Shown here: one piece after another, positions 1-34,308 of the stretch
Layout: each line of letters opens with the position of its first letter
How positions within the stretch are numbered: position 1 is the stretch's first letter
IMG/VR virus record: IMGVR_UViG_3300006753_000027
Span: 1-34,308 of that record
DNA: 34,308 nucleotides
Direction: 5' to 3' (one strand)
Source: a virus
Program-made: the position numbers and the translations under genes
The notes under the pieces: model-generated
Told to the model about the DNA's origin: nothing
The model's input: only the letters and a program-made list of their open reading frames with translations
The model's database searches: none

Positions 1-990
1 ATCTAAACGACCATCTACTACTACGTTTGCTGGTGTTGTTCTGTCACCTAAAACAAGAATTTCACCAACAGCATATATAGGAACAATAACGTTAGGTCTA
101 GTATAGGTTCCAGCCGCTACATTAATGATAGTTTGGTCATTACTGGCCTGAAATCCAGCCTCATCCATCGCTTTTTGAATAGTAAGGAATGGTGTTAATG
201 CTGTTCGTCCATCATTACTATCAGATCCTGTAGAACCATTCACGTAAAAATCACGTGTTGTCTGCAATACTGTGTAGACATTAGCTCCATTCTCTGTAAG
301 AACTCCATTAACCTCTACATCTCCTGTAAATGGTTGGTTGGTACAGTCTAATCTTGCATAAATAGCATCATAGGCAGATCCATCCAGTTCAATATTTGCT
401 GTGTATCCATCTGCCGTTACAACAAAATCAGGACCATCGAAATTCAACGTCCTGATCTTTCCTGAGACGATTGTCCCCCCGTCACGAACCTCAATACTCC
501 TGTCTCCTGCCCAAACGACACCATTATTGAAGTCTGCAAGTGTGATCCAATCACCCCATTTCTCTTCATCAAGTTGAAATCGCAGTCTTGCACCATCCCA
601 CTCGTGTTTTGGCATTGGTCCCATTTCTCCATTTTCTCCGTTCTCTCCGTTGATTCCATGCTCTCCAGCCTTACCTTCCTTTCCATCTACCCCAGGGGTT
701 CCTGTGGCTCCCTGGGGGCCTTGAGGACCAGTAATACTGTCTCCTTGCGGTCCTTGTTCACCTTGAGGGCCAGCAGTTCCTTGTTCACCTTTTATTCCTT
801 GAGGCCCTTGATCTCCTTTAGTACCTTTTGGTCCATGAAGATCACCCTCCTGTTTTAACTTGAGCAGTGATTCTGTTGTATCAGATAGATCACCGATAGC
901 ACCAAGAATCTTACGAGAACGTGATTCATTTTGGATTACATAATCCGTGAACTCTTGTTTCAACTTTCTTTGTGAAAATTCATCGGCCAT
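1..990 (-). CDS. collagen-like / beta-helix tail spike protein, 3' end cut by window edge
   Basis: An open frame starts at ATG 988-990 (MADEFSQRKLKQ) and runs off the window edge, so at least 330 residues are present and the C-terminus is missing. Residues about 1-50 are a charged helical leader. Residues about 53-126 are Gly-X-Y collagen-like repeats rich in GPQG, GEQG and GENG units, with one break at GDSITG. Around residues 245-280 the motif FYVNGSTGSDSNDG followed by PFLTIQKAMDEA is typical of the start of a right-handed beta-helix (pectate-lyase-like) in phage tail spikes. The expected role is a trimeric receptor-binding or glycan-degrading appendage on the virion. It lies at the distal end of the left-hand structural gene run. 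Domain reading is from motifs only; the enzymatic specificity cannot be told. Confidence 0.85.
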   Translation of the reverse strand, partial: MADEFSQRKLKQEFTDYVIQNESRSRKILGAIGDLSDTTESLLKLKQEGDLHGPKGTKGDQGPQGIKGEQGTAGPQGEQGPQGDSITGPQGPQGATGTPGVDGKEGKAGEHGINGENGENGEMGPMPKHEWDGARLRFQLDEEKWGDWITLADFNNGVVWAGDRSIEVRDGGTIVSGKIRTLNFDGPDFVVTADGYTANIELDGSAYDAIYARLDCTNQPFTGDVEVNGVLTENGANVYTVLQTTRDFYVNGSTGSDSNDGRTALTPFLTIQKAMDEAGFQASNDQTIINVAAGTYTRPNVIVPIYAVGEILVLGDRTTPANVVVDGRLD

Positions 991-995
991 ATGGA

Positions 996-1121
996 CTATT
1001 TAGCTTTCTTTTTCTTAGTGACCTTTCTAACCTTAGCTTCTACTTTATCTCTTACCTTTTTAAATAGATCTTTTGTTGTACTGAATCCTTTGATCTTTGG
1101 TATATTATATAACTTTACCAA
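996..1121 (-). CDS. small Lys-rich peptide, 41 aa, possible TTG start
   Basis: A frame of 41 codons ends with TAG at 996-998, five bases before the spike ATG. The C-terminal half is strongly basic (VRKVTKKKKAK). No ATG exists in the frame. The best start is TTG at 1119-1121, inside the end of the preceding membrane-protein gene. It has codon-like composition but no recognised family and no clear ribosome site. It could equally be untranslated spacer. Confidence 0.35.
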   Translation of the reverse strand: MVKLYNIPKIKGFSTTKDLFKKVRDKVEAKVRKVTKKKKAK

Positions 1122-1371
1122 TAAAACTTAATACCATCTGTGAAAGAAAGGCACCAATTGATAATGCAATTGCAGAATATGTACTGAATTTTGCTACAAA
1201 TTTTACTCGCCATTCTCTCATGTCGTCCATGTCGTCTTCTAATTTACTAATCCTACTGTTTATTCGATTCGATTTTTCGTGTTCCCCTCTAACCTCTGTC
1301 TCAATACGTACAAGACGTTCACGTAAATCCGCTAGTGTTTCTAGGATCTTTACTAAATCTTGTTCCGACAT
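1105..1371 (-). CDS. XhlA-like coiled-coil membrane protein (holin-associated type)
   Basis: The protein has 88 aa. Residues 1-55 are a charged heptad-like helix (LVKILETLADLRERLVRIE, then RINSRISKLEDDMDDM) and residues about 62-86 are one hydrophobic segment (YSAIALSIGAFLSQMVLSFI). A coiled coil followed by a single membrane helix at the C-terminus is the layout of the haemolysin XhlA / phage lysis-accessory family. In that family the protein sits in the inner membrane and helps holin or endolysin action. It lies between a 35-aa ORF and the spike gene, not next to the peptidase/holin pair near 20.3 kb. The family assignment is by architecture only; it could also be a membrane anchor of unrelated function. 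Confidence 0.65.
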   Translation of the reverse strand: MSEQDLVKILETLADLRERLVRIETEVRGEHEKSNRINSRISKLEDDMDDMREWRVKFVAKFSTYSAIALSIGAFLSQMVLSFIGKVI

Positions 1372-1460
1372 ATAATCAGACTTAAATCCTTAATAGCTCT
1401 AGTACGAAAATTCCAGTGACCTACTATATTTGCTTCTAATTGTTGTTTAATTGATGCCAT
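1353..1460 (-). CDS. hypothetical protein, 35 aa
   Basis: ATG at 1458-1460 follows the LamG gene stop by one base. The frame reads MASIKQQLEANIVGHWNFRT and ends with TAG at 1353-1355, overlapping the start of the XhlA-like gene by 19 bases. The tight packing between two genes on the same strand supports it. No family is recognised and no membrane segment is visible. Confidence 0.5.
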   Translation of the reverse strand: MASIKQQLEANIVGHWNFRTRAIKDLSLIICRNKI

Positions 1461-1461
1461 A

Positions 1462-2766
1462 TTAGATGTTTAGAAGTCTTTCATCTTTTGAATAAAGCCA
1501 CTTGATTTGGGTTTCTGTAAGCGCGGCACCAAATATATTCGTTTTGAAGAGGCTTCCTTTAAAGAAACCTGTAGATGTACCATCAGCTCTCCTGCCGATA
1601 TCATAACCACTTGTGCCTCCAAGTGAAACCGATGTACTTCCATCAGTTTCTACTAAAACACCATTTCTGTAGAAGGAACCAGTACCTCCAGAGACAACAT
1701 AAGATAAATGAATGATTCTTTCTTCATCATATGACCCGTATGTCAAACTATTGATAATATTACTTCCAGCAATTCTTAAATAAACAGCATACTTTCCAGT
1801 TGTTTGGTCATATATAAACTGAAATCCATTATCTGCATCATCAATAAAAGAAAATAACCTGTCATTATCTGAGGTTGCGCCTTTATCTTCTTTTATAACC
1901 TGCGCAATAACAGTGAAATTAGATGTGATATCAACAATACCTGAATCAAGACTAAGGTAATCACCCCCATCAAAATTCATACCGTGTGGTGCGAGTTGTG
2001 TTGGGAAAGTAGAAGAGGTTGTTCCATCTCCAAGTTGAGCTGTTCCGCCCGGGCTACCGATATTCTCAGTAACTTGGTCTGAACCATCAAAATAATTACT
2101 TCGAAGGGGAAGGCTTACAAGAGCTTTTGAATCATCTACTTCTGAGAATATTGTCTGGTTATATATGTCCCCGATCGCTTCTAAAGAAATCGCTCTATCA
2201 AAGACTTGCACCTCACTAATAACTCCAGCAAAACTTGCGGTTGGCCCTTTGCCGATACCCAATACAAGATTACCAGATGGCTCACCAATTACTGATCCTC
2301 CTAAAGCACTAGTGGTTGCAAGCAGGCTGTCGTCCTCATAAACAGAGAAATTCGTTCCATCGTAAGTCAGCGTAAGTAATATAGGCTGATTAAGTGTAAG
2401 CCCACTAATTATTGCCAACGTGTTACTCCCAGAGGCTGTCCTTAACTGAAGTATAACTGTCCCGTCTGATCTTCTAACCGCTGCTATCAACGTGTGGTCA
2501 GCATCAATGCGGTAACTCAAAAATCTTCTATAGGTTGTGTCTGGGACAGAAGCGTTAGCCTGCATCCACAGCATAATCGAAAAACCAGTCTCCCACATCC
2601 AGTAAAAATACTTATTATAATCCACCCCTGACGCAACACAGGTCATAAAACCTCCGCTAACAGTGCTCGCAGGGTCTAGTGTTCCCCCATTATCTATCAC
2701 GGAAGAAACGGAATCGAAAGACTCTCTAAAAACCCACCCTACATCATTTATTTTCGGGTAAGCCAT
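1462..2766 (-). CDS. virion protein with two LamG/concanavalin-like lectin domains
   Basis: The protein has 434 aa. Two jelly-roll repeats are visible. The first (about residues 40-200) contains FSIMLWMQAN, TLIAAVRRSDG, TLTYDGTNFSVYEDDSLLA and ends in a VISEVQVFDRAIS element. The second (about 262-425) contains GGDYLSLDSGIVDITSNFTV, FSFIDDADNGFQFIYDQ, FYRNGVLVETDGS and FKTNIFGAALTETQIKWLY. The 'inner strand, ligand edge, then vFd/nif.rALs..ei..ly' ending is characteristic of LamG-like (Laminin_G_3) lectins. The likely role is carbohydrate binding on the virion surface. It sits within the fibre-gene cluster, next to the collagen-like spike. The ligand is unknown. Confidence 0.8.
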   Translation of the reverse strand: MAYPKINDVGWVFRESFDSVSSVIDNGGTLDPASTVSGGFMTCVASGVDYNKYFYWMWETGFSIMLWMQANASVPDTTYRRFLSYRIDADHTLIAAVRRSDGTVILQLRTASGSNTLAIISGLTLNQPILLTLTYDGTNFSVYEDDSLLATTSALGGSVIGEPSGNLVLGIGKGPTASFAGVISEVQVFDRAISLEAIGDIYNQTIFSEVDDSKALVSLPLRSNYFDGSDQVTENIGSPGGTAQLGDGTTSSTFPTQLAPHGMNFDGGDYLSLDSGIVDITSNFTVIAQVIKEDKGATSDNDRLFSFIDDADNGFQFIYDQTTGKYAVYLRIAGSNIINSLTYGSYDEERIIHLSYVVSGGTGSFYRNGVLVETDGSTSVSLGGTSGYDIGRRADGTSTGFFKGSLFKTNIFGAALTETQIKWLYSKDERLLNI

Positions 2767-2770
2767 ATAT

Positions 2771-3064
2771 TTATTCTGCTACTTCTTCCTCTTTATTAAC
2801 TTCTGCTTTCGCCTCTGCTAGATCTTGTTGAACCTTTTTTACCTGCTCTACGGTCAATCCCACTTTCTCTGCAATTGCTTTGTGTCCAAGACCCGCAAGA
2901 TCTGAATTTGCTAATGGGACTGGGTTAACCCCTACCCACTTAAGAGCCTCTACAGTCTTCTCTACGCGTGTTTTTGTTATAGAAGGTACTTTGACCTCCT
3001 TTACTGCTGCTTCAACCTCTTTCAGAGCTTCAGGAGCAATATATTTTAGTACTACGTTTTCCAT
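2771..3064 (-). CDS. hypothetical protein, 97 aa, helical with HTH-like segment
   Basis: A charged helical protein with many Glu and Lys. Residues about 62-85 (HKAIAEKVGLTVEQVKKVQQ) resemble a helix-turn-helix of the 'A-kiA..-vGLt..qV' type. The C-terminus is an acidic tail (NKEEEVAE). It lies between two structural genes with 4- and 9-base gaps, so a virion or assembly role is possible despite the HTH-like stretch. No family is recognised. Confidence 0.65.
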   Translation of the reverse strand: MENVVLKYIAPEALKEVEAAVKEVKVPSITKTRVEKTVEALKWVGVNPVPLANSDLAGLGHKAIAEKVGLTVEQVKKVQQDLAEAKAEVNKEEEVAE

Positions 3065-3073
3065 ATTTATATG

Positions 3074-4033
3074 TTAGAACATTTTCTTAGAGTAGAGAGT
3101 CCAGTCTGCATCATCAGACGCTCCTGTGGCTGCAACAACTTTAACTCGAACATATTTGAAAGCAACCGCTGTGTCGGCGATCAAGAAGTTACTTGCTGTA
3201 AATGTAGCTGCACCAAATAGTGCGTTGGTAACGTCCTGGTATGTGCATGAAGCTGCTGCAGTATCATCATCTTGGTTTGTAGCCTCAATAGTGACAGTAC
3301 ATGTTCCAGATCCACCACTAAGTTCCATCTGAAGTGAGAAACTCCTGTACCCATCCATGTCCATGTAGTAGTAATATGTTCCATCAGTACCGTCCGTTAC
3401 ATCAGCTAATGTTTCCTCTACATGGTGAGAAGAAAGAGGACTTACTTCAAATCCTTTCATTGAATCTGTCCCTGAGTCATAACCATCTGCTTGAACAAGC
3501 ACATGTCTCTCTGAATTCATAGCAATAGCACCTTTGTCACCATCGTTTACTGACTCTCCAGCATCGTTGTAGTAACCCATCACAACAAGACCACCATCGG
3601 TAGCCGCTGTAAAAGCACTGTCATCAATATCAGCACCGCTAACAGCACCAATTGTGACTGATCCTGCCTCTAAAGTTACTTCATGAGCGGATGCATTTGT
3701 GCTTTCTCCTGGTTCACTTCGTCCAACCTGTACAGAACAGGCTACGTTTGAGCCACCTACGCGGATCAATTGAAGCTTATCAAGAGGCACTCCTCTAAAG
3801 TAGTAAGTATTTCCTGAAGAAAGCAGGAGACCGTTAGCAGTAGTAGGTGTATTATCGTCAAAAAGAGCACGAACATCTCCGTCCTCAACGATAAGGTCAA
3901 CTGCGTTAAGATTTAGACTCTCTAACCCCGCTGCTTCACTAGCTGCAGTGTCAATAAGGCTATAGAGCTTTGTCGCTGTGCTTGTAACAGCGATTTTACT
4001 CGCAGCAGCGTTGGGCAATTTATTTATATACAT
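3074..4033 (-). CDS. predicted virion structural protein, beta-rich (319 aa)
   Basis: The start MYINKLPNAAASKIAVTSTA and the whole protein are rich in Thr, Ser, Ala, Gly and alternating beta-strand patterns. The N-terminal part (TYYFRGVPLDKLQLIRVGG) resembles minor capsid/fibre-associated beta-sandwich proteins. The C-terminal 100 residues (YYYMDMDGYRSFSLQMELSG, CTVTIEATNQDDD, FKYVRVKVVAATG) form a second sandwich-like unit of a kind common in phage decoration or fibre proteins. It follows a hairpin at 4067-4101 in the transcript. Assignment as structural rests on composition and neighbours. Confidence 0.7.
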   Translation of the reverse strand: MYINKLPNAAASKIAVTSTATKLYSLIDTAASEAAGLESLNLNAVDLIVEDGDVRALFDDNTPTTANGLLLSSGNTYYFRGVPLDKLQLIRVGGSNVACSVQVGRSEPGESTNASAHEVTLEAGSVTIGAVSGADIDDSAFTAATDGGLVVMGYYNDAGESVNDGDKGAIAMNSERHVLVQADGYDSGTDSMKGFEVSPLSSHHVEETLADVTDGTDGTYYYYMDMDGYRSFSLQMELSGGSGTCTVTIEATNQDDDTAAASCTYQDVTNALFGAATFTASNFLIADTAVAFKYVRVKVVAATGASDDADWTLYSKKMF

Positions 4034-4066
4034 AAAATTGCTTAATAAATTAGTCTTAAGAGTTAA

Positions 4067-4101
4067 TTCTCTTATCCAGAGGCCCGTAAGGCCCCTGAGA
4101 A
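4067..4101 (-). terminator. hairpin between structural genes (attenuator or processing site)
   Basis: On the minus strand a 7-bp stem (AGGGGCC with GGCCTCT, one G-U pair, 5-base loop) sits inside a second 5-bp stem (TTCTC with GAGAA). No uninterrupted U-run follows, so full termination is doubtful. Attenuation or RNA processing between 4107-5114 and 3074-4033 is more likely. Confidence 0.45.
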
Positions 4102-4106
4102 AAGAA

Positions 4107-5114
4107 CTATGGGTTTACTGTGTAACCTTCACCTCCAAGAACAGCCCATCCTGTTGCACCTGTCCAAGAAAGGAAGATAGACGAGAGTGTTGGAATCGTA
4201 AGACTAGTTCCATTGTGGAAAGTAGTTGGAGTTGTCGTATACGTACCAGCTCCTAAGTTGAGAATCACTTTCATTTGTCCAATTTCTGTACCATCTGAAA
4301 CCCCATTTGCCTGAGCTCCTCCATTAGAAAGAGTTGATACATGTGATACTGCGTCGATAGCAGTTGTGTCTGTGATTTCCTGTATTACACCTGTCATCGA
4401 GACAAATCCTGTCCTTGCATAGAGCAAAACATTACCTCCTGTGTCTCCTGAAAGTAACTCTAAATCTGCCGTATCGGTTGTATTAATCGCTTGCATGGTA
4501 ACTGTAGAACCATCTGATGCAAAATCGACTCCTGAATCCGGATCACCAGAGGCATCCGCTGGGATAAGAGATATTGTACCCATCTCTGCACCAGCGGAAG
4601 TGTCATCGATACTAACGCTAATTAGTCCATAGATCGCTTGTGCATCCGCGTCATCTTCTCCAGCGAAGCTAATCATTCCCACCTCATCATCTGCCGCAGG
4701 ACTTGCTGAATTTTGATAAAGCGTAAATATTGGCCCCTCTGCACCGGCATCAGTGCTAACGATGTTTAAACCATTATTATTGTTAATTGAGAATGTGCAA
4801 CCAGTACCTGCAAAGTCTACCGTTACAGTATCTGCTGGATCATTATAGGTAACAACCATGTCATCACCATCACCGAAATTAAGCGGAATGTTATCTGCAA
4901 TCTGCGTATCTGCTTGTAGAAGAGTTGAAGAAGGCACTGTGAGTGTATCTGCTGAAGTATCTCCAAGAGTTGTATTTCCTGATGTTGTTAGATTTGTTGT
5001 CGTAACAGGAGCATCAATATTTCCATGCTCATCAATCAGTACTGTGTCACCTTTTACTAGACGTGCTCCTCCTGCGAGTTCTACGTCTCTATTATAAATT
5101 TTTGTACTTGCCAT
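4107..5114 (-). CDS. fibre-like virion protein, paralogue of 5130-6257
   Basis: The protein has 335 aa. Residues 1-27 (MASTKIYNRDVELAGGARLV, then KGDTVLID) are almost the same as in the upstream gene at 5130-6257. A middle segment (LYQNSASPAADDEVGMISFA, then AGAEMGTISL) aligns with LYQNSASPA..DALGVITF.GKD...AEMGGLLL there. The protein is rich in Ala, Thr, Gly and Asp and beta-strand repeats, with no charged helical domain. The pattern is that of a tail-fibre or head-decoration protein with a common attachment N-terminus and a variable distal part. Neighbours are structural on both sides. The exact place in the virion cannot be told. Confidence 0.75.
   Translation of the reverse strand: MASTKIYNRDVELAGGARLVKGDTVLIDEHGNIDAPVTTTNLTTSGNTTLGDTSADTLTVPSSTLLQADTQIADNIPLNFGDGDDMVVTYNDPADTVTVDFAGTGCTFSINNNNGLNIVSTDAGAEGPIFTLYQNSASPAADDEVGMISFAGEDDADAQAIYGLISVSIDDTSAGAEMGTISLIPADASGDPDSGVDFASDGSTVTMQAINTTDTADLELLSGDTGGNVLLYARTGFVSMTGVIQEITDTTAIDAVSHVSTLSNGGAQANGVSDGTEIGQMKVILNLGAGTYTTTPTTFHNGTSLTIPTLSSIFLSWTGATGWAVLGGEGYTVNP
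5027..5114 (-). repeat. 5' end shared with the paralogous gene (second copy 6170-6257)
   Basis: Counting from each ATG, the first 29 bases are identical, and a further identical 20-base block follows near codons 18-24, with scattered differences between. The second copy is at 6170-6257. DNA-level identity in the N-terminal code suggests a recent duplication or conversion limited to the anchor segment. Confidence 0.75.
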
Positions 5115-5129
5115 ATAAGATATATCTTA

Positions 5130-6257
5130 TTAAATCACTGTAGCTGCACTTTCACCAATTAGCACCCAACCACCTGCGGCTGTACTAAACTGGAATGTGG
5201 CCGTAGCTCCTGCTGTTGCAACAGTTACGCTAGTTCCACCTGTAAAGTTTGTAGGAGTAATTGTAGCTGTGCCTGTAGCACTAGCCATAATAACTGTCTT
5301 TTGCTGTCCGTCTGTACCGTCTGCAAGAGTAAAGACGTCACCACCTGCATCCGAATCTACGTAACTTGTTGTAGTTTTTAGATCCATTGCAGTTGAAGTA
5401 CCACCTGCTGCGATTGTTTCAGTGCTTGAAAGCACTATTGGCTTATTAACAACTAATTGACCAGATCCCGCTGGACTTAAGTTAATATCACCTGATGAGT
5501 CTGTATCTATTGTTACACTATCGCCACCGTTGAAAGCTGAGAGCTTAACGTCTGTACCTTCTCTAGTAATAGACATCCAATTAGATGCTGAACCTGATTG
5601 GTCTTGTCCCCCAAGTAGCAAACCACCCATTTCTGCACCACCTGTCGGATCTGCAAGGATACCGGTTAATGTTGCATAGTCAGTAACATTGCCACCGTCA
5701 TCTTTTCCTCTGAAGGTGATAACACCTAGAGCATCCATTGAAGCTGGTGAAGCAGAGTTTTGGTAAAGGACTAGTCCTGCTCCTGTCACTCCTGCTTCTG
5801 TACTAGTAGAAATAATGCTACCAGTACCTTTAGGGTTGATATTTACGTCTACGTTAGTGTTGTCACCAGTAGCCGCTAAGATTGGTCCGCTACCTGTAGC
5901 TGCGCTTGAGATAGTTAATTCATTAACAGAAGACGCTATTGAATCTAAGATCAAAACTTCTTCTGCTTCTGAGTTTACGAAATTGAAACCTGTATTGGCT
6001 TCACCTTCCGCAATGAATACAGGGCTTACACCTGTACCCGTGTTAGAAATGCCCACATGGTTTACAGCACTTGCCGTAACAGTAAACTCTAGGATCTCAT
6101 TACTATTCGTGTCCTCAAAGGCATCTCCATCTGCGATTTCGATACCTGCTGATTCAATTATTTTACCGTTTGAATCAATCAGTACTGTGTCACCTTTTAC
6201 GAGACGAGAATCTCCAGCGAGATCAACATCTCTATTATAAATTTTTGTACTTGCCAT
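5130..6257 (-). CDS. fibre-like virion protein, paralogue of 4107-5114
   Basis: The protein has 375 aa. It begins MASTKIYNRDVDLAGDSRLV, nearly identical to the next gene. Residues about 45-130 hold a divergent beta-rich section (HVGISNTGTGVSPVFIAEGE). The LYQNSASPA...GVITFRGKDDGG block and AEMGGLLL match the paralogue. The C-terminus (TTTSYVDSDAGGDVFTLADG, then GQQKTVIMASATGTATITP) matches the 'QkTvi...ga' ending of short fibre or knob domains; the other copy has QMKVILNLGAGTYTTTP. It lies 123 bases after the capsid gene, behind a strong hairpin. It is likely a virion decoration or fibre protein; the receptor role is inferred. Confidence 0.75.
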   Translation of the reverse strand: MASTKIYNRDVDLAGDSRLVKGDTVLIDSNGKIIESAGIEIADGDAFEDTNSNEILEFTVTASAVNHVGISNTGTGVSPVFIAEGEANTGFNFVNSEAEEVLILDSIASSVNELTISSAATGSGPILAATGDNTNVDVNINPKGTGSIISTSTEAGVTGAGLVLYQNSASPASMDALGVITFRGKDDGGNVTDYATLTGILADPTGGAEMGGLLLGGQDQSGSASNWMSITREGTDVKLSAFNGGDSVTIDTDSSGDINLSPAGSGQLVVNKPIVLSSTETIAAGGTSTAMDLKTTTSYVDSDAGGDVFTLADGTDGQQKTVIMASATGTATITPTNFTGGTSVTVATAGATATFQFSTAAGGWVLIGESAATVI

Positions 6258-6312
6258 ATCGTATTTATTTCTTAATTAGTCATAACTTATTTTGTGCCCA
6301 GTTAAGGCAGGA

Positions 6313-6340
6313 TATGGAGAGGGGTCATGCCCCTCCCATA
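6313..6340 (-). terminator. strong GC hairpin after the capsid gene
   Basis: On the minus strand TATGG+GAGGGG pairs with CCCCTC+CCATA around a 5-base loop (11 bp, one bulged base). It lies 40 bases past the capsid stop and 56 bases before the next ATG. There is no U-run, so it may be a partial terminator or an mRNA-stabilising 3' end that keeps capsid mRNA abundant. Confidence 0.6.
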
Positions 6341-6380
6341 CCACTTACCATTTGTTCCTAACTAAAGCTCAATACGAGAC

Positions 6381-7595
6381 TTAGCTTAGAAGCATTCGTA
6401 CAGAACAGAGCTCTGCAGCACCGTCTGTGAATGTTCGTACACCGTAGAGAGATTTCCCCATGATGTTTGTTCCGAAGCGTCGTGATTCTTTTCGCATGTC
6501 AACACTAGGTCGTGATTGTACAACCATGTCAACTGCTCCTCGTCGGCCAAATTGTAGCCATTTAGAAGCCTTAGCTGCTACGAATCCATCTGTACCATCA
6601 GTAAGAGTTTCAGCACCTGAAACACTCTTTCCTTTAGCGTAGAAGTCAAGAGTATCATCAGCCGCAGTATCTACAGCAACACATTGTTGCAATAGGTAAA
6701 GATCAGTTCCTGTGTGAGCAACACCTGTAGCAGTTGTTGTTCCTGGAGCATTAACCAAAGTCTCAAGGTTAGCACGTGCTGTATCAGCAGAAGCACCGAT
6801 AAGTACGTTTCCAGCAGTTGTTCCGATTGTTGTAACAAATGTGAATAGTACATCTTCACCTGCAATTGTGTAGGTTACTGTGTCACCGTTTGTTGGCTGT
6901 GTAGCAATTGAAAGCTCAAGAGAGCTTGTGTAGTTGTTTGTCACGTAAAGGTCCATTCCGTTGTATCGAACCATGTTTCCATTGAAACCGTTTCGTGTTG
7001 CTTCATCACCAAATGATGTTTCTCGTGCTCCAACTTGTGAAGCGATAATCTGTGCTGTTGCAGGGTCGATAGCACCGTAAAGGCTGTCGAGTCCTACGTT
7101 CTGCTCAGATAGTTTCTGTTGCACTTTAGTAAGAGATTCGAACACGTTTGAACCAGTAAGTGTGATTGGAGTGTCTGAAGATCCACCAATAGTTTCATCA
7201 TCAACTTCTGAAGTCGCGTTAAGCGCTTCATAAAGTACGTCAGAGTCAAGAACGTTTGAAAGATCTCGAACTGCGTTCTTCATGTAAGTCTTAGCGAGTG
7301 AAAGGTTTGATTGCACTTCATCAAGATCGTCTACTTCGAATCGGAAAGCCTTTTCTCGGTCAACGGTCAATGACTGGTTTGTACCAGAGATGTCTTGTGC
7401 ATCGATGTCTGAATATCGTGAGTAGTCCTGGATTTGGGTCGTATTAGGAAGGATTCTGTGAAATACATCTCCATTCTTCATTTCAGACTCTCCACGGAAG
7501 TTAGCGATCTGTCGGTAGATTGCTTGTGGTTTGTGGAGTACCTGTGCTGTACGTGCCCAAAACTCTGGGAAATATGGACTGAGTGAGTTTGCCAT
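6381..7595 (-). CDS. major capsid protein, HK97/P22-like fold with inserted domain
   Basis: The protein has 404 aa and follows the scaffold in the standard portal-scaffold-capsid order. The N-terminus (FPEFWARTAQVLHKPQAIYR, then DVFHRILPNTTQIQDYSRYS) and the C-terminal part (KASKWLQFGRRGAVDMVVQS, then SLYGVRTFTDGA) resemble P22-coat-type major capsid proteins with an HK97 core. Residues about 225-338 break the core and carry a GDTVTYTIAGEDVLFTFV ... NVLIGASADTARANLETLVNA module. That 'dGdTVti.G..ytFv...iGas...tl.nL...in' module recurs in many phage surface proteins and probably projects as an accessory domain. Family assignment is from motif memory and gene order. Confidence 0.85.
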   Translation of the reverse strand: MANSLSPYFPEFWARTAQVLHKPQAIYRQIANFRGESEMKNGDVFHRILPNTTQIQDYSRYSDIDAQDISGTNQSLTVDREKAFRFEVDDLDEVQSNLSLAKTYMKNAVRDLSNVLDSDVLYEALNATSEVDDETIGGSSDTPITLTGSNVFESLTKVQQKLSEQNVGLDSLYGAIDPATAQIIASQVGARETSFGDEATRNGFNGNMVRYNGMDLYVTNNYTSSLELSIATQPTNGDTVTYTIAGEDVLFTFVTTIGTTAGNVLIGASADTARANLETLVNAPGTTTATGVAHTGTDLYLLQQCVAVDTAADDTLDFYAKGKSVSGAETLTDGTDGFVAAKASKWLQFGRRGAVDMVVQSRPSVDMRKESRRFGTNIMGKSLYGVRTFTDGAAELCSVRMLLS

Positions 7596-7638
7596 AGTGT
7601 GAGTTTATGTTCACTTAATAAATGGCCTAGTCGAGTTA

Positions 7639-8322
7639 CTACCCGTTACTACGCCGCAGCGAACTATCTCGACCTGAACTAATAACATCTAAAAATTCAT
7701 CATCTGACATATCGTCAAGACTCTTATTCGGGTCGATGACGGTCTGTCCCATTTTCGATGGTCGGCTTTTTTTGACTCCAGCTTCGTCTTTAAATTGAGA
7801 CGTAATGTACGAATCAACTTCTGCGAAACTTTTGTCTTTGAATCCCTCTGTCTGAGCAAGTGTTCGGATAAGATCTTCACGACTCTTTGCGTCAGGTCTC
7901 TGAGCAAAATAGGTCGTTAATTCTTTCTCTTCGTACTCTTGGGCTTGTAGCTCGCCTTTTAGGACGAAGCCACGTTTTCGTGCCCACTCATCGAGCAGGT
8001 TTTCAGCCTCCGCTAACTCACCGTCGTTCTCCGCCTTAGCAGGGCGATCGGTGTGGAATCGGCGTTCTAATCCTTTGTAGGAATTTGATAAAGCATCATC
8101 ATCCTGCTTAGAAAGCTCAAGGACTTCTGTAGGACTCATGTCCCGTCCTTCAACTTGTTTAACAAGCTCGGCTGTAGATGAAATCAAGTCCTCTCTTGAT
8201 TTGAACTTACCAGCGAGCAGCGTGTCCTGACCCGACTGGGTCTCTGGGGCTGCACTTTCGGCAACCGCCTCATTTTGCGCATTCTCCACGGGGGTACGCT
8301 CTTCAAGGTTATGGTCTTCCAT
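7639..8322 (-). CDS. head scaffolding protein
   Basis: The protein has 227 aa, is acidic and highly charged with low hydrophobicity, and lies directly before the capsid gene. The segment LLAGKFKSREDLISSTAELV (residues about 35-54) is the 'laGKFks.edL...y.el' signature of T7/P22-like scaffolds. The middle is predicted helical. The C-terminus is Ser/Arg-rich (SSGRDSSLRRSNG), suitable for contact with capsid subunits. The role is to direct procapsid assembly and then leave the shell. Confidence 0.8.
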   Translation of the reverse strand: MEDHNLEERTPVENAQNEAVAESAAPETQSGQDTLLAGKFKSREDLISSTAELVKQVEGRDMSPTEVLELSKQDDDALSNSYKGLERRFHTDRPAKAENDGELAEAENLLDEWARKRGFVLKGELQAQEYEEKELTTYFAQRPDAKSREDLIRTLAQTEGFKDKSFAEVDSYITSQFKDEAGVKKSRPSKMGQTVIDPNKSLDDMSDDEFLDVISSGRDSSLRRSNG

Positions 8323-8398
8323 ATGGAATATCTTAGTTTGTAAAGGTCGGCGTTAATTCGCCTATCCCTGCCCCCCCAATAGAGGCAGAGTAGATGAA

Positions 8399-8662
8399 CT
8401 AATGTTGTTCAAGCATGTTCTGCATCCAGAATAAATGCTTACGGATCACGGCTCTTTCGAGAACCGCCATCTCTAGTTCTTTCCCTTTTAAGGTGTCTAT
8501 CTTGTTATCAATAATCTCATACTCAATTTCCCAATATTCGATGAGGGCCTGGAAGTTATCGTCCTGTGCCAAGGCTCTCACACTCTCCATTCGACGTTCA
8601 TGGAATTTCTCCATGTCTTTTTGTTCGTTGAACTTTATCTTGGATTTGAGTTTTTTAAACAT
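8399..8662 (-). CDS. hypothetical helical protein between portal and scaffold (87 aa)
   Basis: An almost wholly helical, charged protein (MFKKLKSKIKFNEQKDMEKF, then MQNMLEQH at the end). The ATG follows the portal stop by one base. Its position between portal and scaffold is where small head-assembly proteins are often found. No family is recognised. Confidence 0.65.
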   Translation of the reverse strand: MFKKLKSKIKFNEQKDMEKFHERRMESVRALAQDDNFQALIEYWEIEYEIIDNKIDTLKGKELEMAVLERAVIRKHLFWMQNMLEQH

Positions 8663-8663
8663 A

Positions 8664-10562
8664 CTATGCTGTTAGCTTCCCCTGAACGACTGCTTTAGTT
8701 AACTCAGCAGGGTTGCTTAGTGTTGGCTCTGCTACTGCTATCGCCGCCGTTTCTTTGACTGTTGGCACTCCGACTTGAGGTGCTGGTGCTCTATCACCAA
8801 TGAGACCCAGAATGGACGAGAAATCTTTCTTGATGAAGTCATTTGATTCCTTCCTTTCGAATGATCTAATGATTTCTTCAACGCCCTTGTTGAGATCAAC
8901 ATCAGCGCCCGCCGCAGCAGCTTCTTTAAGTACAGTCCAGAATGCAAGAGCGTCTTCACGCCGATTCTCAATAGTGTCAAAACTACTAGACCCAACTTCA
9001 ACACGAATAGCGTAACGTAACGGTGCATCCTCAAAGATTTCTTTGTTTGCCCATTTAAACCTTCCTTCTCCCATCTTCGCGATGATGATGTCTTCCTTCG
9101 CATTCTCTGCGATGGCGTCGAGCATGTCGTAAGCGAGTCTGACGATGAATTCTTCATAGTGTTTGAGGGTATCCGAGTACATGACGTTACTCTCAAAGAA
9201 CCTAGCCCTTACAGCCGTAGCAGTGTTTGTAAAGCCCTGTGTGGATGTAGGAGCTGTGGTATCGACCGTAAAGGTCAGAGACTGCATGTCTCGACGTACC
9301 TCGTTGCTATTAGCGAAATAAGACTGGTTAATGTCTCGATGTGGAATCTCTTGTACACCTGTTAATGCGTTCTCGATTCCTTTTGTTGCTGGAATGATTG
9401 ATCCTGGACCAAGGTTAGATAGTGTCTTTGGATTAACACCACTATTAGGGTCCCACATATACGATCGATTCAGTGACTGGTTGATGTACTCAACAGCACT
9501 GTTCAGCTTGAAGTTGTACTCCCTCTGTAAGCCAAGGATTGGTTCGATGTATCCGATGGAGTAATGCTGCTCTACATCTTCGAAACAACCTGCACTGTGC
9601 ACTGGAATACGTGGGATCTCTTTAACCTTGATGACAATAGCGTCATTCACTGTCCAGATCTCGTAGATACCTTCGTTCTCTGGGTTCTTTGTAGGATTAA
9701 AATATCCGTAGAACTTATCAATCGTGAGGTACTTAACTTTCTTTGCCTCTGTTTCACCTGTCGTTGCTGAGGTAATCATGAGCTGATAAACCTCTTGCCT
9801 CTCTGAATTGAACTCATTTGAGTTGATGAGCTTGATCTTATCAAGGTGGAATAGGTCTTCCTTCTGAGCATAGAGTTCACCGAGTCGTACCTTGTCATGT
9901 TCCCAGATAACAGATGGAGCATCAGACACCTGGATAAACCGTGGATCAAGATAAACCTCTGTCCATGACACAATCTCTAAGGCTGGGTATTCATCTGCTT
10001 TTACTTCTTCAATCTTTCCATCACGTTTCTTTCGAAACACGTCATGCTTGTAGTCTACGGTTCCATAAACATTTCCATAGCGCACAAGTGATTTAGCTCC
10101 CTGACGAATCTTAGCGTTGAAGCCATACTCATCAAAAGCAAAGTTCAGATAGTCTTGAATAGCTGTAGCCCATTCGTCTACTTCATTCTTAAACTTCTCT
10201 CGTTCTACTTTCTTTTGAGCGAACTCCGCCATCTCTTGTGGACCTGCTTCTGGTCCTGGTTCTTTGGATACTTTGAAGTAACGATCAACGATTGCATCAG
10301 TGTTCTGACGTAATGAAACAATGAACTTTGGGTTCTTTGCTGTTAAACGTGCAGTAACGAGTGATTCAATCTGGTTTGCAAAGTTGACTTTGAGTGTTGA
10401 ACTCCAATCAGCTTGCTTTTCTCCAGCATAGCTCATTACCTCCCTGTAAATCTCAGCAAGTTGCTCACGACGCTTAGCGTTCATGGCCTTATAAGATGAT
10501 TTTGTGGATGTAACGGCTTGGAGAGCTTTGTTAACAATTGTTTTGCCTGGTGCTCTAGCCAT
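8664..10562 (-). CDS. portal protein, P22-like
   Basis: The protein has 632 aa and lies immediately after the large terminase. An N-terminal helical start (MARAPGKTIVNKALQAVTST) leads into LKVNFANQIESLVTARLTAK, the usual 'N.i...v...ta' start of portal wings. The middle holds WTEVYLDPRFIQVSDAPSVI and IYEIWTVND, and the crown/stem-like helices (QREYNFKLNSAVEYINQSLN) follow. This length and these motifs fit the P22-type portal family: a dodecameric ring at the packaging vertex that also joins the tail. The distal C-terminus is Ala/Val-rich and probably disordered. Confidence 0.85.
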   Translation of the reverse strand: MARAPGKTIVNKALQAVTSTKSSYKAMNAKRREQLAEIYREVMSYAGEKQADWSSTLKVNFANQIESLVTARLTAKNPKFIVSLRQNTDAIVDRYFKVSKEPGPEAGPQEMAEFAQKKVEREKFKNEVDEWATAIQDYLNFAFDEYGFNAKIRQGAKSLVRYGNVYGTVDYKHDVFRKKRDGKIEEVKADEYPALEIVSWTEVYLDPRFIQVSDAPSVIWEHDKVRLGELYAQKEDLFHLDKIKLINSNEFNSERQEVYQLMITSATTGETEAKKVKYLTIDKFYGYFNPTKNPENEGIYEIWTVNDAIVIKVKEIPRIPVHSAGCFEDVEQHYSIGYIEPILGLQREYNFKLNSAVEYINQSLNRSYMWDPNSGVNPKTLSNLGPGSIIPATKGIENALTGVQEIPHRDINQSYFANSNEVRRDMQSLTFTVDTTAPTSTQGFTNTATAVRARFFESNVMYSDTLKHYEEFIVRLAYDMLDAIAENAKEDIIIAKMGEGRFKWANKEIFEDAPLRYAIRVEVGSSSFDTIENRREDALAFWTVLKEAAAAGADVDLNKGVEEIIRSFERKESNDFIKKDFSSILGLIGDRAPAPQVGVPTVKETAAIAVAEPTLSNPAELTKAVVQGKLTA

Positions 10563-10563
10563 A

Positions 10564-12030
10564 TTATGTAAATATTGGTCTTCCTAAATGGTCGTATTGG
10601 ACCTGAAGATTAAAATCTTTGTCGTCAACACTTGGTTGAACTTTATAGAAATGAAAAAGCATCTGTACTGCATCTATTATATCATCATGACGACCTCTTG
10701 GAAACTTTTTAAGCTGTGTTTCCAGGGCTTGCATGTCCTTTTTCCAAAATACTTTCCCGTGCCGGATCGGTCCTTGCAGTCCACGGATCTTTTCTTCTTT
10801 CGATCCCTTCTGCATGATCTCGTCTACCGGTACATAGAGCTGTCTATCTTTCATCGTCTTTGTAAGCCACTGACCAAGTACTGTCTGCGCTTGAAATCCT
10901 TCAACACCAATCTTCTCTGGGTGCCATTTGAGTCCATGATAGATAACCTTGTCGATGAGTTGCGTTGCATTGTATCTCCCGTGTGTCACCTCAAGGATGT
11001 AAAGCTCATCATCTCTAAATCCTCCAGTAACAATAGCTGTTTCGTCGTTGTGCTTCTGTTGTTTGAATGCTGGGTCAACAACTGTAAACGTACGTAAGCC
11101 CTTTGGGATCTCTTCGTAGTAACGAAAGAACTCCTCATGAAACTCTTGTGTATCTTTGTTGACTGGTTCCTGTTGGTACTGAGTTGAAAATACAACTGGG
11201 TCATTACTTCTAATCTTCTCTAAAGCTGTGAGAGGAAACCTGTCTTCATGATAGCTCTCTCCTGCGTCTCTAAAAGCCTCTTGTATCTCAGCTATAGCTT
11301 GGACCGAGATATGATCAAAAACCTCACCTGCGCCATTCTGTGCCTTATCAAGTAGGTATCCACATAGATCATCCTCATGAGTTCTTTGCATCACAATGAT
11401 AACTGCGTCTGTGTTGGGATTGAAGAGACGTGAAAGAACTGTGTTGTCATACCATCTGTTCACTGCTGTCCTCTTAACGTCACTCTCTGCATCGTCAGGC
11501 TTTATCGGATCATCGATTATGAAGCAATTTGCCCTATGTCCGGTTATGCTTCCCCCCGTCCCTGTTGCTAGATACTGACCACCTGCATTAGTTCTCCATA
11601 ACCCTTTCGTGTCTTGGTCTGACCGTACTCCCGACCGGCGTGGGAATACTTTCTTAAATGTATTTGATTTGTAGTAGTCACGTGCCTCTGCACCAAAGTT
11701 CTGTGTTAGAGCTGCACTGTAACCTGTTGTAATAATTCTAATGTCAGGTCTCAGTCCCATTGCCCACACAGGGAAGCACTTAGTAATCAATTCTGTCTTA
11801 CCACTACCAGGAGGGATATTAATCATCAGCCTTGTAGTAGTTCCATCAAGTACTCCCTTAAGCTTCTCTTCAATGAGTTCATGATGCCAGTTAACTTGAA
11901 ACTCTTTATTAAGTTCCTCTTTAAAAAAGTACTTAATAAAACTGATCAGCGAATCTTGTTTATCCCTGTTGCGTCTCTCCTGTTCTCTTAAGGCTTTCTC
12001 TAGTAAAGCTGCTTGTAAGTCTTGGTTCAT
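10564..12030 (-). CDS. terL: terminase large subunit (packaging ATPase/nuclease)
   Basis: The protein has 488 aa. The Walker A is PPGSGKTE (residues 73-80) and the Walker B is CFIIDDP (169-175). The coupling-motif region reads IIVMQRTHEDDL (211-222), typical of TerL. The RNase-H-like nuclease domain begins with FTVVDPAF (about residue 325), followed by IGVEGFQAQ and the acidic GRHDDIIDAV near the C-terminus. It packages DNA into the procapsid through the portal and cuts the concatemer. Its ATG overlaps the TerS stop by four bases (ATGA), so the two are translationally coupled. The portal gene follows after one base. Confidence 0.95.
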   Translation of the reverse strand: MNQDLQAALLEKALREQERRNRDKQDSLISFIKYFFKEELNKEFQVNWHHELIEEKLKGVLDGTTTRLMINIPPGSGKTELITKCFPVWAMGLRPDIRIITTGYSAALTQNFGAEARDYYKSNTFKKVFPRRSGVRSDQDTKGLWRTNAGGQYLATGTGGSITGHRANCFIIDDPIKPDDAESDVKRTAVNRWYDNTVLSRLFNPNTDAVIIVMQRTHEDDLCGYLLDKAQNGAGEVFDHISVQAIAEIQEAFRDAGESYHEDRFPLTALEKIRSNDPVVFSTQYQQEPVNKDTQEFHEEFFRYYEEIPKGLRTFTVVDPAFKQQKHNDETAIVTGGFRDDELYILEVTHGRYNATQLIDKVIYHGLKWHPEKIGVEGFQAQTVLGQWLTKTMKDRQLYVPVDEIMQKGSKEEKIRGLQGPIRHGKVFWKKDMQALETQLKKFPRGRHDDIIDAVQMLFHFYKVQPSVDDKDFNLQVQYDHLGRPIFT

Positions 12031-12419
12031 GCTTGAGTCATTTTGTTGATGATCTCATCTAACTGCTCATCGGTAAGCTCTTGCATGTTCTTAACCTCAA
12101 TAGCCTCACCATCTTTACCAGTGTGTTCCTGTCTCAAACTAAAGTCTTCTTTCTCTTTTCTTTCTAACCACCATCTAGATTCATTATTATCACCCTCTTT
12201 GATCGATTCTACTACGTTTTTTCTTGCAATTGCGTTGATATTGTTACGCCATGCAGCCACTTTTTTACGAAGCACTTCATCATTCTGCATCCATGTAGCA
12301 AACGTAGATGTAGGGATTTCAGCCAAAATACAAGACTTATTCACACTGTAACCCAACTTTAAATAGGGCTTAACTATTTCGATAACTTCTTCTCTATCCC
12401 ACTCTCTTCCTTGTGCCAT
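12027..12419 (-). CDS. terS: terminase small subunit
   Basis: The protein has 130 aa. Residues about 10-45 (EVIEIVKPYLKLGYSVNKSC, then PTSTFATWM) form a helix-turn-helix of the kind TerS uses to bind pac/cos DNA. Residues 55-100 are a helical oligomerisation region with the SRWWLERK element, also typical. The acidic C-terminus (LTDEQLDEIINKM) is the usual TerL-contact segment. The overlap with terL by four bases supports the call. Confidence 0.85.
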   Translation of the reverse strand: MAQGREWDREEVIEIVKPYLKLGYSVNKSCILAEIPTSTFATWMQNDEVLRKKVAAWRNNINAIARKNVVESIKEGDNNESRWWLERKEKEDFSLRQEHTGKDGEAIEVKNMQELTDEQLDEIINKMTQA

Positions 12420-12442
12420 ATAAATTACTATCTTGAGATTAA

Positions 12443-12589
12443 CTACGCTAATTGGATATTAATAAAGCATCGACCACACAGAAACATACCTACGTTTGGG
12501 TCGTAATAAATATTATCCTTATCAGTTAAATCTTTGCATCGTTCACACTCCTCCATATCTTCAAAAGTAACATGATATATAACCATCAT
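12443..12589 (-). CDS. small zinc-ribbon protein, start uncertain
   Basis: The frame contains CERC and, 18 residues on, CGRC, a clear four-cysteine zinc ribbon ending in FINIQLA. Three ATGs are possible (12587-12589, 12584-12586, 12554-12556); a TTG further out at 12626-12628 overlaps the preceding gene. None has a well-spaced ribosome site. The shortest start, MEECERCKDL, gives 37 aa. It is related in layout to the adjacent 51-aa protein. The role is unknown; small zinc proteins of this kind often act as transcription or host-takeover factors. Confidence 0.6.
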   Translation of the reverse strand: MMVIYHVTFEDMEECERCKDLTDKDNIYYDPNVGMFLCGRCFINIQLA

Positions 12590-12620
12590 ATAATAAATGA
12601 CTACCTTTGTATAGAACAAA

Positions 12621-12776
12621 CTACTCAACTTCAGTGTAAATTTCCCTCAAATGTTCCATCTTAACGTAACACTCACCACAGTAATCTTCTTCATAGAAGT
12701 CGTTAAAGAACATATAAGTTAACTTAGTACATCTCTCACAAGGTAATTTCACGATGCTGTGTTCTGGTTTTTTCAT
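12621..12776 (-). CDS. small zinc-ribbon protein, 51 aa
   Basis: It reads MKKPEHSIVKLPCERCTKLT and later YCGECYVKME, giving two CxxC pairs about 20 residues apart. The ATG at 12774-12776 overlaps the stop of a decayed nuclease frame by four bases (ATGA), a coupling that appears to be left over from an intact upstream gene. It ends with TAG at 12621-12623. No enzyme motif is visible. Confidence 0.75.
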   Translation of the reverse strand: MKKPEHSIVKLPCERCTKLTYMFFNDFYEEDYCGECYVKMEHLREIYTEVE

Positions 12777-12874
12777 AGATCTTTAAAGATTATTTTCCAC
12801 TTTCGTCTTTGCTAAACCCGTGCAGCTAAAGCTCTTTCAAAATTATGACCTTTTGTTCTTTCACTTGAACCCAT
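12773..12874 (-). pseudogene. internally deleted second copy of the resolvase-like nuclease gene
   Basis: It begins ATG with MGSSERTKGHNFERALAARV, matching MGKSERTKGHSFERWLAREF of the intact gene at 14275-14619. A TAG follows, and in the same frame the remaining codons read KWKIIFKDL and stop, matching the intact C-terminus AWKIIFKDLSN. About 80 central codons are missing, including all catalytic positions. The last 25 bases are identical to the intact copy. The start codon lies inside the end of the methyltransferase gene. Confidence 0.8.
12775..12799 (-). repeat. 25-bp direct repeat from the nuclease 3' end (copy 2 at 14283-14307)
   Basis: The two 25-base blocks are identical on the same strand and encode the conserved nuclease C-terminus WKIIFKDL. 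They mark a segmental duplication of the nuclease/zinc-ribbon block. Confidence 0.9.
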
Positions 12875-14216
12875 AAATTCTTGCTTTAGCTATTTTTAAA
12901 TATTCTTCATCTAACTCAATCCCTATAAAATCAAACCCTTCTTGTCTTGCGGCTATTCCTGTTGATCCACTACCCATAAAAGGATCTAACACTACTCCCT
13001 GCGGTGGTGTAATAAGTCTGCATAGATACCGCATGAGTTTGATTGGTTTCATAGTTGGATGCGTTGAGCCTTGTCTTTCTTTCTTTGATACCTTGGCTTG
13101 GTATAGAAATCTTGCCGAGCCTTTGTTTCCAGTTGGCTTGAGGTCTTCAGCCTCATATTCAGCCTTAAAAAAGAAGCGGGCTGCTGAGCCTTTGTCGCCC
13201 ATATACTTTTCACTGACTCTAGCATCCTTTTTGTCCCAGCCGAACAATGCACCTCCCTCACTTCTACCCTGCTTACCCCACTTACTCACCGTATCAGGAA
13301 ACAACCCCATCACCTCTTCTCCTCCGTCATGGATTAGGTTTGCTGGGAAGCGGCCTTGTGTAGTTTGAATGTTTGGTGCGGAAGTGGAAGAAGTGACTCG
13401 GCATTGATCTATATTTATCCCACCTGTCCCCCACTTGAGTACATTCTTAGCAACCGTTTTTTCTGATAGAGGTTTACGAGCTACTACAATAGGTTCGTGT
13501 GCTGGTTTTAGGGCTGTTCCCCATCCTTCGTATTTTTGGGCTTCTGGTGTTGCTGGTGCTGTTATAACAGGCTGTCCATTTTCAAATGGAACATTGAATA
13601 CTGAACCACTCCCTTTTATAGATGGATGTTTCCCTATCACTTCACGCTCTGCTTCTCCTATAAACTCGTCAAAACGACCATCTAATAACAATAGGTTTTT
13701 TATTTTTTTATACTCGTCTGGTTGTGGTAACCTCTGTCCTGCTGGACGACCCTCAAACCATGAATAATTAGTAGTGCCCCCACACACTACCCTGTCGGCT
13801 TCTTTTAAAGTCACCCCTTTTTCTTTCCTTTTGTTTTTTATGTATTCAGCAAAAGCTAACGAGGTTTCAGATGTTGTTCCTTTTATTTTATCCAAAGCCT
13901 TACCAATATTATGACTTTTAGGAAAACCTGAACCATACACCCACATTATCTGGTCTCTGATTTCAAACCCTGCGTCTTCAATATTAACTGCCATACGGTG
14001 ATATGTTCTTGAGCCACCGAACGACAGTAAGTGACCTCCAGGCTTTAGCACTCGCATGGCTTCTTTCCATACATCAACACCAGGCACATTATAATCCCAT
14101 TTCTTACCCATGAACTTTAGACCATAAGGCGGATCGGTAACGATACTGTCAATAGAATTATCATCCAACTCTTTCATTTTTTCAAGACAATCACCTAAAA
14201 CAAGACTTGAACCCAT
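12861..14216 (-). CDS. beta-class DNA (adenine/cytosine-N4) methyltransferase
   Basis: The protein has 451 aa. Motif IV DPPYG is at residues 28-32. The SAM-binding motif I (LDPFMGSGSTG) is at about 410-420, after HPTMKPIKLMRYL. This order (IV, recognition region, I) defines the beta class, which methylates exocyclic amino groups of A or C. The GGHLLSFGGSRTYHRMAV and QIMWVYGSGFPKSHNIGKAL blocks are typical of phage enzymes of the N6_N4_Mtase family. Residues about 120-185 add an insertion that resembles an XRE helix-turn-helix (YIKNKRKEKGVTLKEADRVV ... RLPQPDEYKKIKNLL). The likely use is protection from host restriction or marking of phage DNA. No partner restriction enzyme is seen. Confidence 0.9.
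   Translation of the reverse strand: MGSSLVLGDCLEKMKELDDNSIDSIVTDPPYGLKFMGKKWDYNVPGVDVWKEAMRVLKPGGHLLSFGGSRTYHRMAVNIEDAGFEIRDQIMWVYGSGFPKSHNIGKALDKIKGTTSETSLAFAEYIKNKRKEKGVTLKEADRVVCGGTTNYSWFEGRPAGQRLPQPDEYKKIKNLLLLDGRFDEFIGEAEREVIGKHPSIKGSGSVFNVPFENGQPVITAPATPEAQKYEGWGTALKPAHEPIVVARKPLSEKTVAKNVLKWGTGGINIDQCRVTSSTSAPNIQTTQGRFPANLIHDGGEEVMGLFPDTVSKWGKQGRSEGGALFGWDKKDARVSEKYMGDKGSAARFFFKAEYEAEDLKPTGNKGSARFLYQAKVSKKERQGSTHPTMKPIKLMRYLCRLITPPQGVVLDPFMGSGSTGIAARQEGFDFIGIELDEEYLKIAKARIYGFK
12863..12875 (-). repeat. 13-bp direct repeat at the methyltransferase 3' end (copy 2 at 14205-14217)
   Basis: TATGGGTTCAAGT occurs at the methyltransferase start codon (14205-14217) and again overlapping its stop (12863-12875), in the same orientation. 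The distal copy supplies the ATG of the decayed nuclease gene. The placement exactly at both gene ends looks like a duplication created when the gene entered. Confidence 0.75.
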
Positions 14217-14231
14217 ATTTTAAAAACTTAT

Positions 14232-14280
14232 TTATTTACACTCACCGCAAAGAAAAGGTCTACGCCTTAGTTCTTCAATT
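14232..14280 (-). pseudogene. beheaded zinc-ribbon gene tail
   Basis: Directly after the intact nuclease gene a frame reads IEELRRRPFLCGECK and stops (TAA at 14232-14234), with no usable start codon before an upstream stop. The CGEC ending matches the C-terminal zinc knuckle of the neighbouring small proteins. It is most simply the remnant of a zinc-ribbon gene that once followed this nuclease, as the 51-aa gene follows the other copy. Confidence 0.5.
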
Positions 14281-14619
14281 AGATAGATCTTTAAAGATTA
14301 TTTTCCAAGCCTTTATAAGTAACTTCATATCTTCCCAAGGAATAGTGGCATATATCCCCTTTCGATCAATCTTACTAATCACCATAGGTATATCATCTGG
14401 GCCATGTTCAATAAGGGCCATAGCCTTAGGAATGTTAGGCATTCGCTTATAAGCCTTAGCCTGCACCTTAATCTGCCCGGTACCAGCCAGATCATAGCCA
14501 TTAGCCTCACCATCTTGATACTCGAGATGTCTACGAGCATCTTCATAACCTAATTCTCTAAATTCTCTTGCTAGCCATCTCTCAAAACTATGCCCTTTTG
14601 TTCGTTCTGATTTTCCCAT
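14275..14619 (-). CDS. Hjc/VRR-like PD-(D/E)XK nuclease (putative Holliday junction resolvase)
   Basis: ATG at 14617-14619 gives 114 aa; it is chosen over an upstream TTG because the duplicated copy starts at the same residue (MGxSERTKGH). Residues 7-25 (TKGHSFERWLAREFRELGYE) supply the first catalytic Glu (FER). GYDLAGTGQIKVQAKAYKRM holds the core D...(Q)xK triad. This order (E, D, QxK) is that of Hjc-like resolvases and related PD-(D/E)XK nucleases. The likely job is to cut branched replication or recombination intermediates before packaging. It lies downstream of the replication ATPase with a 200-base G/C-rich gap between. Confidence 0.75.
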   Translation of the reverse strand: MGKSERTKGHSFERWLAREFRELGYEDARRHLEYQDGEANGYDLAGTGQIKVQAKAYKRMPNIPKAMALIEHGPDDIPMVISKIDRKGIYATIPWEDMKLLIKAWKIIFKDLSN

Positions 14620-14670
14620 ATATTTTGTCAAAAGTTATAAGATCTAATACTTTTTTTCAGCCTCGATCCT

Positions 14671-14709
14671 CTCTCCCTGGGTCGTCCCCGTAGGGACTAC
14701 CCGGGGGGG
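14671..14709 (+). other. 16-bp GC-rich hairpin
   Basis: CTCTCCC, GGGT and GTCCC pair with GGGAC, ACCC and the first poly-G run around the loop CGTA, with one bulged T and one mismatch. Two T-G pairs fit the plus strand better than the minus strand. No gene is read on the plus strand here, so it may act as DNA structure or as an RNA on either strand. Confidence 0.6.
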
Positions 14710-14816
14710 AGGGGGGGGTAGGGGGGGTAATTACATATACCTTATAGTTTTACCCCCCCCCTATACCTTGTTTTTTCGCTAATTTAAGCCAAATTGACCT
14801 ATAGGAGGGGGGGTAA
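14703..14816. repeat. poly-G/poly-C tract cluster with inverted and direct copies
   Basis: On the plus strand G runs of 7, 8 and 7 lie at 14703-14709, 14711-14718 and 14721-14727. A C run of 9 is at 14753-14761, and a GGAGGGGGGG run is at 14804-14813. The unit TAGGGGGGGTAA (14719-14730) is inverted as TTACCCCCCCCCTA (14750-14763) and repeated directly with one change at 14802-14816. The first three runs could form a G-quadruplex with a fourth strand. No gene fits in 14620-14819. Homopolymer length may be affected by sequencing. Confidence 0.8.
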
Positions 14817-14819
14817 TCG

Positions 14820-15893
14820 CTATTTCTTTGCTAACCTTAGCGAATAAACCCTTGTTTCTTCATTATAATGAATTTTGCCCGAAGTGCTCAAAAAGGTCAT
14901 TGCTTTCTTCAAAGTCTTGTCGTCTTTAGGATTAGTTTTCCTGTCAAGAAGAGCTGACAATTGTGCTCTTGAGAGGTGTGAGTCTCGTTTCAAAAAGTAA
15001 AGAATCTTCTCACTGAGCTCATCCTTTTTAGAGTTACCACTTTCACTACTCATCAATCCTCTGTACACAAACTTTAGTTTCTCAGCCTGAAACCATTTAC
15101 CCTCATCCATTGTCTGCTTTTGAAGCTCCATCTTAAATGCTTTAGGCCAGTGCCAACGTGATTTCACACACTTCACCTTAATCTCATTCGATTCACTAAT
15201 TTTATCCATAGCGAAGCCCATATAACATTTACCTAGGATATCCCCAGCTCCACGCATTACATCACCATCTGAAGACTTTGAAGGATGATGAATGAATATA
15301 ATAGAGATCTTAGGGCCGTTATTAACAAAATTATCTAGTAATATCTTCATGACTTTGTTTGCTTCTGCATTGTCATTCTCATCTTTTAGCCCTGTGATAG
15401 TAATAAAGGGATCAAGTACTAGTAGCTTTATCTCTTTCTCTTCTATAATCTCTACTAATTCTTTCACTCTTTTTTTGTTACTAAGACTGAAGCCAGAGTT
15501 AATCATCCAATAGACGTTCTCTTCTTTATGCTCCTTTAGGATGTTTATACGCTCTTGAACAATCTCTTCTCCCATCTCTTCTTCAATAATGAGTGTTTTG
15601 ACCTCTTTTCCATAACCATCGGTACTCCACTCAGGTTCTTCATCATATTCATCAAATAAACTTTTACCTTGTGACAATCGTCTTGCCATCCAATGGGCAA
15701 AGAATGTCTTATAAGCTCCAGGTCTCCCAACGAGTCCGATTAATGCTGGGGATGGAATCAGCATAGGAAATAACCATTTTGTAGGAGGTATATCTTTCTT
15801 AGAGAGAGTGGCTTCATCAATAATAAAACTAGACAATGGTTCCGGTGGTTGTAATTGAGGAACTTCAAGCTCCGGCAACTCACGCTTTTCCAT
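14820..15893 (-). CDS. RecA-fold replicative ATPase/helicase, RepA-like (AAA_25)
   Basis: The protein has 357 aa. The Walker A is GRPGAYKT (residues 56-63), Walker B is LLVLDPF (158-164, Asp161), and the IIFIHHPSKSS segment (198-208) is the sensor/H-motif of the RepA/RSF1010-type hexameric helicases and AAA_25 family. The last about 70 residues (LSRAQLSALLDRKTN, then ETRVYSLRLAKK) look like a winged helix. It follows the prim-pol gene with a 14-base overlap, so primase and helicase are co-translated, as in many small phage replicons. The likely role is unwinding the template for phage replication. Confidence 0.85.
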   Translation of the reverse strand: MEKRELPELEVPQLQPPEPLSSFIIDEATLSKKDIPPTKWLFPMLIPSPALIGLVGRPGAYKTFFAHWMARRLSQGKSLFDEYDEEPEWSTDGYGKEVKTLIIEEEMGEEIVQERINILKEHKEENVYWMINSGFSLSNKKRVKELVEIIEEKEIKLLVLDPFITITGLKDENDNAEANKVMKILLDNFVNNGPKISIIFIHHPSKSSDGDVMRGAGDILGKCYMGFAMDKISESNEIKVKCVKSRWHWPKAFKMELQKQTMDEGKWFQAEKLKFVYRGLMSSESGNSKKDELSEKILYFLKRDSHLSRAQLSALLDRKTNPKDDKTLKKAMTFLSTSGKIHYNEETRVYSLRLAKK

Positions 15894-16671
15894 ACTCCAG
15901 ATTTACAATTGATTTAAATGTATTCTCAAGCTCTCTATCGCTAAGAGGTGGATTGTTTCTATAATGATTCCAGAGGCAGAGTAAATCCCAAGCTGCCTCA
16001 AGATCTTCTGTACCAAAGCTTCGTACAAGTTTCCCAGCAAGTGCCGCTGCGGAGTTATTCCTTTTACCCTTACCTGAACCACTAACAATCTTATTCCAAT
16101 CGTTCTTGGGCTTTTCTTTTAGGAGCACCTTAAGTTGGGGTGGAAAAGGTGGAAGGTATTCAAGATTGTTAGAGTTCCACATGAACATTTCATCCCACGC
16201 ATAGTGATTACCGCTCTTATGAAAACTTGGGGGGAGGATGATAATGCCTCCATCTGATCTAATATCAAGTTGTGGATGAGCAAGACCTACTGAGTTACCA
16301 ACATTCTCATACTGACAAAAGACATGTCGGCCACCAGAGCCAGTAACACTTAGAATGCTTGATCCAAGCTTGAGTGCGAGTTGTTCCGTGCTCTCAGGGT
16401 CACAGGTGCACTCACGCTGCTCTTTAAATGCACAACCTTCCTTGTGGGTATCAATATCAATGACTGTTACACCGGAGATCTTTCCGGTTACAAGAGCAAT
16501 CTGAGCATCATCTGGTGCATCACCGAACCATTCATCAATATTCTCATTTGTTGGACGCTCTTTTTGATACTTCTTCCATGAAAGTAAAGGATGTTTGTTC
16601 TTTGCAGGGAGAACACACCATCCTGCTTGATGGTATGCTTTTGCCCATGCGTAGATAAGTTCTCTGTTCAT
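15880..16671 (-). CDS. bifunctional primase-polymerase (AEP prim-pol)
   Basis: ATG at 16669-16671 (MNRELIYAWAKAYHQAGWCV) gives 263 aa. A further ATG at 16702-16704 would lie inside the leader stem, so the inner start is preferred. The prim-pol signature is present: GWCVLPAKNKHPLLSWKKYQ, the metal pair VIDIDTH (Asp72, Asp74), SGGRHVF (His116) and DIRSDGGIIILPPS (Asp136), followed by a helical PriCT-like segment (LAGKLVRSFGTEDLEAAWDL). A Cys-rich insertion (GCAFKEQRECTCDPES) follows the DxD and may bind zinc. It makes primers and may extend them, working with the downstream helicase. Confidence 0.9.
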   Translation of the reverse strand: MNRELIYAWAKAYHQAGWCVLPAKNKHPLLSWKKYQKERPTNENIDEWFGDAPDDAQIALVTGKISGVTVIDIDTHKEGCAFKEQRECTCDPESTEQLALKLGSSILSVTGSGGRHVFCQYENVGNSVGLAHPQLDIRSDGGIIILPPSFHKSGNHYAWDEMFMWNSNNLEYLPPFPPQLKVLLKEKPKNDWNKIVSGSGKGKRNNSAAALAGKLVRSFGTEDLEAAWDLLCLWNHYRNNPPLSDRELENTFKSIVNLEYGKA

Positions 16672-16681
16672 ATAAACTAAA

Positions 16682-16758
16682 ACACGATAGGTCAGTGGAT
16701 GCATTCGGTTTTTTGGGGTAACCGTCTGCCCTTAGGCAGATCCACTAACCAATCGTGT
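16682..16758 (-). ncRNA. three-way-junction leader RNA upstream of the primase gene
   Basis: On the minus strand ACACGAT, GGT and AGTGGAT pair with ATCCACT, ACC and ATCGTGT, with one T-T mismatch and one G-T pair, giving about 18 bp. Two inner hairpins follow: CTGCC-TAAG-GGCAG and CGGTT with an ACCCCAAAA loop and AACCG. The G-T pair would be C-A on the other strand, so the minus strand is the likely RNA. The helix ends 10 bases before the primase ATG and is followed by TTTTAGTTT. It could be a cis-regulatory element; no known riboswitch consensus was recognised. Confidence 0.7.
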
Positions 16759-16793
16759 CTTTTTTACTTCCCAAAATTATTTAATGCTTCTCT

Positions 16794-16823
16794 ATTATAC
16801 GTCAAATACAAAACCCGCCGCAA
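16794..16823 (-). promoter_or_regulatory. probable promoter for the primase leader
   Basis: A perfect TATAAT (plus positions 16794-16799) has TTGCGG 18 bases upstream on the minus strand. The -35 overlaps the terminator hairpin of the preceding gene. The predicted start near 16787 would give a 116-base leader that contains the structured RNA. Confidence 0.5.
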
Positions 16824-16834
16824 GGACGGGTTGT
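16806..16834 (-). terminator. terminator after the SSB-like gene
   Basis: On the minus strand AACCCG pairs with CGGGTT around TCCTTGCGG, followed by TTGTATTTG. It begins 14 bases after the stop of the SSB-like gene. The U-run is short, so leakage into the primase operon is likely. Confidence 0.65.
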
Positions 16835-16847
16835 GCATAAGGTGTGA

Positions 16848-17306
16848 CTAGAATGGAACTTCTTCTGTGTTTACAGGTGCTGTGCCTTCTCGAGTGACAG
16901 TATACTCGGTATCAACTCCAGTACCTGTTCTCTTTACGTTAATTGTTTCTCCAGGTTCTACTCGTGCATCCCTCATTGCTGAGAAGAACTTTCCACGTGT
17001 AGTTCCTTGTGTCATCTCTGCTTCACCACCTGATTCATCGGTGAAGTAGAAAATATATTCCTTACCATCTGATGTTCTATAAAGTTCAGGGGTTTCATCT
17101 CGCTGTTCTTTGTGCATCACTTCCTTGAAAGTGAGTACCAGTGAATCTCCGTCTCCAAGTCGTTTGTTTAAGTACTTGCTGTTTGAGTAGTCTGCTGCTG
17201 GGGCTTGTAGATCTGCGTTGTCCCATATGGACATAGTTTTTGTGCTTAAAAAATTTATTATATCTTTACTCTCATCCTCGTATTTCATTGGGCGTTTTTG
17301 TATCAT
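16848..17306 (-). CDS. putative single-stranded DNA-binding protein
   Basis: The protein has 152 aa. The C-terminus ends TEEVPF, an acidic tip like the DDDIPF tail of SSB proteins that recruits partner enzymes. The preceding GKFFSAMRDARVEPGETINV and KRTGTGVDTEYTVT blocks match the OB-fold-like 'G..v.v.R.GtG..t.Y.v' ending seen in phage SSB-type proteins. A Ser/Lys-rich N-terminus precedes it. It is the first gene after the minus-strand early promoter and lies upstream of primase and helicase, where an SSB would be expected. The ATG at 17306 lies about 23 bases after the predicted transcription start. Function is inferred from the tail and neighbours. Confidence 0.65.
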   Translation of the reverse strand: MIQKRPMKYEDESKDIINFLSTKTMSIWDNADLQAPAADYSNSKYLNKRLGDGDSLVLTFKEVMHKEQRDETPELYRTSDGKEYIFYFTDESGGEAEMTQGTTRGKFFSAMRDARVEPGETINVKRTGTGVDTEYTVTREGTAPVNTEEVPF

Positions 17307-17311
17307 TGGCG

Positions 17312-17340
17312 TTGTTTTATTTATTGACGCTTTCTATTAT
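17312..17340 (+). promoter_or_regulatory. early plus-strand promoter, overlapping the divergent one
   Basis: TTGTTT at 17312-17317 and TATTAT at 17335-17340 have a 17-base spacer. The -10 shares five bases with the -10 of the minus-strand promoter, so the two cannot be occupied at the same time. It would start the operon at 17368. Confidence 0.6.
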
Positions 17341-17364
17341 ATAGGGTAGTCTTATTTTTGTAAA
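17336..17364 (-). promoter_or_regulatory. early minus-strand promoter
   Basis: On the minus strand TTTACA (plus 17359-17364) and TATAAT (plus 17336-17341) have a 17-base spacer. It drives the SSB-like gene. The -35 reaches to within four bases of the start codon of the divergent gene at 17368. Confidence 0.75.
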
Positions 17365-17367
17365 CAT

Positions 17368-17520
17368 ATGCCATATAAAGACTTAAGACCATATATGCGT
17401 GCTTGGATAAAGCGCGAGATGGCACCACGAATAGATCGTTATTGTAAGAAAATGGGAGTTAAGAAAGTAGACTTTTACACAGAGGCTGTGGATAAGTATC
17501 TAAAAGATCATAATTTATAA
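17368..17520 (+). CDS. small basic protein, possible DNA-binding regulator (50 aa)
   Basis: It reads MPYKDLRPYMRAWIKREMAP, then KKMGVKKVDFYTEAVDKYLK. It is rich in Arg and Lys, and the second half resembles the helix-turn-helix part of ribbon-helix-helix proteins (a 'gvs..df...Av..yl' pattern). It is the first gene of the plus-strand early operon and starts beside overlapping divergent promoters, where a repressor could act. No ribosome site is visible. The function is inferred from size, charge and place. Confidence 0.6.
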   Translation: MPYKDLRPYMRAWIKREMAPRIDRYCKKMGVKKVDFYTEAVDKYLKDHNL

Positions 17521-17590
17521 GTAAACAAGGCTATTGACAAGGTAGTCTCCCTGAAGGTAACCTAGATATAGAATTCATAACAAACGTTAT

Positions 17591-17890
17591 ATGCAATCTA
17601 TACGCACCACCATCCTTAACTCATTAGCATCTGACTTTAGTCGGACAACTAAGGAAGAAAGGAGCGCTAAGTACCGTGACCAAAAGTTCATTCAATACCC
17701 TAGAGGGTGTGCAATCTGTGATGATATCTTCCTCTTAGAAGAGGAGACACTTTGCCCAACCTGTAAAGATACTAGCTCTTGTCAGGTAGACTCATGTAAG
17801 ATGAGTGTCGTGGATTACGGGCACATTCTCTGTAAAGACCATCTTCGATCTTTCGTAGACGACATGGCTAATAGAATGAATCAACGATAA
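17591..17890 (+). CDS. zinc-binding protein, 99 aa
   Basis: The protein has three Cys groups: CAIC (residues 40-43), CPTC (55-58) and C...C...HILCKDH near 64-83, enough for two zinc sites of ribbon or RING-like type. The N-terminus (TTILNSLASDFSRTTKEERS) is helical. There is a 70-base gap before it with TTGACA but no matching -10. No family is recognised. A role as early regulatory or host-interacting protein is only a guess. Confidence 0.7.
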   Translation: MQSIRTTILNSLASDFSRTTKEERSAKYRDQKFIQYPRGCAICDDIFLLEEETLCPTCKDTSSCQVDSCKMSVVDYGHILCKDHLRSFVDDMANRMNQR

Positions 17891-17891
17891 T

Positions 17892-17954
17892 ATGGAAAAG
17901 TTCTACTTAGCTATCGGTATCATCTGTATCTTATTCTCAGGGTTCAATGTATGA
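17892..17954 (+). CDS. membrane microprotein, 20 aa
   Basis: It reads MEKFYLAIGIICILFSGFNV, a single hydrophobic helix. It starts one base after the previous stop, and its TGA overlaps the next ATG (ATGA), so it lies in a coupled string. Real translation is likely from the spacing alone. Confidence 0.5.
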   Translation: MEKFYLAIGIICILFSGFNV

Positions 17955-18151
17955 AAATTACCGATCATCAAAAATCTCGTATACTCTACGAGTTGAAAAA
18001 AGCGAGTTGTAAAACTGAAATCTGGAATGACTTAGAAGTCGTTGATAAAGGTGCAGCTAGTGACATCATCTCAGCATTTCATAGAGGGGATAGAGACATT
18101 GCCCTCAATCAATTAAAACATTTAATCCCAACCTATGAGTCTGGAATTTAG
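17951..18151 (+). CDS. hypothetical protein, 66 aa, upstream of Sak4-like ATPase
   Basis: It begins MKITDHQKSRILYELKKASC and is helical; the middle (GAASDIISAFHRGDRDIALN) resembles the 'K..AS.lI.al..gd...a' helical segments found near recombination proteins. It overlaps the ATPase gene by 17 bases and is coupled to the preceding microprotein. It may be a partner or regulator of the ATPase. No family is assigned. Confidence 0.65.
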   Translation: MKITDHQKSRILYELKKASCKTEIWNDLEVVDKGAASDIISAFHRGDRDIALNQLKHLIPTYESGI

Positions 18152-18827
18152 AAAAGCAGAACGTAAGCAAGCAAAACTAAGAGTTGGACTTGTTGCCCCA
18201 TCAGGTTTTGGAAAGACCTATAGCGCCCTTCGAATTGCAAAAGGCTTAGGAGGGAAAGTAGCTATACTTGATACAGAAAATGGATCAGCTGATTTGTATG
18301 CAGGAGACTTTGACTACGATGTGCTTCAAATGAATGCACCGTACCAAGCCAATAAGTACATCATGGCAATTGAAGCTGCAGAAGAAGCTGGTTATGACAC
18401 ACTAATCATTGATAGCTTGACCCATGCTTGGACAGGTGAAGGTGGAATGCTAGATAAGCAGGGTGCTATTGCTGATAAAACTGGGAATTCTTGGGCTGCT
18501 TGGCGCCAAGTTACACCAGACCATAATCGACTTGTTGAGAAGATACTACAAAGCAAACTACATATTATTGTTACTATCCGTGCAAAGACAGACTGGGTAG
18601 TTGATGCAGGTAAGCCTACTAAGATTGGTCTTGCCCCACAGTTTAGAGATGGTATTGAATATGAGTTTACTTGTGTGTTTGATCTTGATAAGAGTCACAA
18701 TGGACATGCAAGTAAAGACCGAACCAGTATGTATGATGGTAGTGTTATACCAATGACAGAAAAAGTTGGGGAAGAGCTCCTAGAATGGCTGGGTGGATCT
18801 AAACCATCCGTAGAAGTTATAGAGTAG
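18135..18827 (+). CDS. Sak4-like RecA-fold ATPase (AAA_24 family), recombination
   Basis: The protein has 230 aa. Walker A is APSGFGKT (residues 21-28), followed by the strand KVAILDTENGSADLY (41-55) with Asp46. Walker B is TLIIDSL (89-95), followed by THAWTGEGG and NSWAAWRQVTPDHNRLVEKI. The IIVTIRAKTDWV segment is the sensor strand. This is the layout of the phage AAA_24/Sak4 group, small RecA-core ATPases that support single-strand annealing recombination. It lies in the plus-strand early operon with an overlapping small helical gene. No RecT/Erf annealase is visible in the window, though the probable SSB is nearby. Confidence 0.9.
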   Translation: MSLEFRKAERKQAKLRVGLVAPSGFGKTYSALRIAKGLGGKVAILDTENGSADLYAGDFDYDVLQMNAPYQANKYIMAIEAAEEAGYDTLIIDSLTHAWTGEGGMLDKQGAIADKTGNSWAAWRQVTPDHNRLVEKILQSKLHIIVTIRAKTDWVVDAGKPTKIGLAPQFRDGIEYEFTCVFDLDKSHNGHASKDRTSMYDGSVIPMTEKVGEELLEWLGGSKPSVEVIE

Positions 18828-18828
18828 T

Positions 18829-18897
18829 ATGTGTCCACACTTACCAGATGATCCAGATATCGAAGTTTGTGATTTCTGTGGATCTAAAAACGAGTAG
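18829..18897 (+). CDS. zinc-knuckle microprotein, 22 aa
   Basis: It reads MCPHLPDDPDIEVCDFCGSK and two more residues. CPH and CDFC could hold one zinc ion. It begins one base after the ATPase stop. The last codon is three bases before the structured RNA. Confidence 0.55.
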   Translation: MCPHLPDDPDIEVCDFCGSKNE

Positions 18898-18900
18898 ACC

Positions 18901-19015
18901 TATAGGGTCTTCTCACTCTGCTCCGATCGTTTGAACTATGAGTCATCTCCCGCAAGGGGGCCGCCAAGGTAATGCTTACATGGATAACGACGCAGTGGAG
19001 TGATAAGCCCCTATA
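18901..19015 (+). ncRNA. cloverleaf-like structured RNA A (115 nt)
   Basis: A long closing helix runs from 18901 to 18931 paired with 18986 to 19015. TATAGGG pairs with CCCTATA, CTT with AAG, TCACTCTGCT with AGTGGAGTGA (two G-U pairs), CG with CG and TCGTT with AACGA, with only single-base interruptions: 27 pairs in all. Inside are three hairpins: 18932-18945 (short), 18947-18960 (CTCCC-GCAA-GGGGG with a GNRA tetraloop) and 18964-18983 (CCA/GTAA with TTAC/TGG). The G-U pairs and the GNRA loop fit only the plus strand. The helix ends at the A of the next ATG. No Rfam family was recognised by eye. Confidence 0.75.
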
Positions 19016-19152
19016 TGAAATATCATGTATCTTCTTTAGTGATGTTCTTGTTTGTTCTAGTTATGATGGTCATAGCAGTCATTCCCTATATCTTTTACAG
19101 CAACATGGCACTTATCTGTGAGGATGCAATGTATAAAGTAATTGCTGGATAG
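19015..19152 (+). CDS. single-pass membrane protein, 45 aa
   Basis: It begins MKYHVSSLVMFLFVLVMMVI and continues AVIPYIFYSNMA, a strong membrane helix at residues 6-30, with a short tail containing Cys and Asp. The ATG overlaps the last base of RNA A, so the RNA helix could mask the start. No ribosome site is seen. The function is unknown. Confidence 0.65.
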   Translation: MKYHVSSLVMFLFVLVMMVIAVIPYIFYSNMALICEDAMYKVIAG

Positions 19153-19212
19153 CTTGTCGGTCTTGCTCCCTGTATCATCTTTCAACGGAGGGTACAGAGA
19201 ACACAATTTATT

Positions 19213-19502
19213 CGACGTTGGCTCACTCTAACGGGAGTGCTAGCACCAAGGTCGACTCCTATACCCACCCACGGGTAGGAGCAAGGTGGATAAGTGTTTT
19301 CAGGGTCGTTCTTAAACGACGTATAAGTATATCTCATTTGTCGCTCTCAAGGCTTGTTTTTGAGGGCGGCTCTGAGAACATTCATGTCTTTACGCTGCGA
19401 GTTTCGGTGCGGTTACTCGCGGTGGGTGTAATCCTCCTCACCCGTTAGCATAAACGACGCTTGGCTCAGTCAGTCCCCCTGTACTGGGCCGTAGCGTAAA
19501 GA
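19213..19502 (+). ncRNA. multi-domain structured RNA B (about 290 nt)
   Basis: This stretch has no convincing gene but dense pairing. Hairpins: 19213-19254 (CGAC/TTGG/CACTC with GAGTG/CCAA/GTCG); 19256-19281 (CTCCTA/CCC with GGG/TAGGAG); 19305-19320 (GTCGTT-CTTA-AACGAC); 19332-19377 (TCTCA and CGCTCTCAA with TTGAGGGCG and TGAGA). The 3' domain is closed by a perfect 10-bp helix, 19387-19396 with 19493-19502. It encloses 19397-19420 (GCGAGT/ACTCGC), 19424-19443 (GGGTG/CACCC) and 19463-19490 (GGCTCAGT/ACTGGGCC). Several pairs are G-U only on the plus strand. It ends seven bases before the next ATG. Confidence 0.75.
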
Positions 19503-19509
19503 TTTGAAT

Positions 19510-19647
19510 ATGGAACATACAACATGTGATAAGTGTGGAATGAAGCGTAATGCTATCACTGCGCCCGAGTGCCCTACCTGTAAGTTTGGGCTTAAAGGAA
19601 ACAATCGCAAGCAACCATATAGACGCAATCCTAAAGAAGAGGAATAA
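19510..19647 (+). CDS. zinc-ribbon protein, 45 aa
   Basis: It reads MEHTTCDKCGMKRNAITAPE then CPTCKFGLKG, two CxxC pairs 15 residues apart, and ends in a basic tail with KQPYRRNPKEEE. The ATG lies seven bases after RNA B. No enzyme motif is present. It is probably a small DNA- or RNA-binding zinc protein. Confidence 0.75.
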   Translation: MEHTTCDKCGMKRNAITAPECPTCKFGLKGNNRKQPYRRNPKEEE

Positions 19648-19648
19648 A

Positions 19649-19657
19649 TGGTATAAT
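19649..19657 (+). promoter_or_regulatory. extended -10 promoter
   Basis: TGGTATAAT is a TGn-extended -10 with a perfect TATAAT. No good -35 is present, which is normal for this class. It would start transcription near 19664, ahead of the two genes at 19710 and 19810. Confidence 0.6.
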
Positions 19658-19709
19658 AGATAGATGCACAACCTAAAAGGTTTACAAACCAACCATAAGG
19701 GGGTATCCT

Positions 19710-19820
19710 ATGATAGATAGTGGCCCAATGCTCATCATACTTTATTTCGTATGGGGAGCGTGTACATTAATCATGTTTCTATTATTCATAAGCGCTATGT
19801 TTGACGTCTATGTCAGATAA
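19710..19820 (+). CDS. membrane microprotein, 36 aa
   Basis: It begins MIDSGPMLIILYFVWGACTL and is one hydrophobic helix with a VYVR end. A clear ribosome site AAGGGGG lies six bases before the ATG, unusual in this window. The stop overlaps the next gene by 11 bases. Confidence 0.7.
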   Translation: MIDSGPMLIILYFVWGACTLIMFLLFISAMFDVYVR

Positions 19821-20013
19821 AGAAAAAAAAGTTTCCCCAGAGGAAGCAAAGAAAGCCCTCGAAGAAGAGGCAAAGAAAAGAGTAGATGCTTGTTCAAAAG
19901 CATTGCAGGCAACTCTTGAAGAAAACCAATGTTCACTTGCTGTATCAATGCTTGTAACAGAGCAAGGAAACATGCCTCAGATTAGAGTGGTACCAGTGGC
20001 ACCTAAAGAATAA
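19810..20013 (+). CDS. hypothetical protein, 67 aa
   Basis: ATG at 19810-19812 gives MSDKEKKVSPEEAKKALEEE. The N-terminal 30 residues are a charged helix. The rest (CSKALQATLEENQCSLAVSM, then NMPQIRVVPV) is a beta-like segment similar to small phage proteins of unknown role. It is the last gene of the plus-strand operon, ended by the bidirectional terminator. Confidence 0.75.
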   Translation: MSDKEKKVSPEEAKKALEEEAKKRVDACSKALQATLEENQCSLAVSMLVTEQGNMPQIRVVPVAPKE

Positions 20014-20042
20014 CCTCACTCCCCTATCGAGATAGAGGTATC

Positions 20043-20068
20043 AAAAAACCCCCTAAATTGGGGGTTTT
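20043..20068. terminator. bidirectional intrinsic terminator
   Basis: AAAACCCCC pairs with GGGGGTTTT around TAAATT, with U-rich ends in both directions (six U's on the minus strand). It lies between convergent transcription units: the plus gene ending at 20013 and the minus gene ending at 20098. Confidence 0.92.
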
Positions 20069-20097
20069 GTGTTATCTAGGGCAGAGAAGGGAAGTGC

Positions 20098-20175
20098 TTA
20101 GGCTTCTGCGCCAGGGACAGGACAATCACATACCTTTTGATCTTCTGTGCATTCGCACTTGAATTCGTCACTCAT
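20098..20175 (-). CDS. Cys-rich microprotein, 25 aa
   Basis: It reads MSDEFKCECTEDQKVCDCPV and ends PGAEA. Two CxC pairs suggest a metal knuckle or disulphides. It starts two bases after the holin-like gene and ends the lysis-cassette unit before the terminator. Confidence 0.55.
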   Translation of the reverse strand: MSDEFKCECTEDQKVCDCPVPGAEA

Positions 20176-20177
20176 AT

Positions 20178-20351
20178 TTATTTGATTCCGTGTCGGATTC
20201 CTGAAGCAAGTAGTGCTGCTTGAATCATTTGTATTGCTAGGTCGCTTTCAAGCCAACCCATGCCTAGACCTACTAAGGCCCAAGCAACTGATACTACTGC
20301 GATTGCATAAGTCTTGCGTCCCGACATGCTCGGAATTGATGGTACTTTCAT
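20178..20351 (-). CDS. holin-like membrane protein, 57 aa
   Basis: It begins MKVPSIPSMSGRKTYAIAVV. Residues 13-33 are a membrane helix (TYAIAVVSVAWALVGLGMGW), followed by an amphipathic segment with the ending ALLASGIRHGIK. The 'tyi.a...i...g...G.i....Ai..i...lla..iRhGik' pattern is common in small phage proteins annotated as holins. The ATG is one base after the stop of the papain-like peptidase, so the pair forms a probable lysis cassette. Confidence 0.7.
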   Translation of the reverse strand: MKVPSIPSMSGRKTYAIAVVSVAWALVGLGMGWLESDLAIQMIQAALLASGIRHGIK

Positions 20352-20352
20352 A

Positions 20353-21519
20353 TTATTTCTTGAAGTAATCGCTTCTCTTAATTGAGAAGTCTAATTCATA
20401 AGCTTTAGTTTCTGTCTTTCCCCTACTGTGTGCATAGAGATAGTTTTTGACGTCACTGTATTTCCATCCGAAATAAGTAACTGCTTTAACTATGACATAC
20501 CACCTTCTTCCAGCGATTCCCCTTGCAACCGCATTAGCAGTTCTTTGCTCTTCTGTTCCAATGTTTTCAAACCATACTTCATCGATGAAACGCCGGAGGT
20601 CATATGCGATAGCTCTCTCTTTGTGAATGTTACGTTCTGTGATCTTAATCTCTGCCTTAATTTCTTTATCAATTTTAAGTTCTGTTTCCTTGTCAGGTGG
20701 GACATACGCAATTCCAGTATATAGGTGTGAGTAATTGCGGGGTATCCAAATCATACCGTTATCACCCCAGTAAGGTCCCCAGGAATTAATGAGTCCTAAA
20801 TAAGGCTCACCATTGTAATCCTCTCTCCATGCTACTGCGCACATATCATGCCCAGACCATGAACTGTCTGGAAACTTTGCTGGAACGACACCTCCATTGC
20901 GAGCCTTGTTATACTCGCGGTACCATTTCATCCCAATCTTCACCGGTCTCTTTTGTTCAAACATGTAACGAACTGTTGCATCAAATATGGCCTGAGAGCC
21001 TCTAGAACGCGTCACATACACGTAAGAGCCCCCTTTATTGTCTTTTGCACTTTCACGCATCTCAGGGGTCTCTTGGAGCCTCAGATACGCATCCTCTTTA
21101 CCAACATATCCTTCATTGGGAGCTAGATCATAATCACATACCCCCTCATTAACTAATACAGCAACAGAATCCTTTAAATAAGCACCATATCCAATTCTTG
21201 AGCTAGGGTATTTGCTATCAGTCTTAATCTTCCAATAACCGTGTCTAGGACTAATTTCTTTACTAGTAGTCTGATGCGTACATCCAAAAGTGGAATGCAT
21301 AGTGCAAGAGCTTGTTCTCCCCTGATTCAAAACTCTATGCTTACGTGCACTAATAAACCCATCTTTAGGGATTATAGGGGCACCAAACACCACTATATCG
21401 TCATATGCCAAGTTACGAGGGTCTGTATCGTGATCCTCATTATGGACATAACCTAGGTGCTCGCTATCTTTCGGTTCTCTCCTCAAGATATTTTTGAGCC
21501 ATTGCATAAGTATTGACAT
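20353..21519 (-). CDS. papain-family (C1) cysteine peptidase, putative endolysin
   Basis: The protein has 388 aa. All papain landmarks are present in order: NQGRTSSCTMHSTF with oxyanion Gln66 and nucleophile Cys72; SGHDMCAVAW with His224; and LINSWGPYWGDNGMIWIPR with Asn245 and the 'NSWG..WG..G' signature. No signal peptide is visible and there is no long propeptide; residues 1-60 are charged. Residues 285-388 are an extra helical, basic region that could be a binding domain. The gene is followed after one base by a holin-like gene, so release through a holin and cleavage of wall peptides or a surface protein is plausible. It could instead process proteins inside the host. The substrate is unknown. 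Confidence 0.85.
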   Translation of the reverse strand: MSILMQWLKNILRREPKDSEHLGYVHNEDHDTDPRNLAYDDIVVFGAPIIPKDGFISARKHRVLNQGRTSSCTMHSTFGCTHQTTSKEISPRHGYWKIKTDSKYPSSRIGYGAYLKDSVAVLVNEGVCDYDLAPNEGYVGKEDAYLRLQETPEMRESAKDNKGGSYVYVTRSRGSQAIFDATVRYMFEQKRPVKIGMKWYREYNKARNGGVVPAKFPDSSWSGHDMCAVAWREDYNGEPYLGLINSWGPYWGDNGMIWIPRNYSHLYTGIAYVPPDKETELKIDKEIKAEIKITERNIHKERAIAYDLRRFIDEVWFENIGTEEQRTANAVARGIAGRRWYVIVKAVTYFGWKYSDVKNYLYAHSRGKTETKAYELDFSIKRSDYFKK

Positions 21520-21541
21520 TGTAACTTAATTAGGTTATATT
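21513..21541 (+). promoter_or_regulatory. strong sigma70-type promoter
   Basis: TTGACA at 21513-21518 and TATATT at 21536-21541 have a 17-base spacer. It points to the three membrane microprotein genes and overlaps the start codon region of the divergent peptidase gene. Confidence 0.85.
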
Positions 21542-21546
21542 GTGGG

Positions 21547-21579
21547 TAGTCACCCTTAATAAAGAACTCTATGTTAGAA
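21547..21579 (+). repeat. duplicated leader (second copy 21793-21825)
   Basis: Thirty-three bases, identical except for one, occur at 21547-21579 and 21793-21825. Each contains the leader CACCCTTAATAAAGAACT and the first codons ATGTTAGAA of a microprotein gene. The shared leader suggests duplication or a common translation signal. Confidence 0.85.
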
Positions 21580-21687
21580 CTAGCAGCCTTTTTAGTCGTA
21601 GCTTATTTCTTCATAAACTACGGTATACCCTTATTGTTGTTGATATTAGGAGTAATTCTATATCTTCTTGGATTTGGTAGGGATTAA
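21571..21687 (+). CDS. membrane microprotein, 38 aa
   Basis: It begins MLELAAFLVVAYFFINYGIP and continues LLLLILGVILYLLGFGRD. It has two short hydrophobic stretches separated by NYGIP, then a charged end. It is the first gene behind the strong promoter and has the duplicated leader. Confidence 0.65.
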   Translation: MLELAAFLVVAYFFINYGIPLLLLILGVILYLLGFGRD

Positions 21688-21702
21688 TTTACTAGTGAAT
21701 AT

Positions 21703-21795
21703 ATGATTATCTTCATCAAAATTATTCTAGCCTGGTATCTGATAGTAATAGTTTCAATTATCCTTTCTAATCATGGCCCTTCCGATTACTACTAG
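21703..21795 (+). CDS. membrane microprotein, 30 aa
   Basis: It reads MIIFIKIILAWYLIVIVSII then LSNHGPSDYY. One membrane helix with a polar tail. Its TAG is the first three bases of the second leader repeat. Confidence 0.55.
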   Translation: MIIFIKIILAWYLIVIVSIILSNHGPSDYY

Positions 21796-21816
21796 TCACC
21801 CTTAATAAAGAACTAT

Positions 21817-21885
21817 ATGTTAGAAATACTAATTACTATTGCCTTCGGATACTTTGTGGGCAAATGGCTGTTTGATAAAGATTAA
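21817..21885 (+). CDS. membrane microprotein, 22 aa
   Basis: It reads MLEILITIAFGYFVGKWLFD and ends KD. The leader and first codons repeat those of the 38-aa gene, so it is likely a truncated or diverged duplicate of it. Confidence 0.55.
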   Translation: MLEILITIAFGYFVGKWLFDKD

Positions 21886-21891
21886 TTTAGA

Positions 21892-22038
21892 TCAATCTAG
21901 ATTTAACTTTTTAATGTTTTTCAGCTTATCTGTACTATAAATTGCATAAGTTCCACTATCTTCCATATAAATAGCATCCCAGTTCCTTTCTATTATAGCA
22001 AAAACTAGCCATCCTTTCGATAGCTTATGCGTTTGCAA
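21892..22038 (-). CDS. hypothetical protein, 48 aa, TTG start
   Basis: The frame ends WDAIYMEDSGTYAIYSTDKL then KNIKKLNLD. Its composition is that of a real beta-rich protein. The only workable start is TTG at 22036-22038, overlapping the end of the HD gene by 14 bases; an inner ATG would leave only 24 residues. No family is recognised. Confidence 0.5.
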   Translation of the reverse strand: MQTHKLSKGWLVFAIIERNWDAIYMEDSGTYAIYSTDKLKNIKKLNLD

Positions 22039-22537
22039 GCATGGAGTTCAAAGTTGAAAGCGAGTCAACCTCATTTGAAACCAGGATTAAATTCTTTACT
22101 TTTATACCTCTCATTATGTCACGTCGTGACTCTGAAAGAGAGTGACAATCCTTGAGATTATCCAATAGATCAGCCATTTTAATAGCCAAAGCTTCGTCTG
22201 ATTTTCGGTCGATAATGCGCCCGATCATGTGAATCCATCTAGCGTCTTTATTCTTAATCGAATCATCATGTGTGCAGAGTTTCACAAGCTCAATGACGCT
22301 ATTGTCGAATCCATAAGCCTGTAAATCCTCTACCGTCATGGAGCTGTCTTCTAATGTGTCATGCAGCATTCCAGCTAAAACTACATTTTCATTAAATCCA
22401 AGTGTTTCTAGTGTTTGCCCAACATTCAACGAGTGTTGAAATCGGGGAGTGGGTAAGCCTTTCCTTGTCCCTAAGATATTATCTTTGACAAGTTGTTTAG
22501 CTATCTGTTTCATTGTTTTTTTGTTTGATATATTCAT
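22025..22537 (-). CDS. HD-domain protein, small alarmone hydrolase-like
   Basis: The protein has 170 aa. It carries the metal-binding His of RFQHSLNV (His35), the diagnostic HDTLED (His59, Asp60, Glu63, Asp64) and the late Asp of IKMADLLDNLKD (Asp123). The HDxxED form and the 'K.aD...Nl.d' motif are those of SpoT/Rel hydrolase domains and of MESH1-like small alarmone hydrolases. No synthetase or TGS part is present. It could lower (p)ppGpp in the infected cell or act on another nucleotide. The ATG at 22537 overlaps the RHH gene; MKQIAKQL eight codons later is an alternative start. Confidence 0.75.
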   Translation of the reverse strand: MNISNKKTMKQIAKQLVKDNILGTRKGLPTPRFQHSLNVGQTLETLGFNENVVLAGMLHDTLEDSSMTVEDLQAYGFDNSVIELVKLCTHDDSIKNKDARWIHMIGRIIDRKSDEALAIKMADLLDNLKDCHSLSESRRDIMRGIKVKNLILVSNEVDSLSTLNSMLANA

Positions 22538-22649
22538 GGTGTGTCCAGGTTAAATAATTAGAGGTGTTTCTGTGTTGTTTTTGTGCTTCCTTTTCGATTT
22601 CTTCTTTGTCTTCTTGTGAGACTCTCAGCGAGATAAACGTGTCTTTCAT
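22497..22649 (-). CDS. ribbon-helix-helix DNA-binding protein, 50 aa
   Basis: It begins MKDTFISLRVSQEDKEEIEK and continues EAQKQHRNTSNYLTW. The beta strand 'tfISLRVs', then 'keeIeKeA....ntSnyl' is the RHH (CopG/Arc) pattern. The ATG overlaps the stop of a preceding short frame (ATGA). Its 3' part overlaps the HD gene by 41 bases, so one of the two starts may be further in. A likely repressor of its own operon. Confidence 0.7.
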   Translation of the reverse strand: MKDTFISLRVSQEDKEEIEKEAQKQHRNTSNYLTWTHHEYIKQKNNETDS

Positions 22650-22723
22650 ATTCCGTAGCTAGTTACTTTGAATGGTTGATAATTAGGATCTTTTAGAGCT
22701 TCGACTGCTACCCAGCTTGTCAC
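22646..22723 (-). CDS. short frame coupled to the RHH gene; fragment or GTG-started peptide
   Basis: The frame reads VTSWVAVEALKDPNYQPFKV then TSYGI and its TGA overlaps the RHH ATG (ATGA). Start options are GTG at 22721-22723 or a TTG three codons earlier. It may be the separated C-terminal part of a gene whose N-terminal part is the frame at 22683-22799. Confidence 0.4.
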   Translation of the reverse strand: MTSWVAVEALKDPNYQPFKVTSYGI

Positions 22724-22799
22724 TGAATGCAAAGAATGCGCCGTGATTCTTTAGAGCTTGAGATACAGCCTTTTCAGTGTAGTGATTAAGAGAATTCAT
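22683..22799 (-). CDS. short protein, N-terminus of a GAFFAFS-type phage family, probably truncated
   Basis: It reads MNSLNHYTEKAVSQALKNHG then AFFAFSDKLGSSRSSKRS. The 'ALKNHGAFFAFS' element resembles small phage proteins that normally continue for 60 or more residues. Here the frame drifts into Ser/Arg-rich sequence and stops. The next frame over carries well-formed codons to the RHH gene, so a deletion or frameshift is likely. Confidence 0.5.
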   Translation of the reverse strand: MNSLNHYTEKAVSQALKNHGAFFAFSDKLGSSRSSKRS

Positions 22800-22814
22800 A
22801 TAGTTTATAGTTAT

Positions 22815-22857
22815 GCGGTAATAGTCCGCTATCCCAGGCGTACGGTATACGCTAGGG
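22815..22857 (-). other. two adjacent hairpins before the 38-aa gene
   Basis: On the minus strand CCC-TA-GCGTA pairs with TACGC-CT-GGG, and GCGG pairs with CCGC around a 7-base loop. The second ends 15 bases before the ATG at 22799. They could be a leader structure. No U-run follows. Confidence 0.5.
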
Positions 22858-22865
22858 GCAGGGGA

Positions 22866-22931
22866 TTATTTGCAATTGTTACAGTAAAAAACGTTATTGT
22901 TGTGTTCTTTGTAAAGGGGTGTTATGTTGTT
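22866..22931 (-). pseudogene. possible beheaded zinc-ribbon tail
   Basis: A frame without a canonical start reads ILNNITPLYKEHNNNVFYC and ends CNNCK before TAA. The CNNCK ending resembles the CGECK tail at 14232-14280. It lies directly after the 50-aa zinc-protein gene. It may be a remnant or may start at ATT. Confidence 0.25.
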
Positions 22932-23083
22932 TAAAATGAGCCTTGCATTGATACAGCGGAAGGGTCGGCGACTCTATCCATTTCTTCCTTGCATTCCGTG
23001 TCTTTTTCGTCATGTGGAAAGTCTTCGGTAAATCCTTCATGTCCACAATATGAGCAGATATGCCATGTTTTATAAGTTTTCAT
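22931..23083 (-). CDS. small CxxC protein, 50 aa
   Basis: ATG at 23081-23083 gives MKTYKTWHICSYCGHEGFTE then DFPHDEKDTECKEEMD. It has one CSYCG knuckle, a further Cys and several acids. It is the first gene after the strong promoter at 23128-23156. A short hairpin (GGGAG/CTCCC, 23100-23117) lies in the leader. Confidence 0.65.
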   Translation of the reverse strand: MKTYKTWHICSYCGHEGFTEDFPHDEKDTECKEEMDRVADPSAVSMQGSF

Positions 23084-23127
23084 ATGTTTTTCGCTTCGTG
23101 GGAGCTTAACCACTCCCTTACATACAT

Positions 23128-23156
23128 ATAGTACCACGTTGTGATACATATGTCAA
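23128..23156 (-). promoter_or_regulatory. strong minus-strand promoter
   Basis: On the minus strand TTGACA (plus 23151-23156) and TACTAT (plus 23128-23133) have a 17-base spacer. It would start near 23121 and drive the zinc, RHH and HD genes. Two DnaA-box-like sites lie just upstream. Confidence 0.85.
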
Positions 23157-23174
23157 GGCATCATACCGAGCAAC

Positions 23175-23194
23175 TGAGGATAAACTGTGGATAA
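23175..23194 (-). promoter_or_regulatory. tandem DnaA-box-like sites
   Basis: On the minus strand TTATCCACA (plus 23186-23194), a perfect DnaA box, is followed two bases later by TTATCCTCA (plus 23175-23183), one mismatch away. They lie about 20 bases upstream of the -35. They could control the promoter or mark an origin. Confidence 0.5.
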
Positions 23195-23196
23195 CT

Positions 23197-23222
23197 AAAA
23201 AACAGGCTTTTACACCTGTTTT
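23197..23222 (-). terminator. terminator of the right-hand late operon
   Basis: AAAACAGG pairs with CCTGTTTT around an 8-base loop, and the minus strand ends in six U's. It follows the 33-aa gene by eight bases, closing the late unit that enters from the right edge. Confidence 0.85.
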
Positions 23223-23229
23223 CCACCGC

Positions 23230-23331
23230 TTATGAGAACTTTTTATCTATCTCCTCTATTCCAAGTTTCTTCGATAAACGCTGTTCTTCTATGATGTTAT
23301 TTTGGATCAAATCTAAGTGTTGCTCCTTCAT
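23230..23331 (-). CDS. hypothetical protein, 33 aa
   Basis: It reads MKEQHLDLIQNNIIEEQRLS then KKLGIEEIDKKFS, a charged helix. It lies 10 bases after the zeta-domain gene and just before the terminator. No family is recognised. Confidence 0.5.
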   Translation of the reverse strand: MKEQHLDLIQNNIIEEQRLSKKLGIEEIDKKFS

Positions 23332-23341
23332 TACGGATTTT

Positions 23342-25930
23342 CTATCTTTCAAGAAGCCCGTCTGCGAGTTCTCTTGAGATTGTTCCTTGTTTTTCAAGTT
23401 CAATGACATATTTTTGTGCTTTTAACTTTAATTTATTCATCCCTCGCTTGTTTTGTACCACAAAGTCACTCAAATTGTCAAGGGCTAGATCAGCAATATC
23501 GTCCAAAGTTCCATTGTTAGATTTCAGTTCAATAGGAACTTCTTTGACCTTTTTACTAATTTTTAACAAAGTTTTCGCTGACTCAAGATGTGATTTGAAA
23601 TGTTGCTCTAACGGAACAACTCGACCTGATTCAGCAGCTCGTTTTACTACTGACATCCACGCTTTCATAGGGTCACGATAGGTAAAGAAAATTACTGGCT
23701 TTTTACCTGCTTGCATGGCTTGTCTAATCTTATTCATTGTAGACTCAAAACTTGCCATTGTGGTGTCATAAATCACACCAGTTTGGGTATCTGCTATGAG
23801 TTTCTTACCTGATACAGCAGATTTACCTGCACCAGACCCACCACCAGTAAACGCCACGAACGGAGCTTTTGATTCTTTTAGAGCTACTTCATAAGCCTCT
23901 TTCACTAACTGAGATGCGGCTTCATGTACAGCAGCCGAATTAGATCCTGTGTAAACATCAAACAGCTTTCGAGCATCGTCTGTATTCATGATCTTGCCAT
24001 TATCTGCAAGATACTGCTTTACCATCGACTCCTTGTTTTCTAAAAATTGCCTAATAGAAGCCTCTTGTGCCTCTAATAATTCTGGTGTCTTTAATTTTAT
24101 CCGCTCGAAGTTATCAAACTCTGTGGAATCTATTTTAGATTTTTTCAATATACCCAAAAGACGCTTTAGTGCTCTTTGTTTATCTTTTAGGTTTGGGGCA
24201 CCTGCTTTTAGTGCTTGTAACGCTATGTCAGAAATACTTGTTCGAATACCACCTTGGAAACCTGCTTCTGGTGTTGTCTCTGGATAAATCTTACGTAAAC
24301 GTTCAAGAAAACGTATAAGATCTTCTGGTTTTGCTCCCTTATATCCCATTGCTCTTGAAAGAACATCGAGTTTTTTTAGTAATTCTGTATATACAGTAGT
24401 GCTTTGATTTTCCTGAAGAACTCTTCTCAAGTTTATTTTAGCAAACTGAGCTGGATCTGCATTTTTGACCACGTTATAATTTGGTGTTCTAAAGATTGTC
24501 TTCTCAAGATCATCTACAAAAACCGCCAGATCTCTATATTCTTTATTTGCAGCACGCATTTCAGGAGAAATTTCATCCAATGTCTTTGAGAAAATATCCC
24601 TCATCGACTGGAAGACATTTTTTGTTTGCCCATCTACCTGAACCATCATTTCTCCAATATTCTCAAATTTTGATTCTCGTTGTAGTCTAGAGAATAACTG
24701 ATCACGCTTATAAACAGCTTTCGCTGACGGATTATCAAAAACGGTCATCACCTCATTAAATAACTCCTGAATTTTTGATCTTTGTGCTTTTGTTATATTA
24801 GATTCTGAACCGAATACAAGTCTGTTATTCTTACCAACCTTTGACACACCTAGCTGATCCAGTACCCCCATCACCTCATCAAAACGACCAGAAAGATTAA
24901 CTTTTGTTCGTGGTATCTTTGCAGCAAGTTCTCCTATCTTCTGTCCTGCATTTCGTTTAGACTTGAGAACAAGATCTAACTGTTTTGCAGCAGCATCACC
25001 TGCTGGAACTGAATGTGTTTTAGAACCGAACTTATCCAACTCTTTTTCTGCGATATTAACAATTTTCTTATAATCCTTCCTCGTTGCTTTATCACCCGCC
25101 TCATAAGCATCAATAATTACAGGGTCTAAATCAACTTTAATAGCTTCAACCACTTCTGGTTTTGAAGTTTTTATTTTAGCTCTTTTCTCTGCTGCCTCTT
25201 CAAGAAATTCTTTTCCTCTCTGAAGACCTCTTGGGAGTCTCTCTAATTGTTCTTTAACAACTTGACCTGTACCGGTAACTAGTTTGTGTGGTTTTAGTGT
25301 ACTTACACTAGTTTTAGCCTTTGGTGAAAAACTTCTTAAAGACCTGATTCCAGCACCACCCGCTCCTAATAATCCTGCTGTTGCTCCACCAAGAGCCCCA
25401 AAAGTAAGTGCTTCACCAGCAGTTCCAAGAATACCCTTATCTTCCTCAATGCCTTTTCCTGTACCAAAAAGAGCACCAGCACCTGCTTCAAGAGCCACTG
25501 GTTTCATTATTTGTGATAAAGATCTTGTTCCAGCTGCCTTTCCAAGACCTCCTGCTCCAACCAAATAACTTCCAGTTTTCAAACCTCCGGAGATAACATC
25601 TTTGGGTGATGTTGCTGCCTTAGCCTCAGCACCAAACGGTAAAGACACAGGTTCTTCAACCTTTTTATTATAATCACGCAAGACTTGATTTGCTTCCTCA
25701 GTCTTTCCTTCAGAATGAAGTTTACGAGCATTATTCAGTGCTTCAACACCCTGAATAAAGCGAGTACCAGTTGCTGGAAGTACCCCCAGGTCTGAAACAA
25801 CTTCCTTAGCTAAACCTTCAAAGAAGTCTTTTACAGGGGTTTTTTTCTTAGTTGGTTGCGTTGGGGTCATGATCTTTCTGAAAGAACCCAGTCCCATTAT
25901 TTTTTGTTTCTCTGCTTCTGTAAGTGCCAT
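23342..25930 (-). CDS. large virion (ejection) protein with C-terminal zeta-toxin-like kinase domain
   Basis: The protein has 862 aa. Residues 1-110 are charged. Residues about 115-205 are Gly/Ala-rich and hydrophobic (GSYLVGAGGLGKAAG, then ALGGATAGLLGAGGAG), typical of phage ejection proteins that meet membranes. Residues 215-690 are long charged helices. Residues 690-862 form a P-loop domain: FTGGGSGAGKSA with Walker A at 696-704, VIYDTT with Asp722, FFTYRDP with Arg752, SGRVVPLEQHFKSH with Arg770 and His777. These match the order of zeta-toxin/PezT kinases, which phosphorylate UDP-GlcNAc. It follows the transglycosylase protein after one base and is probably co-ejected. The kinase activity is inferred. 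Confidence 0.8.
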   Translation of the reverse strand: MALTEAEKQKIMGLGSFRKIMTPTQPTKKKTPVKDFFEGLAKEVVSDLGVLPATGTRFIQGVEALNNARKLHSEGKTEEANQVLRDYNKKVEEPVSLPFGAEAKAATSPKDVISGGLKTGSYLVGAGGLGKAAGTRSLSQIMKPVALEAGAGALFGTGKGIEEDKGILGTAGEALTFGALGGATAGLLGAGGAGIRSLRSFSPKAKTSVSTLKPHKLVTGTGQVVKEQLERLPRGLQRGKEFLEEAAEKRAKIKTSKPEVVEAIKVDLDPVIIDAYEAGDKATRKDYKKIVNIAEKELDKFGSKTHSVPAGDAAAKQLDLVLKSKRNAGQKIGELAAKIPRTKVNLSGRFDEVMGVLDQLGVSKVGKNNRLVFGSESNITKAQRSKIQELFNEVMTVFDNPSAKAVYKRDQLFSRLQRESKFENIGEMMVQVDGQTKNVFQSMRDIFSKTLDEISPEMRAANKEYRDLAVFVDDLEKTIFRTPNYNVVKNADPAQFAKINLRRVLQENQSTTVYTELLKKLDVLSRAMGYKGAKPEDLIRFLERLRKIYPETTPEAGFQGGIRTSISDIALQALKAGAPNLKDKQRALKRLLGILKKSKIDSTEFDNFERIKLKTPELLEAQEASIRQFLENKESMVKQYLADNGKIMNTDDARKLFDVYTGSNSAAVHEAASQLVKEAYEVALKESKAPFVAFTGGGSGAGKSAVSGKKLIADTQTGVIYDTTMASFESTMNKIRQAMQAGKKPVIFFTYRDPMKAWMSVVKRAAESGRVVPLEQHFKSHLESAKTLLKISKKVKEVPIELKSNNGTLDDIADLALDNLSDFVVQNKRGMNKLKLKAQKYVIELEKQGTISRELADGLLER

Positions 25931-25931
25931 A

Positions 25932-28151
25932 TTAGCCTAATTTATTGAATATCGAGACAACACCAGAAACATAGCTTGGTACCGTTGTTCCTAGCACATC
26001 TTTCGCTGTACCAGCTCTAGCCAGTGGTTGTCCACTGAACCATATGCTTGCTACATCTTCTACGGAACCATACTTATTAAAAATCTCTTCCATCTTATGA
26101 GAAGCAATACTGTCCTGAAGCTGTGGGTTATTCATGAATTCTTCTACAGAAACCTCACGCCCCAAAGCAGCCTTAGACCAAGATGGTAGGTTCCCAGGCA
26201 TGATCTGATATTTACCCATTGCACGCTCTCCTTTGTATTGTCCACTGGTTACTACTGGTCCTCGTGCATTGTAATTACCCCCACTTTCGAACTGTCCAAT
26301 TGCAGAAGCGATCTTATCAGCAGAGCCGTTTCCGGACATGCTCAGGTCTTGGCTAAAAGGTAATTGAATTTTTTGTAAATCTGCCCATGTTTCTTCAGCT
26401 AGATTCATTTTAATAAGTTCTTCGTACTCATCTCTACTTAATCTTCTGCCAATCGCGTTACTAGCATCAGCATAAGCCATTAGTGTCTGTGTAGAAGCAA
26501 CCTGAGTATCAGTTGGTAATCCAGCAGCACGCCTCAGAACAGTGTCTGTAATTTTATGTATTCGACTCAACTCTTTCTTGAAATCTTCTTCACTAACCTC
26601 GAATTTCCCAGTAGGGTTACCATTTTTATCCCGTTGAATCCATCCACCTATTTTACTGGCAGTTTGTTCAAGCATCTTTCTTTCACTATCAGACAAAGCA
26701 CCTAAAGTTCCACCTCTTTCTTTCAATCCAACCAGTGTGTCCATGGTTTCTTGTGAAATAAGTTGCATGACACCAGCCGCAAAATCTTGACGTTCTGCCT
26801 TATCTACACTAAATGGTGTCCATCGTGAGATTGCATAAGGACCAACAGATCCTGCCATGCCTTCATGGACTAGTAACTCATCAATAGATTCCATTTTGTT
26901 AATTGCATCGAGTACTTTCGGCTGTTCTGCTAAGGTTTGAGTTCCAGCTGCCATACCACCGTCTTCAAAAATGACCTGACCTGTATCTAAGTCCACGACT
27001 CTTCCATCAATAACACTTGTTCGTCGTTTTGTATCCCCTGGAACTGATGTAACTATCTCTCCTGTATTTGGATCAAAGACCACATCACCTGCACCTAATT
27101 TCATCAAATCATCAAGCTCTTCTTGTGACTGATATTGAACATGATTTCCTTCAGCATCTACGATCTTATTTCCAGTAGCATCATAAAGGAATCCATCATT
27201 TACTTGCTGTGTTACACCTGTATCAACTTCAGCTGCAAGTTTTTGAGTACTTAGATTATCAAGAACTGATTGAATCATTCCTAATCTAGCCTGATCTCCA
27301 GCTTGTTGTGCTTGTAATTTTGCACCAGCTAATGTTTCAGCAGCTTGTAGCCTTGCTGTATTCTCAGCTGATATCATCTTATTGATATTACCTTGCATCC
27401 GCTCAATAGTAGCTGCATCTGCGCCCTCTAACTCTGCTCGCTGCATATCAAATTGAGCCTTAGCCCTACTTCGGACAAGGTTTTCTGTTTGTGCTAACTG
27501 CTCTTGAATACCTCCAAGTCTTGTTGCACCAACTGTTGTAGTTAGGTTTCCTCGTCCACCAAGAAGCCTTTCTTCAATAGAAGTTGTCTCTTGTGCTTGT
27601 CGTCTAGCAGTACCTAATTGAGATTCTGTAAAAGCTTGACGTTCCTGTTCAAGACTCTTAATTCTTTGTTCTCTTAACTTATCTAATCTTGTTCGTTCTG
27701 TCTCAAGATCTGTTTTAGCTTGTTGTGTCTGAGAAGCTAATTCACCAAGTACAGTCTGCTGTCCTCCTTCTAATGTACTAATTGTTTTTGAAAAATCTGT
27801 TGCGTTTGCAATCATTGCATTCAACTGATCATCAGTAAACATATCTCCAAACCATTGTTTGAAGATTGTTTTCATTGCACCATTTAAAGGATCTTCTTCA
27901 GTTGTTGGTTGATTAAGATCTCCAATAAAAGTAGGTGGTGGTGTAGGTGGTCTTTGAGCAGCAGCACTGTCTTCTGCCTGTTGCTGCATTTGTTTAATCC
28001 TTTCTTGAACCCCTTTAGGGTTTTGGATTGCTTGCTGTTCTAACCGAAGCTGTTCTCGTTTGGCGAGACTTTGTCCTTCAGCGGTCTTGAGAAAAGCTTT
28101 GTGCTGTTCCTCACCCGCTTTTTTTAATTTTTGTACCGGTGTTAATGCCAT
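25932..28151 (-). CDS. large virion (ejection) protein with C-terminal lytic transglycosylase domain
   Basis: The protein has 739 aa. Residues 1-300 are Gln/Ala/Glu-rich coiled coil (QAIQNPKGVQERIKQMQQQA, then many KAQAQ-type segments). A middle beta-rich section (DTGQVIFED region) follows, then helices to about 600. The end is a lysozyme-like SLT domain: IGQFESGGNYNARG with catalytic Glu622, GERAMGKYQIMPGNL, and the ending SIWFSGQPLARAG. Such virion-borne hydrolases open peptidoglycan for DNA entry. Placement with the zeta-domain protein and the tail genes supports an ejection-protein role, as for P22 gp7/16/20 or T7 gp16 by position only. Confidence 0.8.
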   Translation of the reverse strand: MALTPVQKLKKAGEEQHKAFLKTAEGQSLAKREQLRLEQQAIQNPKGVQERIKQMQQQAEDSAAAQRPPTPPPTFIGDLNQPTTEEDPLNGAMKTIFKQWFGDMFTDDQLNAMIANATDFSKTISTLEGGQQTVLGELASQTQQAKTDLETERTRLDKLREQRIKSLEQERQAFTESQLGTARRQAQETTSIEERLLGGRGNLTTTVGATRLGGIQEQLAQTENLVRSRAKAQFDMQRAELEGADAATIERMQGNINKMISAENTARLQAAETLAGAKLQAQQAGDQARLGMIQSVLDNLSTQKLAAEVDTGVTQQVNDGFLYDATGNKIVDAEGNHVQYQSQEELDDLMKLGAGDVVFDPNTGEIVTSVPGDTKRRTSVIDGRVVDLDTGQVIFEDGGMAAGTQTLAEQPKVLDAINKMESIDELLVHEGMAGSVGPYAISRWTPFSVDKAERQDFAAGVMQLISQETMDTLVGLKERGGTLGALSDSERKMLEQTASKIGGWIQRDKNGNPTGKFEVSEEDFKKELSRIHKITDTVLRRAAGLPTDTQVASTQTLMAYADASNAIGRRLSRDEYEELIKMNLAEETWADLQKIQLPFSQDLSMSGNGSADKIASAIGQFESGGNYNARGPVVTSGQYKGERAMGKYQIMPGNLPSWSKAALGREVSVEEFMNNPQLQDSIASHKMEEIFNKYGSVEDVASIWFSGQPLARAGTAKDVLGTTVPSYVSGVVSIFNKLG

Positions 28152-28159
28152 ATGTTTTT

Positions 28160-29533
28160 TTAAACGATTTTACTTGCAATATAACCAACCGCCGTGACAC
28201 TGTTTGCAGCCGCTGCTGCACTCCACTGGACCGTTACAGCCATTGTTAGGGCGCCTGTACTATCTTCTGCCGCTGTTCCCATGGCTACATCTCTTGCAGA
28301 CTGGTTGTTAACACCCCCCATAGTGAACTCTGCATCCGCTACATCAATAGAAGCTGACCCGACCTGAGTGTTAGTAGCTCCAGATGCCCATAGTATTGCT
28401 TCAATTGAACCTGAAAGATTTGTTATTCCTGCTCCAGACTGCTGTTCAAGGAGAGCTGTTGCAACGGTTGTTGCTCCATACTTCAAGTTTACTGTGAATG
28501 TATCACCATTATTAATTCTAACATCAAAGTCTGTAAGTGGAATCATTACTTTAACCCCACCATCTGTTCCCAGAGTATTTGCGTCTACTGTAAATGTAGC
28601 TAGGGTTGTTTCTGTTGTTGTATTTGCTACTGTTGTTGTTGATGAACCTGATTCAACTAGAATTCCTACTGCACCATCTACATAAGTCTTACTTGCTGCT
28701 GCATCTCCATCAGTTGGTGTTGTTGGGACGATTATATCCCCATTACCATCGGCAAGAGGAATCTTACTTGCTTCTGCGGTTGTAGATGTATCGATAAAGC
28801 CCATTGCAAGCTCGCCGTTAGCATCGAGGATAGGAATCTTGTTTTCGTCTCCAGCACCACTACTAGTTTTAACAAGCTCGTCATTTGGAGGTACCAAAAG
28901 CGCACCTGTGCCTCCGGTAGATGTACCAGTACCCATTTCGGCATTAGTTGCCATTTCGATAATACCAGCGACCGTAGCCGATGCATTAGGCACCGATGCG
29001 GTTCCGACTGAGTGCCATGCTCCTCCGTCATAATACTGAAACTCACCAGCGGTTGTGTCATATACAAGCATTCCATTGGTTGGAGCTCCCAAAGCATCAC
29101 GTTCTACTGTCGTGAGGTTTGGAATTCTTAGCGTTGTAGAAGCACCACTAAAGTCAACTGGACCTGTAAAGGTTTCTCCTGCGATATCTGCCTTACTGTT
29201 TACTGCTGTTGCGATGTCACTGAAGATATTCCAGTCGTCAGCAATCACGACTTCTGTACCAGCGGCATGAGCGACTCCACTTGAGCCTGCTCCTGTATAG
29301 ATATCTACACCACGTGTGACACCTGAAAGTGCATTTGTACTTGAGTTCCAACCAGTTACAGAGATTATCTCTGGATTGTCTGGATCAAGAATGTTTAAGT
29401 AAATCGTTTCCCCACCTGGTGAATACTCAGGGACGTCAGACAAAACAATGCCTGATGTTTGTGATGCATCAATCGGTGACGAAAGCGCTTCAGAGAAAAA
29501 ACTCTGTTTTGGAATATTGCTTAGGTCTGACAT
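28160..29533 (-). CDS. tail fibre / host-recognition protein
   Basis: The protein has 457 aa. The N-terminal segment (MSDLSNIPKQSFFSEALSSP) leads to beta-rich repeats with TVERDALGAPTNGMLVYDTT and FQYYDGGAWHSVG, a module of the 'lTt.eRdal..p.nGmlvYdTT...fq.YdgGaW' kind common in phage fibres. The middle KTYVDGAVG is typical of trimeric fibre stalks, and the C-terminus is a Thr/Ala-rich beta sandwich. It follows the nozzle-like gene with a 10-base gap. Receptor binding is likely; the receptor is unknown. Confidence 0.7.
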   Translation of the reverse strand: MSDLSNIPKQSFFSEALSSPIDASQTSGIVLSDVPEYSPGGETIYLNILDPDNPEIISVTGWNSSTNALSGVTRGVDIYTGAGSSGVAHAAGTEVVIADDWNIFSDIATAVNSKADIAGETFTGPVDFSGASTTLRIPNLTTVERDALGAPTNGMLVYDTTAGEFQYYDGGAWHSVGTASVPNASATVAGIIEMATNAEMGTGTSTGGTGALLVPPNDELVKTSSGAGDENKIPILDANGELAMGFIDTSTTAEASKIPLADGNGDIIVPTTPTDGDAAASKTYVDGAVGILVESGSSTTTVANTTTETTLATFTVDANTLGTDGGVKVMIPLTDFDVRINNGDTFTVNLKYGATTVATALLEQQSGAGITNLSGSIEAILWASGATNTQVGSASIDVADAEFTMGGVNNQSARDVAMGTAAEDSTGALTMAVTVQWSAAAAANSVTAVGYIASKIV

Positions 29534-29543
29534 AAAAAATGTA

Positions 29544-31109
29544 TTAAAGAATATTATTATTGTCGAAAAGGTCTAGCGCTTGAGTATCCGTATAAACGAC
29601 AATAGTTCTTAGAACAACCTTTGCATCTGCTTGGTTATTCCATAGAGCCCACTGCAGCTTCTCGTAATCCTCATCTAAAGGAAGTCTTGCTTTGAAAGGA
29701 TATACAGGAATATCTCCTGTTGCCTCATCTAGTTTACCTCCTAATGGAACTGTTCCTAACGGGGAAGTACCAAGCCCACCTAATGATGTTTCTGGTGAAT
29801 GGCGAGTGAAATCAATCGTTAATGACTTGGCAGGTGTTGTATTATTATCGTCCTTATAAATCTCTACGTTCCATTTTGCATTCTTGGAGATATACCCGTA
29901 GAAGTCGATATATCTAATTCTCTTTCTTCTTCCTGGAAGTCCAAAGTCTGTTCGTTTTCCACTAATACGTGAAAGGATTGGTGCTCCATTATCATTTCTT
30001 CCAGCAAACAATTCCCACACCTTATCTGAGCCTGCATCTCCATATAGGTAGTGAAGTTCTCCCTCACTGTCCTCATAAGTAGTCCAATCAAGTGCATTTA
30101 TACCTTTAAAGTAACTCCATACAGATTTTCTAAAGTCTAGGTGTCTTATAAGGGTTAGACGCCCTAAACTTGTGGATAAGTTCCACATCGCATGGTTTTC
30201 CTTCTGTGTATAAAGCCCATTAATAGTTGTGTGGTCATCTGTAAGATCATACAGAGTTTTAACTGGATCACTTTCAGGCTGTCCAAACAATTGATTGTCT
30301 CCAATATTCTGTTTCGAAATATCGAAAATTCCTTGACGTGATGCCAAGAAAAGTGAGTTCTTCTGTGTTTGTAGGATTGACCGGTTGCTTTCAGTACCAC
30401 CACCCCAATCAAGTGTTTCTCGTGAAAAGTCTGATAGAGCCACTGTATAAGTACGTGTAGTCTTTGTTACAACAAGTACTTGTCCAAGTGCCTTGATACC
30501 TGTGATCTCTTCACTGTTTCCAATATCAATGTTTGCAACGTTAGATGCATTACCTTCCCATGGATTAGCAGGCGCACCACTAGATAGAAGAACCTGATCT
30601 TGTGCTGAAGCATGTCCTGCAAATGAAACGAAATCATTTCCTACCTCAAGATACTTAGGTCGTACAATCGGCGGGGGGCCAGCCTGCTGTGCTCTCTGTG
30701 TAAACGTTACGTTATCTGTAGAAGATCTCATGTCATCTACACCGTTTGCTAGAACAAGGATATCTCTGTAAACGATAGAGTCCCAAGGACCTGTATCTGT
30801 AACAGACTGCCTGTTGGTGTAAGTACCCTCATTAAAAGGTGTCCCTTCTGTATAACTGTAAATATCTGTATCAGTTCCAACAGTTAGGAATCGTTCTCCT
30901 GCCGCAGTCTTCCAGAAACGCAAACTATGAATCGGTTCTCCCGACCCTACATCTGCTCCAAACTGAGTGATTCCCTTTCTGTTCTCCCAAAGCCCATCCT
31001 TTCGACGCACCATGTTAAGTGCATCAGATAGATGATCATCAGGGATCTCAGTAGGGTAGCCCGTGTTCAGTGTCTCAAAGTTGTTAAATACTAAACGATT
31101 AAGCGCCAT
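29544..31109 (-). CDS. tail nozzle/hub protein, P22 gp10-like beta-propeller
   Basis: The protein has 521 aa. It begins MALNRLVFNNFETLNTGYPT and has repeated beta blades: LRFWKTAAGERFLTVGTDTD, LGQVLVVTKTTRTYTVALSD, RQGIFDISKQNIG, LIRHLDFRKSVWSY. The order after the gp4-like adaptor and the blade pattern suit gp10/T7-gp12-type nozzle proteins, six of which form the tail channel in short-tailed phages. It is the best evidence for a podovirus-type tail. An AGGAG motif nine bases before the ATG lies at the end of the upstream gene, unlike most genes here. Confidence 0.75.
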   Translation of the reverse strand: MALNRLVFNNFETLNTGYPTEIPDDHLSDALNMVRRKDGLWENRKGITQFGADVGSGEPIHSLRFWKTAAGERFLTVGTDTDIYSYTEGTPFNEGTYTNRQSVTDTGPWDSIVYRDILVLANGVDDMRSSTDNVTFTQRAQQAGPPPIVRPKYLEVGNDFVSFAGHASAQDQVLLSSGAPANPWEGNASNVANIDIGNSEEITGIKALGQVLVVTKTTRTYTVALSDFSRETLDWGGGTESNRSILQTQKNSLFLASRQGIFDISKQNIGDNQLFGQPESDPVKTLYDLTDDHTTINGLYTQKENHAMWNLSTSLGRLTLIRHLDFRKSVWSYFKGINALDWTTYEDSEGELHYLYGDAGSDKVWELFAGRNDNGAPILSRISGKRTDFGLPGRRKRIRYIDFYGYISKNAKWNVEIYKDDNNTTPAKSLTIDFTRHSPETSLGGLGTSPLGTVPLGGKLDEATGDIPVYPFKARLPLDEDYEKLQWALWNNQADAKVVLRTIVVYTDTQALDLFDNNNIL

Positions 31110-31121
31110 AAATATTATCTC

Positions 31122-31805
31122 CTAACCACGTGGGTTGTAGTAAGCTCCTCGTCCTCTTCGTTGCATTCCAACGCGTGAACTATACTGATCGGCTGTCTGA
31201 GTATTCACAGTTACGTCATCAACCGCTTCTCTATAGTAGACCAAGAATGCAGTAGCCATATCCTCATATCCTTTAATGCGTCGCATTGTGAGAAAAGCTG
31301 CATATTGAACAATTGCTTCATCGTACATGTCATCTAGTGGGGATTCATCTGTATCACCTGTAGGTTCAGTAAGTTTCTTGTAATAAGGAACTGTTACTGT
31401 AAATCCACTATCTGGTACTGGACTAAAACCAATTGCCCATCTAGCATCATCTTTTCGAACATAGTAACGAATTGGTCGCCCACTATCTGTTGCGGGATCA
31501 GTGACACCTGTAAGTGCAACATAATCAACAGGATAAAGTGGTGTGCTACCTCCAATCTTTACTGCTTGAGGACTTGCTACTCGAATAAAGTTACTTGGCA
31601 GTGTAGATTCCTGTGTACCAGAGACTGTTGTTATCGTTGCAATTTCAACGTTTTGAGGAAGCGAATAGTTCGCATCCTGCTGAATCTTCCGAATAGACCT
31701 GTTAATATTTCTATTCAAAAGAGCCACCGAGTTGATTCGGTTGTTTGGGTCTATTTTCATCTCAGACAATAGCTGAGACCTTAGATCTGAAAGTTGGGTG
31801 GCCAT
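31122..31805 (-). CDS. head-tail adaptor, P22 gp4-like
   Basis: The protein has 227 aa. It begins MATQLSDLRSQLLSEMKIDP and the NRNINRSIRKIQQDANYSLP segment is the helical start of gp4-like adaptors; the beta middle (VASPQAVKIGGSTPLYPVDY) and YYVRKDDARWAIGFSPVPDS match the 'pi.Yyv......i.l.P.pd' pattern of this family. The LDDMYDEAIVQYAAFLTMRR helix and a basic C-terminus follow. It would form the ring between portal and tail nozzle. The next gene is the nozzle. Confidence 0.75.
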   Translation of the reverse strand: MATQLSDLRSQLLSEMKIDPNNRINSVALLNRNINRSIRKIQQDANYSLPQNVEIATITTVSGTQESTLPSNFIRVASPQAVKIGGSTPLYPVDYVALTGVTDPATDSGRPIRYYVRKDDARWAIGFSPVPDSGFTVTVPYYKKLTEPTGDTDESPLDDMYDEAIVQYAAFLTMRRIKGYEDMATAFLVYYREAVDDVTVNTQTADQYSSRVGMQRRGRGAYYNPRG

Positions 31806-31811
31806 ATAAAA

Positions 31812-31928
31812 TTATTTCTTTGGTTTTTTGCTCTCTTTAACAATATCAAAATCTTTTACTAATTTTTCTAAAACTTGCACCTCAGTCTTTTCTAACTTTC
31901 CGTCCTTTGTTTTATAAGCAATGGACAT
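31812..31928 (-). CDS. hypothetical protein, 38 aa
   Basis: It reads MSIAYKTKDGKLEKTEVQVL then EKLVKDFDIVKESKKPKK. A charged helical peptide, six bases before the adaptor ATG. The region 31929-32036 upstream holds no clear gene or promoter. No family is recognised. Confidence 0.55.
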   Translation of the reverse strand: MSIAYKTKDGKLEKTEVQVLEKLVKDFDIVKESKKPKK

Positions 31929-32036
31929 AATTGCTATTTATATTTTACCATTTTTTTAGGGTATTAGACATCTTCTTGATACTGATATCTATTGTCAAAC
32001 CTGTAAGAGTACATAGGAAAATAAATAAGTAATATG

Positions 32037-33536
32037 TCAATACCAACCTTCTGAGGTTTCATAAGTTAATATTAGGGACTCACCGTCTGCTAGTGTGAGA
32101 TTAGCGTTCACCCCTATCAAAAGCTCGGCCCCATTAGGTGCTAGAGTTAAATTATTAGTCGAAGTACCACAGTTAATTATTTTATAAGTCTGTCCGTCTA
32201 CACCTACTGGCAGAGTTACCGTAAACGCTCCTCCGTCAGTATCGCAAAACACTGCATAATCCGACCCTAGAACCACATAAGTGTTTGTAACTCTTGTTGT
32301 AGTCAACCTCATACCTCCAGTTAATACAGTTGTACCGTTAATAAGCAACTCATTAAATGGATTTATTACTACGTCTCCGCTTGTCGTGTTCGCAAGAACT
32401 ACGTCGGCTGAATCGAAAGTGATACCAGTGTCTTCAGTTGAAAGCGGCATGTATCTCTGTACTAGGGTATCTGATACTGAAACAGCTCTACTGTTACTAA
32501 TATAGTCAGTCTCGAAATCAAATGCGTATAAAGCTGTAGCCGTAGCTGTAGCTGAATTGACGAAATGAGCTCCCCTATATGTGCCAAATGATCCAATTCC
32601 TAGATTATCATGCTTGAATCTCGCACCTGTTCCTGTCGTCATGTTACCCGCAGTGCCGAATACTCCTATTATATGATTAAACTCGGCTCCAAGTCCTTCA
32701 GTGATTGTTCCTGAACCAATACTTGTACTGTTGAAATATAGCCCCGCTACACCAGCTACTGTACCAGTCCCCATGAATACAGCCTCAAAAATACCACCTG
32801 TTAATGAGTCACCAGCATGTGTCAGGTCGTCGTTATCATAATAAACAATCGACGAAACAAGTCCCCTATGTGATTGAGCGTTGTTTGCTGTAGTTGTTAC
32901 TGTAGTTTGGAAATCAAATGCGTTCGTTGCAGTAGCAACGTCAGTTAATGTAGCGTTAGCGTCAATCTTTCCCACTACAAAATCTCCATCATTATCAATA
33001 CTAGCTACAACAGTATCATCATCTTGTCGCCATTCAGTTAGCTTTTCAGTTTGAGTAGAGTGACCCTGAATCATCAAAACAGTTTCATCTATTACTGTCT
33101 CTATATGCAATATAGCACTGGTCGGTTCAGTCGTAGCACCAATCTTTACATTACCACTAGACTCCACGTTTATTCTCTGTGTAGCATTAGTAAGAATCGA
33201 AAAGTCATGATCTGAATTCGTTCCAAATGTTGCAAAAGCTGCCTGAGCTTGGAAAAGTAACTGTGCTCCTCCATCAAACTCAAGACCAAATGTTGTATTA
33301 CTACCACTATCAGACCAAACATCTAATTCCCATGAATTTCTTGGGTTAATACCTATACCGACACCACTATTAGTTGTATCTACAATAAAGACATCGCCGG
33401 AATCACCATCCTTTCTAACCAAAAAAGCCTCGGTATCTGTATAATCAATAATTAGATTCTCATTCAAAAGAATCCCATCATTAGCAAGTTCTATTTGTGG
33501 TGCTAAGCGCCAACTATTGGTTCTAAAAATACTCAT
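32037..33536 (-). CDS. fibre/spike-like virion protein (499 aa)
   Basis: It begins MSIFRTNSWRLAPQIELAND then GILLNENLIIDYTDTEAFLV. Residues 40-160 contain VFIVDTTNSGVGIGINPRNS and VESSGNVKIGATTEPTSAIL, the 'vgiGt..P...L.v' motif of chaperone-like fibre stalks. A long beta repeat region follows. The end, QTYKIINCGTSTNNLTLAPN then GESLILTYETSEGWY, is the common C-terminal 'yki.n.g...i.i.p..g' module of phage fibres. A surface or host-recognition role is likely. Confidence 0.75.
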   Translation of the reverse strand: MSIFRTNSWRLAPQIELANDGILLNENLIIDYTDTEAFLVRKDGDSGDVFIVDTTNSGVGIGINPRNSWELDVWSDSGSNTTFGLEFDGGAQLLFQAQAAFATFGTNSDHDFSILTNATQRINVESSGNVKIGATTEPTSAILHIETVIDETVLMIQGHSTQTEKLTEWRQDDDTVVASIDNDGDFVVGKIDANATLTDVATATNAFDFQTTVTTTANNAQSHRGLVSSIVYYDNDDLTHAGDSLTGGIFEAVFMGTGTVAGVAGLYFNSTSIGSGTITEGLGAEFNHIIGVFGTAGNMTTGTGARFKHDNLGIGSFGTYRGAHFVNSATATATALYAFDFETDYISNSRAVSVSDTLVQRYMPLSTEDTGITFDSADVVLANTTSGDVVINPFNELLINGTTVLTGGMRLTTTRVTNTYVVLGSDYAVFCDTDGGAFTVTLPVGVDGQTYKIINCGTSTNNLTLAPNGAELLIGVNANLTLADGESLILTYETSEGWY

Positions 33537-33784
33537 ACCTTTCTAGGTTTCTTTTTTAGAGCTTTATGAGCTATTTTTCGCTTCTCATAATCATCTTTAA
33601 CCTGAAGATTACTTTTTACACGTCCATCAAACCAACACTTCAAATCCTTCTCTGAACCACGTGCGTAGACTGTTACTTCTTTAGTCGCCCCGTCCACTTC
33701 GTGCCGTAAGCTCATCCGTGGAGCATCCGCCTCAACGAAGACTATCCTTATGTCGTTATTCGCTATTTTATCTTTTATAATCAT
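33533..33784 (-). CDS. hypothetical basic protein, 83 aa
   Basis: It begins MIIKDKIANNDIRIVFVEAD and ends KRKIAHKALKKKPRKV. It overlaps both neighbours by four bases (ATGA type), so it is in a coupled string with two virion genes. The N-terminal half is beta-like and the C-terminus is strongly basic. No family is recognised. Confidence 0.65.
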   Translation of the reverse strand: MIIKDKIANNDIRIVFVEADAPRMSLRHEVDGATKEVTVYARGSEKDLKCWFDGRVKSNLQVKDDYEKRKIAHKALKKKPRKV

Positions 33785-34125
33785 AATCCGTATTCAGCCC
33801 CATACAATGTAAATGTAAGGGCATTATTAGTATCTGTCCTTACAGCAAAATTTCCTGTCGAATCACTCATTGCAGCATTTATAGGAATAACATCGGTGGC
33901 GTTAGCACTAAGACTTACATCATAAAAAAGAGCTGTTGACGTATCATATGTTGCTCCGTCATCATCATGAAATACCCTATATGCTACTGCACCGGCTGTT
34001 GTATTTGTAACAACCAACGTCTTAACATCCGAGTTAATTCCAGATGCAGGACTATAGATACTTGCAGCCGTTGTATTGGCGGGTTGTAGCTGACCTAATT
34101 GTTTAATTGTGAATCCTGTAGACAT
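33781..34125 (-). CDS. small beta-sandwich virion protein (114 aa)
   Basis: It reads MSTGFTIKQLGQLQPANTTA then SIYSPASGINSDVKTLVVTN and ends TFTLYGAEYGL. This 'yt.p.g....v..l.v.Nt...a..v.v.' pattern is found in small phage decoration/tail-associated proteins. It overlaps the 83-aa gene by four bases. Confidence 0.7.
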   Translation of the reverse strand: MSTGFTIKQLGQLQPANTTAASIYSPASGINSDVKTLVVTNTTAGAVAYRVFHDDDGATYDTSTALFYDVSLSANATDVIPINAAMSDSTGNFAVRTDTNNALTFTLYGAEYGL

Positions 34126-34127
34126 AA

Positions 34128-34308
34128 TTATCGATTAAAATAAGCTATTTTTTGGGTCAAAATTACACTAGTATCGAAACCTTTTTGAACCAATTCTAGG
34201 TCTCCTTGTGCAATCAAAGATGTTGAATCCGCACCAGATGATCCTGCGGTAGCCTTAATTGTATTATTAACATTCGTCAATACAAATGTGTGTGTACTGT
34301 CATCTGTA
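34128..34308 (-). CDS. C-terminal part of a protein cut by the right edge
   Basis: The frame enters from the right edge and ends with TAA at 34128-34130. The visible end contains FVLTNVNNTIKATAGSSGAD and LELVQKGFDTSVILTQKIAY. The N-terminus and start lie outside the window. It precedes the 114-aa protein by two bases and is probably another small virion protein of the same string. Confidence 0.65.
   Translation of the reverse strand, partial: TDDSTHTFVLTNVNNTIKATAGSSGADSTSLIAQGDLELVQKGFDTSVILTQKIAYFNR

Follow-up and report, generated by a model that had tools for sequence, protein, structure and literature searches.

Gene setting of the locus

The window analysed here is the whole 34,308-base stretch of an IMG/VR virus record, the source of which is an uncultured podovirus-like phage. 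The minus strand carries the terminase, portal-like and major head genes, among others, and a small island of genes lies on the plus strand. The phage has no close cultured relative, the best terL match among phage records being 34% identical, and none of the 84,980 genomes searched for host assignment yielded a terL relative. Most gene starts of the genome have no Shine-Dalgarno site, and a search of the whole 34 kb for tRNA or tmRNA returned none. The features of the island are as follows, L002 being the related record IMGVR_UViG_3300025122_000097:

About 17.37 to 20.07 kb, plus strand: small gene island
First in order, plus strand: ribbon-helix-helix-like (RHH) ORF, 50 aa
Between the RHH-like ORF and the Sak4-like gene, plus strand: 99-aa ORF and 66-aa ORF
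18135-18827, plus strand: Sak4-like ATPase gene
18829..18897, plus strand: CxxC ORF, 22 aa, directly 3' of the Sak4-like gene and preceding RNA A, in a region near-identical in L002
18898..19018, plus strand: RNA A, companion element that fills the gap before ATG 19015
19015..19152, plus strand: membrane-type ORF, 45 aa, flanked by RNA A and RNA B
19161-19503 (to 19509 with the last helix extended), plus strand: RNA B, between the 45-aa membrane-type ORF and the 45-aa CxxC ORF
19510..19647, plus strand: CxxC...CxxC (zinc-ribbon-like) ORF, 45 aa, its start adjoining the 3' helix of RNA B
After the 45-aa CxxC ORF and before the terminator, plus strand: small membrane ORF, then 67-aa ORF
20045..20068, plus strand: intrinsic terminator closing the rightward operon

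The 45-aa membrane-type protein is 100% identical in L002, with one synonymous difference in its gene, and the zinc-finger matches of the 45-aa CxxC...CxxC ORF are weak and below cut-off. The gap between these two ORFs measures 357 nt (19153-19509, from the stop at 19152 to ATG 19510), and the predicted fold of RNA B spans 19161-19509. The sequence-only reading had described a gene-free gap; it is gene-free, but it sits inside a compact operon, with plus-strand ORFs on both sides and a terminator only at 20045. No terminator was found at the 3' end of either RNA A or RNA B and no strong promoter for either; together with their placement, this makes both look like spacers within one transcript. 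RNA B lies between genes and has no terminator of its own, as an intercistronic structured mRNA element would, and we infer that it is co-transcribed with the flanking genes as one transcription unit.

RNA A is predicted to form one long branched hairpin (z -3.6, with 0/200 shuffles as good), whose basal helix begins 3 nt past the stop (18895-18897) and has the A of ATG 19015 as its last base; the GGAG upstream of the 19015 ORF sits inside its stem. Two substitutions separate it from its copy in L002 (C18949U and G18959A), leaving the predicted fold unchanged. They were rejected as evidence of pairing, as 91 of 400 random double transitions (23%) also keep the fold.

Fold, strand and coding content of RNA B

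Folding of the gap predicts a structured element of about 345 nt (343-349 nt), organized as three closed multibranch domains:

19161..19286, plus strand: domain 1, with a 9-bp closing helix 19161-19169/19278-19286 (p 0.86)
19170-19176/19191-19197, 19212-19255 and 19262-19277, plus strand: branches of domain 1, pair probabilities 0.7-0.98
19292..19383, plus strand: domain 2, with closing helix 19294-19304/19371-19381
19305-19320 and 19340-19370, plus strand: hairpins of domain 2, flush with the closing helix, the second having 4 G-U pairs in 13 bp
19321-19339, plus strand: linker of domain 2, 19 nt, unpaired
19380..19509 (core 19386-19503), plus strand: domain 3, a closing helix around a three-way junction

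This layout replaces the seven successive stems seen in the sequence-only reading. The roughly 290-nt extent which it proposed, 19213-19502, is indeed structured; RNA B nevertheless begins about 52 nt earlier and reaches about 345 nt, since the pairing of 19161-19169 with 19278-19286 closes domain 1. The perfect 10-bp helix noted there was found again (TCTTTACGCT/AGCGTAAAGA, 19387-19396 / 19493-19502), enclosing the 116-nt domain at the 3' end. The closing helix of domain 3, at which an inverted repeat (I1; 20 nt, 85%) is located, extends to 19380-84/19505-09 and terminates one base before ATG 19510. Near-continuous 24-bp duplexes are present in domain 2 (11+13 bp) and domain 3 (13+11 bp). A pseudoknot suggested between CCUCCU and GGAGG found no support, as it would cost 7.3 kcal/mol against a gain of -7.0 kcal/mol, with loop complementarity at chance level.

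In energetic terms, RNA B looks like a real structured plus-strand RNA, and its excess of folding over shuffled sequence is confirmed. The plus strand of 19161-19503 folds at -136.7 kcal/mol (z -5.8; 0/100 shuffles as good), with z -4.4 for the minus strand, and the dense helices claimed for 19213-19502 were borne out, at -116.6 kcal/mol and z -5.5 on the plus strand and z -3.5 on the minus. When taken singly, the domains gave z-values of -5.4 (domain 1, 0/200 shuffles as good), -5.8 (domain 2), -5.2 (domain 3) and -6.0 (domain 3 extended), all somewhat inflated because the borders were picked after folding. A scan of the genome in 290-nt windows, covering 420 of 472 strand-windows, placed the largest excess over shuffles at 19141-19430 on the plus strand (-27.7 kcal/mol; genome mean -3.0, sd 6.2). 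The G-U pairing noted on the plus strand was likewise upheld, with 18/116 pairs in the plus-strand fold vs 9/111 in the minus-strand fold, so that the plus strand is favoured in both z and G-U count. The GC content of RNA B is 50% vs a genome mean of 41%, which is the 99.5th percentile.

Other intergenic structure was observed in the window. The second largest fold excess among the scanned windows is 16676-16965 on the minus strand, at the gap 16705-16847 between a primase-like gene and the upstream 152-aa gene. A strong hairpin (GGUAUGGGAGGGGCAUGACCCCUCUCCAUAUCC, 6258-6380, minus strand) stands 3' of the major head protein gene and may be a terminator or processing site. The intergenic interval 14632-14819, flanked by the genes of a 118-aa HJR-like and a helicase-like protein, contains G/C-tract hairpins (z -3.2 on the plus strand) and several plus-strand GGGGGGG runs with G-quadruplex potential; the surrounding module is unaligned to the phage of L002.

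The frames that run through RNA B had been called unnatural in composition, and their codon scores agree: measured by the phage's own codon usage, the 76-aa plus-strand frame and the 84- and 51-aa minus-strand frames score -0.3 to -0.4 bits/codon, compared with +0.32 for Sak4 and -0.16 to +0.24 bits/codon for the small neighbours. No frame on either strand has a Pfam or PHROGs match. A hidden protein was therefore rejected on both strands, and the conserved protein that the sequence-only reading named as the finding that would tell against an RNA was not found on either. An Rfam scan returned nothing at gathering thresholds and, with permissive filters, nothing up to E 5 beyond chance matches; mir-306 (E 0.24) and ACA59 (E 4.9) were rejected as such, being eukaryotic families far below gathering scores. 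The group I intron, ribozyme, riboswitch, tmRNA and RNase P models in Rfam gave no match to RNA B, and there are no direct repeats of at least 12 nt in 18800-19700.

Relatives and the possible origin of the 3' end

L002 is the sole other record in which RNA B occurs, identical at 342/343 positions; the single difference, A19326G, falls within the unpaired domain 2 linker. The region as a whole is about 99% identical between the two. Between 12.83 and 16.80 kb, and again from about 21.6 to 27.1 kb, the window has no alignment to the phage of L002, so that the shared part bearing RNA B is a module. Of the 16 differences from L002 in the Sak4-like gene, 15 are clustered at 18179-18185 and 18344-18378, which has the look of a recombination patch. 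Searches through the peptidase, the helicase and the small ORFs found as relatives only the contig of L002 and a short near-identical fragment; the peptidase-like protein (388 aa, 20353-21519, minus strand; PHROG peptidase, E 6e-8) has this contig as its sole IMG/VR relative.

A further record, L003, holds a Sak4 that is 64% identical and the same order of RHH, p66 and Sak4. RNA B is absent from it, and a transglycosylase-like gene directly follows Sak4 with no RNA gap. Searched with covariance models of RNA A and RNA B, about 0.7 Mb of relatives gave no match besides L002; the RNA B model added none in 26 whole virus records, nor in 9 cellular genomes, the latter searched without a positive control. 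A weak 39-nt model match in L009 (E 0.038) covers one hairpin only, and blastn against phage and plasmid records gave no homologue. The closing-helix scan of IMG/VR gave one further match, L090, which was rejected: it lies in a different phage with just a weak terL match, the sequence enclosed by its arms is poorly folded, and we estimate that chance would yield about 2 such matches.

L002 additionally carries a cassette of about 433 nt (L002:10599-11043) that is absent from the window, inserted after the 45-aa CxxC ORF and 160 nt downstream of RNA B. It holds three small ORFs led by Shine-Dalgarno sites, in a phage mostly without them: a 31-aa membrane-type ORF (MKNL...YTLHWAVA*), a CxxC ORF and a third small ORF. 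The 27 nt at 19477..19503 on the plus strand are identical at 26/27 positions to L002:10692-10718, the end of the 31-aa ORF plus a few bases, and both copies stand about 10 nt ahead of a CxxC ORF start. The lone mismatch, at U19482, is a bulge in the predicted fold, and IMG/VR holds no third copy. By this match, the 3' strand of domain 3 is related to a gene end, and the presence of the match within the L002 cassette suggests that the site recombines. To judge from these sequences, either the cassette would be a gene-pair version that lacks the body of the RNA, or domain 3 may have grown on a gene end.

Possible roles of RNA B

The reading that we tentatively favour, at somewhat less than even confidence, is that RNA B is an orphan intercistronic structured RNA of the rightward operon, which would act in cis on the small genes flanking it. 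It draws on the fold excess, the plus-strand G-U bias, the raised GC, the absence of a coding signal, the fit from ORF to ORF, the absence from L003 and the presence of RNA A. Against it, the one relative, being 342/343 identical, shows no covariation, and the fit to the start codons could follow from recombination inserting units between genes. The closed, flush junctions may hold shut the region around the start of the next ORF (19510, and 19015 in the case of RNA A), and/or the near-continuous duplexes of domains 2 and 3 may serve nuclease processing; the small membrane and zinc-type proteins would then be made only once the structure is opened or cut. A cut at the helix base would yield an mRNA with almost no leader, in keeping with the scarcity of Shine-Dalgarno sites at the genes of this phage.

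A somewhat unlikely alternative is that RNA B functions in trans as a stable phage non-coding RNA with host or phage targets, either excised from the operon transcript or transcribed from an unrecognised promoter. In its size, its three multibranch domains and its raised GC, it resembles typical independent structured RNAs, whereas the missing terminator at its end, the lack of a strong promoter upstream, its position flush against coding starts and the lack of a relative in any family library argue against this. It is improbable that RNA B is a spacer made by recombination and lacking present function, that is, a cassette junction whose inverted repeats arose from template switching or gene-end fusion. 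The near-match of its 3' end to the cassette ORF end, the cassette lying so close downstream in L002 and the patchy distribution of RNA B would fit such an origin; however, all three domains, beyond domain 3 alone, far outfold their shuffles. That RNA B is near-unchanged in both related phages also speaks against it, albeit weakly because the whole region is so nearly identical. An element acting as DNA through its inverted repeats (a replication origin, packaging or recombination site) is highly improbable, as the well-folding minus strand and the nearby Sak4-like recombination gene are outweighed by twice as many G-U pairs on the plus strand, its better fold and the lack of direct repeats.

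Among known systems, an intercistronic RNA acting in cis is nearest in logic to the RNase III sites of T7, which are intercistronic processing hairpins of phage mRNAs. Both are structured spacers in a polycistronic phage transcript with long, near-continuous duplexes; RNA B differs in being several times larger, with three multibranch domains, and its cleavage is a proposal. The sequence-only reading had likened the element to GOLLD or ROOL while recognising no motif of either, and the Rfam models did indeed go unmatched, even with permissive filters. RNA B is likewise non-coding, densely structured and phage-encoded, and shares with them the "ornate" layout. ROOL env-120 is about 660 nt, GOLLD is often >800 nt, and they are often found near tRNA islands (PMC12286853). 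RNA B does not reach their roughly 600-800 nt and upward, being about half their size or less, lies within an operon and has no tRNA nearby; the likeness was dropped, and membership is excluded on the grounds of model, size and setting. Bacterial and metagenome surveys have yielded candidate structured RNAs that are also intergenic, structured and without known function; those rest on comparing diverged copies (PMC2864571), whereas RNA B has one near-identical copy only.

A broader proposal, speculative and with little likelihood in our estimate, is that an undescribed phage intercistronic class has its first members in RNA A and RNA B; in this class the basal helix would stop exactly at the start codon that follows, and processing there would release leaderless mRNAs for tiny membrane and zinc proteins or yield a stable RNA, the elements being exchanged between phages with those cassettes. 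Many phage non-coding RNAs have been found through covariation and so must be widespread, and strong signals confined to single genomes are missed by such surveys. If real, RNA B would show how RNA structure could let a phage mostly without Shine-Dalgarno sites control the smallest of its accessory genes, and its three domains, two neighbours and start codon at a helix base would make a clear test system.
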